This document shows, piece after piece, positions 1 through 64,000 of a stretch of 64,000 bases of DNA. The number at the start of each line of letters is the position of its first letter. Position 1 is the stretch's first letter. The stretch is taken from positions 1-64,000 of the forward strand of contig CASDPK010000009.1 of assembly GCA_949282555.1 (NCBI GenBank), given 5' to 3'. The position numbers and the translations under genes are program-made. This DNA comes from an uncultured Lentisphaeraceae bacterium (GTDB lineage Bacteria > Verrucomicrobiota > Kiritimatiellia > RFP12 > DVOR01). Below the pieces are notes generated by a model. It was given only the letters and a program-made list of their open reading frames with translations, ran no database searches and was not told the DNA's origin.

Positions 1-868
1 GACGGCGTTGGCGATGGTTGGGGCATCCGCGGGGAGGCTGCTGAGGAAAAGGGCGGTTTCGGTGGTTTCGCGGCCGTCTGTGAGACGCCGGGCACGATCA
101 ATGCGCACAAGCGTTCGGAGTTTCGGCCACTTGTCTTTCTCGAGGAAGAGGGAGAGCTCGGGGGTGACCCAGCAGCGGCGCGTCTCCAGGCGCCCGTGGT
201 CTTTCTCGACCTGCTCGAGGTCGGGGGGCCGCGAGGCGGCGACGTCGCGCATGATCGCGGCGACGACGCTTTGGTGCGTGGGATGGTTGCCTTTCAGGGG
301 AAGGACGTAATCGGCGGTCGACGATCTTTTGGGCAATGGCAGTTTGGGTGTTGAGCGCATCGACCGTGACGACGCAACCGTCCAAAAACAATGAGTCCAA
401 GAGTTGGGGAAGCGCCACGATCTCATTGCTCTTCCCATCCACCAAACATTGGCCGATGACCAAGCGCGCTTTGTCCGCCCAGGCATTCAGCAGATGGATG
501 GCCTTCCCCGCCTTTTGGCTCCCGCGCAACGTCTTTCCGTCCACCGCGATCGTTTGCGGCACACCCGTGGCCTGCGCCAGCCACTGGGTCACGCCCCTCA
601 GAAAGGCCTCCAATGCCTGCGGTTCGATCAACTGCAACACCCGATTGAACGTGTCATGGCTCGGTATTCCAGGCAACGCGATCCATTTCTCTATCCACTC
701 CCGTCTCGCCCTCGTGACCAGTTCCATTTCCGTGAACGTCGTCGCCCCCGAGAGCATCGCCACCACGGTGCAAAAGAGAATTTGTGGCAGTTCATACACC
801 CGTGTCCGCGCCACTCGGGGCTCTTTGACCGCCAACATCAAACGAAACAAAACATGATCCTCATTCAT
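1..868 (-). pseudogene. ISAs1-family transposase, frameshifted and cut by the window edge
   Basis: The first about 183 residues (868 down to about 318) carry the ISAs1/H-repeat transposase signature, including IAVDGKTLRGS and HLLNAWADKARLVIGQ. Near 313-318 the frame breaks: the family sequence (ADYVLPLKGNHPTHQS) continues only after a shift consistent with loss of two bases from an expected CGCGCC, and then runs on through ETTETALFLSSLPADAP to position 1. The family is about 370 residues long, so the 3' end and the right inverted repeat lie outside the window. The DDE enzyme would move the IS, but this copy should not make an intact protein unless a programmed shift occurs there. A GC-rich stretch at 904-920 may be one terminal repeat; I could not confirm its partner. 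Confidence 0.85.
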
Positions 869-1085
869 CCCTTTATATTTACCAAAATTAGATGCGTTTG
901 CCCTGGGGGGCGGGGCCTTGACGAGAGGGGCGCGGATAAGGTAGGATAATGTCGCTTTATTCTTTTATGCCGCAGAGGTACGCGTTCAGTAGTTCGCTGT
1001 CGAGATTCGTTTGCAGGCCAACGCGGGCGCCCTGGGTGGGCGTCGGCGCGGGTGGTTGTCCTTGCGCGGCGTTTTTGGAGCCTGT

Positions 1086-2432
1086 ATGGGAAGCGAGCTC
1101 TTCCTGCTGATTTTGCTGCAGGTGGCGCTGATCGCCTCGAACGCGGTGTTCGCGTGCCTGGAGATCGCGGTGATTTCGATGAACGACCGTCGGCTGGAGC
1201 GCCTGGCCAAGACGGGGAACCGGCGCGCGAGGCGCCTGGCGCGGCTGACGGAGCAGCCGGCGCGCTTCCTGGCGACGATCCAGGTGGCGATCACGCTCTC
1301 GGGCTTCCTGGGCAGCGCCTTCGCGGCGGAGAACTTCTCGGACTACCTGGCCGTGCCGCTGCAACGGTGGCTGGGCGGCTCGATGACGATGTGGAACTCC
1401 GTCTCCATCGTCCTCATCACGCTGATCCTGTCGTACGTCACGCTCGTCTTCGGCGAGCTGGTGCCCAAGCGCCTAGCCATGCGCAAGGCCGAGCCGCTGG
1501 CGCTGGGGATGTCCGGCCTGGTGTGCGCCATCGCCAGGCTCTGCGCGCCGGTCGTCTGGCTGCTGACGGTCTCCACCAACGCGGTGCTGCGCCTGCTGGG
1601 CGTGGACCCGACGAAGGAGGACGACGCCATCAGCGAGGAGGAAATCCGCATGACGGTGGACGTGGGCTGCGAAAAGGGCGCCATCGACACCGAGGAGCGC
1701 GCCTTCATCCAGAACGTCTTTGAGTTCGACGACCTGACGGCCGACGAGATCGCCACCCACCGCACCGACGTCGCGGCGCTCTGGCTGGAGGACGACGACG
1801 AGACCTGGGCCAAGACCATCCACGAATCGCGCCACTCGCGCTACCCCGTCTGCGACGGCAGCCTCGACAAGGTGGTGGGCGTGCTCATCGCCAAAGACTG
1901 GTTCCGCCTGGGGCGGCGCGACCGCGCCGCCGTCATGGCCCAGGCCGTGCGCCCGCCCGTCTTCGTGCCCGAGGGCGTCAAGGCCGACGTGCTCTTCCGC
2001 GACATGAAACGCCGCCACAACCCCTTCGCCATCGTCTGCGACGAATACGGCGGCATGAGCGGCGTCATCACGATGAGCGACCTCGTCGAGCGCCTCGTCG
2101 GCGAGACGCCCGACGAGGACAGCGCCGCCGGCGACCCCCCGCCGGACGTGGAGAAGGTCGGCCCGGACGTCTGGCGCGTCCAGGGCTCCGCCCCCCTCGA
2201 CGACGTGGCCAAGGCCCTGGGCGTGCCCATCGACGCGGAGGACTGCGACACCTTCGGCGGTTTCCTGCTGGCCCAGCTCGGCGCCATCCCCGCGGACGGC
2301 GCGGCGGCGACGGTCAAGACCGAGCGCCTCTCCGTCGAGATCCCCGAAGTGCGCGACAAGCGCGTCCCCCTCGCCCTCGTCACCGTCCTGCCCGCGCCCC
2401 AGCCCGAAGGCGGGGAGGACGCCGGCGAATGA
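1086..2432 (+). CDS. CNNM-domain / tandem CBS / CorC_HlyC membrane protein (hemolysin C family)
   Basis: A 448-residue integral membrane protein. Residues 1-190 form the DUF21/CNNM transmembrane domain (MGSELFLLILLQVALIASN, then ITLSGFLGSAFAAENF and TLVFGELVPKRLAM). Residues about 205-330 hold the CBS pair (RHSRYPVCD, FAIVCDEYGGMSGVITMSDL), and a C-terminal CorC_HlyC domain runs from about 355. Members export or regulate Mg2+/Co2+ or other cations. The frame is open 25 codons further upstream, but ATG 1086 has GGAG five bases away and begins directly with the first membrane helix, so I chose it. The stop overlaps the nadD start (ATGA), which implies translational coupling. GC content is higher than in the genes beyond 3600. 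Confidence 0.88.
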   Translation: MGSELFLLILLQVALIASNAVFACLEIAVISMNDRRLERLAKTGNRRARRLARLTEQPARFLATIQVAITLSGFLGSAFAAENFSDYLAVPLQRWLGGSMTMWNSVSIVLITLILSYVTLVFGELVPKRLAMRKAEPLALGMSGLVCAIARLCAPVVWLLTVSTNAVLRLLGVDPTKEDDAISEEEIRMTVDVGCEKGAIDTEERAFIQNVFEFDDLTADEIATHRTDVAALWLEDDDETWAKTIHESRHSRYPVCDGSLDKVVGVLIAKDWFRLGRRDRAAVMAQAVRPPVFVPEGVKADVLFRDMKRRHNPFAIVCDEYGGMSGVITMSDLVERLVGETPDEDSAAGDPPPDVEKVGPDVWRVQGSAPLDDVAKALGVPIDAEDCDTFGGFLLAQLGAIPADGAAATVKTERLSVEIPEVRDKRVPLALVTVLPAPQPEGGEDAGE

Positions 2433-2750
2433 GGCGCGTCGGCATCCTCGGCGGATCGTTCGACCCCGTCCACGCCGCGCACCTGGCCCTGGCGCGGGCC
2501 GCCGCGGACACCTTCGCGCTCGACGAGGTGCGCCTGATGCCCTGCGCCCAACAGGCGCTGAAACGCCGCCGCCCGGCCCCCGCCGAAGACCGCTGCGCCC
2601 TGCTGCGCCTGGCCCTCGGCGGCGACCCGCGCCTGACGCTCGACTGCCGCGAACTGTGGCGCCGCGGCAAGGTCTACACCATCGACACCATCCTGGAGCT
2701 GCGCGCGGAGCTGCCCGGCGCGGAGCTGTGGTTCATCCTGGGCATGGACG
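2429..2750 (+). pseudogene. nadD: nadD (nicotinate-nucleotide adenylyltransferase), N-terminal half only
   Basis: NadD joins ATP and nicotinate mononucleotide to form deamido-NAD. Residues 1-108 match the family: GILGGSFDPVHAAHL is the nucleotidyltransferase GxFxPxHxGH site, and ELWFILGMDA matches the conserved WFxxGxD strand. Right after this motif the similarity ends. The frame continues as arginine- and proline-rich nonsense, while a different reading frame takes up an unrelated protein. Full-length NadD is about 190-210 residues and needs the missing C-terminal ISST-type motif, so this copy is inactive. It overlaps the preceding gene by 4 bp. The break may be a real rearrangement or an assembly join. 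Confidence 0.8.
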
Positions 2751-2753
2751 CGG

Positions 2754-3398
2754 GTGCGCTTGGCCGCCGTGCGCGATGGCTGGGTGCGCCGGGTGGACGG
2801 TCGGGGCCTAAGCCACGCACTGGTTCACGTCACCCGCACAGCCCAGCGGGTGACGGTGGCCGACTGCGCCAACCGCGCCCCCGCCTCGCCCATCACGGGA
2901 GGCTACCGCTACGCCTTCAATTGCGATGGGGAGCAAAACCTGTTCATCCGTTGCCACAGCGAAGAGGGACGGCACGATTTCGTGACCGGCGCGCGCACGC
3001 CGGGCCCCAATGTCTTCACCGCGTGCACCGCCGTGCGGAGCAAAGCCGACATTGGGCCGCACCATCGATGGAGCGTGGGCACCCTTTACGATCGGATCAA
3101 GACCGACGGCCGTCTCCACGTGCAAGATCGCGGCAATGCCGGGACGGGCCATGGCTGGGCGGGCGTCACGCAGGTGCTTTGGAACTGTGAGGCCCAAGAG
3201 CTGATTGTCCAAAGTCCTTGGGTGTCGGGCAAGAATTACAGTTTCGGCTGCTTGGGGCGGAAACACCCGGGCCGCTGGGGCAAAGGGCGTCCGGATGGCA
3301 CATGGGAAGGGCATCAACGTCCTGGGGTTCAGCCACCCTCGCTCTATCAGGCGCAACTGTCCGAGCGGCAACGCAAAAGACGCGCCGAAGCAAAATGA
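2754..3398 (+). pseudogene. C-terminal part of a secreted parallel beta-helix protein
   Basis: About 214 residues with the look of a polysaccharide-acting right-handed beta-helix protein: RDGWVRRVDGRGLSHALVHV, then YRYAFNCDGEQNLFIRCHSE, a DIGPHHRWSVGTLYDRI stretch, a HVQDRGNAGTGHGWAG stretch, and a C-terminal tail ending in SLYQAQLSERQ. There is no signal peptide, no ribosome binding site and no N-terminal half; the first possible codon (GTG 2754) lies at the junction with truncated nadD. The family assignment is from general recall of pectate-lyase-fold proteins in polysaccharide utilisation loci and fits the GH2 gene that follows. The missing first half should be sought elsewhere in the genome. 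Confidence 0.6.
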
Positions 3399-3484
3399 TG
3401 CACTTCCATCTCTCCATGAGGTCGCCCTCCCAGGAACGTGCCGTACATCCGCGAGGAGATATCCCCACTAGCAGGATTGTCCCT

Positions 3485-3500
3485 GCATACGCTTGTATGC
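3485..3500. promoter_or_regulatory. Operator-like inverted repeat upstream of the glycan locus
   Basis: GCATAC-GCTT-GTATGC is a perfect 6-bp inverted repeat with a 4-base centre, about 100 bp before the GH2 start. Its size and place suit a LacI/GntR-type repressor site, but no regulator gene is adjacent. The rest of 3399-3601 holds no gene that I recognise. Confidence 0.35.
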
Positions 3501-3601
3501 CCGGCAAACGAATGGATGGGATATCCATGGAGTTTGTCCCGTTTTGTTTGCTAGGCTTTGGGAGGTTGCCCGTTTGGGAGGTAACCTAAGAGGATTTTCG
3601 G

Positions 3602-6145
3602 ATGAAGGTTCACGGTCTCTTTGCCATATGTTGCGCCACGTTGCTGACGATCGGCTGCGCCTTGGGCGGACGCACGGAAAACGCGGGTCGCTTACGGGAG
3701 GTGATTGCCTTCGACACCGATTGGCGGTTCGCGCGGTTCGGTCTGCAACCGGATGGTTCCCGACGGGAGGAACCGGCGGGGATCGAGGCCGTGGAGACGG
3801 ACGATTCGGCTTGGCGGCGGCTGGATGTGCCGCACGATTGGGGCATTGAGGGGCCCTTCCGTCCGGACTTGGATGGGCGAACGGGAAAGCTCCCATGGAA
3901 AGGCATCGGATGGTATCGGAAGCATTTTCGGGTGCCGGAAAGTGACCGCGGACGGCGGCTGTACCTTGATTTCGATGGCGCAATGGCGAATGCGGAGGTG
4001 TGGCTGAACGGGAAAAAAGTGGGCGAACGGCCCTATGGCTACATCTCCTTCCGCGTGGATTTGACGCCGCACGTGCGCTATGGCGCTGACAATGTGGTGG
4101 CCGTGCGCCTGAACACGGAAACGCTTGGCTCACGTTGGTATCCCGGGGCCGGGATCTACCGTCATGTGCGGCTGGTGAAAACCGCGCCGGTGCATGTGGG
4201 CCAATGGGGCGTGTTCGTCACGACGCCGGAGGTCTCCGACGCGGCAGCCACCGTGGCGGTGGCGGTCGAAATCCAAAACACCACGGCAGAGGCCGCGAAT
4301 TGCGAGGCAACCGTCACGCTCCATGAACTGGGGCAAGGGAACCTTCCGGGAGCCCCCGTGGCGACGGGCGCCGTCGCGCCCCTCACCGTGGCGCCCAACG
4401 CCGTGGGAACGACGCGGACCACCCTCACCGTGGCCCACCCGAAACGTTGGAGCCTTGAGGCCACGCACCGTTATTTGGCACGGGTGACGCTCTCGCGCGA
4501 CGGTACCCCCTGCGACGTCTACGAGGCGCCCTTCGGCATCCGGACGATTCAGTTCACCCACGACAACGGCTTCTTGCTCAATGGCAAGCGCGTGCAACTG
4601 AAAGGCGTCTGCAATCACCACGACCTCGGGGCGCTTGGGGCCGCCGTCAATACCGCGGCCCTGCGGCGGCAGCTCTCCATCCTGAAGGGCTTTGGTTGCA
4701 ACGCGGTGCGCACCTCGCACAATCCGCCCGCCCCGGAGCTCCTGAGCCTCGCCGACGAGATGGGGTTCCTCATCATGGATGAGGCGTTCGACTGCTGGAA
4801 CCACGGAAAGCGCAAGGGCGACTACGCCTCACTCTTCAAGGAGTGGCACGAGCGCGACCTTGCCGATCTCATCCGCCGAGACCGCAACCATCCCTCGGTC
4901 ATCCTCTGGAGCACCGGCAACGAAGTGCACGAGCAGTACAATCCCAAGAGCGGCGTGGCGCAACATCTCACCGACATCGTCCGCCGATTCGACCCCACCC
5001 GCCCCGCCACCTTCGGCGCCTCCGCCCCCAAGCAGTCGGCCATGAACGGAACGGAGCTCCAAGTGGACGTCCATGGCATGAACTACGCGGCCGGCGTTTA
5101 TGGGGGGCCGCACTTTTACGGCGACTTCCTGAACAAGAAGGGACACGAAGCGCTGTCGGGCTATTCCAGCGAGAGCGCCTCCACCATGAGCTCGCGCGGC
5201 GAGTACTTCCCACGGCCCTTCCACGTGGCGTCGTATGACCTGCGCCAGCCGGGATGGGGCGCACTGCCCGACCAGGAATTCGCGGCGCTGGAGCGTTATC
5301 CGGGCATCTGTGGCGAATTCGTCTGGACGGGCTTCGATTATCTCGGCGAACCCACACCTTACAACAGCGACGAGACGGTGCTGCTCAATCATGCCACCCG
5401 CTCGCCTGAGGAACTCGCCAAGGAGAAGGCCAAACTCGAGGCGATCGCCCGCAAGCGTCCACCCTCGCGCAGTTCGTACTTCGGGATTGTGGATCTCGCC
5501 GGCTTCCCGAAGGATCGTTACTACCTCTACCAGGCCCACTGGCGGCCCGACCTGCCCATGGTCCACATCCTGCCGCATTGGAACTTCCCCGACCGTGTCG
5601 GCAAGAAGACGCCCGTCTTCGTTTACACCTCCGGCGACGAAGTCGAGCTCTTCCTCAATGGCACCTCCCTTGGCCGAAAGAAGAAGGGCCCTTACGAATA
5701 TCGCCTGAAGTGGGAAGAGGTGGTCTATGCCCCGGGCGAACTCAAAGCCGTGGCCTACCGGCAAGGGGCCCCATGGGCCGAAACGCGCGTCGTCACCACC
5801 GGGCCGGCGGTCCGTCTGAAGCTTTCGGCGGACAAGGCCCGCCTCCGGGCCGACGGCGACGATTTGGTCTTCATCCGCATCTCCGCCGTCGATGCCGAGG
5901 GGAACGAAGTTCCCACGGCTGAGCCTTTGATCACCTCTTCTGTCTCCGGGCCCGGGCGCGTCGTCGCCACCGACAACGGAGACCCCACCTGCCACATCAC
6001 CTTCGCCAATCCCACCCGCCCGGCCTTCAACGGGCTCTGCCTCGCCATCGTGCAGGCGAATCGCGGCCAAAGCGGCACCCTCCGCTTCACCGCGCAGGCC
6101 CCAGGCTTGGCTCCGGCGGAGCTGACACTGGGCATCGCAGACTGA
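3602..6145 (+). CDS. Exported glycoside hydrolase family 2 (beta-galactosidase/glucuronidase-like)
   Basis: 847 residues. A lipoprotein-type signal (LLTIGC, Cys19) precedes the GH2 sugar-binding jelly roll (about 35-200; ending SRWYPGAGIYRHV), an immunoglobulin-like domain (about 205-310) and the TIM barrel (about 315-610). The acid/base is Glu441 in STGNEVHEQ and the likely nucleophile is Glu524 in GYSSESAS, a pattern typical of GH2 members with a DUF4982 tail. A DUF4982-like domain follows at about 640-730, and a bacterial Ig-like domain at about 735-840. GH2 enzymes remove terminal beta-galactose, glucuronate or mannose; the exact substrate cannot be read here. AGAGGA lies 7 bases before the ATG. 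The gene leads a four-gene cluster with two oxidoreductases and a DUF1080 fusion. Confidence 0.92.
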   Translation: MKVHGLFAICCATLLTIGCALGGRTENAGRLREVIAFDTDWRFARFGLQPDGSRREEPAGIEAVETDDSAWRRLDVPHDWGIEGPFRPDLDGRTGKLPWKGIGWYRKHFRVPESDRGRRLYLDFDGAMANAEVWLNGKKVGERPYGYISFRVDLTPHVRYGADNVVAVRLNTETLGSRWYPGAGIYRHVRLVKTAPVHVGQWGVFVTTPEVSDAAATVAVAVEIQNTTAEAANCEATVTLHELGQGNLPGAPVATGAVAPLTVAPNAVGTTRTTLTVAHPKRWSLEATHRYLARVTLSRDGTPCDVYEAPFGIRTIQFTHDNGFLLNGKRVQLKGVCNHHDLGALGAAVNTAALRRQLSILKGFGCNAVRTSHNPPAPELLSLADEMGFLIMDEAFDCWNHGKRKGDYASLFKEWHERDLADLIRRDRNHPSVILWSTGNEVHEQYNPKSGVAQHLTDIVRRFDPTRPATFGASAPKQSAMNGTELQVDVHGMNYAAGVYGGPHFYGDFLNKKGHEALSGYSSESASTMSSRGEYFPRPFHVASYDLRQPGWGALPDQEFAALERYPGICGEFVWTGFDYLGEPTPYNSDETVLLNHATRSPEELAKEKAKLEAIARKRPPSRSSYFGIVDLAGFPKDRYYLYQAHWRPDLPMVHILPHWNFPDRVGKKTPVFVYTSGDEVELFLNGTSLGRKKKGPYEYRLKWEEVVYAPGELKAVAYRQGAPWAETRVVTTGPAVRLKLSADKARLRADGDDLVFIRISAVDAEGNEVPTAEPLITSSVSGPGRVVATDNGDPTCHITFANPTRPAFNGLCLAIVQANRGQSGTLRFTAQAPGLAPAELTLGIAD

Positions 6146-6187
6146 ATCTGGCGGTATCCTCATCATTTCAACCGAAAGGAATAACCC

Positions 6188-7648
6188 ATGCAACTCTCCA
6201 GAAGATCCTTCCTCCAGACCGCGCTCGCGGCCGGAGCGTTCCCCTTGCTGGCCAAAGGGACGGCCGGCGCCAATCGCAAGATCAACATCGGCGTCATCGG
6301 CTACGGGCGCATCGCCCACACGATGGACGTCCCCGGCGTGCAGCAGTTCACCGATCGCTGCGTGGTGACGGCCGTCTGCGATTGCGACGCCCTCCGTGCC
6401 GCCTATGGCAAGAAGGTGATCGAGGAGCGCTATGCCAAGAAGGGCATCCAGCAAACCGTGAAGACCTACGCCGACTATCACGAACTGCTGGCGAACCCCT
6501 CGATTGACGCCGTGTTGCTTTGCCTTCCCGACCACCAGCACGCGCTGATCGCGACGGACAGCCTCCTCGCCGGCAAGCACATCTTCCTGCAAAAGCCCTT
6601 TGCGCAAACCATTCAGGAAGGGCGCGCCATCGCCAACCTCGCGACGCAGAAGAAGCTCGTCGTCCAAGTCGGTGCGTGGCAACGTTCCCTGCCGCAATTC
6701 CGCAAGGTGGTGCAACTCGTGCGCAATGGGCGCATCGGCAAGATTGTGCGCGTTGAGGTCGGGCTCGGGTGCGACCGGGCGGGCGGTTGCCGCACGCCGG
6801 AAAAGGTGCCGGGAACCTTCAACTTCGACGCTTGGTGCGGCCCGACGGACCCGACCGTGCCCTATAACTGGACGCGCTGCCACAACCAGGACCTCCGCCG
6901 CATCGGCGACCGTCCCGGCTGGATTCAGCTCGCGCCGTATGGCTGGGGCATGATCACGAACTGGGGTGCGCACCACCTCGACATCACCGCCTGGGGGCTC
7001 AACCGTGACCCCTCGTCCGTCTCGGGCACCTGCGAATGGATGGACCTTTCGGGCACCAAACTGTGGAACGTCCACACGACGTACGACCTGCACTACAACT
7101 GCGGCGGCACGGATGTCCACGTCAACAACAAGTTCCAGATGGGCGTCAAGTTCATCGGCGAAAAGGGCGATTGGCTGTGGTGCACGCGCGGCGCGGTGAA
7201 GGTCACCCCCAGTGATCCGGACCCGAAGGTGAAGCCGGGGCACCTGGGGGCGCTCGCGGCCTCAAGAAACGTGCTCCTCACCGACTTGCTCCCGAATGAG
7301 ATTGTCGATGACGCGCTGGCCCATGGCGGCGAACGCTTCCGCTCCACCTCCGACCACTTCCTCAACTGGCTTGAGGCGATCGCCCGCGAAGACCCGCAGT
7401 ACACGGTCTGCGATGCCGAAGGCGCCCACAAATCGACGGCCTTCTGCTCGCTCGGCCGCATGTGCATGGAGCTCAGCCGAGGCAAGAAGGATGGCGCAAC
7501 GCTGGCCTGGGACGCCGCGAAGGAAACCTCGGGCAATGCCGAGGCGGACAAGCTCCTTGTCCCGTTCGCGCGTGGCGACTACGACCTGCGGCGCTCGTTC
7601 GCCGGCACGGCGTATGCTTACGAGAAGATGATCAAACCCATGCTTTGA
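6188..7648 (+). CDS. Tat-exported Gfo/Idh/MocA family oxidoreductase
   Basis: 486 residues. SRRSFLQTALAAGAFPLLA is a twin-arginine signal, so the protein is exported folded with its cofactor. INIGVIGYGRIAHTMD is the Rossmann nucleotide loop. LLCLPDHQHALIATDSL and the QKP triplet (usually EKP) mark the dinucleotide site, and GWGMITNWGAHHLDI lies in the substrate domain. In the established Bacteroides 3-keto-glycoside system such enzymes oxidise the C3 hydroxyl of a sugar, after which DUF1080-type enzymes cleave the ketoglycoside. That role is inferred here from the neighbours. GAAAGGAAT precedes the ATG. The next gene starts 11 bp after the stop. Confidence 0.88.
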   Translation: MQLSRRSFLQTALAAGAFPLLAKGTAGANRKINIGVIGYGRIAHTMDVPGVQQFTDRCVVTAVCDCDALRAAYGKKVIEERYAKKGIQQTVKTYADYHELLANPSIDAVLLCLPDHQHALIATDSLLAGKHIFLQKPFAQTIQEGRAIANLATQKKLVVQVGAWQRSLPQFRKVVQLVRNGRIGKIVRVEVGLGCDRAGGCRTPEKVPGTFNFDAWCGPTDPTVPYNWTRCHNQDLRRIGDRPGWIQLAPYGWGMITNWGAHHLDITAWGLNRDPSSVSGTCEWMDLSGTKLWNVHTTYDLHYNCGGTDVHVNNKFQMGVKFIGEKGDWLWCTRGAVKVTPSDPDPKVKPGHLGALAASRNVLLTDLLPNEIVDDALAHGGERFRSTSDHFLNWLEAIAREDPQYTVCDAEGAHKSTAFCSLGRMCMELSRGKKDGATLAWDAAKETSGNAEADKLLVPFARGDYDLRRSFAGTAYAYEKMIKPML

Positions 7649-7659
7649 GAGGAGTGAAC

Positions 7660-9246
7660 ATGAAGAAACTGATTGTCATCGGATGCGCGTTGGCAACGGC
7701 CATGGCGCTGGCGGAGGTCCCCTACAAACTCGGCGTGGCCGGCTACACCTTCCGCAGCAAATCGCTCGACGAGGCGCTGTCCATCATGCAGAAGGCGGAC
7801 GTCCACTACCTTTGCGTGAAGGACTTCCACCTCAAGTACGATTCGGACGACGCGGCCATCAAGGCCTTCAAGGAGAAATGCGCGAAATACGGCGTCATCC
7901 CCTATGCCCTCGGCCCGCTCTACACGGGGAAGGTCTCCGAGCTTCGCCCCTACTTCGAATTCGCCAAGCGCATGGGCGTGAAAGTGGTCGTCGGCGTGCC
8001 GTTCGATCCCCCGACCGGAAAGGGCAAGCAGCGGACGAGCTCGCGCAAGCAGCTCGAAGAGATCGACAAACTCGTGAAAGAGTTCGACATCCGCTACGCG
8101 ATCCACAACCACGGCCCCTCAATGCCCAAACTCTTCCCGAATGCCGCGCACGGTTGGGAGCTCATCAAGGATCTCGATCCGCGCATCGGCTTCTGCCTGG
8201 ACTTGGGCTGGGAATACGCAAGCGGCGATGACCCGGTCGAGACCATCCGCAAGCACGGCGACCGCATCCACGACATCCACCTGAAGAACTTTGAAAAGGG
8301 CAAGCCCAACGGCCACGCCACCCCGTTGCCGCGCGGCAAGCTCGACTACGTCAGCATCTTCACCGCCCTCGCCGAAGTGGGCTACACGGGCGTTTGCTCG
8401 CTCGAGTACGAACGCGACTTCTCGGACAACCTCGCGGGAATCGCCGAGTCGATCGGCTATGCCCGCGGCGTGACGGACGCGATCCACGTGCCGGCGAAGA
8501 TGTGCCCCGTCCCGGCCGGCGCCAACACGCTGACCGAACAGGAGAAGGCCGAAGGCTATGAGCTCCTCTTCGATGGCAAGACGCTCCCCGCGGACAAGTG
8601 GGTCGGCGTCAAGGACGAGTGGAAGCTCGAAACCTTCCCTGGCCGCGGCTGGTATGTGAAGGACGGGTGCCTCACGATGCGCCCGGTGAGCGGCATCGCC
8701 AACGGCAAGTGGTTCCCGTTGCCGCCGGAAGACGCACGCTTGGGCGGCGGCGGCGACATCGCCACAAAGAAGGCCTACCGCGACTTCATCTTCAAGTTCG
8801 ACTTCCGCCTCACGGAGGCCGCGAACTCGGGCATCAAATACTTCTACAATCCGGGCCTGAACAAGAGCTCCTGCGAGGAATACCAAGTGCTCGACCCCAA
8901 ACACCCCGACGCGACCAAGGGCAAGAACGGCAACCGCCGCATCGCCGCGCTTTACGACATCTTCCCGGCGACCGGCGCGGATGAGCTCCTCAAGCCCCTC
9001 GGGCAGTGGAACAGCGGCATGATCGTTGCCAAGGGCAACCACGTCGAACACTGGCTCAACGGCGTGAAGGTGCTCGAATACGAGCGCGGCACCAAAGCCT
9101 TCCGCGACGGCGTCGCCGCGTCGAAGTACCGTGCGTGGCAGGATGAAGGGCAGTTCTGGGGCGAGGCCGAAACGGGCCGCCTGCTCATTCAGGACCACTC
9201 CGACTCAACCGTCTCCTACTGCAACCTCAAAGTCAAGGAGCTCTGA
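7660..9246 (+). CDS. Sugar isomerase/epimerase (AP endonuclease 2 fold) fused to DUF1080 domain, secreted
   Basis: 528 residues in two parts after a signal peptide (MKKLIVIGCALATAMALAE). Residues 20-275 form a xylose-isomerase-like TIM barrel (YTFRSKSLDEAL, YAIHNHGPSMPKLF, GFCLDLGWEYASGDDP, HDIHLKNF, CSLEYERDF). Residues about 295-528 form a DUF1080/3-keto-disaccharide hydrolase jelly roll (YELLFDGKTLPADKWVGV, ANSGIKYFY, GQWNSGMIVAKGNHVEHW, IQDHSDSTVSYCNLKVKEL). DUF1080 proteins act on 3-ketoglycosides made by Gfo/Idh/MocA enzymes, which lie on both sides here. ATG 7660 has GAGAGGAG 5 bases away, and only this start gives a signal peptide. The fusion could couple bond cleavage to isomerisation of the released ketosugar; this is inference. 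Confidence 0.88.
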   Translation: MKKLIVIGCALATAMALAEVPYKLGVAGYTFRSKSLDEALSIMQKADVHYLCVKDFHLKYDSDDAAIKAFKEKCAKYGVIPYALGPLYTGKVSELRPYFEFAKRMGVKVVVGVPFDPPTGKGKQRTSSRKQLEEIDKLVKEFDIRYAIHNHGPSMPKLFPNAAHGWELIKDLDPRIGFCLDLGWEYASGDDPVETIRKHGDRIHDIHLKNFEKGKPNGHATPLPRGKLDYVSIFTALAEVGYTGVCSLEYERDFSDNLAGIAESIGYARGVTDAIHVPAKMCPVPAGANTLTEQEKAEGYELLFDGKTLPADKWVGVKDEWKLETFPGRGWYVKDGCLTMRPVSGIANGKWFPLPPEDARLGGGGDIATKKAYRDFIFKFDFRLTEAANSGIKYFYNPGLNKSSCEEYQVLDPKHPDATKGKNGNRRIAALYDIFPATGADELLKPLGQWNSGMIVAKGNHVEHWLNGVKVLEYERGTKAFRDGVAASKYRAWQDEGQFWGEAETGRLLIQDHSDSTVSYCNLKVKEL

Positions 9247-9249
9247 GGA

Positions 9250-10635
9250 ATGAATCGGCGCTCATTTCTGAAATCCATGCTCGCGGCGGGGGCCGCCCCG
9301 CTCCTGCCCGGCTGCTTCTCGCACAAGGGCTACGTCGCCAACAGCAAGGTGCGCGTGGCGTTCGTCGGCATCGGCCAGCAGGGCTGGTACGACATCCTCG
9401 AGTTCGGGCGCTTCCCGCAGCTCTTTGAGTGCGTGGCCCTGTGCGACACCGACATGGGGGCCCCCCACACCCTCCATTGCCTGAAAAAGTATCCGAACGT
9501 GCCGCGCTTCCAAGACTTCCGAAAGATGTTCGATCGGATGGACGGCAAGATCGACGCCTGCCTCATCGCGGTGCCGGATCACACCCACTTCCCAATCGCG
9601 ATGGACGCCATGCGCCGCGGCATCGCCGTCTACGTCGAAAAGCCCCTCGCGCACACCTACGAAGAGTGCGAATTGCTCATGAAGGCCGCCGACAAGTACG
9701 GCGTCGTCACGCAAATGGGCAACCAAGGCCACTCCACCGTCAAATACCACCAATTCAAGGAGTACGTCGAGACCGGCCTCGTCCACGATGTCTACAAAGT
9801 CGTCGCGCACATGAACTTCTCCCGCCGCTGGCACAAGTGGGGCGGCAAGCTCACCTCCTTCCCGAAGGCCGAAAAGATCCCCGCGACCCTCGATTGGGAC
9901 ACATGGCTCGGCACCGCCGCCTACCATGATTACAGCAAGGACTTCGTCGGCGGTGAATGGCGCGCTTGGTACGACTTCGGCAACGGCTGCATGGGCGACT
10001 GGGGCGCACACCTCATCGACTGCGTCCACCAGTTCCTCCTGAAAGGCGACCTGCCGGACACCGTCGATGTCATCGAGCAGACCGGCACCAATCGCTTTGT
10101 CTACCCGATGAGCTCCACGCTCCGCTTCCGTTTCGCGGCGAACCGCCTGCACGACGATTTCGAGCTCGACTGGTACGAAGGCGCCAAGAACCTGCCGCCA
10201 TTGCCCACGGGCTTCGTCTACGCGACCCCCGGCGGCATCCCGAAAAACTCGGCCAACGACGACAAGGAAAAGGTGAACCTCTTCCCCGGCAAGGAGATGT
10301 ACCAGCGTGACGGCACGATTTGGCAATCCCTCTCGCACAAACACCCGTTGCACGTCGTGGGCGACTACCACCGCAAACTGCCGGACTATCCCGCCGAGTT
10401 CTGCACCCACTACGAAGGCTTCCTCCGCGCCGTCCGCGGCGAGATGGAGACCCTCTCCCCCTTCAGCGTCGCCGCGCCCCTGTCGCAGCTCTTCACGCTG
10501 GCGTGCATCGCGCAGCGCACCGGCCGAGGCTTTGCCTTCGACAAAGCCACAGGCACGATTCCCAATGACCCCGAGGCCAACGCACTCCTGCGTCAAGCGC
10601 CGCGCAAAGGCTGGGAAGAGTTCTACAAGGTGTGA
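9250..10635 (+). CDS. Second exported Gfo/Idh/MocA family oxidoreductase
   Basis: 461 residues. MNRRSFLKSMLAAGAAPLLP followed by GC (Cys22) is a combined Tat and lipobox signal, so this is probably a membrane-anchored lipoprotein. VRVAFVGIGQQGWYD is the Rossmann loop, VPDHTHFPIAMDA and VEKPLAHTYEE the canonical EKP region, and GCMGDWGAHLIDCVHQFLL the substrate side. It starts 3 bp after the previous stop, so the genes are co-translated. It resembles the large Gfo/Idh/MocA group common in Planctomycetes and Bacteroidetes glycan loci. Two paralogues in one cluster suggest paired oxidation and reduction, or different glycosidic positions; the sequence does not decide. Confidence 0.88.
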   Translation: MNRRSFLKSMLAAGAAPLLPGCFSHKGYVANSKVRVAFVGIGQQGWYDILEFGRFPQLFECVALCDTDMGAPHTLHCLKKYPNVPRFQDFRKMFDRMDGKIDACLIAVPDHTHFPIAMDAMRRGIAVYVEKPLAHTYEECELLMKAADKYGVVTQMGNQGHSTVKYHQFKEYVETGLVHDVYKVVAHMNFSRRWHKWGGKLTSFPKAEKIPATLDWDTWLGTAAYHDYSKDFVGGEWRAWYDFGNGCMGDWGAHLIDCVHQFLLKGDLPDTVDVIEQTGTNRFVYPMSSTLRFRFAANRLHDDFELDWYEGAKNLPPLPTGFVYATPGGIPKNSANDDKEKVNLFPGKEMYQRDGTIWQSLSHKHPLHVVGDYHRKLPDYPAEFCTHYEGFLRAVRGEMETLSPFSVAAPLSQLFTLACIAQRTGRGFAFDKATGTIPNDPEANALLRQAPRKGWEEFYKV

Positions 10636-10720
10636 GGAAAAGGGCACAGGCAAAGAAAAGCGCAAAGGGCGCATCGTCGCGTGCATCATAAGACACGGCA
10701 CTCCGGGCGCCATCGCCCGA

Positions 10721-10749
10721 TTGACATTTCCCCGCGCGTGTGATATCTC
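10721..10749 (+). promoter_or_regulatory. Sigma70-type promoter of the candidate RNA
   Basis: TTGACA (perfect -35) is followed after 17 bases by TATCTC. Predicted transcription starts near 10756, exactly where the structured segment begins. No protein gene with a ribosome binding site follows closely. Confidence 0.55.
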
Positions 10750-10755
10750 TTTGCC

Positions 10756-10857
10756 GTCAAGGCCGAACGGATCGGCGAGGCAGAACCAGCAGTGCGCAAG
10801 CGCTGTTTGCGTCTTGAAGTGAAAACCGATCCGCCTTCGGCCTTGGCTTTTTGTTTG
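10756..10857 (+). ncRNA. Candidate structured small RNA of about 100 nt, family unknown
   Basis: The arms 10759-10775 and 10826-10844 pair through 17 bp with a 2-base bulge and are followed by CTTTTTGTTTG, giving an intrinsic terminator at the 3' end. Inside, CAGTGC-GCAA-GCGCTG (10789-10804) is a perfect 6-bp hairpin with a GNRA tetraloop. A promoter sits in the correct place upstream. The apical sequence lacks the SRP consensus, and the length is short for 6S RNA. A 133-codon frame overlaps the region but has no ribosome binding site or recognisable content. Confidence 0.5.
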
Positions 10858-11247
10858 TGCACCGTCCCGAAATCCAAGCTACGGAGCCTCTCACCCCGGG
10901 ACGCTCCGTATCTCATCTCACGATACGGAGCCTTCCGCCGTGCGGTCGATTGGGCGTTGCCTTCCGCATCTCCCCGTATGGTCGCCGCCTCTCCCTTCCG
11001 AGAAGGAACGTTCTTGCGGTGCGACGGTTCAGTTCCCAAGCACATCGAAAACAAAGGTTCTTCTGCGGTTGCTGTGGGTAAGCTCAAGGGGAAAAGTTCC
11101 CGACAGATGGCAGGGATTCCGACGTCCCCGCCTTCCTGTCGAGGATTTATTTTTTATTCGCATTACAATCCGTTATCTTACTTGAGAGCGTGAGAGGATA
11201 AGAAAGGCATCGCCCCCAGCGCCCATCATATTTGTGGACTAAACGGT
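10858..11247. other. Intergenic stretch with no convincing gene
   Basis: Several short frames run through it, none with a plausible start or conserved content. It holds the CTCCGTATC hairpin at 10880-10931 and little else that I can read. Confidence 0.5.
10880..10931. repeat. Three alternating copies of TACGGAGC forming competing hairpins
   Basis: TACGGAGC (10880-10887), its complement GCTCCGTA (10903-10910) and TACGGAGC again (10924-10931) occur in a row. The second and third form a perfect 10-bp hairpin (10903-10912 with 10922-10931); the first and second can form an alternative 8-bp one. The core CTCCGTATCTC also appears in two other intergenic spaces (20163-20173; inverted at 33524-33534), so it may be a dispersed element. 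Confidence 0.45.
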
Positions 11248-11269
11248 TTTACCCACAGTAACTGCAGAA
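11248..11269 (+). repeat. Left copy of a 22-bp direct repeat
   Basis: Identical to 12298-12319 over 22 bp (core ACCCACAGTAACTGCAG) with similar sequence just beyond. The pair brackets an AT-richer surface-repeat gene. Confidence 0.75.
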
Positions 11270-11342
11270 AAGAACCCACGGAGGAATAGGTACGTTTCTT
11301 TTTGTTGGGATTTGGTATGATGGTGACGTGTTTGAACCTGGT

Positions 11343-11471
11343 ATGCGTGTTCCAGCTCAAGAGGACTGTCTCAAGAAATCAACGGAGGATACGACTTTTT
11401 TGATGGAGCACCTTCTTTCGCTGTGGATGTTTACATGTGGATGTGAATGTTTCAATAGCCCGACACGTTAA
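11343..11471 (+). CDS. Possible 42-residue leader ORF coupled to the next gene
   Basis: The frame that closes at 11469-11471 is open from 11262 and reads GIWYDGDVFEPGMRVPAQED before ending in CGCECFNSPTR. Its stop shares a base with the ATG at 11471 (TAATG), a usual coupling arrangement. A ribosome binding site (GGAGG, 11280-11284) is present but no start codon lies at a good distance; ATG 11343 is the first and has none. It may be a remnant of a longer protein. I do not recognise it. Confidence 0.2.
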   Translation: MRVPAQEDCLKKSTEDTTFLMEHLLSLWMFTCGCECFNSPTR

Positions 11472-11482
11472 TGGAGAAGACG

Positions 11483-12211
11483 ATGAGACCTATTTTGCTT
11501 GTGGTTGCACTTCTTACGACGTTTCAAATCGTTTTAGGTGAGGTTAGTGCAGAAAGAAAGTTTGCTACAGCTTTTTTGGGAGTATCTGCAGAACTTGGTA
11601 TGCCCTCCCCTCGCTACAGCCGTAGGCAACATAAGCTTCACCAAGGAATCAGCCTTTCCGTTATTACAGGGGATGGTTTAGATTATACATATCAACATGG
11701 GTTAAACATGGCACTTGTTTCTTTGATACAGGAGAATATAGGTGTTGGTTGCGCTCTCGCACATTGGGTCGAAGATGATTCGATAGGGGTGCAACTAGGG
11801 TTAATCTCTGCAGGAGCGAGGAGAGGGAGTGGCGTGCAGGTTGGATTGGTAACGGGGTGGGTATTAAGCTCCTTTCATTGTAATTCTGACTGGACGGAGT
11901 GCATGAATGGATTGCAATTGGGGGTGTTTAACCTCGCACAAAAGTCGAGAGCACAACTCGGCATTTACAATCATGTGACAGACACCGGGGGTGTACAACT
12001 CGGTTTTTGGAATCGTTGTACATTAGAGGAGTTCCCTGCGCCAACGGGGGAGGTCCAAATCCAGTTCGGGATCTTTAATACGATTTCATTGTCGGAGTAT
12101 CGACGACTGCGCGTGGCGAACTCCTCCAAAAAATGTAAGCTTTGGAGCATCGGTCTTCTAAATGAGACCTCGTCGGGGTGGTTTATCCCCTTCTCAAATT
12201 TCGGACTTTAA
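11483..12211 (+). CDS. Exported LA_2272-type surface repeat protein
   Basis: About 242 residues: a signal peptide (MRPILLVVALLTTFQIVLG) and then repeats of the form GVQLGLhN: IGVQLGLIS, SGVQVGLVT, NGLQLGVFN, AQLGIYN, GVQLGFWN, IQFGIFN and WSIGLLN. Such repeats occur in outer-surface beta-structured proteins named after Leptospira LA_2272; their function is not established. ATG 11483 has GGAG 6 bases before it; the in-frame ATG at 11471 has no such site, so I prefer 11483. Base composition is clearly lower in GC than both flanks, and the gene lies between 22-bp direct repeats next to a tRNA cluster. Both suggest acquisition. Confidence 0.65.
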   Translation: MRPILLVVALLTTFQIVLGEVSAERKFATAFLGVSAELGMPSPRYSRRQHKLHQGISLSVITGDGLDYTYQHGLNMALVSLIQENIGVGCALAHWVEDDSIGVQLGLISAGARRGSGVQVGLVTGWVLSSFHCNSDWTECMNGLQLGVFNLAQKSRAQLGIYNHVTDTGGVQLGFWNRCTLEEFPAPTGEVQIQFGIFNTISLSEYRRLRVANSSKKCKLWSIGLLNETSSGWFIPFSNFGL

Positions 12212-12297
12212 AGTCGTTACGTAATCAGATGGTGGAAGATGCTCGTGCCGTTATTTTTAATCCCATGGACCATGGATTTTCGTGAAGTTTCCCTGAG

Positions 12298-12319
12298 TTT
12301 ACCCACAGTAACTGCAGAA
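12298..12319 (+). repeat. Right copy of the 22-bp direct repeat
   Basis: Identical to 11248-11269. It ends 23 bp before the -35 box of the tRNA promoter. Confidence 0.75.
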
Positions 12320-12342
12320 GAACCGAAAACAAACACAATGGC

Positions 12343-12371
12343 TTGACCCTGCCCAAAGTCTTTGATACAAT
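12343..12371 (+). promoter_or_regulatory. Promoter of the tRNA cluster
   Basis: TTGACC, 17 bases, TACAAT; the start of transcription near 12379 would serve tRNA-Gly, tRNA-Leu and tRNA-Val. Confidence 0.7.
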
Positions 12372-12402
12372 TCGTCGCCACAGAAGGGTATTTGACCCCT
12401 TT

Positions 12403-12476
12403 GCGGGTGTAGCTCAATGGCAGAGCTCCAGCCTTCCAAGCTGGCTACGAGGGTTCGATTCCCTTCACCCGCTCCA
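12403..12476 (+). tRNA. tRNA-Gly (anticodon TCC)
   Basis: Acceptor GCGGGTG pairs with CACCCGC, the anticodon loop is CTTCCAA between CCAGC/GCTGG, the T-loop is GTTCGATTC, and CCA is encoded. It is first of three tRNAs in a row. Confidence 0.97.
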
Positions 12477-12480
12477 ATTT

Positions 12481-12565
12481 GCCGGAGTGGTGAAATGGCA
12501 GACACAGCAGACTCAAAATCTGCCGCCCCTAAAGCGTGAGGGTTCGAGTCCCTCCTCCGGCACCA
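12481..12565 (+). tRNA. tRNA-Leu (anticodon CAA)
   Basis: 85 bases with the long variable arm of a class II tRNA; anticodon loop CTCAAAA between GCAGA/TCTGC; acceptor GCCGGAG pairs with CTCCGGC; CCA encoded. Four bases separate it from tRNA-Gly. Confidence 0.97.
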
Positions 12566-12597
12566 TCCCAGCCCGTGTGGCGAAGCGTCCATGCTTC

Positions 12598-12674
12598 GGG
12601 CGGTTAACTCAGTTGGTTAGAGTTCCTGATTTACACTCAGGCTGTCGGCGGTTCGAGTCCGTCACCGCCCACCA
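12598..12674 (+). tRNA. tRNA-Val (anticodon TAC)
   Basis: Acceptor GGGCGGT pairs with ACCGCCC, the anticodon loop is TTTACAC between CCTGA/TCAGG, and CCA is encoded. Confidence 0.96.
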
Positions 12675-12753
12675 TTCCGTTTCTTGAATGCACACAACCT
12701 CCCCCACCCCCGAAAGCGAGGGCCGGAGAGGGCGTTGGCGATTGTTGTGCCGT

Positions 12754-13158
12754 TTATCCAACCAGTTCGCGCTGGAGCGCGGCCAGGTCTTCGGGCGACG
12801 GCGGGGGCGTCAGCGGCTGCCAGCCGGCGGGCTGTCCGGCATAGCGCGGGATCAGATGGAAGTGGACGTGGAAGACGGTCTGCCCGGCCACCTCACCATT
12901 GAGCTGCATCAGTGCCAACCCTTCACATCCCAGACGCCGTTTCAGAAGCGTGGCCGTGCGTTGCACCGCAGGCATCACGCCGGCCAGTTCCTCGGGTGGC
13001 AACTGAAACAGTTGCTCGGCGTGGAATTTGGGGACAACGAGCGTATGCCCCCGCCCAAACGGATTGATGTCCAGGAAGGCAAAGGCGTGATCGTCTTCAA
13101 AGATTTTGTAGGAGGGAATCTCCCCCCGAATGATTTTGCAGAAGAGGCATTGGTCCAT
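12754..13158 (-). CDS. HIT family nucleotide hydrolase/transferase (Hint-like)
   Basis: 134 residues. MDQCLFCKIIRGEIPSYKI is the standard HIT N-terminus (with the CxxC pair), RGHTLVVPKFHAEQLFQLP follows, and the catalytic histidine triad is HVHFHLIPR near residue 102. Hint proteins hydrolyse adenosine phosphoramidates and acyl-adenylates. The frame is open for 73 more codons upstream, but the start at 13158 has AAAGGAG 8 bases away and a TATACT box above it, and it matches the usual family length. It is divergent from the PHP gene. Confidence 0.93.
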   Translation of the reverse strand: MDQCLFCKIIRGEIPSYKIFEDDHAFAFLDINPFGRGHTLVVPKFHAEQLFQLPPEELAGVMPAVQRTATLLKRRLGCEGLALMQLNGEVAGQTVFHVHFHLIPRYAGQPAGWQPLTPPPSPEDLAALQRELVG

Positions 13159-13282
13159 GATGGCGCTCCTTTCTCCCATAGTATAGCATGGACCGAACGC
13201 CTCACGGCGCAGGAGGGTGATATAATGGGGGCCGAAGGGTGTTCGTGCCCCCATTGTCTCTTTTCGGAAAGTGAGCTCCGTC

Positions 13283-14125
13283 ATGATCGATCTGCACACC
13301 CACTCCACCGCAAGCGACGGAAGCCTGACTCCCGAAGCCTTGGCCCGTGCGGGCAAGGCCGCGGGCTTGGACATCATGGCGCTGACCGATCACGATTGCG
13401 CCAAGGGCGTGGATGCCTTTCTTGCGGAGGCACAGCGGATCGGCCTCACGGGCGTTCCGGGCATCGAGCTCTCCGCCGAAGTCCCCAGCGGCCAACTCCA
13501 CCTCGTGGGTCTGGGATTCGATCCGCATGATGCGGCCTTGACCGCGAAGTTCGATGCCCTCCTCAACGGACGCGATGCGCGCAATCATGCCATGATCGCG
13601 GCCTTTCAAGCCCAAGGAATCGATCTGACCTTCGAGGAGGTGGCCGCCTTTGCCGGGGATGAATTGGTGAGCCGCGTCCATTTCGCCCAGGCACTCATCG
13701 CACGGGGATTGGCGACGGATTTGGCGGACGCCTTCACGCGTTGGCTGGGAAAAGGCGCGCCGTGTTATCGCGATCGTTTCCGTTACTCGCCCGCGGAGTG
13801 CATCGCCATGGTTCGGAATGCCGGAGGGGTCGTCGTCATGGCACACCCTCTCAGCCTGGAACCCGACCTTTCCCTGCTGGAATCTCGCATCGCCGAACTT
13901 CGGGAGCTCGGCCTCGCAGGCATGGAGTGCTTCTACTCCGCCTATGACGCGGAAACGACCCTCGGTCTCCTGCGTATCGCCAACCGATTGGGATTGGTGC
14001 CTTCGGTTGGGAGTGACTTCCACGGCACCCCCAAGCCAACCGTTCAGCTGGGGCGCTTGACGGTCTCCCCGGAAACGGAGGCGAGACTCCGGGCACTTGT
14101 GCTGAGAACCGCGGCGAACCCATAA
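13283..14125 (+). CDS. PHP-domain phosphoesterase (3',5'-nucleotide phosphatase / RNase AM type)
   Basis: 280 residues. The metal motifs are in the expected order: DLHTHSTASDG (about 3-13), LTDHD (about 34-38), PGIELSA, then MAHPLSLE and GSDFHG near the C-terminus. This arrangement matches the family containing E. coli RnAm (YciV), which removes 5' nucleotides from RNA fragments and hydrolyses 3',5'-bisphosphonucleotides. ATG 13283 has GTGAG 7 bases upstream; an in-frame GTG at 13271 is possible. A TATAAT box with extended TG lies at 13221-13226. It ends just before a hairpin shared with the convergent gene. Confidence 0.88.
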   Translation: MIDLHTHSTASDGSLTPEALARAGKAAGLDIMALTDHDCAKGVDAFLAEAQRIGLTGVPGIELSAEVPSGQLHLVGLGFDPHDAALTAKFDALLNGRDARNHAMIAAFQAQGIDLTFEEVAAFAGDELVSRVHFAQALIARGLATDLADAFTRWLGKGAPCYRDRFRYSPAECIAMVRNAGGVVVMAHPLSLEPDLSLLESRIAELRELGLAGMECFYSAYDAETTLGLLRIANRLGLVPSVGSDFHGTPKPTVQLGRLTVSPETEARLRALVLRTAANP

Positions 14126-14158
14126 AAAACGCCCCACCCAAACATCGGGAGGGGCGCT
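14125..14158 (-). terminator. Intrinsic terminator of the Pro/Arg-rich secreted protein gene
   Basis: CGCCCC-T-CCC and GGG-T-GGGGCG arms followed on the minus strand by six T residues; the plus strand has no T-run. Confidence 0.75.
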
Positions 14159-14182
14159 TCCTCTCTGAAGAGACGCCGCACA

Positions 14183-14608
14183 TCACTCCTCTTCAGGAGC
14201 ATTGGTAGCTTTGGCCTCCAACGCGGCGGCACGCTTCTCAAGCTCAGCCGCACGAGCCCTCAGAGCGGCGGCGCGCTCGGCAGGCGTCTTGTCGGCCTCA
14301 GGACCGCCGGGGCGGCGATCACCGCGCATCTTCGGGCCGCGAGGGCCTTGGCCGTCCTTCGGACCGGGCTTGACGTCGGCCTTGGGGCGAGGACGGTTGG
14401 CCTCCCAACGGGGGCAGTCGGCCTTCTGACAGCACGGGCAGGCTGCGGGCTTGGGACGACGACGTCCCTGGCGTGCAGCGGGGCCCTTCTGGACGGCCTC
14501 CTGGGCGTCGGGGGCCGGCTTGGCCTGGCAGGCGTTGCCCGGGCACTCCTGGGCAAAGACCCCGACGGCGAGCATCGCCGCGGCGGCGAGCGTCAGCATC
14601 TTTTTCAT
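14183..14608 (-). CDS. Secreted Pro/Arg/Ala-rich small protein
   Basis: 141 residues. A clear signal peptide (MKKMLTLAAAAMLAVGVFAQ) is followed by a low-complexity cationic region with two cysteine pairs (ECPGNACQ; ACPCCQKADCPRWE) and proline/arginine/lysine repeats (KMRGDRRPGG). A C-terminal coiled coil (RAAALRARAAELEKRAAALE) completes it. GAAAGGAACC precedes the ATG. The cysteine/His-poor cluster could bind a metal, which would suit the ArsR gene upstream, but this is a guess. I recognise no family. Confidence 0.7.
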   Translation of the reverse strand: MKKMLTLAAAAMLAVGVFAQECPGNACQAKPAPDAQEAVQKGPAARQGRRRPKPAACPCCQKADCPRWEANRPRPKADVKPGPKDGQGPRGPKMRGDRRPGGPEADKTPAERAAALRARAAELEKRAAALEAKATNAPEEE

Positions 14609-15131
14609 GGTTGATGGTTCCTTTCGTTTGTGTTGTGGCCCAGGCTTTTTCGGGCGACATGCCCGTGTTGGCTCTTGGCCGAAATCCGTAAGATGAACGC
14701 GCCCGAGCGACGCGAACCACAGAAGGAGGGACGGCGTCCGCCCGGCATCCCCAAGAAACGCCCAAGCCCAGCGTCACCGCCAGCGAAAGCGCGGCCAGCA
14801 ACAATGGCAACGCCCTCCGCAAACGCGCCCAAGGCGAGACCTGGCGCGCATGACGCCCATCGAGCAACGCGCACATCTCCGCGACGCAGGGGAACGTGAG
14901 GGAATAGTAAATCTGACGACCGCGCCGTTCATCGCGCACAATCCCCGTCTGCCGGAGAAGTGCCAGGTGCTGACTCACCGCTGAAAGGCCGCCCTCCACG
15001 CCCTCGGCGAGGTCTGCCACGCAGGCTTCCCCCTCCGCCAAACGCTCGACAATCCACAGGCGCGTGGGATGGCCCAGCGCTTTGAAGATCTCGGCCCGCA
15101 GCCGAAGCGATTCATTTTCACGTGTTCCCAT
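14319..15131 (-). CDS. ArsR/SmtB-family regulator with a membrane segment; C-terminus doubtful
   Basis: Residues 1-95 are a winged helix of the ArsR type (IFKALGHPTRLWIVERLAEG, GLSAVSQHLALLRQTGIV, RRGRQIYYSL), which represses transcription until a metal or other signal binds. A hydrophobic stretch (LPLLLAALSLAVTLGLGVSW) follows at about 107-126, unusual for this family. No stop follows where one is expected: the frame stays open through the start of the secreted-protein gene and ends only at 14319, 290 bp into it and out of phase. The last about 100 residues are therefore probably not real, or an indel has removed the stop. AAAGGAGG lies before the ATG. Confidence 0.75.
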   Translation of the reverse strand: MGTRENESLRLRAEIFKALGHPTRLWIVERLAEGEACVADLAEGVEGGLSAVSQHLALLRQTGIVRDERRGRQIYYSLTFPCVAEMCALLDGRHARQVSPWARLRRALPLLLAALSLAVTLGLGVSWGCRADAVPPSVVRVARARSSYGFRPRANTGMSPEKAWATTQTKGTINHEKDADARRRGDARRRGLCPGVPGQRLPGQAGPRRPGGRPEGPRCTPGTSSSQARSLPVLSEGRLPPLGGQPSSPQGRRQARSEGRPRPSRPEDAR

Positions 15132-15159
15132 TGGAGCGTCCCTCCTTTCAACATTTCAG

Positions 15160-15188
15160 AAAATACTAAAACTTCATTGGCCGTGCAA
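15160..15188 (-). promoter_or_regulatory. Promoter of the arsR-type gene
   Basis: On the minus strand TTGCAC, 17 bases, TATTTT. Transcription would begin near 15153, about 20 bases above the ribosome binding site. Confidence 0.55.
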
Positions 15189-15221
15189 GCATTTTTTATC
15201 TCCTTTTCGTCGCAATGGAAA

Positions 15222-15243
15222 CGGCATCCCCGAGGGGATGCCG
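15222..15243 (-). terminator. Hairpin after kduI
   Basis: CGGCATCCCC and its complement pair through a very short loop. The following T-run is weak (TTTCC), so termination may be partial. Confidence 0.5.
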
Positions 15244-15271
15244 AAGGGGTCGCAAAGTGAACGGCAGACGC

Positions 15272-16102
15272 TTAGCGGAAGCGCGCGATGTCGCAGTGAT
15301 CCATGTCGTCGAACACTTGGTTCTCGCCTCCCATGCCCCACACGAACGTATAGGCGCCCGTGCCGGCGGCGCAGTGGACGGACCACGGCGGGGAGAGCAC
15401 CACCTGCTTCTCGCGAAGGGTCACATGGCGGGTATTCTCGGGTTCGCCGAGGAAGTGCATCACAAGGCCATCCTTGGGCAAATCGAAATAGCAATACACC
15501 TCCGTGCGGCGATCGTGGGTATGCGGCGGGAACGTGTTCCAGACGGAACCTTCGTTGAGCTGCGTGAATCCCATGACCAGCTGGCAACTTTGGATGAAGC
15601 CGGGGCGGATGAACTGATAAATCGTGCGGCTGTTGCTTTCGGCGAGGGAGCCCAACTCAATCTTGTTGGCTTGGGCAAGCGTGGCGTGCGTGGTGGGATA
15701 GGCCATATGGGCCGGGTAGGAAACGAGGTAGAACTGCGCCGGCGTGGAGGCGTTGTCGCTCATCAGGCGAATCTCCTTGGCGCCTTTGCCGACGTAGAGG
15801 CACTCGCGGTTGTCCATGGGATATTCCGTGCCGTCCACGACAATCTTTCCGGGAGCGCCAAGGTTGATGATCCCAACCTCGCGGCGATCGCAGAAATGCT
15901 CGCAGGCCATCTCGCGGCCGCCTTCAAGCAAGAGCGGGGAATCCGTGGGGACAATCCCACCAACGACGGCGCGATCGACGTTGGTATAGGCAAGCGAGAC
16001 CTTCCCGGGGACAAACAGCTCTTCCAACACAAAGCTGGCACGGAGCTCGTCGGTGGTCATGCGCTTATAAGAGTTACGGTCAGAAGCTTCAATCGTTTTC
16101 AT
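15272..16102 (-). CDS. kduI: 5-dehydro-4-deoxy-D-glucuronate isomerase
   Basis: 276 residues, matching the 278 of the family. KduI converts 5-keto-4-deoxyuronate, released from pectin, alginate-like or ulvan oligomers by lyases and unsaturated uronyl hydrolases, into 2,5-diketo-3-deoxygluconate. The cupin metal site is visible in PPHTHDRRTEVYCYF (about 195-209), with CEHFCDRREVGIINLG and YPAHMAYPTTHATLAQANK in the N-terminal half. It is last in the dctP-dctQ-dctM-kduD-kduI operon, 80 bp after kduD. The frame is open upstream of 16102, but this ATG gives the family N-terminus. Confidence 0.96.
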   Translation of the reverse strand: MKTIEASDRNSYKRMTTDELRASFVLEELFVPGKVSLAYTNVDRAVVGGIVPTDSPLLLEGGREMACEHFCDRREVGIINLGAPGKIVVDGTEYPMDNRECLYVGKGAKEIRLMSDNASTPAQFYLVSYPAHMAYPTTHATLAQANKIELGSLAESNSRTIYQFIRPGFIQSCQLVMGFTQLNEGSVWNTFPPHTHDRRTEVYCYFDLPKDGLVMHFLGEPENTRHVTLREKQVVLSPPWSVHCAAGTGAYTFVWGMGGENQVFDDMDHCDIARFR

Positions 16103-16182
16103 GGGGTCGCATCCGAAAAATGAAACAGAAGTGGGGCTGTGCCCAAACAACGCGGAGGGCCGAAAGGCTCCCCGCTCGGCAA

Positions 16183-16947
16183 TCATCGGGCCAACCAACC
16201 GCCGTCAACATTGACCGTCGCCCCCGTCATATAGTCGGAAGCGGGCGCGGCCAGGAAGACGCAAATGCCCTTGAGGTCGTCAGGGGTTCCCCAACGTCCC
16301 GCAGGGATACGGTCGAGAATGGCCTGATTGCGCACAGAATCGGCGCGGATGGGCGCAGTGTTGTCGGTGGCGATGTACCCGGGCGCAATGGCGTTCACGC
16401 AAATGCGATGCTTGGAGAGCTCGTTGGCCATGAGCATGGTAAGACTCTTGATGCCGCCCTTGGAGGAGGCATAGCCCGGCACCAAAATGCCGCCTTGGAA
16501 ACTGAGCATGGAGGCAATGTTGATGATCTTCCCGCCCTCGCCCTGCACAATCATCTGGCGTGCCGCAGACTGGGAAAGGAAGAACGGCGCAGAGAGATTC
16601 ACGGCAAGGACATCGTTCCAGTTCTTGGCGGAGTGCTCAGTGAACGGCTCGCGGCGAATGATCCCGGCATTGTTCACGAGGATGTCGAGACGGCCAAAGT
16701 CGGCGACGATGGCCTCCACCAGCGGTTGGGCCGCGGTCTCCGCCTGGGAGAGATCCACGGAATAAGCCTTCGCCTTCCGCCCGAGCGCCTGAATCTGGGC
16801 GACGGTGCCCTCGGCAGGGATCACATCCACCGTGGCGACATCGGCCCCGGCCTCCGCCAGCGCGAGTGCGTAAGCTTGGCCGATGCCGCGGCCTGCGCCG
16901 GTGACAACGGCCACCTTGCCATCCAGTTTGAATTGGTCGAGAATCAT
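16183..16947 (-). CDS. kduD: 2-dehydro-3-deoxy-D-gluconate 5-dehydrogenase (SDR)
   Basis: 254 residues of the classical short-chain dehydrogenase type: VTGAGRGIGQAYALAL (TGxxxGIG), ILVNNAGIIRREPF (NNAG), IINIASMLSFQGG (Ser) and YASSKGG (YxxxK), with DGGWLAR at the C-terminus as in KduD. The enzyme reduces 2,5-diketo-3-deoxygluconate to 2-keto-3-deoxygluconate with NAD(P)H, the step after KduI. It overlaps dctM by 4 bp (ATGA), so it is translationally coupled to the transporter. Confidence 0.95.
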   Translation of the reverse strand: MILDQFKLDGKVAVVTGAGRGIGQAYALALAEAGADVATVDVIPAEGTVAQIQALGRKAKAYSVDLSQAETAAQPLVEAIVADFGRLDILVNNAGIIRREPFTEHSAKNWNDVLAVNLSAPFFLSQSAARQMIVQGEGGKIINIASMLSFQGGILVPGYASSKGGIKSLTMLMANELSKHRICVNAIAPGYIATDNTAPIRADSVRNQAILDRIPAGRWGTPDDLKGICVFLAAPASDYMTGATVNVDGGWLAR

Positions 16948-18446
16948 TTCACAATCTCCGTTGGAGGGTTCTTTTCGGCATTTTGGAGTCTCTCAAGCAA
17001 ACGGGGAAGCCCGTCGGAGAGCCAAGGAATGTAAGTGATCAAGAGCAACGCCACCAACATGGCCACGAAGAACGGCACCGCCTTGCGCGTGACGTTGGCA
17101 ATGGTCGTCCTCCCCACCCCGCACCCGATGAAGAGGCACGTGCCCACAGGCGGCGTGCAAAGGCCAATGCACAGGTTGGTGATCATGATGATGCCAAAGT
17201 GGATCGGCGTAAGCCCAAGCTTCACGGCCACCGGCAACAGAATCGGCGTGAAGATGAGCAACGCGGGCGTCATATCCATGAAGAACCCAACCACCAGCAA
17301 CAGCAAGTTGATCGTCAGCAGGATCACGAACGGGCTGTCGCTCATCCCCATGAGCGCATGCGAAACGGTCTGCGGGATATTGGCCATCGTCATGATCCAG
17401 CTCATGGCGCTGGAAGCGCCGATGAGCAACATGACCACCGCCGTGGTGACGCCCGTCTGCAAGCAAATCCCCGGCAGATCCCGCAAAGGGATTTCCCGGT
17501 AAACCACCACCGAAAGCAGAAACGCATACGCCACCGTCACGGCCGAAGCCTCCGTGGCCGTAAAGACACCCGAAAGGATGCCCCCCAAAATGATGACCAC
17601 CAGCAGAAGGCTCGGCAAAGCCCCCCACCACGCCTCACGCTCCCCCTTCCGGCAAAGCCCAAGGGCCAACGTCAACGCCTTGAAAACGCAGAGCGAAAGC
17701 ACCAGCGTCAGCACGCCGCGCCCCACCCCATGCATCACCCACGCCACCACGGCGGAAGCCAACGCCACGCCGCGCAACGCCCAGTGCAGCAACGCCACCC
17801 GCCGCGGGAGCGCCGGCACGACCACCGCCTCTCCCTGCTTGCCGTAGCCCTTGCGCCACGAGACAATGCCCGAGGCCACCATGATGCACACCCCCACCAC
17901 GATTCCCGGCAAAATGCCCGCCACAAACATGGACGCGATGGAGACCGAGCCCGCCACCACGGAATACACGATCATGCAGTTGGATGGAGGAATGAGCAAA
18001 CCCGTTGTGGCCGCGGTGGCCGTGAGCGCCACATTGAAGTCGCGGTCATAACCCTTCTTGTTCATCTCCGGGATCATGAAGCCGCCGATGGAAGAGACCG
18101 CCGCAGCCGCCGACCCCGAAATGGAGCCGAACAGCATGCACGTGAGCGTGTTCACGTAGCCCAATCCTCCCGGGAAGCGCCCCATGTAATGCAAGGCAAA
18201 ATCAATGAGCCGCCGCGCCAAACCGCCGCGCCCCATCAGATAGCCCGCAAAGACGAAAAAGGGGATTGCCAGCAACGGGAAGCTGTCCACCCCGTTGGCC
18301 ATGCGCTGCGCCACCATGAACGACGCATCGAGCCCCTGAGCGTAAATCGCCGCAAAGGAAGCCAACGCAATCGCCGCGCAGACCGGCGCGTTCAGCAACA
18401 GGAGCGCGAAAAAGGAAACCATCAAAACAAAAATGATGCCTGTCAT
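16944..18446 (-). CDS. dctM: TRAP transporter large permease (DctM)
   Basis: 500 residues with about 12-14 membrane helices. Family motifs include IPFFVFAGYLMGRGGLARRL, SISGSAAAAVSSIGGFMIPE, GLLIPPSNCMIVYSV and GLCTPPVGTCLFIGCGV. The protein is about 70 residues longer than the usual 430 because of an insertion around 215-285 (RVALLHWALRGVALASAVVA onward) that adds two extra hydrophobic segments. It forms the Na+-driven channel subunit with DctQ and receives substrate from DctP. Given the kdu genes downstream, the substrate is probably an unsaturated or deoxy-ketouronate. Confidence 0.94.
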   Translation of the reverse strand: MTGIIFVLMVSFFALLLLNAPVCAAIALASFAAIYAQGLDASFMVAQRMANGVDSFPLLAIPFFVFAGYLMGRGGLARRLIDFALHYMGRFPGGLGYVNTLTCMLFGSISGSAAAAVSSIGGFMIPEMNKKGYDRDFNVALTATAATTGLLIPPSNCMIVYSVVAGSVSIASMFVAGILPGIVVGVCIMVASGIVSWRKGYGKQGEAVVVPALPRRVALLHWALRGVALASAVVAWVMHGVGRGVLTLVLSLCVFKALTLALGLCRKGEREAWWGALPSLLLVVIILGGILSGVFTATEASAVTVAYAFLLSVVVYREIPLRDLPGICLQTGVTTAVVMLLIGASSAMSWIMTMANIPQTVSHALMGMSDSPFVILLTINLLLLVVGFFMDMTPALLIFTPILLPVAVKLGLTPIHFGIIMITNLCIGLCTPPVGTCLFIGCGVGRTTIANVTRKAVPFFVAMLVALLLITYIPWLSDGLPRLLERLQNAEKNPPTEIVK

Positions 18447-18450
18447 CGTC

Positions 18451-18969
18451 TCAACCCTCCGACTGCGTCATCGCGCCCAGTTTCTCCGCCGGCGTCCGCA
18501 CAATATCCACCAGCATCTCCAGCGTAAAGAGCGCCACGAAGGCCCCGCCCACCGGCACCGCCATATACACCATGCCGCGCGTGAGGAAAGGCATCGTCGC
18601 CAACGCCGCCCCCATCTGCGCCTCCGCCATCCGCCAGCCTCCGCAGATGAACACCGCCACCGCCAAAGCCAGCACCAGCAGCTCCACCATGATCGCGCAG
18701 AGTTTCCGGACCTCCGGGTCCAGCTTCGAGACAAGGAAATCCACGCCCAGGTGTGCCCGCGCCTCAAACGCCAACGCGCCGCCAAGGAACGAAATCCACA
18801 CGAGGAGCACGCGCGCCGCCTCATCGGTGTAAGGCGCCTGATTGCCCAGCACGAACCGTGAGAAAACGCCCCACAGCACATCCAGCGTCATCAACGCCAC
18901 CAGCACGATGACCACCCACCGCAACAGGCCCACAAGGCCGTGCCGCACCTGCGAAAGCACCTTCTTCAT
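18451..18969 (-). CDS. dctQ: TRAP transporter small permease (DctQ)
   Basis: 172 residues with four helices. GVFSRFVLGNQAPYTDEAAR is the conserved DctQ stretch after helix 1, and EARAHLGVDFLVSKLDPEVR follows helix 2. It bridges DctP and DctM in the membrane. It overlaps dctP by 4 bp and lies 4 bp before dctM. Confidence 0.93.
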   Translation of the reverse strand: MKKVLSQVRHGLVGLLRWVVIVLVALMTLDVLWGVFSRFVLGNQAPYTDEAARVLLVWISFLGGALAFEARAHLGVDFLVSKLDPEVRKLCAIMVELLVLALAVAVFICGGWRMAEAQMGAALATMPFLTRGMVYMAVPVGGAFVALFTLEMLVDIVRTPAEKLGAMTQSEG

Positions 18970-19967
18970 CTGACCTCCTGAATCGCGTCATACAGCGGCT
19001 TCACGTCCGCATACTTCTCCGACGTCGCCAACGCCTTCGCCGCCTCGCGGAAACTCTCCGTCTCCGGCACGATGATCTTCACGCCCTGCGTCTTCAGAAA
19101 TTCCATGGCCTTCGCCGTATCCTCTTTCCAAAGCTTCCGCTGATAATCCTGCGACTCCGCGGCCGCCTGCCGGAAGATTGCCTGATGCTCCGGCGAAAGC
19201 GTGTCCCACACTTTCGTGGAAAACACCAACATATCCGGCACCCGCTGATGCTCATCCAGCGAAAAATGCTTGCACACCTCATAGTGACGCGACGTCACAA
19301 ACGAGGGCGGATTGTTCTCCGCCGCATCCACCGTGCCCTGAGCCAACGCCGTGTAGAGCTCCCCCCACACCGTCGGGCAAGGGCTTCCCCCCATCGAGGT
19401 GATCATGTCCATCGCCGTGGGGCTGCTCATCACGCGGATCTTCATTCCCTCCACATCGGCCACCGAGCGGATATCCTTGCGCGTGGCGTAAAAACTCCGC
19501 GCACCCGCATCGTAATAGCATAAACCAAAGAACGCCTTGTCCTTTTCCCGCCCGGCCCGCAGCATCTGTTCGCCGATCGGCCCCTTCAGCACCTTCCAAC
19601 AATGCGCGTCATCGCGGAAGACGAACGGCAACCCAAACACCCGGATCTCCGGCAACTGCGCCTCCAGCGCGGCCGTCGAAACCTTTGTCATCGCCAATTG
19701 TCCGGCTTGGACCTGCTCCAACGTCTCAATCTCACCGCCCATCACCGCGTTCGGATAAATATCCAGCCGGATTTCACCGCCCGACAGCTCCGCCAAGCGC
19801 TCCTTCATAAACAAGAGGCTCTTGTGCACGGGATGCGCCTCCTCCAGCCCATGCGCCATCTTCAACACCCCCGCCTCCCGGCGGTGGAGCACCGCCGATG
19901 CCACCGCACTGACGGCCACCAGCCCCACCAATACGCCAACAACGGCGAACGATACCGATTTTGTCAT
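18966..19967 (-). CDS. dctP: TRAP transporter solute-binding protein (DctP)
   Basis: 333 residues. An N-terminal hydrophobic signal/anchor (SVSFAVVGVLVGLVAVSAVA) exports it. KMAHGLEEAHPVHKSL, LSGGEIRLDIYPNAVMGGE, GLPFVFRDDAHCWKVL and MKIRVMSSPTAMDMITSMGG are DctP landmarks; the arginine in KIRV and the asparagine in DAAENNPPSF normally contact the ligand carboxylate. It captures an acidic sugar in the periplasm. Start 19967 has AAGGA upstream and gives the signal; the frame is open further but lacks both. It is first in the operon. Confidence 0.94.
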   Translation of the reverse strand: MTKSVSFAVVGVLVGLVAVSAVASAVLHRREAGVLKMAHGLEEAHPVHKSLLFMKERLAELSGGEIRLDIYPNAVMGGEIETLEQVQAGQLAMTKVSTAALEAQLPEIRVFGLPFVFRDDAHCWKVLKGPIGEQMLRAGREKDKAFFGLCYYDAGARSFYATRKDIRSVADVEGMKIRVMSSPTAMDMITSMGGSPCPTVWGELYTALAQGTVDAAENNPPSFVTSRHYEVCKHFSLDEHQRVPDMLVFSTKVWDTLSPEHQAIFRQAAAESQDYQRKLWKEDTAKAMEFLKTQGVKIIVPETESFREAAKALATSEKYADVKPLYDAIQEVR

Positions 19968-20054
19968 TCCGAATCCTTCCGCTTCCGGCCTCAACGGCCA
20001 ACGATACGCCAGGAACGGCCCGAATCCACAAGGCCTCCCATTCAAACGTTAAAT

Positions 20055-20083
20055 AAAATAGAACATTTCATCCTGTGCCGCAA
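20055..20083 (-). promoter_or_regulatory. Promoter of the dctPQM-kduDI operon
   Basis: On the minus strand TTGCGG, 17 bases, TATTTT, giving an 80-base leader before dctP. I could not identify a KdgR-like operator with confidence. Confidence 0.5.
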
Positions 20084-20240
20084 GCCCATCTCCAAACTTT
20101 CTCAGATCGCATACAACCGTCCGCACCTTTCACCCATTCCGCACGAGGCCCCTGCCGAGATCCTCCGTATCTCACCCCGAAACGCTCTGCATCGCACCGC
20201 CAAAGACCCTATATCCCAATCAATGACACCGCGAGCCCCA

Positions 20241-20271
20241 TAAAAAGAAAAGGCACCCCGAAGGGTGCCTC
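20241..20271 (-). terminator. Intrinsic terminator of the giant protein gene
   Basis: AGGCACCC-ttcg-GGGTGCCT stem, then TTTTCTTTTTA on the minus strand, 23 bp beyond the stop codon. Confidence 0.9.
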
Positions 20272-20293
20272 GTCCAAACGTGCGGGAGATCTC

Positions 20294-23200
20294 TCAATTC
20301 CGCTTGATTTCCTGCACCTGCCTCCGGGAGAGCAACACGGCCTTGAAGAAGCGGCAATCGGAAGTCACCACCAACGTCCGCTCACCCGAAAGATCCTGCG
20401 GCTGGAGCTCCTGGACAAACCGCCAAGGCTCGTCCAGATTCGTCTTGCCAAGGAGCACCGCGACGCCGTCACCCTGGAGCGCACCAATCGGTTCCTCACC
20501 CTTCGCGAGGCGCAACGTCAGCGTCGGGAGCACTTCGCCAACCCCGCCCTCACCGGCAGGCTCCGTCTGAGTGCCGATGGAAACAACGGTGAGCGCGACA
20601 TCGGAGGCATCCCAATCCGCGGAGTCAAAGCCCAGCCAATACTTCTCCGAGGCGCTGACCCCATCGTTGGCGCTCTGCTCCAAAATCGCATCGGGATCTG
20701 CCTGACGCAACCACTCAAGGAACCCATCATCCGTGGACTCCAGCGCACCGGAGGCTTCAAGCAATTCCGCGCTGGGCGTGTAGACAAAGATCACCGAGTA
20801 ATCCGTGTCACGCTCCAACGTGCCCACATCCAACGTCAGGTTCTGCGTCGTAGACACCGTTCCATTGGCGGCAAGCGCATAAACGGAGCGGCGCGCGGCC
20901 TCAACGGGAGGCGGGAAGTCCGAACCGTTCTTGGTGACACCCTTCAAGTTGAACCAACGCGAATCCCATCCCTCCACGGACAGCGTGTAACCAATGCCCT
21001 TGGAATAGAGGCCGCCCACATTCCGCCCGGACACGATGCCTTCGCCCGCGGTAAGCGACAGACGCGCATCTCCGCCCACAAGGCGAGCCGTAAGCGAGGC
21101 CAAGCGCTGACTGGGAAGGACATAATCCGCATAAGGCTGATGGTAGTCCACACCGTAATATCCCGGCATTTCATTGGCACCGGCCAAGGTGTACGTGCGG
21201 GACTTGTCCGTGGAGACAAACCACTTGAGCTCCGTGTTGTAAACCGGATTGTTCTCGTCATCCAAAACAGGCTCATAGGCGCCCTGTCCACCGTCTGGCC
21301 CAACGGCATCCGGATTCCACACCATCATGGGCGTTTTGGCCTCCACGAATTGCGCGGTGGCCGTGCCGATGTCGTTGCCTGTCGGAGGAAGCACCGTTCC
21401 CACCGCACGAACCGTCCCGGCGCACTGGCCGGCGGCCGATTCCATCTCGACGGCCTTCTGAAGGCGATTCTTCCACCACCACGCCTCCGCCTCCGAGGGT
21501 TCGTTCACCTTGTTGGTGAAGAGCACCTCGTCCGCGACGACGCCGTTGGAGCGGATGAGCTGGATGGCGTAGACCACGCCGTAGCGATAAGCCTCCTCGC
21601 TCTCCAACGTCTGCGTGATGCCTTCCGGCAAAAGCTCCTGGGCCATCTTCAACCACTGGAAGGTGTTCGGGCTCTCAGGATCGTTGGGATCGTAAGGATT
21701 GTTGGCCAAGGAGTTGTCTCCCTGCAACGCGCCTTCCTTGGCATTGGTGGTGGCAAGGTAGAAATCAAGGTCGTAGAAGCCCGAATCCGAAGGATCGGCC
21801 GTTGTCGAGCGGATACGGCGGAACGGAATCCATCCCTTGAGCTCAACGCTGCGCCCTGCGAGCGGCCCGGAGGAATCCTCAGAGGAAATCCAAGCCAAGG
21901 TCTCCGTCTCCGGGGTGTCGGGCGTCGGCATCGGCGCGGCCTTCACCGCCACCTTCCAGCCATCAAGCGTCTTGGAAGGCACCCAGTGCCCAAGTTCATT
22001 CTGCTTGATTCCCGTATCCGCCAGCATGCCCAACTCGAAGGCCGAAGGCGCACCCGTACCGACGGCGAAGGGACGGAACTCGTTGATCCACACATCGCCC
22101 TGACCGATGGCGTAAACCCAGAAGTAAGGAGAAACGCCCACCTGCTCGCGCCGCGTGACCACGTTGATGTTGGACGACGCATCCGGCACATACCACGGGC
22201 AATACGCGGGCTGGACCTCGGAGGCAAAGTTGGAAATGGACTGGCAGTCACGGATCTGATTGGTATTCCTGTCCACAAGGACAATCGCAAACCGCGCCAC
22301 CGCACCATCCTGCCAAAGCGTCGCATCGGACATGTCAATGGAAAGGGAGAACGGCAACTCATTCTCCGCCGTGGTAAGGCCAAGCGCATCCAATTCCGCC
22401 TGCGTCTTCAGCGTCCTAAAGTGGAGCGCACCGGAAGCGGGGGCCGACGGGTTTTCTGCGTCGGTATTCTTCCCCGTGTACATCATCGGGATGATGCCTG
22501 CTGCGGAGAAAAGGGAATTGTCCAACGGCAACTGCTTCTTCAGATTCTGACGCAACGTGGAGAACCCATAGGGATTCCGATCGCCAATCGTCGGGAGCGG
22601 GGCACCCGCCGTGATCCACTGCGCGAGATCCCACCCCTTCATGAAGTTGCTCCGAGTCGAACCCGACGGATCGCCCACAAAGAGATTGGTCGGCACCTTC
22701 GCCTTGGGAATCAACGTCCACACCAAATACGGCCGGAGATCACCCGAGACAAGCATCCCATACGGATCGGAAAGGTCGCCGCCCTTGAGGCCATCCTCGG
22801 GGGAAATCACCGCGGCCATGCCGAGGCGGTCTCCGGTGGTGGGCTGATACAACCAACCATGCAGATTGGCATACTCACCCGAGGCCGTGCCGTTCTCATC
22901 GGTCCAAATCGGGTCATCGACCGCCACGCCGCCCTTATCCTGGATGGGCTCACCGTTTTCGTCGATCGCAAAGAGCGTCTGCGTGAACAGCCATGCGCCG
23001 GCGCGGATCTCCCCCTGCCCGAAGGACATCACCATCGCATTCTGAGCGGAGGCAGGTTCCTCCGCAAAAACCACCGTGATGGTGAAGTCGGAATCGTTTC
23101 CAAAGGTATCGTCTTCCTCAATCCCCTGGATGAAATCAGGGTTAAAGCGGATGACACCGGTGAAGACGCGCTTGGCATTGCCGCTTTCGTCATATTCCAA

Positions 23201-26200
23201 ACGGGTCTCCGCCGTGGCGCGGAAGTTGCCTTCCGTATCCTGGCCACCCATCCGAATCCACTCTTCGGTGCAGATACGCGTCCGCTCCTCCGGACTGGTC
23301 GCATTGTCCGCCAACGCGCGGAGTTCGGCCACCCTCGCCGCCACATCCTCTTCCGTCAGCGGGCCACTGGTGCCAATCAGCATGATCTTGCCGATCAAAT
23401 CCTGCGGCACCTGGAGAGACTCGAAGCAGTAATTGGAACGCGGACGGTAAGAGAAGACCTTCGCCTTGTCGGCGGAATAGACCCACTCCGGCCCACCCAA
23501 GGTCTGCTCAAGCGTCACGTCGATGCCCGATGCGCCGGACACCGTTTCGCCGGCCAAGAACCCGAAGACGTGATAACCGCACGCCGTGCCCTCATAGACG
23601 GTATTGCGCAGGGTCGAGGTGATCGTCACCTGGTTCCACACCGGCTTGGTGTCGGGGATCACGCTGGCATCCTTATTGTCGGTTCCGGAGGTTTCGCCCA
23701 AGAACTCCCACTTCGTGCGCTTGGTCACGTCGGAGGGCAACGCCTGAACCACGTCGTCCACCCACATCAATTCGCCCGTGAGCTGGATCGAACCCGCGGT
23801 CGCGGAGGAATCCGTGACACCGGCCACCACGTAGGAGCCGGAACCGACGACGGCCTCACCGTTCTCCACGCGATCCGCCGCAGGCAACAACCATACGTTC
23901 TGAGAAAGCGCGCCAGGCACCGGCACCACCGTGCCACCCTGCCCATCGACACCCGTCCACACGCCGCCCTCGGCGGCGCCGCAAGGACGGTGAAGCACAT
24001 AGGCCACCTTCCCGAGCGTTTCCGCGAGAATCGTCACCGTGTTGTACTTGTAGGACGCGGAGGAAGAATCCGACACGGAAGCCCCCGCCAGCGAAACTGC
24101 GGTTCCAACCGCCGCACCATCCTCACCATAACGGCGCAACGTCCAACCATTGGCGTCCGTCTGAAGCACCGGCGGCACGGCATTGGTGATGCCGGCGCGC
24201 AAAATCGGCATCACCACCTCGGCGTAAGGCGCCGAATTCCCTTCCGTCGCGCCGGAGGAAGCCTGCACCAGATTGAGCTCATTGAGCCAAGCCGATTGCG
24301 GCGGTGTGCTGTAGAGGTAGAAATAAGGCGCCGTTTCCTCTTCGGGTCTGGAAGCGGAAGCGTTCAAATCCTCCAGCGGCTCATAACGATGCGGCTTCGT
24401 GAAAAGCCCCGGTTTCGTGCGGAGGGTCGGCTGACGCACAAGGAACGACACCTTTTCGTTGCCGAAGTCAGAGACCACAGGCACCGTGTAAACGCCCCAC
24501 ACGCAGAACGGAATGGCAGGCTCCTTCTTCGCGTAAGTGTCCGCTTGTCCGGCGACATAACCCGCCTTCGTTGCGTAAGCATCGCTCAAGATGCCGACCA
24601 CGGAAGAATCCGCCACACGGCCTTCCGCGGCACCCTTCAGCTCAACGAAGCGCGTCCCGGCCTTCTGCGCGAACACGGTTGCGAGCAGATTCGTGGCAGA
24701 GGCATATTCCATGCCGTCAAGGCCATAGGTCACGGAAGCTCCACCGGTTTCGTCCGCGACTTCCAGCTTCGTGCCAGACCATGCGCCCGCAAGGCCATGG
24801 CCCAACACATCCGGCTCGGGCCCGACCAAATAGCCGGGCGCCACCGGGGAAGGATAGGTCACGAGCACCGAGGAAAGGAAGTCCCCGCCAAGGGCCTGCT
24901 TGTCATAATCCACGGCGAAGCCAAAGCTTCCGCCCCACCACGGCTGCTCGTTGGCCGTTCCCGGGAAGGCCGTGCCGCAATACGGACGCACCGACGTCAA
25001 GACATCCTTCGCGCGCCCAACGTCGAGCGTGAAGGAGGTGGAGAACTCCAGATTGTAGCGCTCCTCTTCCGCCGCGCCCTGCAATTTCACCTTCACGGCA
25101 AAGCCCGTGGCCGCATCGGCGGGCGTAAAGGTCACCGTGCCGTCCGTACCGATGGTGTAAGACGTCGTCGCCTCGGCCAAGGCCGTCCGGATCTTCCCTT
25201 CGTCCACGATCTGAAGGCCTTCCTTGGCATCCATGAACCGAAGCTTCACCTCTCCCATCACGTGGAAGAGCAACGGCGTATACGTGAGCGTGACCTCATC
25301 AACCGTGGCATTGACCGACCACGTGACCTGAGGTTCCCGCCCGGCCTGACGAATCCGCTCCGCCGTCGCCTCTCCGGCGGTTTCAGTGTAACTGAGCGTA
25401 TGCGTGCCCAGTCCCGTGATGGTGGAGGTCACGGTGTTCTGATTGAGCCCGGTGTAACGGAAGAGGTACTGGTCAGGATTGATCTGCCGAGGCGTCACCT
25501 GAATTTGCTTGCCCTCCGCACGCGCCTGATCCGCCGGATTGAAAGCGCCGGTCCACTGCATCAAGTGCGTCAAATCGGTGGGGCCACCATTCGCCCTTTC
25601 GTTGGCGTGGTTGAGACGCGTCACCCACTTGCCGCCCATGTCCACGCTCGCCATGGAGTTCGCGAAGGCCGTCTTGGCGTAATCCTGAACAAAGGTCGAA
25701 GTGCCGGTTCCGGTTCTGGTGTAGTCGGCATTCTCATCGGCCATGAAGACATCCGCCTTCGTCAAACGGCGCGCATGATCCTCAGCCGAAATATTGTCCC
25801 GATCCGCATCGGAGAGACCGTCCCAGTTCTCACCTTCATCAACGAACTCTTGGGCCCACTCACCACCGAACCCGTGGTTGATGTAAGCGCTCTGATACAG
25901 CCCATACAGCGCGTCGATATTCTCTTGAGCCACCGTGCGGCTGCTATCCGTGATATTGGCCTCATTGATGTTGCTGAAGACCACCACGTGCTCCGCACCG
26001 CCCGTGGGACGGAAGAGCAGAAGCGCACCCGCCGTCGTGTTCGAACCCGGACGATACCCTTCGTATCCGGAAGCGGCAATGCCCGCGTTCGTTTCCGTGT
26101 CGCCAAGGACAACCTCCGAGCCGCCGTTCCGCCAGTAAAGGTCAAAGGACCCCTTGGCCGTGTAGAAGGAGCGATTCGCCGAGGTATCGGCCACGCGCTT

Positions 26201-29200
26201 CGCCGGCACCACGCCCGTTTCAGGCGCAGGCAACTTCACGCCCTCATCGCCGCTCACAACGGGCACGCGGAAGCGAATCTCACGTTGCAACGCGGCGGCA
26301 CGATCGGCGATTTCGATGCCCCATCCGCCAAGATCCATGTTGACGGGTGCGCAGAATTCCACAAACGGACGCAAGGAAATGGCACTGCCGTTATCCACAA
26401 TGTTGAATTCGCTGAGGAAGACTTCACCCGGCAGGCAGGAGTAAATCCAGAAGTACGGCGAGAAGAAGGAACTTCCGGCAGAAGCATCCGGATTCGCCTC
26501 GTTGTAACGGGCACGAATTTCGGCATTCAGGCTACGCGGAAAGTACCACGGGAATTCCGTATAGGCGGAAGCCTCCTGCTTGGACATCAGCGTGCGCGCC
26601 TCATCGTCCCCGGAGGTCGGCTCATCCTCTTCGCTCTCGTAGACCGCCCACGCGGCATAACGGACCAACGAGTTGGCCTTAAGTTCCGGAATGCCGCTGT
26701 CCTTGGACAGATCCCCAACGAAGAGAGAGACCTCGCCGCCATCATCCGAAGTGACCGCCGAGAGTTCGATGGTGTTCGCGGGAAGGCCTCCGGCCGTCAC
26801 CGCCGCATGGGCCGCATCCGCATCAAACCACGCATCCAGCGGCCAACTCGCCTCTTCGCCCACCTGCCATGTATAAATGGGCGCAGACGAATCGGCAGAG
26901 AACGTATTCCCGAACACATCCGTATAGTTATACGATGTGAGACGCGCAAGTTTCCCTCCCCCTTCCACGGAATTGAGGTCGTAGGTAAGGAAGACGCGGA
27001 TGGAATCCGCCTTCACCTGTTGCATTCGATCGAGCGCCACCATCACACGCAACGCGGAGGTCCCCGTCACCGGCTGAGAAAGCGGCGACATTCCCTGACC
27101 CGCATTGAGCCGCTTCAACTGCCGCTCAAACCCGGCCCGGCCCGTCCCGGCGATATTGGAGAACATCACGGAACGCACGCGGAGCGACGCCGTCACCGGG
27201 TTGGACACCGTGAGCATATCCAAAAGAATTCGTCCCGTGCGAGGCGCCTCATCAAAGGCATCATCGCCACCGTTATCATTCTCCAACCGCGTCCTAAGCC
27301 GCAGACGCCGCACCGCCGTATGGTCGAACGGCGTGGAGGTCATCAACGGAGTCCCCGGCAAGAGGGTCACGGGATCGATCGGCGTCAACGTCCTGCGGAA
27401 CTTGGAGAGATCCACGTCAAAGACGCGATACACCGTGTTGGTGACATCCACATACGTCAACGTTTCCCAATCAATTTCGTCCGTATCCTCGTTCGTGTCG
27501 GTGGAGAACTCGAAATACACACGAACCGGCTCAGGCGAGGCCACCGTGCGGCGAGCTGCGAACGTTACGCGGCCAACACCTTCTTCCAACAGCGGCGACC
27601 GCAGGTCAGCGACCCCATAACTCCCCTCGGTCTCACCATCCGTCATGACGTTGTTGAACTGCATCGCACGCGTCAACGAGCTCTTATGCGCGAAATCCGT
27701 CTCCTCCGGTAGGGTGCCTTCGGTCGCTGCGCGGTCCTTCCAGTAGAGGAGGTCAATCGGCGAATCCGTGAGTTTCACGTTCGTGGCTCGCCACGAAGCG
27801 CTCGTCCCCTGGTTGTCGGTGAAGGTAAGATCGTCGATGTAAACGTAAGGATCGTCCGAATCCTCCAAGCCCGTGGTCACCATCACAAGGCGAAGGTTGC
27901 CCGTCTTGCCCACGAGTTCCTGACCGTTCAACTTCGGAGTGATGCTCATCGAACGCCATTCGCCAGCCGTGTTCTCCAAGTCGAAAGGCGCCGTGACATT
28001 CTGCCAGCCAGTGCCGGGATTGTCCCCCAACCAGCTCAGATTCGCCGTCTGCGTCTCCTTATACTGAAGCATCAAGCTGACGGGACGATTCTCCTGGCCG
28101 GAACCGAATTCGTCCAGCTGCGGGATACGGTAACGGAAGCTGACCGTGCCAAATCCCTTATCAGACCAAGGCGAATAGAGGGCCAACGTGCTTCCCGTGT
28201 GGCGGATATTCGTGCCATCGTCCGCCCCCTCCGTCGTCTCACTGGACGTATAGGACGTATTCCGACGCGACCGCTGGAGCAACACGCACTGACGCCCCGT
28301 GTACTCCCACGGCGAAACACTCAACTGCGCATCCTCTTCCGGACGAACCCAAATGCCCACGCCCGCGAAACCGTTGTTCTGGTAGAAACCAACGTCCGTG
28401 TTGCGCGGCACACGGGCCTCACCGTTCCGGTTTTGGTCATTGCCGCACCACGAAGAAACCGTGATGTCATCCAAGAAGACACTGTCGCCATCCACCGGCT
28501 CAATCACAAGGCTTCCCTTGGCCGAACCAAGCGTCACGGTGAACGTCTCACCGGAAAGCGTCGTGGAAACCTCCTTGTTCTTGTTGTCCCCCGACGCGCG
28601 AATGCGGACACGCCCGGACTGATCCTTGCTGGGCGTCGCGCGGCGAAGCTGAACGCGAGAGGCACCATCGGCGTCTGCCGTCAATTGCCAAGAGGTCCCA
28701 TTGTCCGCCTGATGGACATAGACCGTTTCCGTGGTGGGATAGACACCATTCACGTAACTGTCCGCACGCGACGTGGCAAAACTGACGGAACGGAAAATGG
28801 GGCGACACTCCGCAGAGCCCAACGCCGGCGTCAGCTGGACATCGCCGCCCAACGCCTTCGTGCTTCGGAACTGCAGCGTGGGCGTGCCCGTGAGATTCCC
28901 AACGGCAATGCCCACAGCCAAGGTCCCATCGGAACGCACCCACAACGCCGCGCGCATGGAGGAGAGCGTCTTGTCCCCCACCACTCTGTAACCTTGAGGG
29001 ATGTCCGCGCCCGTGGAATCGACAATCGTCATGCGGGTGGGCAAATCCTGTCCCTTCGACCACTCATAGAGCTCCGCGACCACCTGACCCGAAGGCTCCC
29101 GTTCTCCATCGGTTCCAACCTGCTTGTCGTCAAACGAAATCGTCTGCGTGAGGCGCAATTCGTACTTCTTGCTGCTTGTGGCGTTATCGTCAATCAGGTA

Positions 29201-32200
29201 ATAAGAAACGGAATAACCAGAAGTCGCATTGAGCGCCGTGGAGCCCGAATCAAAGGCAATGCCGGCCGAAATGCCGTACTTGTCTCCGATCAATGAACCA
29301 TCCCTGTTTCGGAACTGCGCGATACCCAAAATATCATAAGGCAACGAAAGCCCCAAACGGAAACTCACTGTGCCCACACCGCTGAGGAGCACGCCATCCG
29401 CGTCGGTTCGCGGCGTGAGCGTGCCGCGGCCATCACGCAGGCGCACCTGCGCATCGGGGAGATACATTCCCCCTGGCGCCCGCGTGAAGTTTCGATTGGC
29501 GACCAATTCCGTGTTGTTTCCCAGCACCATATACAACGACGTGTCGTTGTATTTGTCACGATCCGGCCGCAACAGATAGGGCTGCGCCTGCTCGGGCGCG
29601 GCACCCCACATCGCGAAGTGCTCCGAGGCCTGATACGTCTCATTCGGCAACGCGAAAGGCAAACCGCTGTCCGTCTGACTCTCGCGGCTCATCGCGAAAT
29701 CTTCCGTGAACGACGTGCTGTCCGCGAGTGGCCCCTCATCGGGAATCCAGCCACGATCAACGACAATCGCCTCCGACTCATTCGTCGTGGTGGTGCAGTT
29801 GAACCCGGCCGTCACCGACGTCACATTTTCACGGAAATCCGTCTGCCCGAATCCATTCGAGGCAAACCACGTGTTGAAGTCCTGCCAATAAGCGCCGCAG
29901 AGGCGCACCGAGGCCCCCTCCGTATCGGAGAACACCACTTCCGCCAAAAGGTGGGAGGCATCCAAACCATCGATCGGCACCACCACCGGCACCACATCCG
30001 CTGCCGAAGCCGGGCGCACCAAACGCTGCGTCATGGCCGGGACCGCCTCGGAAACCGGAGGAAGCACCCCCGCCGCAGAGGCACCATCCTGCCCGTACAC
30101 GACCTCTTCCGCGTCCTCACTCTCCGATTCGCGCACCACCACCGAGAACGGCAGATAACCCACGGAGAAGACGGGGTCCGCATCTTCGGAAGCCTGATAG
30201 CCCCACGCATACTCCGCCGCCTCATCATCCGGAAGCCCATAATCCGAGAGGCGGAGCGTCTTCGGCAGGGCCACCCGCCACACATAGTCTTCCGTGGAGG
30301 AAGGAAGGCAGGGCACATCTACCGTGCAAATCGCATTGTCTGTCCCATTTTCCGCGCGCCCCTTGTACATCACGCGCAACGACACCGACGGACGCGCCGT
30401 CCGGCGCTCCCGCACATCCAACAAATAGGAATCTTCCAGCGTTTGGCCCGAATCCGCGACATATGAAACACCCGTCTTCGTGCCCGAAACAGCCTCACGC
30501 GCATCCATCTGCTCACGCCCGGCCTTGAACGAACCATAGACGCTGTAATCCAACGCCATGTCGTAGACCCCGGGCATGACACCCGTCACCTCGCCCGTCT
30601 GGGCATCCGTGAAGAATGCCCCTTCCGCGGCGTTGACCGTGCCATCGCCGGCGTTCGTGACCAATGCCCCCGGCGTGAAGGAGGCCCGCACCGTGGCATC
30701 GCCCGAGGGATTCAGCCCACTCACTTGCATCGCGACGCTCCGCCACAGAGCGGTGTTGTCCCCCTCTGCCCGGCGGCGCAGCCGCAACGTGGCGGAATAA
30801 CCGCGCGGGAGGCTCGCCGCGTACGTGCCATTGGTCGTGGCCGTGAACGAAACATCAAAGGGAACCCCCGCCCAAGCACGCACATCGGAGGTGGTGGCCG
30901 CGACCGTCGCCTTGCCGAATTCCGCGGCAGGCGCGGCCGAAGTGACGCGCAGATTGCGCACCACCACCGTGACGAGGCTCAACATCCCCGCATTCGTGTT
31001 GGCCGTGGCGCGACGGAGGAAGAAACGCGCATTCGACCCCGCACGCGCGAGAGGCTTGCCATCGGCATCGACAAAGTCCGCCGAATACGTCCGCGCACCC
31101 GTCGTGAGCTCAAAACGCTTGAGGCACACCTCCGTGGCCATGGCACCCGCGCGGTACCACAATTCCAAAATCTGCGCGGAACCATCTTCCGCCGCGTTCG
31201 AATCCGAGGCAAGCGCCTCGAAGGTCACAGACGAAATGCCGTCGGGATAGACGGGCGACTCAATGGCAGCCCCTCCCGTGCGGTCATCGCCGGTGCCATA
31301 AGTGTTGAACAGCTGAGCGCCAACCTGCCCCACGGCGTTGGCGCCAATGGCACCGCGGACAATCCGCCAACCGTAGGCAGAACCCGTGGGACCATCGGAA
31401 CCCGGCATGGCCCGAACCCACATCTCGTCATAATTCCCAAACGAAGCCTGCGATGCCGTGTCGATCGTGATGTCATCGTAGCGCTTCGCACCCTGCCAAA
31501 GGCGCAGGTCGGAGAAATCCATCGCACGCCCAAGATCCTGAATGGGCGAAATACGCGCAAAGGAGCCGAGACCATATTCGGAGGCGGCGTACCACTCCTG
31601 CGTGGCCTCTCCGGCCAACAAGGAGGCCACCAACTCGTTCTGCGGATCAGCAACGTCATAGGCCTTGGAGCTGATGTACGTGGCCTCCCAACGCGCGGGG
31701 TCATGCCCGCGGCCGGATCGCAAGTAGGTCGCATACGCCGTGCCGTCCACGTTGGTTGCGCTTCCCGAAAGGACGGCCCGGAGATTGGTTGGCTCGTCTG
31801 CCTTCTGCGGCATGGGATAAAAGGCAGTGGTCGAAGGCTTGCCATCGGTACCATAAGGCGCATCGCGCACCAGACTGATGGAGTGCGCCCATGCCGTGCC
31901 GTCCGCACCGCTGTGCGCGCGGAACATCAATCCGGCGGGGCGGGCGATGGCCGGAATCGTGTAGGTGTTCACGCCCTCAGAGCGCGGCACCGAAACGGTC
32001 ACCTGCACGTAGACCCGCTGCGTCATGCGATCCACGGGGGCCCACGCGCCGTTGGCCCCCTTCTTGGAGGCATCGGCATCCACCAGCGTCACCGCATAGG
32101 TCACGTTGGTGCTCTGCGTAATCCCTTGCGCCCGGACGGCGGACCCGCACAGCAGGCCCGCCGAAACCGTCAGCAACGTCCAAAATCTCAAGCGTCCGAT

Positions 32201-32203
32201 CAT
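20294..32203 (-). CDS. Giant exported protein (3969 aa) with jelly-roll and lamin-tail-like modules
   Basis: A signal peptide (LLTVSAGLLCGSAVRAQ) starts the chain. The N-terminal half has recurring beta-sandwich segments marked by a GxxxVxF strand: near 320 (ISSVTFEALAS), 944 (GVGTVSFRLGLSL), 1350 (GFGTVSFRYRI) and 1544 (GVGRVTFAARR). Three modules follow near 1921, 2631 and 3368. Each begins with PYFW/YxY (PYFWIYSCLPGEVFLSEFN, PYFYLYSTPPQSAWLNELN, PYFWVYAIGQGDVWINEFR) and continues like a lamin-tail domain (GWGIEIAD, GWTLRRYGED, GWKVAVKA). No catalytic motif was seen and there is no obvious C-terminal sorting signal. It starts 2 bp after the pseudopilin gene, so the two are coupled; secretion or surface display through that system is possible. 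Confidence 0.85.
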   Translation of the reverse strand: MIGRLRFWTLLTVSAGLLCGSAVRAQGITQSTNVTYAVTLVDADASKKGANGAWAPVDRMTQRVYVQVTVSVPRSEGVNTYTIPAIARPAGLMFRAHSGADGTAWAHSISLVRDAPYGTDGKPSTTAFYPMPQKADEPTNLRAVLSGSATNVDGTAYATYLRSGRGHDPARWEATYISSKAYDVADPQNELVASLLAGEATQEWYAASEYGLGSFARISPIQDLGRAMDFSDLRLWQGAKRYDDITIDTASQASFGNYDEMWVRAMPGSDGPTGSAYGWRIVRGAIGANAVGQVGAQLFNTYGTGDDRTGGAAIESPVYPDGISSVTFEALASDSNAAEDGSAQILELWYRAGAMATEVCLKRFELTTGARTYSADFVDADGKPLARAGSNARFFLRRATANTNAGMLSLVTVVVRNLRVTSAAPAAEFGKATVAATTSDVRAWAGVPFDVSFTATTNGTYAASLPRGYSATLRLRRRAEGDNTALWRSVAMQVSGLNPSGDATVRASFTPGALVTNAGDGTVNAAEGAFFTDAQTGEVTGVMPGVYDMALDYSVYGSFKAGREQMDAREAVSGTKTGVSYVADSGQTLEDSYLLDVRERRTARPSVSLRVMYKGRAENGTDNAICTVDVPCLPSSTEDYVWRVALPKTLRLSDYGLPDDEAAEYAWGYQASEDADPVFSVGYLPFSVVVRESESEDAEEVVYGQDGASAAGVLPPVSEAVPAMTQRLVRPASAADVVPVVVPIDGLDASHLLAEVVFSDTEGASVRLCGAYWQDFNTWFASNGFGQTDFRENVTSVTAGFNCTTTTNESEAIVVDRGWIPDEGPLADSTSFTEDFAMSRESQTDSGLPFALPNETYQASEHFAMWGAAPEQAQPYLLRPDRDKYNDTSLYMVLGNNTELVANRNFTRAPGGMYLPDAQVRLRDGRGTLTPRTDADGVLLSGVGTVSFRLGLSLPYDILGIAQFRNRDGSLIGDKYGISAGIAFDSGSTALNATSGYSVSYYLIDDNATSSKKYELRLTQTISFDDKQVGTDGEREPSGQVVAELYEWSKGQDLPTRMTIVDSTGADIPQGYRVVGDKTLSSMRAALWVRSDGTLAVGIAVGNLTGTPTLQFRSTKALGGDVQLTPALGSAECRPIFRSVSFATSRADSYVNGVYPTTETVYVHQADNGTSWQLTADADGASRVQLRRATPSKDQSGRVRIRASGDNKNKEVSTTLSGETFTVTLGSAKGSLVIEPVDGDSVFLDDITVSSWCGNDQNRNGEARVPRNTDVGFYQNNGFAGVGIWVRPEEDAQLSVSPWEYTGRQCVLLQRSRRNTSYTSSETTEGADDGTNIRHTGSTLALYSPWSDKGFGTVSFRYRIPQLDEFGSGQENRPVSLMLQYKETQTANLSWLGDNPGTGWQNVTAPFDLENTAGEWRSMSITPKLNGQELVGKTGNLRLVMVTTGLEDSDDPYVYIDDLTFTDNQGTSASWRATNVKLTDSPIDLLYWKDRAATEGTLPEETDFAHKSSLTRAMQFNNVMTDGETEGSYGVADLRSPLLEEGVGRVTFAARRTVASPEPVRVYFEFSTDTNEDTDEIDWETLTYVDVTNTVYRVFDVDLSKFRRTLTPIDPVTLLPGTPLMTSTPFDHTAVRRLRLRTRLENDNGGDDAFDEAPRTGRILLDMLTVSNPVTASLRVRSVMFSNIAGTGRAGFERQLKRLNAGQGMSPLSQPVTGTSALRVMVALDRMQQVKADSIRVFLTYDLNSVEGGGKLARLTSYNYTDVFGNTFSADSSAPIYTWQVGEEASWPLDAWFDADAAHAAVTAGGLPANTIELSAVTSDDGGEVSLFVGDLSKDSGIPELKANSLVRYAAWAVYESEEDEPTSGDDEARTLMSKQEASAYTEFPWYFPRSLNAEIRARYNEANPDASAGSSFFSPYFWIYSCLPGEVFLSEFNIVDNGSAISLRPFVEFCAPVNMDLGGWGIEIADRAAALQREIRFRVPVVSGDEGVKLPAPETGVVPAKRVADTSANRSFYTAKGSFDLYWRNGGSEVVLGDTETNAGIAASGYEGYRPGSNTTAGALLLFRPTGGAEHVVVFSNINEANITDSSRTVAQENIDALYGLYQSAYINHGFGGEWAQEFVDEGENWDGLSDADRDNISAEDHARRLTKADVFMADENADYTRTGTGTSTFVQDYAKTAFANSMASVDMGGKWVTRLNHANERANGGPTDLTHLMQWTGAFNPADQARAEGKQIQVTPRQINPDQYLFRYTGLNQNTVTSTITGLGTHTLSYTETAGEATAERIRQAGREPQVTWSVNATVDEVTLTYTPLLFHVMGEVKLRFMDAKEGLQIVDEGKIRTALAEATTSYTIGTDGTVTFTPADAATGFAVKVKLQGAAEEERYNLEFSTSFTLDVGRAKDVLTSVRPYCGTAFPGTANEQPWWGGSFGFAVDYDKQALGGDFLSSVLVTYPSPVAPGYLVGPEPDVLGHGLAGAWSGTKLEVADETGGASVTYGLDGMEYASATNLLATVFAQKAGTRFVELKGAAEGRVADSSVVGILSDAYATKAGYVAGQADTYAKKEPAIPFCVWGVYTVPVVSDFGNEKVSFLVRQPTLRTKPGLFTKPHRYEPLEDLNASASRPEEETAPYFYLYSTPPQSAWLNELNLVQASSGATEGNSAPYAEVVMPILRAGITNAVPPVLQTDANGWTLRRYGEDGAAVGTAVSLAGASVSDSSSASYKYNTVTILAETLGKVAYVLHRPCGAAEGGVWTGVDGQGGTVVPVPGALSQNVWLLPAADRVENGEAVVGSGSYVVAGVTDSSATAGSIQLTGELMWVDDVVQALPSDVTKRTKWEFLGETSGTDNKDASVIPDTKPVWNQVTITSTLRNTVYEGTACGYHVFGFLAGETVSGASGIDVTLEQTLGGPEWVYSADKAKVFSYRPRSNYCFESLQVPQDLIGKIMLIGTSGPLTEEDVAARVAELRALADNATSPEERTRICTEEWIRMGGQDTEGNFRATAETRLEYDESGNAKRVFTGVIRFNPDFIQGIEEDDTFGNDSDFTITVVFAEEPASAQNAMVMSFGQGEIRAGAWLFTQTLFAIDENGEPIQDKGGVAVDDPIWTDENGTASGEYANLHGWLYQPTTGDRLGMAAVISPEDGLKGGDLSDPYGMLVSGDLRPYLVWTLIPKAKVPTNLFVGDPSGSTRSNFMKGWDLAQWITAGAPLPTIGDRNPYGFSTLRQNLKKQLPLDNSLFSAAGIIPMMYTGKNTDAENPSAPASGALHFRTLKTQAELDALGLTTAENELPFSLSIDMSDATLWQDGAVARFAIVLVDRNTNQIRDCQSISNFASEVQPAYCPWYVPDASSNINVVTRREQVGVSPYFWVYAIGQGDVWINEFRPFAVGTGAPSAFELGMLADTGIKQNELGHWVPSKTLDGWKVAVKAAPMPTPDTPETETLAWISSEDSSGPLAGRSVELKGWIPFRRIRSTTADPSDSGFYDLDFYLATTNAKEGALQGDNSLANNPYDPNDPESPNTFQWLKMAQELLPEGITQTLESEEAYRYGVVYAIQLIRSNGVVADEVLFTNKVNEPSEAEAWWWKNRLQKAVEMESAAGQCAGTVRAVGTVLPPTGNDIGTATAQFVEAKTPMMVWNPDAVGPDGGQGAYEPVLDDENNPVYNTELKWFVSTDKSRTYTLAGANEMPGYYGVDYHQPYADYVLPSQRLASLTARLVGGDARLSLTAGEGIVSGRNVGGLYSKGIGYTLSVEGWDSRWFNLKGVTKNGSDFPPPVEAARRSVYALAANGTVSTTQNLTLDVGTLERDTDYSVIFVYTPSAELLEASGALESTDDGFLEWLRQADPDAILEQSANDGVSASEKYWLGFDSADWDASDVALTVVSIGTQTEPAGEGGVGEVLPTLTLRLAKGEEPIGALQGDGVAVLLGKTNLDEPWRFVQELQPQDLSGERTLVVTSDCRFFKAVLLSRRQVQEIKRN

Positions 32204-32205
32204 GG

Positions 32206-33324
32206 TCAATCCAATTTTTCTGCCTCGGCGCTCAGACCGCCGGAACCATACCATTTGGAGAGTTTTCGCCGCTTTGTGGTGTCGGGGCTCTCGGAATCGG
32301 CCGAGGGGTCCCGAATCGCTTCCACGTGCCCATCCGCGAAGCAGACATGCGCGAAGCGAATGCCGCCATCCTCGTGGATAAAGCCCATGCTCTCGTTGCC
32401 TTTGTCCCAATCCCAGACCTGATCCCCTTCCAAAGAGTTCTCGCTCTTGATGGCGTCGTTGTCCACATCCAGCTCAACAAAGAGCGCCGTGCGCGCCGGC
32501 ATTGCTTCGGCGCGCGTGTCATTGTCCACGTAGGGGCGGAGATTGGCCTGGCCGTAACGGATGGCATAGCTGGCGTAAGAGGGTCCGCCTCCGGAATAGC
32601 TGTGGTTGGACGGAATGTCATAGAGATCCGTGTCGGTGCCGGTGATCACGTTCATCGCGTAGGCCCGCACCACTTCGGTCCGCCGAACGCTGAGTTTTTC
32701 CTCGGCACGCTTGGCAAAGGCGGAGCTCACATAAGTGCTCAGACTGCCATCCGTATAAGGGAAAAGGCAACCGTTCATGATGGCGACTTCGGCCAGGCTG
32801 TGTTGGTCGCCACCGCCCGTTTTGCGCCACTCGGCCGGCTTGGCGCCGATGCCGCCCTCTTGGCTCTTCGTGTTGAAACAGGTGCAAATCCCCTCTTCGT
32901 TCACGAAATCGCCCTGGATCGTGCCATTTTCGTCGGTCTCACCAAATCCATAGTCATTTCCGTTGCCGCTTCCGATATCTTTGGCGGCCTCCACATCCCC
33001 CTTCTTGCGGGGGCAATCGTGCTCAAAATAGACCCATCCTGCGGCACGCCCATAGCGAATTTCCCGCATTCCGGAAGAGGGGTTACGATAGGAAAACGAC
33101 GTAAACCATCCACCCGCGGCCGGATAGCAACCATCCTTCTCGCCCTTGTAGGCAAGCGCGGCCCGCCCCAAACGCATGAGATTGTTGCGGCTTGCGGCAT
33201 CGTCACCGGCGTTCAAAAAGCTTCCCACCACCGGCACCATCGATGCGGCCAATACACCAAGAATTACGATGACCACAAGCAACTCGATCATCGTAAAGCC
33301 TTGCCTCAAAGCAGAACGTCTCAT
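32206..33324 (-). CDS. Type II secretion/type IV pseudopilin-like protein with H-X9-DG tail
   Basis: 372 residues. RQGFTMIELLVVIVILGVLA is the prepilin signal: cleavage after Gly leaves an N-methylated Phe and the usual Glu5. The helix continues through SRNNLMRLGRAALAYKGE. The C-terminus has AHVCFADGHVEAI, the signature that PVC bacteria carry in large sets of pseudopilin-like proteins. The middle is cysteine- and glycine-containing without a known domain. GAGAGGT precedes ATG 33324; an upstream open frame lacks a site. It is co-transcribed with the giant gene that follows. Confidence 0.85.
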   Translation of the reverse strand: MRRSALRQGFTMIELLVVIVILGVLAASMVPVVGSFLNAGDDAASRNNLMRLGRAALAYKGEKDGCYPAAGGWFTSFSYRNPSSGMREIRYGRAAGWVYFEHDCPRKKGDVEAAKDIGSGNGNDYGFGETDENGTIQGDFVNEEGICTCFNTKSQEGGIGAKPAEWRKTGGGDQHSLAEVAIMNGCLFPYTDGSLSTYVSSAFAKRAEEKLSVRRTEVVRAYAMNVITGTDTDLYDIPSNHSYSGGGPSYASYAIRYGQANLRPYVDNDTRAEAMPARTALFVELDVDNDAIKSENSLEGDQVWDWDKGNESMGFIHEDGGIRFAHVCFADGHVEAIRDPSADSESPDTTKRRKLSKWYGSGGLSAEAEKLD

Positions 33325-33348
33325 CTGTAGACCTCTCACGTTGCGTAC

Positions 33349-33377
33349 AGTATAGGATAAACCACGCTCTTTTGGAA
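33349..33377 (-). promoter_or_regulatory. Promoter of the pseudopilin-giant protein operon
   Basis: TTCCAA, 17 bases, TATACT on the minus strand, about 25 bases before the start codon. The -35 is weak. Confidence 0.45.
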
Positions 33378-33575
33378 GCAAAAAACGCAATTCACCCGTA
33401 AGATTCCCAATATAAGAGAAGCATTTCGGACGTCAAATACCCGGGGCACGCTTTCCAAGCATACACCCTGCGTCCCGATCAATCATAGTGCAACCCGAGG
33501 CGAGATGCTGTGCGATCGAAGGGGAGATACGGAGCACTCCGAAACACATATCGGGGAGACCCCACTTTTGCCAAA

Positions 33576-35480
33576 TCACACGTCGAGCGTCTCTTCGGAA
33601 AAGGAGAAGCGCGAAAGCGCAATCCCGTGAGCCTTGCAGAACGCGCGGATATCCCCCAAGCGCGCGGGCCCAATGGTCGGCGTGGTCACCACAATGCGGG
33701 TGGGCCGGAGACGGGCCAACAGGTCGGGATCATCCTCCAACGTCTCCAGCGGCCCCAAGATGGGCAAATCGCGAAAGACCCGCCCGCGAAGTCCGCGATT
33801 GTCATCCAAAACGCCCAGCAACGCCGCATGGTTCCGGGTGACATTGACCTCAAACAGCGTGACATACGCACGCAGATTGACGCCGGCCCCATAGAACAGC
33901 AAACGTTCAATCGACCGATCCGTCTGTGACCGCCGACGCAGGCGCAGATTCTCCGAAAAGGCCAGCCATTGCAGAAATGCCGTCTTGGCGAGGCGCACAA
34001 GCAACAACGGCGTGGGCAGCAGAGCCGCCCATAAGATATGGAAAGTGCGCATCCGCTCGGCGGTCTCGGGCAGAAGATAAGCCAACACGAGGTGCGACAG
34101 CAACGAAGCCGCCGCCACCGCCAAGAGAATGAGAAACGCATCCTTCCGCGTGCTGCGTCCCCAAATGCGGGCATAGGCGCGCACCCCCACCAACGCAAGC
34201 GCCACGGGCACCGCATAAGCGAGGAAGAAGGCCGCCCACTGCGTCTCGGAAAGGTGCGGCAGATGCTCCCGCAACAGAAAGGCCAACGCCACAAAGAGCC
34301 CCGCCATCGATATCAAATCCGCCAAGACGTAGAGCGGCACCGCCAACGACCGCCGCCCACACCGCGCACCGGGACGCGAAAGCAACCTTCCGGCATCCCA
34401 CAGTTCCACATCCGTCATCGCGCGCACAATCACCGTAGCGAACGCAAAGAACCCGACCAAAAAGACCGTCGCCTTCGCCTCCCGCAACCCAAGCGTGACA
34501 AAGCCCAACACCACCAACGCCGCGGCCAGGCCATACAACCACAAAACCGCCAACCGCTGCTTGCCGCGGGCCAACGCCAAAAACCGATGATGCACATGCT
34601 CTCGGTCTGCCGTCATCACGCCGGAAGCCGTCTCGCCGTCCTCCACGCGCCGCAAAGCATACCGCAACGTCCGGCGAAGCACCGCCAGCGTGGTGTCAAT
34701 CAGCGGCACGCCGAGGCAAAGCACCGGCAATCCCATCGTCACCAAAAACGCATCGCTCCTGCGCGTGATCAGCGCAAACGTGGCCAACGTCAACCCCACG
34801 AAAAGGCTCCCCGAATCCCCAAGGAAGACCGAGGCGGGATTGTAGTTGTAACGCAGGAAGCCCAACAATGCGCCGATAAACGCCAAAGAGGCCACCGGCA
34901 CCATCGTGGGCGCCACGAAAAAGAAAACGCCGACCATGCCCACCGTCGCAATGATCGCCAGCCCGGAGGAAAGCCCATCCAAGCCGTCGATAAGATTGAA
35001 GGCATTGACCACGCCCACATACCATATCACCGTGAGCGGCACATACACCCAAGGCGACACACACCAATTTCCCCATGCCGAAGGCGGAATCAGCCGGGCC
35101 CCACCCCAGCACATCAACAACGCCGCCACAATCTGCGCCAGCAGCTTCACCACCGGCGGCAATCCCCGGCGATCATCCCAAAAGCCCGTCCCCACCAGCA
35201 CCACCGACGCCACCGCAAACCATGGCAACACCGGGCGAAACGGCGTCAGCCCCATCAATTCCGGCCAAATCGCCCACCCCACCGCCAACGCCCCAAAGAA
35301 CGCCGCCACCACCGCCAGCCCACCGCCCCGTGGCACCGGCACACGATTCACCCGCCGAGGGTCCGGCTTGTCCACCGCACCGATCCGGCACATCCACCAC
35401 CGCACCGGCGGCGTGAGGATAAGGGAGAGCAGGCATGCGGCCACGCACACCGTAGCCAGACATAACAGCTTGGCGATCAT
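33576..35480 (-). CDS. WecA/TagO-like polyprenyl-phosphate sugar-1-P transferase fused to a CapD-type N-terminal domain
   Basis: 634 residues. Residues 1-345 are a MraY/WecA-type transferase, which loads a UDP-sugar phosphate onto undecaprenyl phosphate to begin glycan synthesis: VPRGGGLAVV, GFWDDRRGLPP, VNAFNLIDGLDGLSSG, SVFLGDSGSLFVG and the cytoplasmic REHVHHRFL motif. Residues about 365-634 have four more helices and then a Rossmann-like segment (ERLLFYGAGVNLRAYVTLFE, LLGVLDDNRGLRGR, LPILGPLETLE), as in the N-terminal half of CapD/FlaA1 sugar dehydratases; the catalytic C-terminal half of such enzymes is absent. It overlaps degT by 4 bp and ends the operon. Confidence 0.85.
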   Translation of the reverse strand: MIAKLLCLATVCVAACLLSLILTPPVRWWMCRIGAVDKPDPRRVNRVPVPRGGGLAVVAAFFGALAVGWAIWPELMGLTPFRPVLPWFAVASVVLVGTGFWDDRRGLPPVVKLLAQIVAALLMCWGGARLIPPSAWGNWCVSPWVYVPLTVIWYVGVVNAFNLIDGLDGLSSGLAIIATVGMVGVFFFVAPTMVPVASLAFIGALLGFLRYNYNPASVFLGDSGSLFVGLTLATFALITRRSDAFLVTMGLPVLCLGVPLIDTTLAVLRRTLRYALRRVEDGETASGVMTADREHVHHRFLALARGKQRLAVLWLYGLAAALVVLGFVTLGLREAKATVFLVGFFAFATVIVRAMTDVELWDAGRLLSRPGARCGRRSLAVPLYVLADLISMAGLFVALAFLLREHLPHLSETQWAAFFLAYAVPVALALVGVRAYARIWGRSTRKDAFLILLAVAAASLLSHLVLAYLLPETAERMRTFHILWAALLPTPLLLVRLAKTAFLQWLAFSENLRLRRRSQTDRSIERLLFYGAGVNLRAYVTLFEVNVTRNHAALLGVLDDNRGLRGRVFRDLPILGPLETLEDDPDLLARLRPTRIVVTTPTIGPARLGDIRAFCKAHGIALSRFSFSEETLDV

Positions 35481-36568
35481 AATCCCTCCAAAAGCGTCAT
35501 CATCTCATCCATCAGCTCCGGCGCAAGTCCGCATCCGGAAGGCAAACAAAGCCCCCGCGCGAACAGCTCCTCCCCAACGCCCGAAAGCACCGCCTCCGCC
35601 CCCGAAAAGACCGGCTGAAGGTGCATGGGCTTCCACAATGGCCGAGCCTCAAATCCCTGTGCGGCGAGCGCCGAGACCGCTTTCAAGGGATTGCGCCCCT
35701 CAAGCGTCACCACCGTCAGCCAACGGTTCGGCCGACCATAGGCGGCCGTAGGCATTGGGGCCAGCCAGTCCTTCCCCACCATGCGGGCCAACCATGCCTC
35801 CCAGATGCGGGCTTTCCCGGCGAGGGCCTCATCCAACCGCCGCAACTGCGCCAAACCAATCGCCGCCGGAACATTGCCCAAGCGGCCATGTGTGCCCACC
35901 GTGCGATGTTCATACCACGGCACCGGCTCGCGGGCTTGCGTGGCAAGCGTCCGACAGCGGGCCAGCAACGATGTGTCATCCGAAAGCAACAGACCGCCGC
36001 CGCCGGACGTGATGATCTTGTTGCCGTTGAGCGAATGGACAACGGCCCACGCGCCCTTCCCCGCAGAACGCCCCCGATAAGTCGCACCCACGCTTTCGGC
36101 GGCATCGACGATCAACGGCACACCAAAGCGGTCACACAGCGCCACAAGGGCATCCACGTCGCAACATTGTCCGTAAAGATCCGTTGCGACAAAGGCACGG
36201 GCCTTCGGATGGGCCTTCAACGCACGCTCGGCCAATGCCACGTCCACACACCATGTGGCAGGGTCCGCGTCCACAAAGACAGGCCGCGCCCCAAGCGCGA
36301 CAAACGGGGCCACCGAGGCAACAAACGTGAGATCGCTGGCAATCACCTCATCGCCGGGGCCAATCTCAAGCGCACGGGCCAACAATTCCAACGCCATCGT
36401 CCCGGAGACGGTCGCCAGCGCGCCCCCAAATCCAAACCGCTTCGCCGCCTCAGCCTCCAGCGCGTCCACCATCGGCCCGCAAGGGGCAATGTAGCCGGAG
36501 TCAAACGCCTCGGCGACGAGCCGACGCTCATCCCCATAAAGAAAAGGCGGTGAAAGGAACGCTCTCAT
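35477..36568 (-). CDS. DegT/DnrJ/EryC1 family PLP-dependent sugar aminotransferase
   Basis: 363 residues. SGTMALELLARALEIGPGDE binds the cofactor phosphate, DLTFVASVAPFVALGARPVF is the conserved substrate strand, DAAESVGATYRG holds the cofactor-pairing Asp, and HSLNGNKIITSGGGG contains the Schiff-base lysine. Such enzymes aminate UDP- or dTDP-ketosugars for surface polysaccharides, and the next gene is a lipid-carrier sugar transferase. The start 36568 overlaps the stop of ydcF (ATGA). Confidence 0.93.
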   Translation of the reverse strand: MRAFLSPPFLYGDERRLVAEAFDSGYIAPCGPMVDALEAEAAKRFGFGGALATVSGTMALELLARALEIGPGDEVIASDLTFVASVAPFVALGARPVFVDADPATWCVDVALAERALKAHPKARAFVATDLYGQCCDVDALVALCDRFGVPLIVDAAESVGATYRGRSAGKGAWAVVHSLNGNKIITSGGGGLLLSDDTSLLARCRTLATQAREPVPWYEHRTVGTHGRLGNVPAAIGLAQLRRLDEALAGKARIWEAWLARMVGKDWLAPMPTAAYGRPNRWLTVVTLEGRNPLKAVSALAAQGFEARPLWKPMHLQPVFSGAEAVLSGVGEELFARGLCLPSGCGLAPELMDEMMTLLEGL

Positions 36569-37404
36569 TTGGAAGGCGAGGAAACGTGACGTGCAGGCGT
36601 GCGCGGCGGCTTGGCAGGGCTCGGCTTCTTGGGCCCTTCGGCCTCCATCGGCGGCTTGCGGAACGAATAGAAGAGGATGCCCAACCATTCCTTGACGTAA
36701 ATCCCGGCTTGGGCGGCGGCCTGCGTGGAGGGCAACTTCTTCCACATCGGCGCACGGTCGGCATCCAACGCGGCCAACGTGGCCTCGTAGTCGCACCCCA
36801 CGGGGATGAACTCCATCCCCGGAGCCTTGAACAGCATCATCGTCCGCGGCAGATGCCACGAAGACGTCACGACAAGCACCTTCTTGCACCCGCGGGCCCG
36901 AAGCAACGCAAACGTTTTGGAGGCATTTTCGGCGGTGTCGCGTGCGGCGTCCTCACAGAGAATGGCCGAGGCCGGCACCTTCATCGCCTCCAAGAGCGGC
37001 TTCTCCGCCAAAGGCGCGCCTTCCCCCGTGGGAATGATGAGCGGAGCCTTGCCGGCATGATACAGACGGGCCGCCATCACCGCGCGATCCGAAGCGGGAT
37101 AACACTCCGGATAGGGCAATCCCTCCCGCGAGGCGCCCACCCCGCCGCCCAACAACACAATGGCGTCGGCCTTCGGGATCTCGGCCAAGGCAACCGGCGG
37201 ATACTTCCGCTCCAAAGAGACGCCCAACGCGGTGGACACCGCCGGCAGGCACATCGTCACCAACGCGGCATCCAGCAACCACACGCAGAGCGCCGGCCGC
37301 ACCTGACGCCGCCACAGGAGCCACGCCCCAACCGCCGCCAATCCCAGCAACACAAGCGTAAACGGCATGCACAACCACAACAACCACTTGAAAAGCACGA
37401 ACAT
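36565..37404 (-). CDS. YdcF/ElyC-type DUF218 envelope protein
   Basis: 279 residues. Two N-terminal helices (LLWLCMPFTLVLLGLAAVGA and a second near 45) precede the DUF218 domain: DAIVLLGGGVGASREG, YPASDRAVMAARLYHAGKAP, IPTGEGAP, ARDTAENASKTFALL and VVTSSWHLPRTMMLF. ElyC in E. coli affects undecaprenyl-phosphate sugar lipid metabolism, which agrees with the two following glycan genes. A lysine/proline-rich tail ends the protein. It shares one base with the end of rex (TGATG). Confidence 0.9.
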   Translation of the reverse strand: MFVLFKWLLWLCMPFTLVLLGLAAVGAWLLWRRQVRPALCVWLLDAALVTMCLPAVSTALGVSLERKYPPVALAEIPKADAIVLLGGGVGASREGLPYPECYPASDRAVMAARLYHAGKAPLIIPTGEGAPLAEKPLLEAMKVPASAILCEDAARDTAENASKTFALLRARGCKKVLVVTSSWHLPRTMMLFKAPGMEFIPVGCDYEATLAALDADRAPMWKKLPSTQAAAQAGIYVKEWLGILFYSFRKPPMEAEGPKKPSPAKPPRTPARHVSSPSK

Positions 37405-38027
37405 CACTGATTCCTCTCCCTGATCCGGTGCAACAGCACGGCCAAACTCACCGCCAAATCTTCCCGCTGCACCAACACATCGTCCGGCACTTCCAGCTGC
37501 GCGGGCGTGAAATTCCAAAGGGCACGGACACCGCCTGCCACCATCTGCTCGGCCACGCGCTGAGCCCGCTCCGCCGGGACCGTCAGAATCCCCAGCGTCG
37601 CGCCCAGCCGCTGAGCGGTCTCCGTCAGCGTGCCGACGGGAAAGATCGGCGTGCCGGAAAGGATGATGTTGCACCGCTCGGGCGCCGCGTCGAACCCCGC
37701 CGCGATGAACAGCCCCTGCCGACGGAAACCGGGATAGCAGAGCAACGCCGACCCCAACTTGCCGACACCGGCAAGGACGGCGGTCATCTCCGCATCGGCC
37801 CCGGTGAGACGCTCCAACTCCGGAATCAGTCGGTCGATCGGGAAACCGAGGCGAGGCGTTCCGCGCACCCCCGTGCGGGCCAAATCCTTGCGCACCACAA
37901 TGGGGTCCAACCCGAGCGCCGCCGCAATCGCGGCCCCGGAGGCATAGCGCACCCCCTCATGCCCCATCCCGCGCAGCACGCGCAGGTAGAGCGGGAGACG
38001 TTGAAGCATCCGGGTGCCAAGTCTCAT
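37404..38027 (-). CDS. rex: Redox-sensing transcriptional repressor Rex
   Basis: 207 residues. An N-terminal winged helix (PLYLRVLRGMGHEGVRYASG, IVVRKDLARTGVRGTPRLGF) and a C-terminal Rossmann domain (VLAGVGKLGSALLCYPGF, the GxGxLG loop) match Rex, which senses NADH/NAD+ and represses fermentative and respiratory genes when NADH is low. The Y/F-rich GF motif and the C-terminal swap helix are present (LLHRIRERN). It lies 9 bp after the rlmL-like gene in an operon with isocitrate dehydrogenase, so a redox link is plausible. Confidence 0.93.
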   Translation of the reverse strand: MRLGTRMLQRLPLYLRVLRGMGHEGVRYASGAAIAAALGLDPIVVRKDLARTGVRGTPRLGFPIDRLIPELERLTGADAEMTAVLAGVGKLGSALLCYPGFRRQGLFIAAGFDAAPERCNIILSGTPIFPVGTLTETAQRLGATLGILTVPAERAQRVAEQMVAGGVRALWNFTPAQLEVPDDVLVQREDLAVSLAVLLHRIRERNQ

Positions 38028-38036
38028 GACGCCCCT

Positions 38037-39590
38037 TTACAACGTATCGGGCTCATCCGCGGATGGCGCTTCCGGAGGCTCCTCCGCCGCGGCCACCCCG
38101 GCCTTCGGCCCCACATCGTATTCCAAGAGCCGGCAATCCAAGGCACCGTTCTTGAAGGGAAGAATGGACGAAGTGCGCAACCCAATCTTGAGCGACAGCG
38201 GCTTGGAAGAGGTGATCACCCAAGCCTTCCACCCCTCCGGAACGTCCGTGCGCAACCATTGCCCGATGCCCTCATACAGCGGCGCCAACGCCTCTTCATC
38301 CTCAAGGCGCTCGCCATAGGGCGGATTCATGAAGAGAATCCCGGGGCCCTTGGGCAACGGCGTGTCGGTGTAATCGTCGGCGAAGAACTTGACGTTGTGC
38401 CCCACGCCGGCGGCATTGGCATTGGTCTCGGCGGCCTCGACGGCCTTATCCTCCCAATCCACGCCCACGATGGTGGGCAAGATGGGCGCATCGAAGGGGA
38501 GCTCGGCTGCCTTGGCCTGAGCCACCATGTCGCGCCAGATTTCCTTGGGCGTGGCGCCAAACCGTTTGCGCACGCTCTCTCCGGCGCGTTCGCCGGGGAT
38601 GATGTTGCCCCAGCCCTTGAGGTGCATAAAGGCAAAATCCTTCCGGAATGTCCCGGGCGCGATGTTGCGGGCGATCAACGCCGCCTCAATGGCAGGCGTC
38701 CCGGAGCCGCTGAACGGCACCACGAAGGGCGCGCGGCGATCCCATCCCGTCGCCATGACGCACGCGGCGGCCAAGGCTTCCTGCATCGGGGCCAGCCACC
38801 CTTCCTTGCGGTAACCGCGGCGGGAAAGGGAATCGCCGGATGTGTCGAGATAGATCTTGGCGTGGGTCTTCTCCCACCACAAGAAAACCGCGGCTCCCGG
38901 CGTGTCGCCCGTCAACCGCCCCGCGAAGGTACGCTCAAACCGCTTGCGAAGCGTGAGCAAGTCAATCTTCCGCAAGGGGAGGTCGCCGGACATCAAATCG
39001 TAACCGTCGACCTCCACAAGGATTTCCGCGCGGTCCTTCCCTTCCGGCAAGGCGTTGAGCCAATCCTCCAGCGCGGCGCGGATCACCCGCAGAGCCGAAC
39101 GCAACGGCGCACGGCGGGCGAAGAGTTCCTCACCGTCGGCCACCACCCGCACAGGCACATGGTCGCCCACATTCGGACGGCGGCCGCACCGGTCACGCAT
39201 CCGATCGACGATGGCATCCTTCAGGCGAAGGGTCGGCATCCGCGTGTCCTGCACGGTCGGAACGTCGCGCGTGGCGTTGTTGACGAAGAACGGCTCCTCC
39301 ACTTCGAGAACCTGTTCCCAAGGCGCATTCACGGCCAACCGATAGAGGTCATCCAAGTTCCGGCAGCGCGTATCCTGCACAAAGGGCCAAAGCACGCGCT
39401 GCGCCGTGCGCAAACAGAGGTTCAGGCGCAGGATGTCACGGCAAGCGTTCTTGGCGCGAATGCCGACCATCGTGTCGTTCTCGCCCAAGATCTCATAGCC
39501 CAGCACCGTCAATTCCTGCTTCAAATAAGGCACAATGCCACGCCCGCAGGTGATGGCCAAAGTCGTCGGGTCAGTCCAAAGATTACGCAT
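38037..39590 (-). CDS. THUMP-domain class I RNA methyltransferase (RlmL/RlmK N-terminal type)
   Basis: 517 residues. An N-terminal THUMP/ferredoxin-like part (ITCGRGIVPYLKQELTVLGY, RTAQRVLWPF) is followed by the methyltransferase: YLDTSGDSLSRRGYRKEGWL, VVPFSGSGTPAIEAALIARN (SAM loop) and the catalytic FMNPPYGERL. The family makes N2-methylguanosine in 23S rRNA. Between the THUMP domain and the DTSGDSL motif there is an insertion of roughly 90 residues (about 155-245) that I do not recognise, so the RNA target may differ. It overlaps rmuC by 8 bp. Confidence 0.87.
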   Translation of the reverse strand: MRNLWTDPTTLAITCGRGIVPYLKQELTVLGYEILGENDTMVGIRAKNACRDILRLNLCLRTAQRVLWPFVQDTRCRNLDDLYRLAVNAPWEQVLEVEEPFFVNNATRDVPTVQDTRMPTLRLKDAIVDRMRDRCGRRPNVGDHVPVRVVADGEELFARRAPLRSALRVIRAALEDWLNALPEGKDRAEILVEVDGYDLMSGDLPLRKIDLLTLRKRFERTFAGRLTGDTPGAAVFLWWEKTHAKIYLDTSGDSLSRRGYRKEGWLAPMQEALAAACVMATGWDRRAPFVVPFSGSGTPAIEAALIARNIAPGTFRKDFAFMHLKGWGNIIPGERAGESVRKRFGATPKEIWRDMVAQAKAAELPFDAPILPTIVGVDWEDKAVEAAETNANAAGVGHNVKFFADDYTDTPLPKGPGILFMNPPYGERLEDEEALAPLYEGIGQWLRTDVPEGWKAWVITSSKPLSLKIGLRTSSILPFKNGALDCRLLEYDVGPKAGVAAAEEPPEAPSADEPDTL

Positions 39591-40839
39591 CTATCGCTTC
39601 CTCCTCTTCGCTCGTCTGAGCCTCTTCGGCTTTGGTTTCGGGGTCGAGAACAACGTCCTTCAAGGCCCGTTGGAGCCCTTTGAGGCGTTCACCCTCCTTT
39701 TCCGCGTTGGCAAGGGCGGAATGAAGGGCTTTGAGGGTGGACGCGTTCAGTTTCTCAAACTTTTCGAGAGCCTCTTTGACACGTTTGAGGGTGTCCATGA
39801 CACGCACGGTGTTGCGTTGCACCGCGAGCGTCTGAAATCCCATCTGAAGCGCATTGATGAGCGCCGCAAGCGTTGTCGGCCCCGCCAAAAGCACCTTTTG
39901 GTTGCGCTGAATTTCGTCAACGACCCCTCCTTGGCGGAGCACCTCCTGATACAAACCCTCGGTCGGCAAATAAAGGATGGCGAAATCGGTGGTGTGCGGG
40001 GGCATGACGTAAGCCTCGCGCACGTCGCGGGCGAACCCCTTCACACGGTCGGCCAAATCCTTGGCGGCCTTTTCCTCTGCCGCCCGATCGCCTGAATCGG
40101 CGGCGGCCAAAAGCCGTTCATAATCCTCGCGCGGAAACTTCGAGTCTATCGGAAGCCAAACGCAACTGCACTCATCGTTGCCGGGAAGTTTGATGGCATA
40201 TTCGACCACACGCCGGGCGGACCTAGGATTGGGGTGAACATTGTTGGCGAATTGTCCGGAGGCCATCATGTCCTTCAGAATGGAGCCGAGTTGCCATTCC
40301 GCCCACGTGCCACGGCTTTTGACATTGCCGAGCATGCGGGAAAAGTCGTGAACACTGCCGGAAAGGCTGGTGACCCCCACTTTCAGCTGCTCGACTTGGA
40401 GCAACTGTTGCCGGACTTCGTCCAAAAGGGTGCGCACCTTGCCAAAGTCATCATCGAAACGCCGGGAAACGGTTTTCTCAAGCCGCTCAGGCATGGTTTC
40501 GGCGACAAGCCGCCGCACTTGGTCGATGCCCTCGCCGGTGGTCTTGCGCAAGTCCGCGACGCGAGCCTGCAAGGCCTCGGCCGAAGCGCCCAACGTCCCG
40601 CCGAGTTCGTCGCGCTGTTCTTTGGCGCGCTGAGACTCCTTGAGCTCCAGCGCCGCCAATTGGTGCGTCATCTGCTCGGCGAGCCGCCGCTCCACCGCCT
40701 CCAACGCTTCCGGAGTGGCGGAGCGCGGCAACTCCTCGGGCACAAACGCGCGCCGGCGCAACAACGCCACCAAAAGCGCCACCGCCGCGCAAAGCAACAG
40801 CAGGCACAGGGCGGAAACGACCAACAGCGCGGACAGCAT
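39583..40839 (-). CDS. rmuC: DNA recombination protein RmuC
   Basis: 418 residues. An N-terminal membrane helix (LLVVSALCLLLLCAAVALLV) and a long coiled coil (about 40-150) precede the RmuC nuclease-like domain: SRGTWAEWQLGSIL, LPIDSKFPREDYERLL, VKGFARDVREAYVMPPHTTD and LYLPTEGLYQEVL. RmuC limits inversion at short inverted repeats in E. coli; that is relevant here, because the genome carries arrays of inverted repeats. It is coupled to icd by a one-base overlap (TGATG). Confidence 0.92.
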   Translation of the reverse strand: MLSALLVVSALCLLLLCAAVALLVALLRRRAFVPEELPRSATPEALEAVERRLAEQMTHQLAALELKESQRAKEQRDELGGTLGASAEALQARVADLRKTTGEGIDQVRRLVAETMPERLEKTVSRRFDDDFGKVRTLLDEVRQQLLQVEQLKVGVTSLSGSVHDFSRMLGNVKSRGTWAEWQLGSILKDMMASGQFANNVHPNPRSARRVVEYAIKLPGNDECSCVWLPIDSKFPREDYERLLAAADSGDRAAEEKAAKDLADRVKGFARDVREAYVMPPHTTDFAILYLPTEGLYQEVLRQGGVVDEIQRNQKVLLAGPTTLAALINALQMGFQTLAVQRNTVRVMDTLKRVKEALEKFEKLNASTLKALHSALANAEKEGERLKGLQRALKDVVLDPETKAEEAQTSEEEEAIDA

Positions 40840-42104
40840 CAGGCCATCGCCTCGGCAAGCGCCCGGCCAAAGGCCGAGCAGGAGACCTCGGTGGCGCCTT
40901 CCATCAGACGCGCGAAATCATAGGTCACCGTCTTGGCCGCGATCACCTGATCCATCGCCGCGATAATCTTGTCGGCGGCCTCCGTCCAGCCCATGTAGCG
41001 GAGCATCATTTCTCCCGAGAGGATCAGCGAGCCGGGATTCACCTTGTCCATGCCCGCATACTTCGGCGCCGTGCCATGGGTGGCCTCAAAGACGGCCGTG
41101 CCGGTGGTGTAATTGATGTTGGCCCCGGGCGCGATGCCAATGCCGCCAACGCAAGCCGCCAAGGCATCGGAAACGTAGTCACCATTGAGATTCAGCGTGG
41201 CGATCACATCATATTCCGCCGGGCGGGTGAGAATCTGCTGAAGGAAGGCATCGCAAATGCAATCCTTCACCACGATCTCCCGACCCGTGCGCGGATTGCG
41301 GAACGAGCACCACGGCCCCTCCCCAATCGTCTGCGCGCCGAAATCACGCTTCGCCAGCGCATAGCCCCAATCGCGGAAGGCGCCTTCCGTGAACTTCTGG
41401 ATGTTGCCCTTGTGCACCAGCGTCACCGACTTCCGATCGTTGGCGATGGCATACTCAATGGCCGCGCGAATCAAACGCTCGCTTCCCTCCTCCGACACCG
41501 GCTTGATGCCGATGGAAGAGCTTTCCGGGAAGCGGATCTTCCGCACGCCCATCTCTTTCGTCAGGAAGTCAATCACCTTCTTGACCTCAGGCGTGCCGTT
41601 CATCCACTCGATGCCGGCGTAAATGTCCTCCGTGTTCTCGCGGAAGATCACCATGTCCGTGAGCTCCGGATGCAGTACCGGCGAAGGCACACCCTTGAAC
41701 CAACGCACAGGGCGAAGGCAAACGTAAAGGTCGAGCAACTGGCGCAACGCCACATTGATGGAGCGAATGCCGCCGCCCACCGGCGTTGTCAGCGGGCCCT
41801 TGATGGACACCAAGTACTCCCGACACGCTTCCACCGTCTCATCCGGCAACCACGTGCCCGGCCCATAAACCGCATTCGCCTTCTCCCCGGCGTAGACCTC
41901 CATCCAAGCGATCTTCCGGGTGTCGCCATAGGCCGCCTTCACCGCCGCGTTCCAAACGGTCATGGCCGCCGCCGTGATGTCCGGCCCCGTCCCATCGCCC
42001 TCGATGAACGGAATGATCGGGCAATCGGGCACGCGCAACTTCCCGTCCGCACCCATCGAAATCTTTTCGCCGAACGCCGGCATCTGAATCTTCTCGTAAG
42101 CCAT
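40839..42104 (-). CDS. icd: NADP-dependent isocitrate dehydrogenase
   Basis: 421 residues, the length of the bacterial homodimeric enzyme. [69 protein letters not shown] (substrate serine) and [13 protein letters not shown] are all present. It converts isocitrate to 2-oxoglutarate and CO2 in the TCA cycle. The start 42104 has GGAGGG and a promoter upstream. First gene of the seven-gene minus-strand operon. Confidence 0.96.
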
Positions 42105-42144
42105 GATGAAGGAACCCTCCGAATGCAAAGAACAAAACGCGCAA

Positions 42145-42173
42145 ATTATACCATAAACCCTCCCCGCCCCCAA
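42145..42173 (-). promoter_or_regulatory. Promoter of the icd operon
   Basis: Minus strand TTGGGG, 17 bases, TATAAT (perfect -10). The nearest ribosome binding site is GGAGGG before icd. Confidence 0.6.
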
Positions 42174-42245
42174 AAACGGCGCTCATTCCTTCGAAAACCC
42201 TCACGCGACCCCCGGCAAAGAGCCTCCCAAAACAGACATAACTTC

Positions 42246-42273
42246 TTGACTTTCTTATCCAATTGCTTATAAT
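42246..42273 (+). promoter_or_regulatory. Strong promoter of the glycogen-binding protein gene
   Basis: TTGACT, 16 bases, TATAAT; transcription starts about 37 bases before the ATG. It is divergent from the icd promoter. Confidence 0.75.
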
Positions 42274-42316
42274 ACGCCGCGTTTTCTGCCTAACAGAAGA
42301 CAAGGAGTAAACAACA

Positions 42317-42817
42317 ATGGCTACGAAAAAGACAGCTAAGACCCCCGCGAAGGCCGCCAAGCCCGCGGCCGCCCCCGCAAAGGCCACCAAGCCCGCGGCC
42401 GCCTCCGCAAAGAAGGCCCCCGCAAGCAAGGCTGGTTGTGTCGTCGGGACTGCAGACAAGGTTGCCGCCGCCAAGGCCAAGCCTTGTACCGAGACCGCGT
42501 GTGCCGAAGCTCCGGCGGCAAAGGCCACCAAGACCACCAAGGCTTCCGCGCCGAAGTCGGTGCGCGTTGCCTTCTCTGTCCGCGCCGAAGTCGGCAGCAA
42601 GGTTTTCCTGGCGGGAAGCTTCAACGGCTGGGACCCCACCGCCAAGCAGATGACGGACAAGGACGGCACGGGCGTCTTCACCTGCACGCTCACCCTTCCC
42701 AAGGGCAAACACGAATACAAGTTTGTCATCAATGGGATTTGGTGCGCCGACCCCGAATGCACCGATTGGGTGCAGAACGACATGGGCACGCTCAACAGCG
42801 TCAAGATTGTTGGCTGA
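42317..42817 (+). CDS. Histone-tail-like Lys/Ala/Pro region fused to a CBM48/AMPK-type glycogen-binding domain
   Basis: 166 residues. Residues 1-80 are almost only A, K, P, T and S in repeats (KAAKPAAAPAKATKPAAA), like histone H1 tails or bacterial nucleoid proteins, with cysteines at GCVVG and KPCTETACAEA. Residues about 83-166 are an isoamylase early-set/AMPK1-CBM domain: VRVAFSVRAEVGSKVFLAGS, FNGWDPTAKQM, YKFVINGIWCADPE. The domain binds alpha-glucan. AAGGAGT precedes the ATG, and the gene has its own strong promoter and terminator, so it is probably abundant. The two parts together suggest a cytoplasmic protein that touches both glycogen and nucleic acid; this is inference. Confidence 0.85.
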   Translation: MATKKTAKTPAKAAKPAAAPAKATKPAAASAKKAPASKAGCVVGTADKVAAAKAKPCTETACAEAPAAKATKTTKASAPKSVRVAFSVRAEVGSKVFLAGSFNGWDPTAKQMTDKDGTGVFTCTLTLPKGKHEYKFVINGIWCADPECTDWVQNDMGTLNSVKIVG

Positions 42818-42837
42818 GTCTCTCTGCCAATGCTTCA

Positions 42838-42866
42838 AACGGCCGCGCCTGCGCGGCCGTTTTTTG
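42838..42866 (+). terminator. Intrinsic terminator of the glycogen-binding protein gene
   Basis: AACGGCCGCGC-CT-GCGCGGCCGTT stem followed by a T-run on the plus strand. Confidence 0.92.
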
Positions 42867-42893
42867 TGCCGTGTGAGCAAAGGCACCACCCCA

Positions 42894-44009
42894 TCAGAGG
42901 GTGTGGAGCGTATAGGCCTGGGTGCCGACCCCAAGGGCTTCGGCGTGTTCCAGGCAAGAGATCCAGTCGGTGTCCGGGGAAACCGTGGCGAAATGGTCAC
43001 GGTGCGCATGCGGAGCCTTCGCGAGGAGAGAGCCCGGGAGCGGCGGCTGACGATTCACGGCATCCGCACAGGCCCGGTCAAGCGCCACGGGATCGAAGGA
43101 CGCAAAGAACCCAACATCCGGCACAATCGGGATATCGTTCTCCGCGTGGCAATCGCAGAAGGGCGAAACGTCAATCGCCAAGCTCACATGGAAGTGCGGC
43201 CGCCCATGAAGCACGGCAAACGCATATTCCGCCATCTTCCGGTTGAGCACATCGTTGGCCTCGTCATACCGCGGAATCACGGCATCGCGCGGGCAAACGC
43301 CAATGCACCGGCCACACCCCACGCAACGCGCGGGATCAATCGCCGCCTTGCCGTTGGCGATCTGCGGCGCGCCGTGGGCGCAGATGGCCCGGCAACGCCC
43401 ACAGCCAATGCAACGCTCCGCATCGACCGTCGGTTTCCCCGCCGCGTGCATCTCCATTTTGCCCGCACGGGAGCCACACCCCATGCCGAGGTTCTTAAGG
43501 GCGCCTCCAAAGCCGGTGAGTTCGTGCCCCTTGAAATGGTTGAGGGAAATGACGATGTCCGCGTCCATCACCGCACGGCCAATCTTCGCGGCCTTGACGT
43601 AACGCCCGCCCGGCACCGGCACCTCGACCTCGTCCGTCCCTTTGAGTCCATCCGCGATAATGGTATGCACCCCGGTGACCAACGGATTGTAGCCATTTCC
43701 ATAAGCGGAATCCAAATGGTCGAGGGCGTTCTTTCGCCCGCCCACATAAAGCGTGTTGCAATCCGTGAGGAAAGGCCGTCCACCCAAGCGCTTGACGAGG
43801 TCACAGATCGTGCGGGCGTAATTGGGGCGGAGGAAGGCCAAATTGCCGGGCTCCCCAAAATGGACCTTGATGGCGACAAACCGCCCCTTGAAATCAATCT
43901 GCCCAATGCCGGCCTTCAGCATAAGCTTTTCAAGCTTGGCCTGAAGCCCATCCCCCATGGCAATCGTGTGGAGATCGGTGAAAAAGACATCGGCGGGAAC
44001 AGCGGACAT
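42894..44009 (-). CDS. DUF362 protein with two 4Fe-4S clusters
   Basis: 371 residues. DUF362 domain: FVAIKVHFGEPGNLAFLRP, ADIVISLNHFKGHELTGFGG and GALKNLGMGCGSRAGKMEMH. It holds a bacterial ferredoxin insert at about 210-250 with CIGCGRCRAICAHGAP and CVGCGRCIGVCPRDAV, enough for two 4Fe-4S clusters. Its reaction is not established; relatives are cytoplasmic electron carriers or enzymes in anaerobes. Start 44009 (GAAGGAG 7 bases away) is better than an upstream ATG 33 bases earlier. It is a single gene, convergent with the glycogen-binding gene. Confidence 0.88.
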   Translation of the reverse strand: MSAVPADVFFTDLHTIAMGDGLQAKLEKLMLKAGIGQIDFKGRFVAIKVHFGEPGNLAFLRPNYARTICDLVKRLGGRPFLTDCNTLYVGGRKNALDHLDSAYGNGYNPLVTGVHTIIADGLKGTDEVEVPVPGGRYVKAAKIGRAVMDADIVISLNHFKGHELTGFGGALKNLGMGCGSRAGKMEMHAAGKPTVDAERCIGCGRCRAICAHGAPQIANGKAAIDPARCVGCGRCIGVCPRDAVIPRYDEANDVLNRKMAEYAFAVLHGRPHFHVSLAIDVSPFCDCHAENDIPIVPDVGFFASFDPVALDRACADAVNRQPPLPGSLLAKAPHAHRDHFATVSPDTDWISCLEHAEALGVGTQAYTLHTL

Positions 44010-44066
44010 ATCAGACTCCTTCGTTGCTTCATAGGATAGCAAAAGGGCGTCTTGCCGTGTGAGGAT

Positions 44067-44095
44067 TTGACCGCCTCGCGGGATTTTGAGATACT
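44067..44095 (+). promoter_or_regulatory. Promoter of tRNA-Thr
   Basis: TTGACC, 17 bases, GATACT; the start of transcription would be a few bases before the tRNA. Confidence 0.7.
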
Positions 44096-44107
44096 TTGTC
44101 CGTTTTC

Positions 44108-44183
44108 GCCAGTGTAGCTCAGTTGGTAGAGCTACTGATTTGTAATCAGTGGGTCGCCGGTTCGAGTCCGGCCGCTGGCTCCA
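44108..44183 (+). tRNA. tRNA-Thr (anticodon TGT), 3' end used as attachment site
   Basis: Acceptor GCCAGTG pairs with CGCTGGC, anticodon loop TTTGTAA between ACTGA/TCAGT, CCA encoded. The last 45 bases recur at 48553-48597, so an element integrated here and kept the tRNA intact. Confidence 0.97.
44139..44183 (+). repeat. attL: 45-bp direct repeat
   Basis: Starts at TTTGTAATCAGTGGG in the anticodon loop and runs to the encoded CCA of tRNA-Thr; identical to 48553-48597. Confidence 0.9.
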
Positions 44184-44188
44184 CGCTT

Positions 44189-44223
44189 AAAAGCCCGCAA
44201 ACGCAATGTTCGCGGGCTTTTTC
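44189..44223 (+). terminator. Terminator of tRNA-Thr
   Basis: AAAGCCCGC and GCGGGCTTT arms with TTTTTCG after them. It belongs to the inserted DNA, so the element brought its own stop signal. Confidence 0.88.
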
Positions 44224-44296
44224 GTTTTTTGGCCGACTCTCCGCGTTTCCGACAGTTAGCGGAATTGGCATCAGTTTACGGCATTTCGCGGAGTGG

Positions 44297-44316
44297 AATA
44301 GGCACAGAATAGGCAC
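44297..44316. promoter_or_regulatory. Left arm-type site pair of the element
   Basis: AATAGGCAC occurs at 44297-44305 and 44308-44316, an 11-bp period. The same arrangement occurs next to the other border (48491-48510). Integrase or excisionase arm sites look like this. Confidence 0.5.
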
Positions 44317-44319
44317 AGG

Positions 44320-44451
44320 TTAGCTGTGCCGTTCGGCTTCCTCGGTAAGCATTCGGATGGCAATCCCGACGGCGTAGGATGTGGACATTCGACGTTCACG
44401 CGCCCACCGCCGTATGGCCTCGGCCTCTGCCTTCGGTGCCTTCAAGTTCAC
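44320..44451 (-). CDS. Short ribbon-helix-helix-type protein of the element
   Basis: 43 residues: NLKAPKAEAEAIRRWARERR then MSTSYAVGIAIRMLTEEAER. The beta strand, two helices and the polar surface fit a CopG/Arc-like DNA-binding protein. GTG 44451 has GGAGGAGGGCGAG just upstream; the frame is open further but into sequence that encodes another protein on the opposite strand. It could also be the C-terminal part of a longer gene that was cut. Confidence 0.5.
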   Translation of the reverse strand: MNLKAPKAEAEAIRRWARERRMSTSYAVGIAIRMLTEEAERHS

Positions 44452-44463
44452 CACCTCGCCCTC

Positions 44464-44586
44464 CTCCGCGTCCGCGACGTGTGGGACGCGCCGCTCATCG
44501 CCGCCAACCACCTCCTCATGGCCGCCTCCGAAAACGAAGGGGCCTACCACTTCTCCGCCGACCTCGTCTTGGGAGCCGCCCCATGA
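44464..44586 (+). pseudogene. C-terminal fragment of a phage-type gene
   Basis: The last 40 codons read LRVRDVWDAPLIAANHLLMA followed by ASENEGAYHFSADLVLGAAP and a stop. This looks like a genuine protein end with no matching beginning; left of about 44460 the sequence belongs to the minus-strand regulator. An internal deletion joined them. I do not recognise the family. Confidence 0.4.
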
Positions 44587-44591
44587 AAACG

Positions 44592-44612
44592 AAAAAGGCG
44601 GGTTTCCCCGCC
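44592..44612 (-). terminator. Terminator of the small membrane protein gene
   Basis: GGCGGG-GAAA-CCCGCC stem and five T residues on the minus strand, directly after the stop codon at 44613. Confidence 0.85.
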
Positions 44613-44834
44613 TCACCGCGTTTTGGCCTTTCGCCGTTTTGCCCCGGCCGCCAGTTTCTTTCGGATCCATGCGCGTTCGTTGTGCCTCGCGATTTCGTGG
44701 ATGTAAGCCACGCCCGAGAGGCGTTCACGATATTCCTTGTAACGCTGTTCCTCTCGTCTCAGACGGCGTAGATCGAACAACACGAGCGCGACAAGCGTCC
44801 CGTTGACTAGGAAAATGGCAAGGGCAAAAATCAT
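44613..44834 (-). CDS. Small membrane protein with coiled coil (element-borne)
   Basis: 73 residues: one N-terminal helix (MIFALAIFLVNGTLVALVLF), then a basic coiled region (DLRRLRREEQRYKEYRERL) and a lysine/arginine-rich tail. TATAAT lies six bases before the ATG, so the message would begin at the start codon and lack a ribosome binding site. It has a perfect terminator. The function is unknown; small holin-like or membrane-anchoring phage proteins have this shape. Confidence 0.6.
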   Translation of the reverse strand: MIFALAIFLVNGTLVALVLFDLRRLRREEQRYKEYRERLSGVAYIHEIARHNERAWIRKKLAAGAKRRKAKTR

Positions 44835-44860
44835 AAGCCGATTATAGCAAAGGAAACGAC

Positions 44861-46111
44861 ATGGCTAAAGCCGACCTCAACATCACGACGAACAACGACG
44901 TCTCGCAGGCCGTCAAGTCGTTTGATCAAATCAAGAATGCGGCCAAAAAGGCCGGCGCGGACATCCGAAAAGACGGCATCAACATATCGGACGAATTGGC
45001 ATCCAAGAACCGAGAGCAGACAAAAGAACTTGTCGGCCGCTTCACCCGAATAGGAGCGATGCTGAAGATGATTGGTTTCATCGCCGGCAACCTTAAAAAG
45101 GCCTTCTTCGAGATGGCCGAGGAGGGAAGTAAGCTTCGTGAGGTAGCGAAATCCGTTGGTGTCTCCGCGGAAACCATGGCCGCCCTCAAGGCAAGGGCTG
45201 ATGCCGCTGGGATTGGCCTCAAGGAGTATGAAAGTGCGCTCGACGACCTGAGGTTGGGTAGGACAACGATAGACGAGCTCTCGCGCTCGTGGAGAAATGT
45301 TGCGAAAGACGCTTACGGGGCGAAAGAGGCTAACGACCGCTTCTTCGAAAACCTGAGCGGAAACATTGAGGCCATCTCGACGTCAAAAAACGTTGAAAAT
45401 TTTAGAAATTATTTTAAACGTTTCTGGAGAGAGTCCATCTCAGGGCTTGTGTGGCTTTCCGGGAATGGATCAGAGGCGGAGAGCACAATCGAATACGCCG
45501 TCCAACAGGGTATCAGAGGGGAGCGTGGGCGCGACAAGGCCGTCCGGGCAGCCATAAGGGAGCAACTCTACTCCCCTGTTGAGGGAACGACGATGTGGAA
45601 TGCTAGGTACAAAGAGCTGTCCGCCCTTTTCGACTCCCGCGCATCCGCGGTGGACACCGAGCGCAGGAACTCCCGTGACGACCGCATTACCTCATTGTAC
45701 GACAAACTCGGTGAGAACGTCGGGCTTGTCATGAACGCGCTTTCCAGACTCGGCCTTGGGAGCCTCACGGAGACAGAGATTACCGAGGCCGTGAACCGCT
45801 CACGGGCGAGGGAGACCACGCGTGAAAAGGACGACCGCGCAATCCGCGCCATCCTCAAAGAGGACGCGGAACTGCGGAAGGCCAACGACGCGGCGGAGCG
45901 CGAGGCGGCGGCTATGGACAAAATGCTCCTCTCCTACGCCTACGCGCGGGGTGGCGGCCTCCTCTCGGGCATCAACTACGGCTTCGCGTTGCCGCAGAAG
46001 GCCGACCGCAAGGAGACGTTGCTTGAGCAAATCCAGAAGCGCCAAAAATCGTTCCAAGAAACCTACGATAAACGCATGAAAGAGTTCATCCAAAAGATGA
46101 CGGGAGAGTGA
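44861..46111 (+). CDS. Tape-measure-like phage tail protein (short)
   Basis: 416 residues. The start (MAKADLNITTNNDVSQAVKS) followed by FDQIKNAAKKAGADIRKDG is the usual opening of tail-tape-measure proteins, and a hydrophobic stretch (GAMLKMIGFIAGNLKKAFFE) and coiled coils follow (LREVAKSVGVSAETMAALKA, a motif that recurs in such proteins). Real tape measures are often over 600 residues; this one is short, so a tail with a short tube or a different role is possible. AAAGGAA precedes the ATG. The 4-base overlap with the next frame implies co-translation. Confidence 0.6.
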   Translation: MAKADLNITTNNDVSQAVKSFDQIKNAAKKAGADIRKDGINISDELASKNREQTKELVGRFTRIGAMLKMIGFIAGNLKKAFFEMAEEGSKLREVAKSVGVSAETMAALKARADAAGIGLKEYESALDDLRLGRTTIDELSRSWRNVAKDAYGAKEANDRFFENLSGNIEAISTSKNVENFRNYFKRFWRESISGLVWLSGNGSEAESTIEYAVQQGIRGERGRDKAVRAAIREQLYSPVEGTTMWNARYKELSALFDSRASAVDTERRNSRDDRITSLYDKLGENVGLVMNALSRLGLGSLTETEITEAVNRSRARETTREKDDRAIRAILKEDAELRKANDAAEREAAAMDKMLLSYAYARGGGLLSGINYGFALPQKADRKETLLEQIQKRQKSFQETYDKRMKEFIQKMTGE

Positions 46112-46116
46112 CAGAC

Positions 46117-46938
46117 ATGGCGGATATCAAGAGCATCGGCGGAACTGCGCTCGGCCTTCAAGGCTGGGTAAAAGTCTCCGAAACCAAAGACCCCGAGACC
46201 AACACGACGACCACCGTCTTCCGTGGCCGTCTCGACTTAGCGGAAGCCGCGGTAAACGCCGCGCTTGCGTTGCCCCACGATACCATCCAACTCAGCGAGG
46301 AGCCGGAGAGCGGGCTTGCCACCATCACGCTCACGCGAGACGAGGACACGGACGCTGGCTCTTCCGTCAAGTCCGACGAGACGGCCCAGCCCGAGGTGAC
46401 CATGCAAGGGAGCATGGTGCAGGTGCCCATCTATCAAGCCCCACACTTCGGCCTTGGGGACACGAAGCCAGACGGAACGGCCGACGGCCTCACCGTGCAG
46501 GACGTTCGCAAGGTGGACTACGCCATCCGTGAGCGGGGCACCGTTGCGGAGGGGCGCGACGTGACGGCGGGGACCCCCGCCGCGCAATACGCCGCGTGGA
46601 CGCTCATCGGTCAAAAGACCTACGAGAAGCCGGTCTACACAATGACGATAACCTTCCACCTCAAACGCTCGGGGCGTTCGCGCGTCTCGGCCTTGCAGGA
46701 CAAGGCGGGAACCGTCGTGCCCTTCGCCACCGCCATCCGCAACTTGCCCTCGCGCCTTCGTCCCGTCCAGCCCGACGGCTTCGACAAGTGGCTCGTCCAA
46801 GCCCCGACCACGCGCTACACCACGAAAGGCGTGGATATCACCGTTGTCTACGTCGGCGCGAGGGATTGGCCGAATTACTACACGGGCGGGACGTGGGAGC
46901 CACCCTCCCTTGCGTACGACGTGAACACGGCAAACTGA
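46117..46938 (+). CDS. Phage virion-like protein of unknown function
   Basis: 273 residues, rich in beta strands (TTVFRGRLDLAEAAVNAALA, SGLATITLTRDEDTDAG, YTMTITFHLKRSGRS, TTKGVDITVVYVGARDWPNY). No known domain was recognised. ATG 46117 has GGGAGAG eight bases upstream; an alternative GTG at 46108 overlaps the previous stop. The position between a tape-measure-like and a fibre-like gene suggests a tail component. Confidence 0.55.
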   Translation: MADIKSIGGTALGLQGWVKVSETKDPETNTTTTVFRGRLDLAEAAVNAALALPHDTIQLSEEPESGLATITLTRDEDTDAGSSVKSDETAQPEVTMQGSMVQVPIYQAPHFGLGDTKPDGTADGLTVQDVRKVDYAIRERGTVAEGRDVTAGTPAAQYAAWTLIGQKTYEKPVYTMTITFHLKRSGRSRVSALQDKAGTVVPFATAIRNLPSRLRPVQPDGFDKWLVQAPTTRYTTKGVDITVVYVGARDWPNYYTGGTWEPPSLAYDVNTAN

Positions 46939-46947
46939 GGAAGAGCC

Positions 46948-48096
46948 ATGCTAAAGGACGCGAAAGGCTACCGTTCGCCCTATATCAACGCGCTCAATGC
47001 CGCGGTGAAGGCCCAGCGTGTGGTGGGCGGGGATGTTGTGCCGCAGGAAGGGACATCGGGCACCCTGCTGTTCCTCGAAGGGACGCGCCGCGCCCGCCGC
47101 TTTGAGTTGTTCTTCGGCTTCGACACGGAGGCCGCTGGCTCGTCGGGCGCGGTGGATGCTTACTGCCTCGGCGACGGCACGCTCTACGTCGCCGCCGTGC
47201 CTGTCCTGCTCGTCCCGGGGCGCGACGTGTACCGCCGCGAAACGGGCCTTGCGCCGCGCGGCTCGGGGTGGTGCTCTCACAAGGTCATCGAGGGCGAGCA
47301 GACGCTGGAGTGGCTATGTTGCAGGTACCAAAACGAGTGGTATATCGTCGCGCGGAAGACCGACCCGAACCCGGAAAACTCCGAGAAGTTGGAAGACCTC
47401 CTGCCCGAAGACCTCGGGCCAATCCAGCCGGGCGAAGTCGAGCGCGTCTTCTCCTTCGGCGACTTCCACATCCCCGACCCATCCGGTCAAAATACGGTGG
47501 AGATTCGGCAATACGTCCGCTCAGATGTCTACTATGGTGGGGCTGGTCAGACGGAGACCGTCCAGCCCTTCACGCTCCGCATTCGCCTCGACAAGGAGAC
47601 CGTCCCGCCCGAGAATGAGGGCGACGAACCGACGACCAAGGAGACGGCCTATCTTGACATCTTCGACCCGCAGGGCGTGCGCCGCGTCCTTCTCAATGCG
47701 AACCTCGACACCGAGACTGAGGCGTTGGAGTGGGTGGATAAGCGCACGGAGTTGTCGGGCGGATGGTGGACGTTCGGGAAGGCCGACGACGCGCTCCCGT
47801 GGGCACCCTCCGGAACGCCCGGCCGCGACCGGTCCTTCGTCTTCGTGCAATTCCCCGAGGATGGCGAAAGCGGCTTCTATGTGCTTCTGAGCGATGTGCG
47901 GCCAACGCAAGAGGCCTTCCCACGCTCCGCGCTCATCGGCATAATCTACCGAACGGACAACTCGCCGGACGAGGAGGGGAACCCGCCCGAGACGGAGCAC
48001 TCCTACAGTTTCGTCCAAGCCAACGTGGGTGCCTTCGACCTTCGCAACCAATGGGAGGCGCAGGAGCGCGTCTTTGTCGCGCTGGGCGGGTCGTCG
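46948..48096 (+). pseudogene. Phage-type structural gene, 3' end lost to a deletion
   Basis: About 383 residues are plausible, from MLKDAKGYRSPYINALNAAV through YLDIFDPQGVRRVLLNANLD to VFVALGGSSED. At about 48090 the meaningful sequence ends; the frame then runs as proline/arginine-rich noise to 48381 while another frame takes up the integrase. The gene starts 9 bp after its neighbour with AGGAAGAG before the ATG. No family is recognised. Confidence 0.55.
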
Positions 48097-48506
48097 GAGG
48101 ACTTCGCCCCGCCGAGGCGGTGCGCCTTACGGCCACGGAGATTGGCGTGGAGTATATCACGCTGGGGGCATCGCAGACCAAGACCGCCTCCGCCCGCACC
48201 GTCGCCATCCGCCCCAACCTCCGCGCCATCCTTGACCGCCACCCAGTCCGCGAAAGCGTTACACAAGGACTCTCACCCGACCGATTCCGCAAGGTGCTGG
48301 TGGCCGTCGTCAAGGCATCGGGCATTCAATGGACGCAGGACGTGCTCCGCCACTCCTTCGCCTCCTACGCTTACGAGATGACCCGCGACGCGGCCTCCAC
48401 GGCCGCCGAGATGGGCCACCGGGGCACCGACGTGTTCTTCCGCCATTACCGCGGTTTGGTACCACCGGGAAGCGGAGCGAAGTGGTTCGCAATAGGCACC
48501 GATTAG
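48096..48506 (+). pseudogene. Tyrosine recombinase, catalytic C-terminal half only
   Basis: The catalytic residues are in order: GLRPAEAVRLT (Arg I), SQTKTASARTV (Lys), LRHSFASY (His/Arg II), AAEMGH (His III) and FFRHYRGLV (nucleophile Tyr). The N-terminal SAM-like core-binding domain and any start codon are missing, because the gene begins at the deletion joint with the preceding structural gene. The enzyme would have used tRNA-Thr as target. Its stop codon lies within the right AATAGGCAC/ATTAGGCAC pair. Confidence 0.8.
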
Positions 48507-48510
48507 GCAC
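48491..48510. promoter_or_regulatory. Right arm-type site pair of the element
   Basis: AATAGGCAC (48491-48499) and ATTAGGCAC (48502-48510) with the same 11-bp period as the left pair, here inside the end of the integrase gene. Confidence 0.5.
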
Positions 48511-48552
48511 ACGCGAGGAATATCTTGTTGAGATTCCGCGTTCTCTCGCTCT

Positions 48553-48597
48553 TTTGTAATCAGTGGGTCGCCGGTTCGAGTCCGGCCGCTGGCTCCA
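48553..48597 (+). repeat. attR: 45-bp direct repeat
   Basis: Exact copy of the last 45 bases of tRNA-Thr; this is a tRNA fragment, not a second tRNA gene. Confidence 0.9.
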
Positions 48598-48660
48598 TTT
48601 CCCCTTCACAGTGCCTCTTTTCCCCGTTATCCGCACGTTCCGGCGATGCCGCATGTGGAA

Positions 48661-48688
48661 TTGTGGCGTCCCGTGATTGTGATAGAAT
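48661..48688 (+). promoter_or_regulatory. Likely pyrB promoter
   Basis: TTGTGG, 16 bases, TAGAAT, giving a leader of about 65 bases. Confidence 0.5.
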
Positions 48689-48762
48689 AGAGCGCAACGA
48701 GAGAGGGAGCCGGCACGGACAAGGTTTCTCCGGGATGCCCTCCGGAAAGGACAGCCACCCTT

Positions 48763-49851
48763 ATGCAGAAGGACATCACTTCGCTCGATTGGGAGACCTT
48801 TAAGGCCTTGCCGCTGGGAGAAAAGGCTCCGTATCTCATGCAAGACGATGGAATGCCATTCCATACGCTCTTCGCCCAACAGTTCAATCGAGCGCTCCTT
48901 GAACGGCTCTGCGGGCTGGCCACGGAAATCCGCCGCATCGCCAAAACGCGCGAAGGCGCCCTCTTCCTTGCCTCCTTGCTCAGCCACAAGCGCGCCATGC
49001 TCTACTTCTCCCAGCCGAGCTCGCGCACCTTCCTTTCGCACCTCTCCGCGTGTGAGATTTTGGGTATGCGCACAGGGTCCGTGCGCGATGCGGCCACCAG
49101 TTCCGAGCTCAAGGGCGAAAGCAAGGAGGATTCGGTCCGCACCTTCTCCTCCTACTTCGACCTCGTGATCATGCGTTCTCCCTCCAAGGGGCTGGCCGAA
49201 CGGATGGCATGGGTGCTGGGCAATTCCGAGCGGAAAATCCCCATCATCAACGCCGGCTCCGGGAAAGACCAGCATCCCACCCAAGCCCTTCTCGACATTT
49301 ACACCCTCTTCCGCTCCTTCGAGACCCAGGGCGGCATTGACGGCAAAACCGTCGTCTTCGTGGGCGATCTTCTGCGCGGGCGCACCGTCCGTTCCCTCTC
49401 CTATCTCCTCACGCGCTTCAGCAACGTGCGGCAAATCTTCGTGGCCCCCAAGGAGCTCCAAATCAAGGACGACATCTTGGAAATGCTCCAAGCCAAGGGC
49501 GTCATCTTCGAATGCTCCGACGATCTGCGCCGTTGGCTCCCCGAGGCCGATGCCGTCTACATGACGCGCATTCAGGACGAGTGGGACACCGCTTCCGGCG
49601 AATCCGCCCGCATCGACACCTCCGCGTTCAAGCTCGGCCCCGACGAAGTGGCGCGGATGAAGCCGACCGCCGCCATCCTCCACCCCTTGCCGCGACGCGA
49701 CGAGATCGCCACCGCCGTGGACAACGACCCCCGCGCAAAATACTGGCGCCAAATGCGCAACGGCATGTGGATTCGGACGGCGCTCATCGCCGCCACCTTC
49801 GGTCAGGAGGCCGCGATCGACGCCTACTACGCCGCCCATGTGAACCGTTGA
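48763..49851 (+). CDS. pyrB: Aspartate carbamoyltransferase
   Basis: 362 residues, longer than the usual 305-310 because of an N-terminal extension of about 45. The carbamoyl-phosphate loop is FSQPSSRTFLSHLSA, the aspartate side is INAGSGKDQHPTQALLDIYT, and LHPLPRRDEI is the C-terminal 'HPLPR' motif; STRT is replaced by SSRT as in many aspartate enzymes. It condenses carbamoyl phosphate and aspartate, the committed step of pyrimidine synthesis. Leading a pyrB-rnhC-aroA set, it sits 14 bp before rnhC. It begins just outside the integrated element. Confidence 0.88.
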   Translation: MQKDITSLDWETFKALPLGEKAPYLMQDDGMPFHTLFAQQFNRALLERLCGLATEIRRIAKTREGALFLASLLSHKRAMLYFSQPSSRTFLSHLSACEILGMRTGSVRDAATSSELKGESKEDSVRTFSSYFDLVIMRSPSKGLAERMAWVLGNSERKIPIINAGSGKDQHPTQALLDIYTLFRSFETQGGIDGKTVVFVGDLLRGRTVRSLSYLLTRFSNVRQIFVAPKELQIKDDILEMLQAKGVIFECSDDLRRWLPEADAVYMTRIQDEWDTASGESARIDTSAFKLGPDEVARMKPTAAILHPLPRRDEIATAVDNDPRAKYWRQMRNGMWIRTALIAATFGQEAAIDAYYAAHVNR

Positions 49852-49864
49852 GGCGGCCGGCCCC

Positions 49865-50824
49865 ATGGAAAAAAATCTCTTCACCTACACCCTCACCCCC
49901 GCACAGGCCGAGGCTTTGGAGGCCGCGACCGCCGGCATGAGCGCCCTCACGCGCGTCCAGGTGCCCTACACCACCCTCGCGCTCAAAGGCCGCCACCTCA
50001 CCATCAATCTCTACACCTCCGGGAAACTCGTGGTGCAGGGGAAGGACGCGCAGGAGTTCGTGCTCTTCACGCTTGAGCCGCTCGTGCTCCAATCCGCGAC
50101 CCTCGGCTATGAAGAGGTGCTCGACCCCACGATGTTCGCGCCGCACATGGGCTCGGACGAAAGCGGCAAGGGCGACATCTTCGGCCCGTTGATCACCGTC
50201 GCGGCGTTCATCGACGAAACCACCGGCAAGCGCCTCGCCGACCTTGGCATCCGCGACTCCAAAACCATCGCCGATGGGCAGATTCAGAAGTTCGCCGCCG
50301 AAATCCGCAAGCTCCTTGGCCGGCAAAACTGCGCCTTCGTCCTCCTCCGTCCGCCCACCTACAACCGCCTCTACGCCAAAATCCCCAACGTCAACCGGCT
50401 CTTGGCGTGGTGCCACGCCCGCGCCATTGAGACGCTGGCCGAGCAGCGCCCCGATTGCACCCGCGCCGTGGTGGACCAATTTGCCAAGACCGAAGCCACG
50501 ATCAACCGCGCCCTCATGACCCGCGGCCGTGCGTTGAAGGTGGAGCAAATGCACAAGGCCGAGCGCGACATCGCCGTGGCCACGGCCTCCGTCCTCGCCC
50601 GCGACGTCTTTGTCACGGAGATGAAGAAGCTTTCCGAGGCCGCAGGGGTCGAACTGCCCAAAGGCGCCGGCCCCAAAGTCCCGCAGGCACTCGGCGCACT
50701 GATCCGCCGCCATGGGCCCGCCGCCTTGCCGAATTACGCCAAGTGCCATTTCAAGACCGTGGCCGAAGCCCTCGCCGCCCAAGGATTCTCCCAAGACGAC
50801 CTTCCCTCCCCCACCGCGGAATGA
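49865..50824 (+). CDS. rnhC: Ribonuclease HIII
   Basis: 319 residues. An N-terminal TBP-like substrate-binding domain (about 1-90; HLTINLYTSGKLVVQGKDAQ) precedes the RNase H fold: GSDESGKGDIFGPL carries the first catalytic Asp-Glu pair typical of HIII, RDSKTIADGQI and VVDQFAK follow, and EQMHKAERDIAVATASVLAR has the next acidic residue. The enzyme removes RNA from RNA-DNA hybrids. Confidence 0.95.
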   Translation: MEKNLFTYTLTPAQAEALEAATAGMSALTRVQVPYTTLALKGRHLTINLYTSGKLVVQGKDAQEFVLFTLEPLVLQSATLGYEEVLDPTMFAPHMGSDESGKGDIFGPLITVAAFIDETTGKRLADLGIRDSKTIADGQIQKFAAEIRKLLGRQNCAFVLLRPPTYNRLYAKIPNVNRLLAWCHARAIETLAEQRPDCTRAVVDQFAKTEATINRALMTRGRALKVEQMHKAERDIAVATASVLARDVFVTEMKKLSEAAGVELPKGAGPKVPQALGALIRRHGPAALPNYAKCHFKTVAEALAAQGFSQDDLPSPTAE

Positions 50825-50828
50825 CCCC

Positions 50829-52145
50829 ATGACGCAGACCATTTCCCGCCGCATCCAGCCGCTCATCGGCACCTATCGCCCCGAAGGCGACAAATCCCTC
50901 TCCCACCGGGCGCTCCTCTTTGCCGCATTGGCCGAGGGAGAGAGCGTCGTCCGCCGTTTTTTGGTGGGCGGTGTCACCCGGGCGATGCTCCGCTGCCTCC
51001 GCGCGCTGGGCGTGGACTGGACGCTCGACGAAACCACCCACACGCTCCGTGTCCGAGGCGTGGGGTTGCACGGGTTCCGCGTGCCCGGGGCCCCGCTCGA
51101 TTGCGGCAACTCCGCCACCACCTTCCGTCTGCTGGCCGGCGCATTGGCCGGCGCGGGCATTCCCTGCGTGCTCGATGGCTCGGAAGGCCTGCGCAAGCGT
51201 CCCATGGGGCGGATCGTCGAGCCGCTGCGCCTGATGGGGGCCGACGTCTCCGACACCCAAGGCCATGCTCCGCTGACCTTTCGCCCCGCCGCGCTCTCGG
51301 CCCTCAGCTACACGCTCCCCATCGCGTCCGCGCAGGTGAAGAGTTGCCTTATCCTTGCCGCGCTTTCGGCCGATGGCCCCTGCGCCTTCATCGAGCCCGG
51401 CCCCTCCCGCGACCACACCGAGCGGATGCTCTCCTCCATGGGCGCGGCCATCCGAGGGATGGGGGCCGCCGATGCCCGCCCGCCGGTCTATGGGGCCGTG
51501 GTGCTCCCGCAACGCACCCCCCTGAAACCGCTGGACACCGAACTCGCCGGCGACATTTCCAGCGCGGCCTTCCTCATGGTGGCGGCAAGCATCGTCCCGG
51601 AAAGCGACTTCCGTCTTGAAAAGGTGGGGATCAATCCCACCCGCACGGGCATTCTCGACGCGCTCCGCGCCATGGGCGCCCAAATCGACGCCTCCGCCGA
51701 AGCCGAGGCCGCCGGCGAACCCATCGCCGATTTGCGCGTCCGTTCGGCCACCCTGCGCGGCACCACCGTTGCCGGCGATCTCGTGGTGCGGATGATCGAC
51801 GAGTTCCCCGCCTTCATGGTCGCCGCCGCCTGTGCCCAAGGTGAGACGGTCGTGCGCGATGCCGCCGAGCTCCGCACCAAGGAATCGGATCGGATCGCCA
51901 TCATGACCGCCGAGCTCCGGGCGCTGGGTGTGGACATTGAGGAGTTCCCCGACGGCTTCCGCATTCGCGGCACGGGGCGGATTCCCGGCGGGGCGACCGT
52001 CCAGGCGCACGGCGACCACCGCGTGGCCATGAGCCTTGCCCTCGCCGCCCTCGTCGCCGAGGCCCCCGTCACCATTGAAGGCTTTGAGATCCTCAACGAG
52101 TCCTTCCCGGAATTCCCCCGCGTCCTCGGCATCGCGGAGGCCTAA
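50829..52145 (+). CDS. aroA: 3-phosphoshikimate 1-carboxyvinyltransferase (EPSP synthase)
   Basis: 438 residues. GDKSLSHRALLFAALAEGES (PEP-binding lysine), DCGNSATTFRLLAGALAG, GSEGLRKRPMGRIVEPL, SAQVKSCLILAAL, GDISSAAFLMVAA and KESDRIAIMTAELRALGV all match. It transfers enolpyruvate to shikimate-3-phosphate in the chorismate pathway. ATG 50829 lies 4 bp after rnhC; an upstream open frame does not belong to the family. Confidence 0.95.
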   Translation: MTQTISRRIQPLIGTYRPEGDKSLSHRALLFAALAEGESVVRRFLVGGVTRAMLRCLRALGVDWTLDETTHTLRVRGVGLHGFRVPGAPLDCGNSATTFRLLAGALAGAGIPCVLDGSEGLRKRPMGRIVEPLRLMGADVSDTQGHAPLTFRPAALSALSYTLPIASAQVKSCLILAALSADGPCAFIEPGPSRDHTERMLSSMGAAIRGMGAADARPPVYGAVVLPQRTPLKPLDTELAGDISSAAFLMVAASIVPESDFRLEKVGINPTRTGILDALRAMGAQIDASAEAEAAGEPIADLRVRSATLRGTTVAGDLVVRMIDEFPAFMVAAACAQGETVVRDAAELRTKESDRIAIMTAELRALGVDIEEFPDGFRIRGTGRIPGGATVQAHGDHRVAMSLALAALVAEAPVTIEGFEILNESFPEFPRVLGIAEA

Positions 52146-52159
52146 GCCCCTTGCGGCCA

Positions 52160-52498
52160 TCAGAGCCCCGATGTGCCCCCGCTCACCAACACCATCCGCT
52201 TGGGGCCGGCAAAAGGGCCCACGCACAGCCGAATGGCCAAAAGCGCACGGGTCGGCCGCTTGGGCAAGCGCACCACAATCAATCCCTCCTCGTCCACCTG
52301 TTCGGGACGAAGCGTGAAACGTTTGGGCGCACGGCGATCGCCGCACAGCGCCACCCGCACGCTCAAACGCACCGGACCACACGTTCTCGGGAAAGGTGTC
52401 GTCCGAAGCAGCAACAGTGCCCCCGGTTCACCCCGCCAAGGGCGGAAGGTCGTAAGGGAACAGGCGTAGACAATCTCAGGGCAAAAGCCAAAGCTCAT
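52160..52498 (-). CDS. Hypothetical 112-residue protein
   Basis: A basic protein without recognised domain; RFTLRPEQVDEEGLIVVRLP and KRPTRALLAIRLCVGPFAG are its ordered parts. It has GGAGG 7 bases before the ATG and comes after a terminated small ORF in the same direction, so I accept it as real. A link with the HU/DUF4469 gene upstream is suggested only by position and orientation. Confidence 0.55.
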   Translation of the reverse strand: MSFGFCPEIVYACSLTTFRPWRGEPGALLLLRTTPFPRTCGPVRLSVRVALCGDRRAPKRFTLRPEQVDEEGLIVVRLPKRPTRALLAIRLCVGPFAGPKRMVLVSGGTSGL

Positions 52499-52536
52499 GG
52501 CAAACCTCCAAAGGAAAAACGGATACAGGGGAACAA

Positions 52537-52574
52537 AAGCGGCCCGGGCACGGATGCCCGCGTCCGGGCCGCAG
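52537..52574 (-). terminator. Terminator of the 26-residue peptide gene
   Basis: GCGGCCCGG and CCGGGCCGC arms with a small inner stem, then CTTTTG on the minus strand, three bases after the stop codon. Confidence 0.75.
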
Positions 52575-52576
52575 GG

Positions 52577-52657
52577 TCACTCGCCAAGAAGGGCGAGCAG
52601 GCCGTGAAGGAACCCACGAAGGGCCTCAACCAACACGACGATCAACGGATGCTCCAT
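52577..52657 (-). CDS. 26-residue hydrophobic peptide after the HU-like gene
   Basis: Reads MEHPLIVVLVEALRGFLHGL and six more residues (LALLGE). A single amphipathic or membrane-spanning helix is likely. GGAAAGGAGTGACGCT gives a canonical ribosome binding site 7 bases before the ATG, and a dedicated terminator follows. Bacteroides genomes carry similarly tiny membrane peptides right after HU-type genes, annotated as 'smalltalk' proteins; that is a positional analogy, not sequence similarity I can prove. Role unknown. Confidence 0.6.
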   Translation of the reverse strand: MEHPLIVVLVEALRGFLHGLLALLGE

Positions 52658-52775
52658 AGCGTCACTCCTTTCCGGGGTGGGCCCCGCACAACCGCAGGCG
52701 CCCCACGGGGCGCAGGCGCTTCCGTCTCAGGCCACCGCGCGGCCGGAAGCGGGGCCGACCGCGCGGCGGGAGGGC

Positions 52776-53552
52776 TTATTCAGCCGCGAACGTGCCAGGC
52801 TCAGGCGTTTCCACACAGACCAAAGGCCCGTTGTAGGGAATCTGGTAGAGTCCGCCATTCATGCGGGTGTAGAACCAGAGCTCGGGCTCGTCGCCGGGGT
52901 TCATCGCCTGACGCTCGGCCATGAGCACGGGGCGCACGCCGGTGGGATCGGCCAAGATGATCTTGCACTTCGTCTCAATGCCCATCAGGTTGATGAAGAA
53001 GCCCTCATCCGGCTGGGAATCGTCCCAAATGAGCCGCTCACCGAACACGATGAACTGTCCACGGGAACAGATCGTCCCATACTCAGCGGTGTGAACGTTG
53101 ACCACCGACTCGATCTTCGGCAAGATCACCGGCTGGACGCGCTGCACCGAGCTCTCGGCGGCGGCCGTGCGCAAACGGCTCCCCACCATCGCATTCACCA
53201 CCACCTGATGCCGGGCGGGATCGAACGCGTCATCCTCGGAAGTGAAGGTCCCGCGGATCGCCGGGGCAAAGCGTACCACGCCGCCCACATTCACCGCACG
53301 TCCTTCCGCCACCAGCTTTGCGACCAGCTCGGCGAACTCCGAGATCACCAGCGTGATCGTCGCCGGACGCACCGCACAGCCTTCCGCCGCCATACGCTCA
53401 GCGACATCGACAATCGTGTAGGTCTCCTTCGGGGTCACCACGGCGGTATAGACCGGCTCCCCCTTCTGTTTGGTTGCTGCGGCGTTCTCCACCAGATGAT
53501 AGGTGATGTTGTTGAGATTCGACGCAGTTTCAGTCTTCATGACAGTGGCCAT
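52776..53552 (-). CDS. HU-like DNA-binding domain plus DUF4469 Ig-like domain protein
   Basis: 258 residues. Residues about 10-120 form a divergent HU/IHF-like domain (TPKETYTIVDVAERMAAEG, ISEFAELVAKLVAEGRAVNV, GVVRFAPAIRGTF), and residues about 160-255 an Ig-like DUF4469 tail (VFGERLIWDDSQPDEGFFIN, GDEPELWFYTRMNGGLYQIP). Such proteins are common and multiplied in Bacteroidetes and PVC genomes; they bind DNA, and the exact role is not known. ATG 53552 has AAAGGAGG 7 bases upstream. Between it and the small peptide gene a strong hairpin (52698-52713) may attenuate. Confidence 0.85.
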   Translation of the reverse strand: MATVMKTETASNLNNITYHLVENAAATKQKGEPVYTAVVTPKETYTIVDVAERMAAEGCAVRPATITLVISEFAELVAKLVAEGRAVNVGGVVRFAPAIRGTFTSEDDAFDPARHQVVVNAMVGSRLRTAAAESSVQRVQPVILPKIESVVNVHTAEYGTICSRGQFIVFGERLIWDDSQPDEGFFINLMGIETKCKIILADPTGVRPVLMAERQAMNPGDEPELWFYTRMNGGLYQIPYNGPLVCVETPEPGTFAAE

Positions 53553-53790
53553 TGTTGGCCTCCTTTCGTTCACCCCTCAAAGGCCGCCGGGCAACCGCGC
53601 CCAACCGTGCCACGCCCGAACCGGGGATCTCCGCCCGAACGCACCCTTGCGCACGACACGACACCGCACGCGACACCCCTCCACAACCCATTGATTCACC
53701 GCGCGTTCTCCACACGACACCCACCACACCACACACGACAGACGCAGATGGCCCCCGCCCTCACCGCAAGCCCCGCCGCAAGCGCTTTGC

Positions 53791-53796
53791 TATACT
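53791..53796 (+). promoter_or_regulatory. -10 box of the SpoU gene; leaderless message expected
   Basis: TATACT ends six bases before ATG 53803, so transcription should begin at or next to the start codon. No ribosome binding site exists. Confidence 0.5.
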
Positions 53797-53802
53797 TTGC
53801 CT

Positions 53803-54666
53803 ATGGTCACAGAAATCACAAGCCTCGCCAATCCCAAGATCAAAGACGTCGTCCGCCTCCGCCAACGCAGCCACCGCGACGATGCCGGCCTCATGCTCAC
53901 CGAAGGCTACCGCGAAATCCGCCGCGCCCTCGACCACGCCTACCGCCCCACCGCCCTCTTCTATTGCGAGGACCTCTGGCTCAAACACGAACACGAGCCC
54001 GACATTCTCGAACGCTGTGCGGCGCTCGGCGCCAAATTGTATGCCTGCACGCGCCCCGTCTTTGAGAAAATCGCCTACCGCGAACGCCCCGACGGCCTCC
54101 TCGCCGTCGGCCCCCAAATCGCCTGCACCCTTCGCGACCTCCACCTCCCCAAAGACGCCCTCATCCTCGTCTGCGAATCCATCGAAAAACCCGGCAACCT
54201 CGGCACCATGCTCCGCAGTGCCGACGCCTCCGGCGCCAGCGCCGTCATCGTCTGCGACCCCTGCACCGACATCCACAACCCCAACGTCGTCCGCGCCTCC
54301 ACCGGCACCCTCTTCACCCTCCCCGTTGCCATCGCCACCGCGGAAGAAACCGTCGCCTGGCTCAAAGCCGAAGGCTTCGCCCTGATGGCCGCCACCCCCC
54401 ACGCCGAAAAACTCTACTTCGAGCAAAACCTCACCGGACGCGTCGCCCTCTGCCTCGGCAGCGAACAATACGGCCTCACCGACCACTTCATGCACGATGC
54501 CAACCTCCGCGTCCGCATCCCCATGCTCGGCGTCGCCGACAGCCTCAACGTCTCCGCCGCCGCCACCATCCTCCTCTCCGAAGTCGTCCGCCAACGCATC
54601 CTCTCCGGCCAAATCCGTCCCCCCGCCCCGGAACCCTGGCACGGCGAAGCCCAGCACGACCACTGA
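53803..54666 (+). CDS. SpoU/TrmH-family RNA 2'-O-methyltransferase
   Basis: 287 residues. An N-terminal substrate-binding domain (NPKIKDVVRLRQRSHRDDAG, LMLTEGYREIRRALDHAY) precedes the SPOUT knot: LILVCESIEKPGNLGTMLRS (motif 1), CLGSEQYGLT (motif 2) and IPMLGVADSLNVSAAATILL (motif 3). It methylates a ribose in tRNA or rRNA. The last codons (WHGEAQH) recur just downstream in a repeat, so the gene end is part of a duplicated unit. Confidence 0.93.
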   Translation: MVTEITSLANPKIKDVVRLRQRSHRDDAGLMLTEGYREIRRALDHAYRPTALFYCEDLWLKHEHEPDILERCAALGAKLYACTRPVFEKIAYRERPDGLLAVGPQIACTLRDLHLPKDALILVCESIEKPGNLGTMLRSADASGASAVIVCDPCTDIHNPNVVRASTGTLFTLPVAIATAEETVAWLKAEGFALMAATPHAEKLYFEQNLTGRVALCLGSEQYGLTDHFMHDANLRVRIPMLGVADSLNVSAAATILLSEVVRQRILSGQIRPPAPEPWHGEAQHDH

Positions 54667-54895
54667 GCAAATCAACTCCCTCCTAAAAAGCCTAAGGAGA
54701 GAGGAACGAGCGTATTATGTGAGCAAAACCATAAGCGCGTGCTGGTTTGCAATCACCTAAACTTGAATCAAACTTCTCAAATCCATTGCCAAACTTCTCA
54801 AATCATTTGAGAACCTGAAGCCTCATTTGAGAATTTGCACCCATTGCCAGTCGACTTCCCGACACGCACCTGGCACGGTGAAGCCCAGCACGAGC
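54664..54895 (+). repeat. Repeat unit, copy A (with half-site array A)
   Basis: About 230 bp that recurs at 56746-56975 (copy C), with the second half also at 56611-56745 (copy B). It holds CTAAAAAGCCTAAG, an ACGAGCGTATTATGTG stretch and the TTCTCAAAT array at 54774-54833. The SpoU-end-like stretch (CCTGGCACGG...) follows it at 54864. This region (54667-55014) holds no gene. Confidence 0.8.
54774..54833. promoter_or_regulatory. Half-site array A
   Basis: TTCTCAAAT at 54774-54782 and 54795-54803, then a one-base gap and ATTTGAGAA at 54805-54813 and 54825-54833. The centre is the perfect 19-bp palindrome TTCTCAAATCATTTGAGAA, flanked by outward half-sites at 21 and 20 bp, near two helical turns. 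Confidence 0.7.
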
Positions 54896-55014
54896 ACCAA
54901 TCCCTCACGAGGGCATCCACACGGAAGCCAAGTTCACAAAAGAAACCAAAGCCGACAGGCGGAAGCCTGCCAACTTTGGTTCGTGAGGGAAAGAAATAAC
55001 CGCAAAACGACTAC

Positions 55015-56508
55015 TCAATCACTTGATGCCGGGAAGGCCCCGTCCTTTTCCGAAAAAACGTATCTTTGCTTAGAGCTTCTCGGGCGTTCGGGATAACACA
55101 ATCTTAGTTTACCCTCCTCAAGCAACGGAGTAACATAACGAGACATTGCATAAGAGATAGATTTGATTCCCAAAAAGGCGGCGATTTCACGCCGAGTACG
55201 CGGAATCGAACAAAACCCACACAAATCCTCCCCAGCCTTTCTTGCCACAACCAAAGGTATTGAAACGGATAGATCGCGTATCGCGAGGGAGCGTGTCTTG
55301 AGACAGACGACAAATTCCCCCCTGTCACTGGAGAACTCCGGTTCGGGAAGTCCGGCATCCGCCATCGCCCGACGAATACGGGGAATCCCAGAATAACGAT
55401 TTTCCGTTTGACCGAGACTCTCCATTGCGAGGATGAGCTCAGGATTACGCGTGTCTGGCTGAACCATTCCAAGCTGATCAATCCCAATCCGCCCATAAAT
55501 GCCTCCCGGATTCCGAATTTCCATCCGGTCTTGGAACATAATGAGCTGAATAGGCTTACTTTCGGTATAGCGACTGTAATCACGATGGACCAACGCATTA
55601 AGAATCGCCTCACGCACCGCATCGAGGGGATATTCCGGAACATCCTCACGTTGGCCGGAATGTGGATTAATCCGAACCTCCATCCGCATATTGCGCTTGA
55701 CGAAAGCAAGCGCCCCCTCGAGCATTTCCGAAAGACCTCCCTCCATCCGGGCGCTGTCCAAAAAGCGAGCGCCGGCATCATTCAATTCTCCCGCTTCATT
55801 GCCGGGCAAACGAGTGGCAACAATGGACAACTGTGGAAAAAGCGACTGTGGATAGAACCCAAAAAGCAAAAGAGCCGTGAGCGTGCATTGACCATTCCGC
55901 TTGATGAACGTCAACTCATACAAGTGTTCCCGGGAGACCTCATTCAGATTGGGGCGATCCTTGGTTCGTATTTGGAGATAAGTCTCAAGAGCCTTGGAAT
56001 CAAGAAGCGTCTCACACAAGCCCTCGACCGGCCGCAAATCATCCTTGATTTGTTTCCGATAAGCCTCATAACTGTAGACCTCATAGTCCGTCATCGGCTT
56101 GTCAGCATCGCCAACACGCACGAATGACCCCCGTATACGTCCAAGTGCGCGCTTAAAACAAGGACGTTCCGAAAGATCCAAAGGCGGAATTTCCGCCGTA
56201 ACAAAATGAAGCCCATTTTCTGTGTAAACAGAAAGAATCGGACGAACGACGGGATACATTTCCTCCCCTATTTCCTGCAACTTCCGTTGGAGATCATTCA
56301 CATCATAGACCCCCACCTTGGCAAATGCCTGCCCCTCATCCAATCCAAAGAGAAGAATCCCCCCTTCATTTTGGTTGGCAAATGCCGAAAACGTATCATA
56401 GAGCCTGCTTGGACATCCCTTATGCGCAGCCTTAATCTCCAATGTCTTCAACTCACAGGGCTGTCGTCCAACCTTATCCAAAAGAGCCTTAAATTCTTCT
56501 TCGACCAT
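55015..56508 (-). CDS. AlbA_2/Schlafen-type domain and HATPase_c_4 transcriptional regulator-like protein
   Basis: 497 residues. Residues about 20-130 are an AlbA_2 (Schlafen) domain: LEIKAAHKGCPSRLYDTFSA, FANQNEGGILLFGLDE and RGSFVRVGDAD. Residues about 290-410 are an HATPase_c_4 domain (YPLDAVREAILNALVHRDYS, RMEIRNPGGIYGRI), and a winged helix ends the chain (RREIAAFLGIKSISYAMSRY). Such proteins are linked to stress, defence and gene control; no function is proven for this one. GGAGGTG precedes ATG 56508. It is AT-richer than its neighbours and lies between copies of an operator-like array, so it may bind them and be acquired. Confidence 0.82.
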   Translation of the reverse strand: MVEEEFKALLDKVGRQPCELKTLEIKAAHKGCPSRLYDTFSAFANQNEGGILLFGLDEGQAFAKVGVYDVNDLQRKLQEIGEEMYPVVRPILSVYTENGLHFVTAEIPPLDLSERPCFKRALGRIRGSFVRVGDADKPMTDYEVYSYEAYRKQIKDDLRPVEGLCETLLDSKALETYLQIRTKDRPNLNEVSREHLYELTFIKRNGQCTLTALLLFGFYPQSLFPQLSIVATRLPGNEAGELNDAGARFLDSARMEGGLSEMLEGALAFVKRNMRMEVRINPHSGQREDVPEYPLDAVREAILNALVHRDYSRYTESKPIQLIMFQDRMEIRNPGGIYGRIGIDQLGMVQPDTRNPELILAMESLGQTENRYSGIPRIRRAMADAGLPEPEFSSDRGEFVVCLKTRSLAIRDLSVSIPLVVARKAGEDLCGFCSIPRTRREIAAFLGIKSISYAMSRYVTPLLEEGKLRLCYPERPRSSKQRYVFSEKDGAFPASSD

Positions 56509-56610
56509 AACGCCACCTCCATTGAACTCCGTGACACCCCACAGGATACCAAAATTCATAAAATGCGTTGATAAAATTTCTTAAAACAGATCAAAATCCG
56601 TAAAGATTTA

Positions 56611-56745
56611 ACGAATCTTCTCAAATCCATTGTCAAACTTCTCAAATCATTTGAGAACCTGAAGCCCCATTTGAGAAGTTGCATTCATTGCCAGCCAACG
56701 CCCCGACACGCACCTGGCACGGCGAAACCTAGTCTTGAACGTTCG
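56611..56745 (+). repeat. Repeat unit, copy B (second half only)
   Basis: Matches the second half of copy A, including the array and the CACCTGGCACGG stretch, and lies just upstream of the AlbA-type gene's start. Confidence 0.75.
56618..56677. promoter_or_regulatory. Half-site array B
   Basis: TTCTCAAAT at 56618-56626 and 56639-56647; ATTTGAGAA at 56649-56657 and 56669-56677. Spacings are the same as in A. It is about 110 bp before the AlbA-type gene, and contains TTGACA on that gene's strand. Confidence 0.7.
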
Positions 56746-56975
56746 CGAATCAACGCCCTTCTAAAAAGCCTAAGAACAGAAAAACGAGCGTATGATGTGG
56801 GCAAAACCATAAACGCGCGTTGGTTCGCAACCCCCTAAACTTGAATCAAGATTGAATCAAAATTGAATCAAACGTCTCAAATCCATTGTCAAACTTCTCA
56901 AATCATTTGAGAACCTGAAGCCCCATTTGAGAAGTTGCATTCATTACCAGCCGATCCCCGGTACACTCCTAGCAC
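56746..56975 (+). repeat. Repeat unit, copy C
   Basis: Full-length relative of copy A, with small insertions of TTGAATCAA units. Confidence 0.75.
56874..56933. promoter_or_regulatory. Half-site array C
   Basis: GTCTCAAAT (one mismatch) at 56874-56882, TTCTCAAAT at 56895-56903, ATTTGAGAA at 56905-56913 and 56925-56933; same spacings as A and B. Confidence 0.65.
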
Positions 56976-56987
56976 ACCCTCTCATCC

Positions 56988-57050
56988 CCCCACCCACTTA
57001 GAGGCGCAGGCGAAGGATTCGGTGCGCCGACATCTGCGCCATAGGTGGGG
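56988..57050. ncRNA. Possible structured RNA segment
   Basis: CCCCACC (56988-56994) pairs with GGTGGGG (57044-57050); within it GGCGCAG pairs with CTGCGCC and an inner CGGTGCGCCG folds. A terminator-like hairpin with a T-run follows at 57070-57112. No promoter is convincing, so the direction is open. Confidence 0.3.
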
Positions 57051-57069
57051 CTCTATAAATAGGAAAAGA

Positions 57070-57112
57070 GGACGTGTGCGTGAAAGAAGCGCACCACGTC
57101 CTTTTCTCTTTC
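57070..57112. terminator. Bidirectional terminator-like hairpin
   Basis: GGACGTG (57070-57076) pairs with CACGTCC (57095-57101); T-rich runs lie on both sides (TTTTCTCTTTC on plus, TCTTTTCC on minus). Confidence 0.5.
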
Positions 57113-57237
57113 AAACAATGAGGAAAAGGCCCCCTAGCGAAGCCATCACCCCTCACCTCTCACAAGCGATCACGTATCCACATGTTACAACTCCATCCAC
57201 TCCCCTGCTCATTATCTCCCTATCCCAACAAAAAGAA

Positions 57238-57261
57238 CGAGGCACGGACACCCGTGCCTCG
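57238..57261 (-). terminator. Terminator of cassette 1
   Basis: CGAGGCACGG and CCGTGCCTCG arms around a 4-base loop; a run of T on the minus strand follows. The arm sequence is a relative of the perfect palindromes that end the other cassettes. Confidence 0.8.
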
Positions 57262-57285
57262 CTTTTCCTTCAATCTCAATTCGTG

Positions 57286-57825
57286 TTACGCCACGCGCCG
57301 CTTCAACGCAAGCCCCGCAACGCCCAACGCCAAGAGCGCCAGCACCGTCGGCTCAGGGATAGCCTGAACAGCCGTCCAATCTCTCGTCCCCTTGAATTGT
57401 TCGGCCGTCCAAACAACAGAGGTGGCTGCATCTGTACTCTCTTCATCATAAGGAGTCCCCGATTGCACAGAACTAATCATAACGTTCTGTCTCCCTTCGT
57501 CAAAGATAACAACAAAGAAGTCATAAGACGTGTGTGCCTCGATTCCGGCACCCAACACACTGATAGATCTCGAAACAATTCCATTTGCTGTCAAGTTTCG
57601 CGAAACCTCCGGAGCCACCCAAGTCCCAGCTTGGATACTCGCCAATGTTCCACTCGCCTCGTCAGTCCCACCAACGCACAAATACGCTACATAATTACTT
57701 AGATTTCCCCCCGCAGGTGAAGCCGCAACAGTCGCCGTAGGATTTCCACTCCCCCATGTGATAGCGGCCGCTTGAGCGATTCCTCCGAGAAAGAGAACCA
57801 ACGCTAAAATGAATGCTTTTTTCAT
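57286..57825 (-). CDS. PEP-CTERM protein of cassette 1
   Basis: 179 residues. A signal peptide (MKKAFILALVLFLGGIAQA) is followed by AITWGSGNP, the opening shared by all paralogues here (A-x-h-x-WG), a beta-rich body with YDFFVVIFDEGRQNVMISS, and the sorting tail IPEPTVLALLALGVAGLAL plus KRR. In PEP-CTERM/exosortase systems that tail is cut and the protein moved to the surface or matrix; no exosortase gene is in the window. AGGAAGG precedes the ATG, which lies 18 bp after the partner gene. Confidence 0.88.
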   Translation of the reverse strand: MKKAFILALVLFLGGIAQAAAITWGSGNPTATVAASPAGGNLSNYVAYLCVGGTDEASGTLASIQAGTWVAPEVSRNLTANGIVSRSISVLGAGIEAHTSYDFFVVIFDEGRQNVMISSVQSGTPYDEESTDAATSVVWTAEQFKGTRDWTAVQAIPEPTVLALLALGVAGLALKRRVA

Positions 57826-57843
57826 TGTAACCTTCCTGTTTCG

Positions 57844-58539
57844 TTACTTAGAGATACCATCAACCGACAACGTGGCTCCCGCCTGCGATGTCGTTAGCCA
57901 AAAACTTGCCCCTAGAGTGAGTTTCTCAGTCACTGGAACATAGTCCTTATCCAGCCACCCGCCATAATCTTTCCAGTAGGAATAAACAGCATACGTGTCA
58001 CCCTTCCTTACCTGTATCTCGTCCCCATCGGATAAACCACTCCAATTTGCGTTACTGTTCAAATCCAACGCAACAGGAAGCCCTAATGAGACCATTTGCA
58101 ACCCAGCCTCACTCACATACTTGTATTCACCAGCTACAACAGCACCTCGAAGGGTGATGTCAACTGAACGTCCCGGCGTCTTTAGCCAAAACGCCGTTCC
58201 CGGAACCAGTTTTTGTGTTGCAGGATTAAAGCTTTCGTCAAGCCACCCGCCGTAATCTTTCCAGTAGGAATAAATGGTATATCTATTTTCAAAGGGCTTA
58301 TCCTTGTTATAGACTTGAAGTTCGTCACCGTCTTGAAAATCCCCATCTATAACTTGTGCTACAGATTGAGGCTCCCCATCCAGTCCGGTAAAAACCGCCC
58401 CCAGCATATTGAATCCAGGAGTCGTTCTCACCGTCGTGTAACCGACGATGTCGCTTTCAACGGCGGCGGATAGACGCCCGTTAAAAAACAGCAGTCCCGC
58501 CAGTAGGGCTGCGCAAGCTAAAATTCGTTTGACGTCCAT
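57844..58539 (-). CDS. Secreted 'VGYTT' two-repeat protein of cassette 1 (intact head)
   Basis: 231 residues. Signal peptide MDVKRILACAALLAGLLFF, then NGRLSAAVESDIVGYTT, the conserved block, and two internal repeats, each with GDE(L/I)QV...YSYWKDYGGWLD followed by (A/S)FWL(K/T)T. Such 'VESDIVGYxT' secreted proteins recur in Kiritimatiellota and relatives; function unknown. This is the only one of the four visible copies with a ribosome binding site (GAGGAG), a start codon, a standard signal and a well-formed promoter (58643-58671), so I take it as the expressed copy. Confidence 0.8.
   Translation of the reverse strand: MDVKRILACAALLAGLLFFNGRLSAAVESDIVGYTTVRTTPGFNMLGAVFTGLDGEPQSVAQVIDGDFQDGDELQVYNKDKPFENRYTIYSYWKDYGGWLDESFNPATQKLVPGTAFWLKTPGRSVDITLRGAVVAGEYKYVSEAGLQMVSLGLPVALDLNSNANWSGLSDGDEIQVRKGDTYAVYSYWKDYGGWLDKDYVPVTEKLTLGASFWLTTSQAGATLSVDGISK
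58432..58482 (-). repeat. Conserved 5' block, copy 1
   Basis: Encodes NGRLSAAVESDIVGYTT. DNA is nearly identical to the blocks at 58991-59046, 61474-61539 and 62404-62468 (core ACGGGCGTCTATCCGCCGCC), while sequence beyond the block differs. Confidence 0.85.
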
Positions 58540-58642
58540 CTCTCTCAACTCCTCTCGCAGAGGCAAAAGCCTGACAAATCAGTCTTTCAACGGTGTTCAT
58601 CAACGCCTCGTGACTCCCTCTCGGGGCACGAACAACACCATC

Positions 58643-58671
58643 ATAGTAACATTGAGGTCTGTGACTTGCAA
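58643..58671 (-). promoter_or_regulatory. Promoter of cassette 1
   Basis: TTGCAA, 17 bases, TACTAT on the minus strand, giving a leader of about 100 bases. Confidence 0.6.
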
Positions 58672-58869
58672 GTAAAAAAGATGAAATATTCTTTTTGGTA
58701 CAGCGGGTTCATTGGCAACAGATACCTTCCTTTGGAGCGGTGTCTCCGTATGTTTTGCCACTCGGGTCACATGTTAGCACTCCTATTCTGTGCGCGTTTT
58801 AGCAAATACTTTCTTCAGCTTCTTCGATAGGGATATCCGAAGAAGTCCCTATATCCTGTTGGTTCCTCA

Positions 58870-58875
58870 TATAAT
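58870..58875 (+). promoter_or_regulatory. -10-like box toward cassette 2
   Basis: TATAAT is perfect but no -35 hexamer lies at the right distance. Confidence 0.35.
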
Positions 58876-58928
58876 ATGAAAACGTTGTCGGATTCTGTCT
58901 GAGATAGAGGCAGGTGCCATGATCCCCC

Positions 58929-59627
58929 ATGGAGAAAACTCGCCAAAACCCACTTATATCGGCCTTTGGTTCCTTTTTTGGCCATGTGAATCTAAACGGG
59001 CGTCTATCCGCCGCCGTTGAAAGTGATGTCGTTGGATACACGACGACAGCTTTGCCTCTTGGTTATTCTTTGGTTGGCCTTCCCTTCGATAGTCTTAATG
59101 GCAAAACCTCGCTTTCCATTCAAGATATCAGTATTGAGAATAGTCAAGTGGGTGATGTAATTCAATACTGGGAGAATGATCTTCTACAATCTGCCACATA
59201 TCGTATCCGCAATGGTGTGAGTGGTTGGTGGAAAAGTTTCACAGAACTCTCGACTAAGACATTTAGTCCGGGAGAAGGGTTTTGGGTTCGGAAAAATGCG
59301 GAGGGAAATCTTACTTTTTCCGGAAAGTTGGTGGATCTTGACAAGGTGACAACGATAACCGAAGCAGGCAAATTTGTCCTCATTAGTCCGAAACTTCCAA
59401 AAGAATATGCGGTCAATGATATTTTATTCGAGGGTATTTCAACTGGTGATCAAATCCAGTATTGGGATGGGGACAAGCTTGTATCGTTGACATATCGTAG
59501 TCGGGGCGACATCACAGGTTGGTGGAGTAATTTCACTACATTGTCGGATAAGGTGTTCGCTCCGACAGAAGGGTTTTATCTTTTGACTAAGACTCCTGTC
59601 ACCGTTAAGTTTCCTGACGTTCGTTAA
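58929..59627 (+). CDS. 'VGYTT' two-repeat protein of cassette 2, doubtful N-terminus
   Basis: 232 residues from ATG 58929. NLNGRLSAAVESDVVGYTTT is the block; two repeats follow (GDVIQYWENDLLQSATYRIR and GDQIQYWDGDKLVSLTYRSR, each with a GWW(K/S)xFTxLS and EGF(W/Y)). The first 20 residues (MEKTRQNPLISAFGSFFGHV) are unlike cassette 1 and are a poor signal peptide; no good ribosome binding site precedes the ATG. The body is intact, so this is either expressed from an odd start or a silent copy. Confidence 0.65.
   Translation: MEKTRQNPLISAFGSFFGHVNLNGRLSAAVESDVVGYTTTALPLGYSLVGLPFDSLNGKTSLSIQDISIENSQVGDVIQYWENDLLQSATYRIRNGVSGWWKSFTELSTKTFSPGEGFWVRKNAEGNLTFSGKLVDLDKVTTITEAGKFVLISPKLPKEYAVNDILFEGISTGDQIQYWDGDKLVSLTYRSRGDITGWWSNFTTLSDKVFAPTEGFYLLTKTPVTVKFPDVR
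58991..59046 (+). repeat. Conserved 5' block, copy 2
   Basis: Encodes NGRLSAAVESDVVGYTT; inverted relative to copy 1, 508 bp away. Confidence 0.85.
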
Positions 59628-59658
59628 AGAGAAATTCACAGCCTAAGGAAAAGTAATC

Positions 59659-60186
59659 ATGAAACTTCTTGTCGTTTCCATTAGCCTTTTTATCGCCAGC
59701 GTGATGCATGCCGCTTCCATCAAATGGGGGGTAATGGGCAACACAACGCCTATTACTACACCAAATGGCTCTATTGCATATTTCATTGAAAGTTCAGCTT
59801 CTCGTGAAAGTATTCTCAGTTCGATCGCGAATGAGTCCTTCGATTTTGGAACGGCTCTCGGCTCTGGTGTTGTGACGGATGGCAATGTGTATGACATAGG
59901 GACTGATGACAATTACTACGTTGCCTCTGCTGATTTGCCGGTAGGAACGGATTATAGCTTCTATGTTGTCATTTTTAACACAACTACGGCAGACGAAGCG
60001 ACGCAGTTCATATTAAGCTCAGAGTATGTTGCGAGTATTTACGAAGGTGATAATCCTCAAACCATTATCGATTTTGGCCCGAACGTGGACAGCGAAGGGT
60101 GGACAAGCATTGTGCCTGAACCTACCGCGTTGGCCCTTCTTGCGCTGGGCGTGGCTGGATTGGCCCTTCGCCGGCGTGTAGCGTGA
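59659..60186 (+). CDS. PEP-CTERM protein of cassette 2
   Basis: 175 residues. Signal peptide (LLVVSISLFIASVMHA), mature start ASIKWGVMGN, body with YSFYVVIFNTTTADEATQFI, and tail VPEPTALALLALGVAGLALR plus RR. AAGGAAAAG precedes the ATG. It lies 31 bp after its partner and ends at a palindromic terminator shared with cassette 3. Confidence 0.87.
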   Translation: MKLLVVSISLFIASVMHAASIKWGVMGNTTPITTPNGSIAYFIESSASRESILSSIANESFDFGTALGSGVVTDGNVYDIGTDDNYYVASADLPVGTDYSFYVVIFNTTTADEATQFILSSEYVASIYEGDNPQTIIDFGPNVDSEGWTSIVPEPTALALLALGVAGLALRRRVA

Positions 60187-60331
60187 TAATCGGATTCTTC
60201 AAAAGTGAACGAGGCGCGGAATTCCGCGCCTCGTTTCGTTTATTCGTCTGAAAGTAAGAACTTATGCCACACGGCGCTTCAACGCAAGCCCCGCAACGCC
60301 CAACGCCAAGAGGGCAAGCACCGTCGGCTCT
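60116..60331. repeat. Convergent hub 1 (copy of hub 2)
   Basis: About 215 bp holding the 3' ends of two converging PEP-CTERM genes and the palindrome. Near-identical to 63571-63785, with a few substitutions and a 2-bp longer palindrome in the second. Confidence 0.88.
60210..60233. terminator. Bidirectional palindromic terminator of hub 1
   Basis: A perfect 24-bp palindrome (CGAGGCGCGGAA and its complement) flanked by TTTCGTTT on one side and an A-rich stretch on the other. Confidence 0.8.
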
Positions 60332-60816
60332 GGAACAGGGATCTCCGACCATGCCAGCGTTCCGTCCGCGTTGAAATAAAGTTCGCCAACGTGTTCCGAA
60401 GAGCCAGGAAGTGTACCACCGTCAAAAAGTTCTTGGGTGTCACTAATTGCATAGTACCCACTGGAGACCTGCGACAAATCGGTTACATCCGAAGTAGTAT
60501 AAATAACCACGTAATAATACCCAGATCCTTCAGCCTTAAACTGAGAGTCTTGGTCTACGGTCGAGGTTATATAAATTCCTCCCACCTGAACACTTCCAGA
60601 CGCAATAAACGACGCTCCTGTTGTATCCCATCCAGAAGTCGCAGACCACGTTGGAATACTCCCTGTGCTACTTTCGACCATATACAAGAACGCCGTTCCC
60701 GTCCAATCGGTGGTTCCGGACGGCCCATTCACCGTCGAATCCGTTCCCCACGAAATCGAGGCGGAATACGCAAGCGTACCAACAAATGCAAGACATGCCA
60801 AAATAAACGTCTTCAT
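60262..60816 (-). CDS. PEP-CTERM protein of cassette 3
   Basis: 184 residues. Signal (MKTFILACLAFVGTLAYSAS), mature start ISWGTDSTVNGPS, body with YYYVVIYTTSDVTDLSQVSS, and tail VPEPTVLALLALGVAGLALK plus RR. AAGGAA lies before ATG 60816. It follows its partner by 27 bp. Confidence 0.87.
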   Translation of the reverse strand: MKTFILACLAFVGTLAYSASISWGTDSTVNGPSGTTDWTGTAFLYMVESSTGSIPTWSATSGWDTTGASFIASGSVQVGGIYITSTVDQDSQFKAEGSGYYYVVIYTTSDVTDLSQVSSGYYAISDTQELFDGGTLPGSSEHVGELYFNADGTLAWSEIPVPEPTVLALLALGVAGLALKRRVA

Positions 60817-60843
60817 GGCTGACCTATTCCTTCTGTTTACCAC

Positions 60844-61530
60844 TCATTGAGCCGGGGAGGAAAACTCAAGTGTTCCATTCGAGCGCATCTTATTGAATAC
60901 AAAGCATTCATCGGCAGAGATACTATCTGTCGTGACCTCTGCCTCCACCGTGCCATCAGCACCCACTTTGTGCCATCCGGTGGTTGTCAGAACGTAAGAC
61001 GTGTACGCTTTTGTCGTGGGATCGAGACGCTGGAGCGTATCAGCCCTACTTGGATTATCGTTTGCATAGAGTGTTCCAGCGAGCGAGCTGATAGCCATTG
61101 AGACAGGATATGGATTGGCGACAAGATTGAGGCCACGCTTGAGCGTCACGCTCTTAGATGACTCCGAAAGGACTTCTCCTGCCGCAAGAATTGAGCCCGC
61201 TTCACGATTCTTATAAAGAAAAACTCCTTGCCCTGGGGCAATGACATCTGTTGTGACAGTGTCCTCACCATCTTTTGTCCACCCTTGGGTCTTATAATAA
61301 TACGTTGTGTAGGCTTTCGTGTCAGGATCTTGCACTAAAAGATAATCCGCACGCGCAACATTGTCATTCGCATAAAGATTCCCAGAGAGCTGAGCGATTG
61401 GATATCCCTCTTGGGAACCCTCTAAGGACAAAAACGGAACCGCAAGGGCAAAGAAGCCACGGGGAAGTGACGTCGTCGTGTAGCCGACGATGTCGCTTTC
61501 AACGGCGGCGGATAGACGCCCGTTTAGATG
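60844..61530 (-). pseudogene. 'VGYTT' two-repeat gene of cassette 3, without start codon
   Basis: From HLNGRLSAAVESDIVGYTTT the frame is intact to its stop and encodes two repeats (LYANDNVARADYLLVQDPDT and LYANDNPSRADTLQRLDPTT, each then TKAYT and GW). Upstream the frame stays open but has no ATG, GTG or TTG with a ribosome binding site; that DNA is the promoter and first codons of the antitoxin gene on the other strand. It should be silent unless recombined onto an expressed head. Confidence 0.7.
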
Positions 61531-61539
61531 CGCAGAAGG
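61474..61539 (-). repeat. Conserved 5' block, copy 3
   Basis: Extends further than copies 1 and 2: with copy 4 it shares CTTCTGCGCATCTAAACGGG before the core, about 65 bp in all. Inverted relative to copy 4. Confidence 0.85.
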
Positions 61540-61554
61540 TATGTGAAGATGTGT

Positions 61555-61560
61555 TATAAT
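61555..61560 (+). promoter_or_regulatory. Extended -10 box of the toxin-antitoxin operon
   Basis: TGTTATAAT (TGn plus perfect TATAAT), 22 bases before the antitoxin start; the -35 is poor. Confidence 0.5.
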
Positions 61561-61582
61561 CAAAACCAGAAGGAGGGCCGCG

Positions 61583-61750
61583 ATGATTCCTACAACATCT
61601 GATTCTGTCGCGCAAAGACAGTTGATGGAAGCGCTTCGCGCCGCGCAAAAGAAGATTGTCGCTGAAGGAAAACGTGCACAGTCTTGCATAGAGGAACAAC
61701 GGCGACGGGCCATCGCCGAACGCGCAAAGTTGCTTTGGGGGGCGAAGTGA
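61583..61750 (+). CDS. Putative antitoxin (55 aa) of the zeta-type toxin
   Basis: MIPTTSDSVAQRQLMEALRA continues as an alanine/arginine-rich helix (QRRRAIAERAKLLWGAK). The size, helical nature and coupling to a downstream kinase fit an antitoxin. AAGGAGG lies 6 bases before the ATG. Its stop overlaps the toxin start (GTGA). No known antitoxin family is recognised. Confidence 0.6.
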   Translation: MIPTTSDSVAQRQLMEALRAAQKKIVAEGKRAQSCIEEQRRRAIAERAKLLWGAK

Positions 61751-62373
61751 AGCCTCGCTGTCTTGTCGTTGCCGGGCCGAACGGTTCCGGAAAGACATCC
61801 ATTACGGAACAATTGCATGAATTAAAGCATCGATGGATGTTGGGATGTGAATATATCAATCCCGACAAAATCGCAGAGGAGCAGTTTTCCGGATGGAACG
61901 ATGCCGCCTCTATTCGCTTGGCCGCGGAAAAGGCCGAGTCCTTAAGGGCATTATGCTTAAAAGAGCGACGAGATTTTGCCTTCGAGACGGTCTTTTCCGT
62001 TCGTCAAAAAGTGGACTTCCTTCGCGAAGCAAAAGAATGCGGCTATTTTATCCGCTTTTTTTTCGTTGGGACGGATACGCCACTCATCAATGCGGCTCGT
62101 ATCGCCAAGCGTTACATTAATGGCGGTCACACGGTACCTATTGAAAAGGTCGTTGACCGTTATAGTCGCTCTATGGCAAATGCGCTTGAGGCCGCAACAT
62201 TTGTTGACCGCGCCTACTTTTATGATAATTCTGCGGAATTTCAAGACGGCGTAAACCCAGAATGGACGCCCCTGTTTCGTACGCAAGACGGGTGTCTTTG
62301 TGAAAAATATCCCCGACCCACCCATGCTTGGGCTCAAGAAATCTACGATCGTTTGAAATTCCACACCCTCTGA
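61747..62373 (+). CDS. Zeta-toxin-family AAA kinase
   Basis: 208 residues. RCLVVAGPNGSGKTSITEQL is the Walker A loop; YINPDKIAEEQFSGW, DFAFETVFSVRQKVDFLREA and RIAKRYINGGHTVPIEKVVD with RYSRSMANALEAA follow in zeta order. Zeta toxins phosphorylate UDP-N-acetylglucosamine and so stop wall synthesis; this small member may have another target. The start is GTG 61747, overlapping the antitoxin stop. The module lies between inverted copies of the conserved block. Confidence 0.85.
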   Translation: MKPRCLVVAGPNGSGKTSITEQLHELKHRWMLGCEYINPDKIAEEQFSGWNDAASIRLAAEKAESLRALCLKERRDFAFETVFSVRQKVDFLREAKECGYFIRFFFVGTDTPLINAARIAKRYINGGHTVPIEKVVDRYSRSMANALEAATFVDRAYFYDNSAEFQDGVNPEWTPLFRTQDGCLCEKYPRPTHAWAQEIYDRLKFHTL

Positions 62374-62393
62374 CCTCCTTTCATAACCAATAA

Positions 62394-63065
62394 AAACGTT
62401 CCTCTTCTGCGCATCTAAACGGGTGTCTATCCGCCGCCGTTGAAAGCGACATCGTTGGATACACGACAAGAGAATTCTCGAAAGGTGTCCATTTACTTTC
62501 TATCCCGTTTGAGGATTTAGAGGGAGCAGAGGAGGGTTTTCCCATTCAAAAAATTGAGGGAACCTTTACTGCAGGAACACTTTCAGGGGATCAGTTGTTG
62601 GTATGGGATCCAGGATTAGGGCAATATACGTCCTATCGTTATACAAAGAATGGGTGGACCAAAGGAGGGATCTTAACAACAGATGTGATTTTTCCCACTC
62701 AGAGTGCCTTTTTGATGGCGGCTAAGCAGGCGATCTCGGTTACTTGCGCGGGAAGGGTTGTTTCGGAGGAGGAGACAAGAATTCCGTTGAGCAAAGGAAT
62801 TAATTTTGTTGCAAATCCGTATGCAACAGATTATCCGATCAAAGAGATAAAAGGAACATTGACGGCAGGTACTCTGCGAGCTGACCAATTACAGCGTTGG
62901 GATAGTGGAACGTCCCAATATGTGGTTTACAGGTACACAAATGATGGTTGGAAGAAGACAGGTGAAAGTGATGTAACAACGGATATTCTTGCCGCAGGTG
63001 AGGGTTTTGTAATCTCAAAACCTGTTTCGGATGGCGAACTTGTCTTTCCTTCTCCTTTAAAGTGA
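62394..63065 (+). pseudogene. 'VGYTT' two-repeat gene of cassette 4, without start codon
   Basis: The frame opens after a TAA at 62391 and reads HLNGCLSAAVESDIVGYTT, then two repeats (TFTAGTLSGDQLLVWDPGLG and TLTAGTLRADQLQRWDSGTS). No ATG, GTG or TTG lies between that stop and the block; the first ATG is well inside. There is no signal peptide. The coding body is otherwise intact, as expected of a donor cassette. Confidence 0.7.
62404..62468 (+). repeat. Conserved 5' block, copy 4
   Basis: About 65 bp, nearly identical to copy 3 in inverted orientation; the two flank the toxin-antitoxin pair. Confidence 0.85.
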
Positions 63066-63088
63066 GTAATAGTAAGAAAGAGGTCTCA

Positions 63089-63640
63089 ATGAAAAAGGTT
63101 CTTTTCTTTTTGTCTGTTTTACTTTCTAGTCTTCCCGTTTTCTCAGCACAAGTAAGTTGGGGGTTAGAGAGCGACATTTCTGGGCCGGGAGGCGATGTCC
63201 TTACCTCTGGTGTGGTGTATTTGGTGGAAGTCCCTTCCTCCGGGAATCCTCCAGAATATGTTCCTACCGATAATAAATGGAACATGAATGGTGGTACCAT
63301 TCTCGCTTCTTCTACGTATAATGAAGGGGTATGGGGACAGGTAGACCAGGTCTTAGGGAATGAGTTTTCGAAACAAAATGCCTATTATTTAGTTTTTACG
63401 ACACAGAATGGTGTTGTTTCAGACTTTGATGACCTCGTAGCAGGTTCAAGTGTCCTTATCTCCTCAATTCAAGGAGATGTCACGATCACACCCGATCCAA
63501 CTGGAAGTGGAAATGATGTCGTGATGGTGTTATGGGATGACGTTTCAGGAACGTGGCAAACTGTCGTTCCTGAGCCAACGGCATTGGCCCTTCTTGCGCT
63601 GGGCGTGGCAGGATTGGCTCTTCGCCGGTGCGTAGCGTAA
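63089..63640 (+). CDS. PEP-CTERM protein of cassette 4
   Basis: 183 residues. Signal (MKKVLFFLSVLLSSLPVFSA), mature start QVSWGLESDISGPGG, body with YYLVFTTQNGVVSDFDDLVA, and tail VPEPTALALLALGVAGLALR plus RC: one Arg of the usual RRR is Cys. ATG 63089 has AAAGAGGT 6 bases away; an earlier GTG overlaps the partner's stop. It ends at hub 2. Confidence 0.86.
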   Translation: MKKVLFFLSVLLSSLPVFSAQVSWGLESDISGPGGDVLTSGVVYLVEVPSSGNPPEYVPTDNKWNMNGGTILASSTYNEGVWGQVDQVLGNEFSKQNAYYLVFTTQNGVVSDFDDLVAGSSVLISSIQGDVTITPDPTGSGNDVVMVLWDDVSGTWQTVVPEPTALALLALGVAGLALRRCVA

Positions 63641-63785
63641 TAATCGGATTCTTCAAAAGTGAACGAGGCGCGGAATATTCCGCGCCTCGTTTCGTTTATT
63701 CGTCTGAAAGTAAGAACTTATGCCACACGGCGCTTCAACGCAAGCCCCGCAACGCCCAATGCCAAGAGGGCAAGAATAGTCGGCT
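63571..63785. repeat. Convergent hub 2 (copy of hub 1)
   Basis: Near-identical to 60116-60331, in the same orientation, about 3.45 kb away; the segment between carries cassettes 3 and 4 and the toxin-antitoxin genes. Confidence 0.88.
63664..63689. terminator. Bidirectional palindromic terminator of hub 2
   Basis: A perfect 26-bp palindrome (CGAGGCGCGGAAT and its complement), two bases longer than that of hub 1. Confidence 0.8.
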
Positions 63786-64000
63786 CGGGGACACTAATCC
63801 ACCCACCCACATCGCCGTCAATGGTAGCCGAAATCCCGTACGTTTCATCCGTTTCCCAAAGGACGGTCGATTGTGGATCCGTCTCACCAAACGTTTCGCC
63901 TGTTTTAACGGAACTAATCATTGCCCATCCCTTTGTTGCGTCGAAAATTACCATATAAAACGAAAGCGTTCCATCCGACAGTCCCGAAGCAACAGATGTG
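63718..64000 (-). CDS. PEP-CTERM protein of cassette 5, cut by the window end
   Basis: The C-terminal 93 residues are visible: SFYMVIFDATKGWAMISSVK, then GWISVPEPTILALLALGVAG and LALKRRVA. The start and partner gene lie beyond 64000. Orientation is again opposite to cassette 4. Confidence 0.83.
   Translation of the reverse strand, partial: TSVASGLSDGTLSFYMVIFDATKGWAMISSVKTGETFGETDPQSTVLWETDETYGISATIDGDVGGWISVPEPTILALLALGVAGLALKRRVA

What the first reader, a model, noticed from the sequence alone, without database searches (positions are those of the whole stretch)
54774..56933. Three copies of a symmetric 60-bp half-site array around an AlbA/Schlafen-type regulator
TTCTCAAAT occurs as F-F.R-R with exact spacings (21, 1 and 20 bp) in all three copies, centred on a 19-bp palindrome. 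Copies flank the gene at 55015-56508, one just upstream of it. Spacing near two helical turns suggests cooperative binding by a dimer, perhaps the encoded protein or a nucleoid factor. Alternatively this is a mobile intergenic repeat with an accidental passenger.
Basis: partly seen in the sequence, partly recalled or inferred. Interest (0 to 1): 0.7.

Follow-up and report, generated by a model that had tools for sequence, protein, structure and literature searches.

The report
Self-addressed operator array of Schlafen-like gene
The three repeats are most likely copies of the switch by which a lone, patchily distributed Schlafen-like gene controls itself; its relatives in other bacteria each carry a similar, helically phased repeat array just upstream, but built from a different word, as if every gene copy had a private address.

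Summary
TTCTCAAAT lies F-F.R-R at offsets 0/21/31/51 in three 60-bp copies; 11 of 12 half-sites are exact (the third copy begins GTCTCAAAT). Within the 2.43-Mb genome the array occurs only here. It is not a dispersed mobile repeat: the copies belong to a ~234-255-bp tandem segment that includes the 3' end of the neighbouring SpoU methylase gene, so they multiplied in place. The gene 55015-56508(-) encodes a Schlafen/SAMD9-like AlbA_2 domain, a GHKL ATPase-like domain and a C-terminal winged helix. Upstream regions of 43 relatives are strongly enriched in internally repeated words (839 pairs vs 57 expected; 30/43 significant). Upstreams of other genes in the same loci (2/49), gene interiors (0/43) and other HATPase_c_4 proteins (3/23) mostly are not. 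Repeat distances are phased at ~10.5 bp (20-21, 31, 41, 62), and the word differs between members. Best explanation: a gene-private operator array for autoregulation by the encoded winged-helix protein, with copies 1 and 3 as orphan or auxiliary operators. Binding and repression are inferred, not shown. Covariation of operator and winged helix could not be separated from whole-protein descent.

The parts
55015..56508 (-). Gene: SLFN_AlbA_2 (res. 20-140) + HATPase_c_4 (318-403) + Fic-like_C winged helix (438-483), 497 aa
   Evidence: Pfam hits, AlphaFold model pLDDT 84, Foldseek to 3lmm, 2kyy and pig SLFN11 N-terminal domain
56618..56677 (.). Array copy 2, F-F.R-R, proposed operator 110-169 bp upstream of the start codon
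   Evidence: relatives carry arrays upstream of the gene too
56874..56933 (.). Array copy 3 (first half-site GTCTCAAAT, one mismatch)
54774..54833 (.). Array copy 1, beyond the 3' end of the gene (orphan or auxiliary operator)
54795..54813 (.). 19-bp palindrome, copy 1
56639..56657 (.). 19-bp palindrome, copy 2
56895..56913 (.). 19-bp palindrome, copy 3
56631..56636 (-). TTGACA (-35-like) hexamer inside array 2 on the gene's strand; no good -10 found (weak)
   Evidence: sequence; promoter scan finds no minus-strand promoter
54943..54982 (-). Intrinsic-terminator-like hairpin after the gene (18-pair stem)
54635..54663 (+). 3' end of the SpoU methylase gene, the source of the duplicated border
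   Evidence: C-terminus PWHG-type conserved in the genus
54869..54897 (+). Second copy of the methylase 3' end (start of tandem unit 2)
56713..56732 (+). Third, partial copy of the methylase 3' end (start of tandem unit 3)
54667..54771 (+). Segment X of unit 1 (86% to 56745-56849), no detectable relation to the gene leader
56745..56849 (+). Segment X of unit 3

Best explanation
The array is the private operator of the Schlafen-AlbA_2/HATPase_c_4/winged-helix gene. The C-terminal winged helix reads TTCTCAAAT. Dimers sit on the central 19-bp palindrome and on outer half-sites two helical turns away, on the same DNA face. This cooperative complex controls, most likely represses, the gene's own transcription and keeps a potentially growth-inhibiting Schlafen-like effector low until a signal releases it. 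The array tripled by local tandem duplication; copies 1 and 3 are orphan operators that may titrate or loop. Shown: the sequence facts, locus confinement, in-place duplication, the subfamily-wide phased arrays with member-specific words, and the predicted domains. Inferred: binding, repression, effector activity.
For: Upstream regions of 43 members: repeated 8-mer pairs 839 vs 57.4 expected, 30/43 at p<=0.01, gene interiors 0/43. Other genes' upstreams in the same loci: 2/49. Other HATPase_c_4 proteins: 3 of the measurable ones (about two dozen) at p<=0.01, against 5/5 subfamily members. Direct-repeat distances in 33 non-redundant arrays peak at 20-21, 31, 41 and 62 bp (period 10.5, R=0.48, n=112); control R=0.09. 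In L008 the half-sites overlap a TTGACA-17-TAAAAT promoter, and in L053 TTCTCAAAT lies in the promoter spacer. Repeat coverage is somewhat higher in predicted promoters (0.46 vs 0.38, p=0.04). The array is confined to this locus in the genome. The model shows a winged helix with a likely recognition helix at 451-464. Operator similarity follows protein similarity (Mantel p=0.002), high above 90% identity and mostly low below 80%.
Against: No binding or expression data. The partial correlation of operator with wHTH, controlling for the rest of the protein, is not significant (0.09, p=0.10). No convincing -10 box is seen for the window's gene, and array 2 is further upstream than in many relatives. 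Some members show no significant array (e.g. L020, L031, L050). Downstream regions also show repeat enrichment in 16/40, though mostly of words unrelated to the upstream one. Copy 1 has no evident gene to control.
Confidence: 0.72

Rival explanations
1. A mobile intergenic repeat (REP/MITE-like) with an accidental passenger gene.
For: Three near-identical copies flank a gene; the gene is patchy among species.
Against: No other copy in the genome; none in 58 relatives apart from one short simple-sequence match. The repeated unit includes the 3' end of the local methylase gene, pointing to in-place duplication.
Confidence: 0.04
2. Binding site of an unrelated host regulator or nucleoid protein.
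For: Phased AT-rich half-sites could suit many DNA-binding proteins.
Against: A host factor would be expected to have sites elsewhere; none found. The word changes from relative to relative while the gene stays.
Confidence: 0.08
3. The arrays are recombination or insertion sites recognised by the element (terminal repeats of a cassette).
For: Direct copies on both sides of the gene here and in L059; the gene sits alone between unrelated chromosomal-looking genes.
Against: Only 2 of about 40 members share array words downstream; no recombinase domain in the protein; in relatives arrays lie in promoter regions.
Confidence: 0.07
4. An RNA or cruciform hairpin (nested F1-R2 and F2-R1 pairing) acting in attenuation or as a structured RNA.
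For: All three copies fold better than shuffles (z about -2.8 to -4.3).
Against: Many relatives' arrays are mostly or all direct repeats that cannot form such a hairpin (L025, L045-L047); the copy-3 change breaks a pair without compensation; no Rfam match.
Confidence: 0.07

Closest known systems
TrlG of the Photorhabdus temperature-restricting locus (PMC7554251)
   Same: AlbA_2 plus HATPase_c_4 architecture; a conditional growth-arrest gene with patchy distribution
   Different: Part of a three-gene operon with a separate regulator gene; only the two domains are described; no operator array reported in the passages read
DIP2311 of Corynebacterium diphtheriae (PDB 3lmm) and RecG-related 2kyy
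   Same: Closest solved structures by sequence and fold
   Different: About 18% identity for 3lmm, 26% for 2kyy; structural-genomics entries without assigned function
Schlafen / SAMD9 tRNase-type AlbA_2 domains (PDB 7fex, 9o0d)
   Same: Fold match of the N-terminal domain; conserved acidic residues E19, E24, D57
   Different: Vertebrate proteins of other architecture; nuclease activity of the bacterial protein untested; the 9o0d match is weak (E 0.0045)
Autoregulated operator arrays with half-sites on one helix face (iteron- and phage-repressor-like; general knowledge)
   Same: Repeated half-sites about two turns apart near the promoter of the gene that encodes the presumed binder
   Different: Here the word differs between members at 55-80% protein identity, and the presumed binder is also the presumed effector

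Membership tests
SLFN_AlbA_2 / HATPase_c_4 proteins | Both Pfam domains above the gathering score | tested here: met
   PF04326 37.5 bits (cut-off 25.3), PF13749 80.3 bits (cut-off 26); all 11 members of A1
Fic-like_C winged-helix proteins | C-terminal winged helix matching PF21247 | tested here: met
   27 bits, exactly at the cut-off; 8 of 11 relatives match (two of the others were cut short in A1); winged-helix secondary structure in the model
Schlafen-type tRNA nuclease | Acidic active-site residues | tested here: inconclusive
   E19, E24 and D57 conserved in at least 37/38; spacing only resembles the vertebrate triad, compared from memory
Schlafen-type tRNA nuclease | RNase activity | not testable with these tools
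   needs a biochemical assay
Autoregulatory operator | Repeated sites upstream of the gene across the family | tested here: met
Autoregulatory operator | Bound by the encoded protein and changes its transcription | not testable with these tools
   needs binding and reporter assays
Mobile intergenic repeat (REP/MITE) | Dispersed genomic copies | tested here: not met
Known anti-phage defence system | Match to a described system over its whole length | tested here: not met
   PADLOC-DB gives only partial matches to pAgo-type models

The most novel reading that the evidence does not exclude
A subfamily of stand-alone Schlafen-like effectors, each of which is its own repressor and carries a private, rapidly changing phased operator, so that alleles spreading between bacteria do not cross-regulate one another, like immunity groups of temperate phages.
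Probability: 0.4. Interest if true: 0.75.

Novelty: new variant of a known kind. Interest (0 to 1): 0.58.

Why it matters
Prokaryotic Schlafen-like proteins are widespread and little characterised, and one relative stops growth in Photorhabdus. A family in which each gene carries a predictable address would give an immediate handle on its regulation and on DNA recognition by the Fic-like_C winged helix. It would also provide dozens of natural protein-operator pairs for studying how binding specificity changes.

Tried and rejected
(1) Mobile repeat: rejected by whole-genome searches. (2) Segment X of units 1 and 3 as a decayed leader or gene start: not above shuffles (local alignment p about 0.77-0.79). 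(3) Structured RNA: no Rfam match, and the hairpin is not shared by relatives. (4) Empty-site comparison at base level: the methylase is found in 14 other species of the genus without the array, but flanks are too diverged to place borders. (5) wHTH-specific covariation with the operator: partial Mantel not significant. (6) Viral collection: none with the single query, two distant hits with an alignment; plasmid collection one hit. (8) Paper searches found no description of these arrays; the library is incomplete, so this is weak evidence of novelty.

Full report
OBSERVATION. TTCTCAAAT has 12 exact matches in the window where 0.44 are expected, and 11 of them make up the three arrays. Offsets are 0, 21, 31 and 51 in every copy; the only deviation is GTCTCAAAT at 56874. 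The array is unique to this locus in 2.43 Mb: 95-base BLAST, palindrome with three mismatches, and F-N12-F with three mismatches (plus one weak site on another contig).

LARGER REPEAT. The arrays sit in longer copies. Unit 1 is 54635-54868. Unit 2 begins at 54869 and resumes near 56595 after the gene. Unit 3 is about 56713-56967. Each unit starts with a copy of the last bases of the SpoU methylase gene. That gene's C-terminus (PWHG-type) is conserved across the genus, so the chromosomal gene end is the source and the copies arose by duplication in place. Units 1 and 3 share a 105-base segment X which unit 2 lacks, having the gene there instead. X shows no relation to the gene's leader or start. 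The order of insertion and duplication is unresolved. In an Akkermansia relative (L009/L053) a promoter with a diverged half-site is followed by a gene remnant (residues 368-474) and then by a second promoter and the full gene, so tandem duplication and partial loss do occur in this family.

GENE. The product has SLFN_AlbA_2, HATPase_c_4 and Fic-like_C and is followed by a terminator-like hairpin. A model built on 38 sequences (pLDDT 84) matches 3lmm, 2kyy and the pig SLFN11 N-terminal domain (E<=0.001), and more weakly the SAMD9 tRNase domain and GHKL kinases. E19, E24, K26 and D57, and the ATPase-domain residues E300, N304, H308, D310, G335 and G339, are conserved in 37 or 38 of 38.

FAMILY. 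Relatives at about 35-60% identity occur patchily, one per genome: 12 of 288 genomes in the phylum sample (the window's own included), 15 of 300 in the family of an Oscillospiraceae genome and 19 of 76 in a genus that appears to be Akkermansia (judged from L009/L053). Neighbours differ from locus to locus and look like ordinary chromosomal genes in most (judged by eye from the protein starts, not by a database search).

ARRAYS IN THE FAMILY. Immediately upstream of most members is an array of repeated short words: TTCTTATG (L044-L047), CTTCACTTT (L055-L058), AATAAGTGAA (L048), GTAACA (L011), AATTAGATAA (L016), TTAGTGTTGAT every 21 bp (L025), AAGCAAAAT (L040), and TTCTCAAAT/ATTTGAG in L008. Enrichment: 839 repeated pairs against 57.4 expected; 30 of 43 at p<=0.01; interiors 0 of 43; upstreams of other genes in the same loci 2 of 49. 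Among other HATPase_c_4 proteins of the phylum only three of about two dozen have significant upstream repeats, whereas all five subfamily members in the same set do (start codons there were taken mechanically). Distances between direct repeats cluster at 20-21, 31, 41 and 62 bp; the control regions show no such phase. The distances within one array are not fully independent, so the Rayleigh p-value (about 5e-12) should be read as descriptive; some of the 43 members are close relatives, which is why the phasing was done on 33 non-redundant ones. Downstream regions are also enriched (16 of 40), but their words are mostly unrelated to the upstream word; only the window and L059 clearly share array words on both sides, and terminator hairpins may account for part of the rest.

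MECHANISM. Upstream position, two-turn spacing, overlap with predicted promoters 20-35 bp from the start in many relatives, confinement to the locus, and a winged helix in the product together favour autoregulation by the product. That it represses, and that release lets an inhibitory Schlafen-like activity act, is inference. It is aided by the published growth arrest caused by TrlG, which shares the two main domains (PMC7554251). For the window's own gene the promoter is not clear: a TTGACA lies inside array 2 on the right strand, but no good -10 was found.

SPECIFICITY CHANGE. Above 90% protein identity operators agree (mean similarity 0.81, 15 pairs); at 50-60% they mostly do not (0.04, 284 pairs). 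Operator similarity tracks both the winged helix and the rest of the protein and the two cannot be separated.

VERDICT. A real and well-formed feature: very likely a gene-private autoregulatory operator array of a Schlafen-like winged-helix protein, multiplied in place. The array as a family trait with member-specific words was not found described in the papers searched.

Noticed in passing
L009 600-1480 (same locus as L053): Tandem paralogue: promoter plus half-site, then a gene remnant (residues 368-474), then a second promoter with TTCTCAAAT and the full gene.
   Followed up: partly
L059, both sides of the gene: Array words of the upstream region recur downstream of the gene, as in the window.
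   Followed up: partly
window 61684-62373 (+): Zeta-toxin/AAA_33-like kinase gene.
   Followed up: no
window 52776-53573 (-): HU-type DNA-binding domain protein (HU-DNA_bdg / HU-HIG).
   Followed up: no
window 57844-58566 (-), 58929-59627 (+), 60844-61818 (-): Three ORFs share the segment NGRLSAAVESD(I/V)VGYTT, interspersed with PEP-CTERM-type proteins of alike C-termini.
   Followed up: no
window 56841-56873: TTGAATCAA in three tandem 11-bp copies in unit 3 only (one copy in unit 1).
   Followed up: no
L025 (MT836711.1): Record named Bacteriophage sp., but its neighbouring ORFs look bacterial (MATE-like transporter, glycosidase-like), so it is probably not phage.
   Followed up: no
L061-L075: The context 3' of the methylase differs among species of the genus; several have an HIT-like gene directly downstream.
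   Followed up: no

Follow-up and report, generated by a model that had tools for sequence, protein, structure and literature searches.

Putative surface-protein switching from a single expression site in a VGY/PEP-CTERM cassette array of an uncultured gut Kiritimatiellota bacterium

The array of two-gene PEP-CTERM cassettes at the end of the analysed DNA is likely a surface-protein switch, composed of one expression site and four silent cassettes. Judged from the sequence and from its comparison with related genomes, it is very likely that there is a single expression site and that switching proceeds via recombination at a short site shared by all copies. The window (the whole stretch that was analysed, 64,000 nucleotides) corresponds to C9:1-64000 in a genome of 2.43 Mb and 65 contigs. 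The array runs beyond the window end and was followed on the contig over C9:57286-64957.

Organization of the array

The five cassettes stand in the order - + - + -, as the initial annotation had it, and the fifth proved to be complete past the window. Each contains a VGY gene (protein of ~210-230 aa) followed, after 18-31 bp (18, 31, 27, 23 and 24 bp in cassettes 1 to 5), by a PEP-CTERM gene. The annotation had described these pairs as a secreted VGY protein plus a PEP-CTERM protein; the spacing was as described, but a complete secreted VGY protein is encoded in cassette 1 only. All five hub-proximal genes match PF07589 above the cut-off at their C terminus. The features are as follows (coordinates in the window, unless preceded by C9).

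57286-57825, minus: cassette 1 PEP-CTERM gene (179 aa), second gene of the operon, with its own start and signal peptide (PF07589, 1.2e-5)
57844-58539, minus: cassette 1 VGY gene (231 aa), with ribosome site, ATG and signal peptide MDVKRILACAALLAGLLFF-NGRLSAA
58471-58482, minus: site 1 (AACG-GG-CGTCTA, exact match, dyad), within the signal-peptide codons; start of the shared block
58483-58994, minus: expression segment, the proposed invertible unit, between head-to-head sites 1 and 2 (inverted arms)
58643-58671, minus: promoter-like TTGCAA-N17-TACTAT; congeners have it conserved at their expression site, and it is absent upstream of silent copies
58995-59627, plus: silent VGY body of cassette 2, reaching from site 2 (58995-59006) to the stop codon and lacking a Shine-Dalgarno-led start
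59659-60186, plus: cassette 2 PEP-CTERM gene (PF07589, 1.2e-6)
60099-60352, no strand: 3' hub, where the PEP-CTERM genes meet tail to tail; hairpin terminator at 60207-60236
60262-60816, minus: cassette 3 PEP-CTERM gene
60844-61524, minus: silent VGY body of cassette 3, which begins at site 3 (61513-61524)
61582-61749, plus: small ORF (55 aa), array cargo and possible antitoxin, with a good ribosome site; overlaps the zeta-toxin gene
61747-62373, plus: zeta-toxin family gene (PF06414, 2.4e-7), cargo between head-to-head sites 3 and 4
62418-63065, plus: silent VGY body of cassette 4, which begins at site 4 (62418-62429, AACGGGTGTCTA); an in-frame TAA is not followed by a start codon
63089-63640, plus: cassette 4 PEP-CTERM gene
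63553-63793, no strand: second copy of the 3' hub, with terminator (63661-63692)
C9:63718-64272, minus: PEP-CTERM gene of cassette 5, truncated where the window ends (64000)
From C9:64297, outside the window: cassette 5 VGY gene, silent, with site 5 at C9:64945-64956

Cassettes 1/2 and 3/4 are paired head-to-head and enclose 512 bp and ~0.9 kb of DNA, respectively, and a strong hairpin terminator (stem of 13-14 bp) lies in the hub common to each tail-to-tail pair. A toxin-antitoxin-like pair (61582-62373) is located between cassettes 3 and 4; its small ORF had no Pfam match in the profile search. This cargo prompted consideration of an integron-type array, which was set aside, as successive cassettes alternate in orientation and the junction, a short dyad, is by eye not attC-like. 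The AlphaFold2 model of the cassette 1 VGY protein (pLDDT 88) comprises two beta domains and a structure search with it gave no PDB match with an E-value below 0.001; the model of the PEP-CTERM partner is of moderate confidence (pLDDT 78).

A single expression site

Cassette 1 is the only copy in this genome that is preceded by a promoter, a ribosome site, an ATG and a signal peptide. The 512-bp expression segment holds the promoter, the 5' UTR, the ribosome site and the first 19 signal-peptide codons, and the cassette enters the shared block at codon 20 (AAC GGG CGT CTA). Cassettes 2-5 lack promoter, Shine-Dalgarno-led start and signal peptide and begin at AAACG-GG-CGTCTA; they have ATCTAAACGGG in common, preceded by unrelated DNA. 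The block thus has an abrupt edge inside the signal-peptide codons, upstream of which the DNA is unrelated from copy to copy. Copy 5 directly follows the terminator-like hairpin of a neighbouring operon.

Similar arrays were found in congeners, all of them gut Kiritimatiellae assemblies (sheep rectum, roe deer caecum and others). Among the 26 VGY copies examined across the genus, 7 were of the expressed and 19 of the silent type, where signal peptides and Shine-Dalgarno motifs were called by simple rules. Every one of the seven genomes has one expressed copy, with a Shine-Dalgarno motif and an ATG exactly 19 codons before the site. The sequence TTGNNN-N17-TANTAT occurs at the equivalent place in the expression segment of five species (the present one, G008, G007, G011 and G015), and the segments of G001 and G005 contain a related, weaker promoter-like sequence. 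A generic sigma-70 scan did not flag this conserved sequence, so that the assignment as a promoter is based on its conservation across species. These features define one expression site, and only the cassette joined to the segment is predicted to be translatable with a signal peptide.

One could argue that all cassettes are expressed, from unrecognised promoters and non-canonical starts, and that the block merely reflects protein constraint on the cleavage site. The open frame upstream of cassettes 2 and 3 and the conservation of the residues AAVESDIVGY across the VGY family would fit such a scenario, but in cassettes 4 and 5 the frame is closed by a TAA shortly before the block, with no start codon in between, a Shine-Dalgarno-led start was found in none of the 19 silent copies of the seven genus genomes, and the first 15 bp of the block, including the encoded residues, differ between species and are constant within genomes. 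We consider it the least credible of the explanations discussed here.

The junction site and its rearrangement between species

In the 2.43-Mb genome the exact 12-mer AACGGGYGTCTA is confined to the array, with five occurrences, and a whole-genome query with the 78-nt block recovered only the five array copies at E < 1e-10; because of this exclusivity the block copies cannot be attributed to chance. A whole-genome search with AACGNNCGTYTA yielded four other single sites, scattered, and no second inverted pair. The site consists of two inverted arms flanking a 2-bp centre, the register of which is constant in every lineage: AACG-GG-CGTC in the present genome, AACG-GT-CGTT in G011, AACC-CT-CGTC in G007, AACG-CC-CCTT in G008, G001 and G005, and a near-perfect 26-bp form, GGCGTTTAAACG-CC-CCTCTAAACGCC, in G015. 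Matches between the arms reach 10/12 in G015 and G004, and the 10-bp arm scores are 4-8 against a background mean of 2.58.

The initial annotation had pointed to conserved ends and divergent bodies, and the identities bear this out. Within this genome the identity between copies is 88-98% in the 48-nt 5' block and 92% in the duplicated 254-bp 3' hub, against 40-52% DNA identity for the bodies (VGY 40-51%, with 23-44% at the protein level; PEP 41-52%). Across the genus, the identity of the 15-bp site (the leading 15 nt of the block) is 99% for copies from the same genome and 64% for copies from different genomes, whereas that of the VGY and PEP bodies is 45% in either comparison. The site, together with the residues that it encodes, varies between species and not within genomes.

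The locus has been rearranged at the site between species, as shown by the comparison of G001 and G005. The outer flanks of the two arrays are ~90-94% identical. At the left flank around 70 nt are identical up to and through the site, after which completely different bodies follow (40-57% identity), and between the flanks the expression segment, together with a neighbouring group of genes, lies in opposite orientation in the two genomes. Likewise, the expression site is occupied by different body types in different species. All six multi-copy arrays of the genus show strict alternation of orientation (chance ~8e-6 under random orientation), and inversions between opposite sites preserve such alternation. 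The G011 contig terminates inside the block of the expressed copy, which is suggestive of mixed junctions, although the repeat alone could also cause such an end.

These data bear directly on the plainer alternative that had been offered at the outset, the duplication of a divergent 3.4-kb unit followed by drift, with the silent copies as decaying pseudogenes and no switching at all. The spacing of hub and unit, which repeats every ~3.45 kb, and the conservation of family-wide residues are compatible with it. Nevertheless, it accounts neither for the long intact frames that the silent copies have retained in both genes, nor for the single start-bearing copy per genome (7/7), the start-less copies and the abrupt 5' edge. 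It is also at odds with a site that is homogenised within genomes, far beyond its identity between genomes, next to bodies that are equally diverged in both, and with the fixed flanks, differing bodies and inverted expression segment of G001 and G005. We therefore regard duplication and drift as highly improbable.

Proposed mechanism and candidate recombinase

Surface-protein switching, as suspected in the initial annotation, is thus supported, and of the three routes considered then (inversion, excision and gene conversion) inversion is the best backed. In the proposed scheme a serine invertase of the Mpi family would cut the site at its 2-bp core and invert the DNA between oppositely oriented sites. 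A flip of the 512-bp segment would replace cassette 1 by cassette 2, and larger inversions, for instance between sites 2 and 3, would carry other cassettes next to the expression segment. Owing to the position of the site within the codons for the signal peptide, any incoming body would be fused in frame to that peptide, and each switch would replace an exported VGY protein along with a PEP-CTERM protein. We infer that such inversions occur in living populations.

A full-length gene for an Mpi-family serine invertase was found on contig C58 (5139-5792, minus strand; E 7.3e-81), thus on another contig than the array (C9); no recombinase was found among the ORFs of the array. The encoded protein scores 270.7 bits against NF009949 (curated cut-off 272; profile positions 1-195 of 203), and in 12 congeners the match is above the cut-off and well inside the family. 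All 10 genus genomes that contain the site have the NF009949 gene, as do 3 of the 7 that lack it (Fisher p 0.015). G016, with one complete VGY gene, has neither site nor Mpi and is treated as a natural control; in G002, G003 and G014 Mpi is present and no array was found. For Mpi the repeat described in the literature is ARACGTTCGTN (PMC8375218). The arms of the site fit this repeat (AAACG..CGT), with deviations in the G008, G001 and G007 lineages, and the core is GG, GT, CC or CT depending on the lineage (here GG, versus TT in Bacteroides). Considering these data together, the Mpi-family enzyme is a reasonably good candidate for performing the switch at the site. Matches to the tyrosine recombinase domain (PF00589) numbered three in the genome, on C2, on C10 and at C9:48096. 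The latter, an integrase fragment at 48096-48449 in the window and ~9 kb from the array, was set aside, since it scores below the Pfam cut-off and reads as a prophage remnant beside the 3' end of a tRNA.

In principle block and hub could also mediate the same switch without a dedicated recombinase, through gene conversion or through homologous recombination that depends on RecA, as in the sap locus of Campylobacter fetus. Both elements are homogenised within the genome, in keeping with this route, and its independence of any particular junction sequence would suit the differing junctions of other families (see below). Yet the common stretch measures merely ~45-65 bp, the dyad around a 2-bp core in fixed register matches a known invertase target, and Mpi goes with the site across the genus, which makes the homologous route unlikely, though considerably less so than duplication and drift.

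Comparison with known systems

In the sap (S-layer) system of Campylobacter fetus one promoter serves promoterless homologues with a conserved 5' region, and the promoter segment inverts in a RecA-dependent manner over several hundred bp of homology. The present array shares the single promoter, the promoterless homologues and the conserved 5' region, and differs in that the homology is limited to tens of bp with a dyad site.

A close parallel for inversion at a short site is the vsa locus of Mycoplasma pulmonis, with one expression site and promoterless silent genes, where site-specific inversion places a silent 3' part behind the promoter, the ribosome site and the 5' coding region (PMC2268961). 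As in vsa, and also in vpma of M. agalactiae and vsp of M. bovis, we find a single expression site and silent promoterless copies, and, as in vsa and vpma, a short recombination site common to the junction of every copy. The mycoplasmas have the gene for a tyrosine recombinase (HvsR, Xer1 and Mbr, respectively) close to the locus and switch individual lipoprotein genes, whereas here the candidate is an unlinked serine invertase and the units are two-gene PEP-CTERM operons; moreover, unlike in vsa, the part that would be joined is a 19-codon signal peptide. Because there is no tyrosine recombinase in the vicinity, we file the array as a variant of single-expression-site switching, outside the vsa/vpma group.

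Mpi of Bacteroides fragilis acts on distant regions (PMC4747536), and the present system resembles it in having the candidate recombinase encoded away from its putative targets and in a repeat that, deviations in some lineages aside, has the ARACG-NN-CGT form (PMC8375218; PMC4747536). Bacteroides loci each have their own on/off promoter, whereas here one expression segment serves several cassettes; unlike the Bacteroides targets, the site lies within coding sequence, and its core dinucleotide differs. A link between inversion and PEP-CTERM genes has precedent in the related phylum of Akkermansia muciniphila, where phase-variable (invertible) promoters have been reported near PEP-CTERM genes (group 138; PMC11892184). 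The earlier statement that no PEP-CTERM system so organised is known to have been described must be modified to that extent; it holds in so far as the accessible text of that article describes invertons near PEP-CTERM genes and no cassette array with one signal-peptide-bearing expression site.

Distribution and significance

The VGY family is present in 92 of the 162 genomes of the order, and several other families (G061, G024, G045, G089 and others) contain arrays with one signal-peptide-bearing copy and start-less copies. Their junctions are sharp, lineage-specific and located near the signal-peptide end, and when checked for dyads they revealed no clear common pattern. Outside the genus Mpi is rare (4/145 genomes of the order), and G061, which does have the gene, has a junction without the ACGnnCGT form. 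Given the differing junctions and the rarity of Mpi, another enzyme or homologous recombination must serve those arrays. The rarity of Mpi in families with similar arrays also implies that either its assignment in the present genus is weaker than it appears or recombinase and site were swapped together elsewhere. A scan of viral contigs with the block pattern gave no match. On balance, we lean slightly towards an order-wide family of switches in the Kiritimatiellota, with a conserved layout of one signal-peptide expression site plus silent VGY/PEP-CTERM cassettes, and with junctions, and probably recombinases, that differ by family.

In a literature search we found no paper linking Kiritimatiellota with phase variation or with PEP-CTERM. 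The best-known cases of antigen switching from one expression site through DNA inversion come from a small number of host-adapted pathogens, mycoplasmas among them. If the proposed reading is correct, single-site inversion switching would extend to commensals, in this case uncultured gut Kiritimatiellota, and exosortase-type (PEP-CTERM) proteins would be switched by what is likely a serine invertase, with relatives of the system throughout the order. The VGY and PEP-CTERM proteins might then form a changeable coat, conceivably directed against phage or host, and PEP-CTERM proteins of unknown function would gain a concrete role.

VGY proteins and the left neighbourhood of the array

The two halves of every VGY protein are alike, variable loop motifs included (57844-58539 and the other VGY genes), as exemplified by YSYWKDYGGWLD, which is present twice in the VGY protein of cassette 1 (57844-58539). 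This resemblance suggests that the halves evolve together.

Immediately left of the array lies a gene for a Schlafen/AlbA_2 ATPase, with repeated intergenic segments on both sides:

54667-54897 and 56607-56988 (window): repeated intergenic segments, 105-126 nt, 71-87% identical

One repeat copy flanking this gene contains the perfectly symmetric AACGCGCGTTTA (56810-56821, minus strand). A phage integrase fragment, below the cut-off, was found within 48096-48600 of the window; its end adjoins an apparent tRNA 3' end, and it probably represents a prophage remnant.

Cargo and distribution of the arrays

Between sites 3 and 4, two of the short dyads that start the cassettes, a zeta-toxin gene with a small ORF upstream (window 61582-62373) occupies the place that is held elsewhere by the promoter segment. 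These sites are head-to-head; the pair would flip upon inversion between them, and it might constitute an addiction module that retains the array.

No VGY array was detected in the congeneric genomes G002, G003 and G014, despite the presence of a gene for an Mpi-family serine invertase, the candidate enzyme for inversion. Possibly the enzyme regulates different invertible loci there, or else the arrays were left unassembled. Close to the cassettes of G001 (L038 15631-16298) and G005 (L040 12498-13085), degenerate PEP-CTERM ends were observed in other frames, possibly the remains of lost cassettes. The arrays of three congeners contain additional genes:

L038 9388-10134 (G001:C12): 8xMP membrane protein family match
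L040 17511-18266 (G005:C2): 8xMP membrane protein family match
L036 11411-14509 (G008:C6): two GmrSD-type restriction genes

The orientation of the 8xMP-family gene relative to its flanks is opposite between the G001 and G005 arrays. Given the GmrSD-type genes within the G008 array, the arrays may carry defence cargo.

Follow-up and report, generated by a model that had tools for sequence, protein, structure and literature searches.

What is a toxin-antitoxin (TA) pair doing between inverted repeats in the middle of a set of surface-protein genes, and what are the repeats themselves? The question is raised by the window, the 64,000-nucleotide stretch of DNA analysed here, which comes from a genome (G000) of the genus of Candidatus Spyradenecus (Lentisphaerota in the NCBI taxonomy). 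The answer depends on the identity of the two genes, the origin of the repeats that frame them, and the behaviour of the array and the pair in related species. We take these up in turn, using genome handles (G001, G003 and so on) where relatives have to be told apart.

A zeta-type kinase and its small partner

The pair consists of two genes on the forward strand, an antitoxin candidate of 55 aa (61583..61750) followed by a zeta-type toxin candidate of 208 aa (61747..62373), whose GTG start at 61747 overlaps the antitoxin stop by 4 nt (GTGA). The toxin candidate scores above the cut-off for the Pfam Zeta_toxin family (PF06414; 30.8 bits, E 2.4e-7, cut-off 22.3) and is the single zeta-type toxin gene of the genome. 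Its predicted structure (mean pLDDT 89.6) has the PezT/zeta fold, with the best Foldseek E-values for PezT (2p5t, E 1.7e-7) and zeta (1gvn, E 1.1e-6). The Walker A motif GPNGxGKT is unchanged in 27 relatives, and D40, R118 and R122, possible counterparts of zeta's catalytic acid and arginines, are invariant within the compact zeta subgroup that the 208-aa protein represents. The likeness to epsilon-zeta and PezAT thus covers the toxin fold, the Pfam family and the placing of a small antitoxin gene first. The differences are the compact toxin and its 55-aa partner, for which profile searches gave no Pfam match and no NCBIfam match above cut-off and which, by the same profiles, is not a three-helix antitoxin of the epsilon or PezA type. 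A small ORF (~60-80 aa) lies 5' of the kinase gene in 18 of the 19 relatives from other phyla that were examined, and the maintenance of this pairing supports a true operon partner. With the small gene first, the overlap with the toxin and the conserved pairing, the two genes have the layout of a type II TA operon.

These data also bear on a different reading, in which the protein is a metabolic or an RNA/nucleotide kinase with a small partner and its position between repeats is meaningless. The P-loop kinase fold is common to polynucleotide kinases, to which the model is about equally close (Z-score 14.5, against 13.9 over 174 residues for zeta), and the absence of a known family for the antitoxin candidate in the profile searches fits this reading as well. 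Weighed against it are the PF06414 match above cut-off, the top E-values for PezT and zeta, the small ORF before the gene across phyla and the patchy distribution of the gene, and we regard a non-toxin kinase as quite improbable. Judged from sequence and predicted structure, the 55-aa protein and the zeta-type kinase are very probably a genuine TA pair.

The promoter of the pair should be read as putative, since consensus scans of the region do no better than shuffles. An extended -10 match, TGTTATAAT (61552..61560, forward strand), is found, by motif match only, 23 nt 5' of the antitoxin start, with a good AGAAGGAGG ribosome site next. The -10 element is absent from the list of a sigma-70 scan. 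Promoter-like sites in that scan are rarer than in shuffles, and the promoter of the surface-protein leader described below (TTGCAA-17-TACTAT, 8/12 match) falls under its threshold, so that the scan carries no evidence.

Five cassettes and one leader

The genes around the pair form five cassettes. Each begins at a repeated block, after which comes a protein of ~205-220 aa starting AVESD[IV]VGY and then a PEP-CTERM gene. Only cassette 1 (57844..58536, reverse strand, by ORF and signal-peptide check) has a start codon, a ribosome site and a signal peptide, that is, a leader; its PEP-CTERM gene (57286..57825, reverse) is an ORF ending PEPTVLALLALGVAGLALKRRVA. Cassettes 2-5 are headless but intact: they start at the block, and what precedes it is unrelated sequence. 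Cassette 2 (58995..59627, forward, by profile match) is followed by its PEP-CTERM gene at 59659..60186 (forward); cassette 3 (60844..61524, reverse, by A3 profile match, no signal peptide) by one at 60262..60816 (reverse); and cassette 4 (62418..63065, forward) by one at 63092..63640 (forward), these three PEP-CTERM genes scoring above the cut-off of TIGR02595. Cassette 5 is located at contig positions 64300-64959, and the window end cuts its PEP-CTERM gene (63718..64000, reverse). No in-frame start codon is possible upstream of cassettes 4 and 5. The cassette protein is modelled confidently as an all-beta structure, for which a structure search at E 0.001 returned no match.

Cassettes 1 and 2 diverge around a segment of 512 nt (58483..58994) that carries the promoter, ribosome site and signal peptide and lies between blocks 1 and 2. 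The inverted arms on its two sides are 90% complementary, the same geometry is found in five relatives, and we propose that this leader segment is invertible. Cassettes 3 and 4 diverge around the TA pair. The 2.43-Mb genome contains exactly five copies of the block core, every one of them on this contig (contig positions 58454(-), 59001(+), 61496(-), 62424(+) and 64928(-), the fifth just past the window end), and each copy is the beginning of one surface-protein cassette. The block is near-identical within the genome, its first 15-18 bases vary between species in the genus comparison, and 5' of it identity drops at once to roughly 20-60%.

The origin of the inverted repeats around the pair follows from a comparison of these sequences. 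The left repeat (61475..61538, reverse) is the block with the headless start of cassette 3, and the right one (62404..62467, forward) is the block with the headless start of cassette 4; each is 64 nt long, they are 61/64 identical after reverse complementation, and they stand 865 nt apart. The earlier note had described a zeta-type pair between inverted repeats that fills the space between the inverted blocks of cassettes 3 and 4, and both the coordinates and the family assignment bear this out. It had also placed the promoter and first codons of the pair where a signal peptide of cassette 3 would be, which was a misreading, as cassettes 2-5 are all headless, both here and in relatives. Two related ideas were considered and rejected. 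The repeats are not ends made by the toxin gene, as in a transposon-like unit with terminal repeats, because they are two of the five cassette blocks and toxin-free cassettes have them; nor has the toxin gene displaced a signal peptide of cassette 3, since four of the five cassettes are headless and start at the same block. The frame of cassette 3 is open antisense across the antitoxin gene (60844-61818, reverse), with a hydrophobic GIIAALLLVLIITHLHI just before the block that could be an accidental signal peptide.

The pair is bracketed a second time by two hubs (60116..60331 and 63571..63785), each comprising convergent PEP-CTERM ends and a strong, bidirectional terminator-like hairpin. The hubs are direct repeats with 200/218 aligned columns identical, in agreement with the earlier claim that near-identical hubs surround the pair and could delete it by recombination. 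Read from the sequence, the deletions possible between direct repeats are block 1x3, 1x5, 3x5 and 2x4 and hub x hub, and four of these five would remove the pair.

The surroundings of the array contain further genes of interest. Window positions 55015-56559, 0.7 kb from the array, encode a protein of Schlafen/AlbA_2 type whose C-terminal ATPase domain is RecG-like, and a similar-looking gene is found near the G086 array (L192:5862-7301). On either side of the gene in the window are imperfect direct repeats (length 105-126 nt, identity 71-87%) at 54667-54888, 56607-56849 and 56863-56988; they may mark a mobile or duplicated segment. A weak phage-integrase match at 48096-48449 (E 5e-5, below cut-off) adjoins phage-like genes at 44861-48381, possibly a prophage remnant.

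Probable leader switching in the genus and the order

If the leader segment is invertible, relatives should carry it in front of different cassettes. Searched by profile across the genus, each array-bearing genome gave a single strong cluster of cassettes. With one assembly per species, the arrays of six species (G000, G001, G005, G007, G008 and G015) each have exactly one leader-bearing cassette, a headless cassette that diverges from it at a distance of ~510-670 nt, and further headless copies. All six show what characterises a Vsa-like system: a single leader copy, headless copies that share its block, and blocks inverted around the leader. In G016 there is one complete gene, whose ordinary signal peptide indicates where such a peptide should end. 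When leaders were fused in silico to headless cassettes of the same species, 17/17 fusions gave an open frame, and all 20 headless cassettes on the cassette-body tree have open frames of ~200-230 codons. Leader status changes five times on this tree, at least four of the changes being forced by supported branches. One lineage is leader-bearing in G000 and G008 but silent in G001 and G005. A second shows the opposite pattern, with the leader in G001 and G005 and a silent copy in G000. In a third, the cassettes of G007, G015 and G016 have the leader and those of G001, G005 and G008 are silent. The open frames, the in-frame fusions and the leader changes across lineages are in keeping with leaders that move, and decay would hardly account for them.

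Decay is nonetheless what one could suppose if no switching took place: the headless cassettes would be decayed pseudogenes of one surface gene, and the blocks would resemble each other by chance or through coding constraint. The sequence 5' of the headless cassettes does look unconstrained. Apart from the frames and fusions just described, however, the block is homogenised within each genome and different between species, the leader has moved between cassette lineages, and the layout recurs across the order, all of which makes this reading very improbable. Profile relatives of the cassette were found in 114 of the 161 genomes of the order, and the arrays of other genera and families have the same layout with blocks of wholly different sequence, such as CTCTGTGGCGCAGTCCTCC (G061) and CCCGCGTGGGGCGC(T/C)GAAGTC (G019 and G045). 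Taking the switching architecture by itself, we can say with considerable confidence, from its sequence organisation, that the array is a Vsa-like surface-protein switch operated by DNA inversion.

Two observations from these arrays concern assembly and gene content. The contigs G011:C1:1-83 and G006:C30:6-80 start inside a cassette block or immediately ahead of one, as would happen if repeats or inverting DNA made assemblers break off there. In several f3 arrays (L190, L192, L193, L194, L196, L198, L207) the PEP-CTERM genes are accompanied by recurrent protein pairs, one member starting like MKYTYAYKTSDGVRHE and the other, apparently secreted, carrying GGFIEKPG..GxIVYVNCQ.

The Vsa system of Mycoplasma pulmonis has one expression site that DNA inversion joins to silent 3' surface-protein cassettes (PMC2268961). 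That site carries the promoter, ribosome site and gene 5' end, a part that the leader would play here. The shared portion is smaller here, amounting only to a signal peptide of ~25 codons, and each cassette adds a PEP-CTERM gene; the recombinase may be a serine invertase, where Vsa has HvsR; TA modules lie inside the array; and the present system is known from assemblies alone. A second parallel is Mpi of Bacteroides, a master serine invertase that acts at a distance to control surface variation (PMC4747536, PMC8375218). A serine recombinase of ~200 aa is encoded away from the array in the Spyradenecus genus and resembles the NCBIfam 'master DNA invertase Mpi family' (NF009949; 291.6 bits in G001, above the cut-off of 272, and 270.7 in G000, just below it); the distant location is alike, and so, by these scores, is probably the family. 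Bacteroides flips promoters before complete genes, whereas here the signal peptide and start codon would move too. The small serine recombinase is also present in G002, G003 and G014, all without complete cassettes, and the block fits the Mpi repeat ARACGTTCGT at 7-8/10 at best, which 4-27% of shuffles equal; the Mpi-family enzyme is for these reasons a candidate only. An Mpi target site within the block was considered, as G011 fits the B. intestinalis sequence GTTCGTTTAA at 9/10, and rejected because the fit to the Mpi consensus is not significant against shuffles. In some arrays the shared stretch is short (~17 nt in G117), an argument against a mechanism that depends in general on RecA. In the window's genome, both strong matches to tyrosine recombinases are on other contigs. 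In genus g11, tyrosine recombinase genes adjoin headless cassettes (L190:13178-14437, L193:2480-3754, L177:13710-15167) and are, by this position, candidates for the switching enzyme of that genus.

Closer in phylogeny is Akkermansia muciniphila, of a related phylum (PVC group), in which inversions are enriched beside PEP-CTERM surface genes (inverton group 138; PMC11892184). That article, in the portion used here, says nothing of stores of headless cassettes that hold TA modules. Our literature search found no paper on phase variation in the group to which the window's genome belongs.

A possible role for the pair among the headless cassettes

Putting the parts together, we propose a phase-variable surface-protein array with a TA guard. 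The ~510-bp leader segment (promoter, ribosome site and signal peptide), which lies between inverted blocks, would be flipped or moved when the blocks recombine, a reaction probably carried out by the Mpi-family serine invertase of the genome. Relocation of the leader would cause a different headless cassette and its PEP-CTERM partner to be expressed and exported, and the others would be silent. The TA pair, having its own putative promoter, would be made regardless of the leader state. Silent cassettes would be under no selection while silent and could be deleted via the direct repeats. Loss of the middle of the array would mean loss of the antitoxin gene, and the longer-lived toxin would then kill or arrest the cell. 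We consider this chain as a whole to be possible, and only a little short of probable.

The zeta-type gene in relatives gives the best view of the last step. Close toxin orthologues, 62-65% identical, occur in G003, G007, G008 and G009. Of the genus's five close copies, the window's own included, four (G000, G007, G008 and G009) sit inside cassette arrays. Antitoxin orthologues of ~60 aa precede the toxin in G003, G007 and G008. The antitoxin occurs alone in the arrays of G001 and G005, where the two copies are 71% identical to each other over 49 aa: toxin homology stops after ~20 codons in G005 and a YafQ module follows, and the G001 array has no remaining toxin match, with the antitoxin kept and the YafQ module next to it. 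By profile search, the G015 array has no zeta module and G003, in which the pair is present, has no cassette. Genes that flank the array in G000 (PheT, MlaF, MlaD) are found in G007 and G008 on other, array-free contigs, so pair and array stay together though their surroundings differ. With four of five copies in arrays at different chromosomal sites, the pair is a resident of the array and not a random neighbour. The earlier suggestion that the pair penalises loss of the cassettes stays plausible on this comparison, if with a divided record: the recurrence in arrays, the remnants in G001 and G005 and the deletions that would remove the pair speak for it, and the array without the module, the pair without an array and the loss of the toxin in two species speak against it.

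The same exceptions can be taken to mean that the pair is a passenger, a genuine but selfish or neutral TA system that is in the array because recombination-prone, gene-poor spaces collect mobile TA and defence genes; the array would then gain nothing past the ordinary cost of losing any TA pair. This would account for the GmrSD-type genes (G008), Schlafen/AlbA-like genes (G000; G086 by resemblance), Abi_2 (G073) and membrane proteins held in arrays, for the decay of the toxin in G001 and G005 with the array kept, and for the G003 module. It accounts less well for a module that stayed with the array in four species despite different chromosomal sites, and for the way in which unrelated TA modules turn up repeatedly in comparable spaces. 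Two AbiEii-type genes with partners in G038, and a RelB-PIN pair with an extra PIN gene in G061, lie between divergent headless cassettes, and other array spaces hold Phd-ParE (G061), HigBA (G019), zeta with Abi_2 (G073) and AbiE (G041, G052, G126, G134). We hold the passenger reading to be possible, though rather doubtful. The two GmrSD/DUF262-type genes of the G008 array are located at L057:9411-12503.

Alternatively, the kinase may abort phage infection, the array being a defence hot spot whose linkage to surface proteins, as phage receptors, is jointly selected. The AbiE, Abi_2, GmrSD and Schlafen-like genes in arrays could be so understood, but many of the array modules are ordinary type II TA systems (HigBA, RelB-PIN, Phd-ParE), and a role in phage defence seems improbable to us.

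TA genes are frequent in variable islands. In 23 genomes and for three toxin families, arrays with 3-kb margins make up 0.52% of the DNA and hold 8 of 79 toxin-family matches, where 0.41 are expected. Counting matches less than 5 kb apart once leaves 5 of 74 clusters in arrays (0.38 expected, p 5e-5), and removing the arrays that suggested each family leaves three (p 0.0064), the families having been chosen after they were seen in arrays. This excess, though significant, is made up of few cases, and a general tendency of variable islands to carry TA genes may account for some of it.

A guard function of the TA pair has a precedent in the superintegron of Vibrio cholerae, in which TA pairs with their own promoters lie in a mostly silent array, which is retained because cells are harmed when the pairs are lost (PMC11023631). 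TA pairs inside a mostly silent cassette array are common to both systems; the cassettes here are surface genes with a shared leader, and there promoterless genes captured by IntI. This precedent and the recurrence in relatives support the idea that the pair counters deletion, and the arrays without a module and the decayed toxins weaken it. The finding of the same or unrelated TA pairs in the equivalent stores of related species suggests that such pairs protect the store from deletion. Extended to the whole order, this would give a 'guarded archive', in which unrelated TA families are repeatedly recruited between headless cassettes and keep silent stores intact. We offer that extension tentatively and think it on the unlikely side; the same reservation applies to the analogy by which it would be the inversion-switch counterpart of the TA cassettes in superintegrons.

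Inversion-switched silent cassettes, Mpi promoter switches, PEP-CTERM invertons and TA-stabilised arrays are each already known separately. Our search of the literature found no paper on headless-cassette stores in this order, nor on TA modules inside an inversion-switched store. If the proposal is correct, Candidatus Spyradenecus and its order would possess an antigen-switching system that no paper we found describes, and its TA modules would provide a testable answer to the question of how bacteria keep stores of silent genes that are unselected while unexpressed. It would also predict which of the surface proteins of these bacteria are variable, and a stabilising action of the TA modules in their stores.
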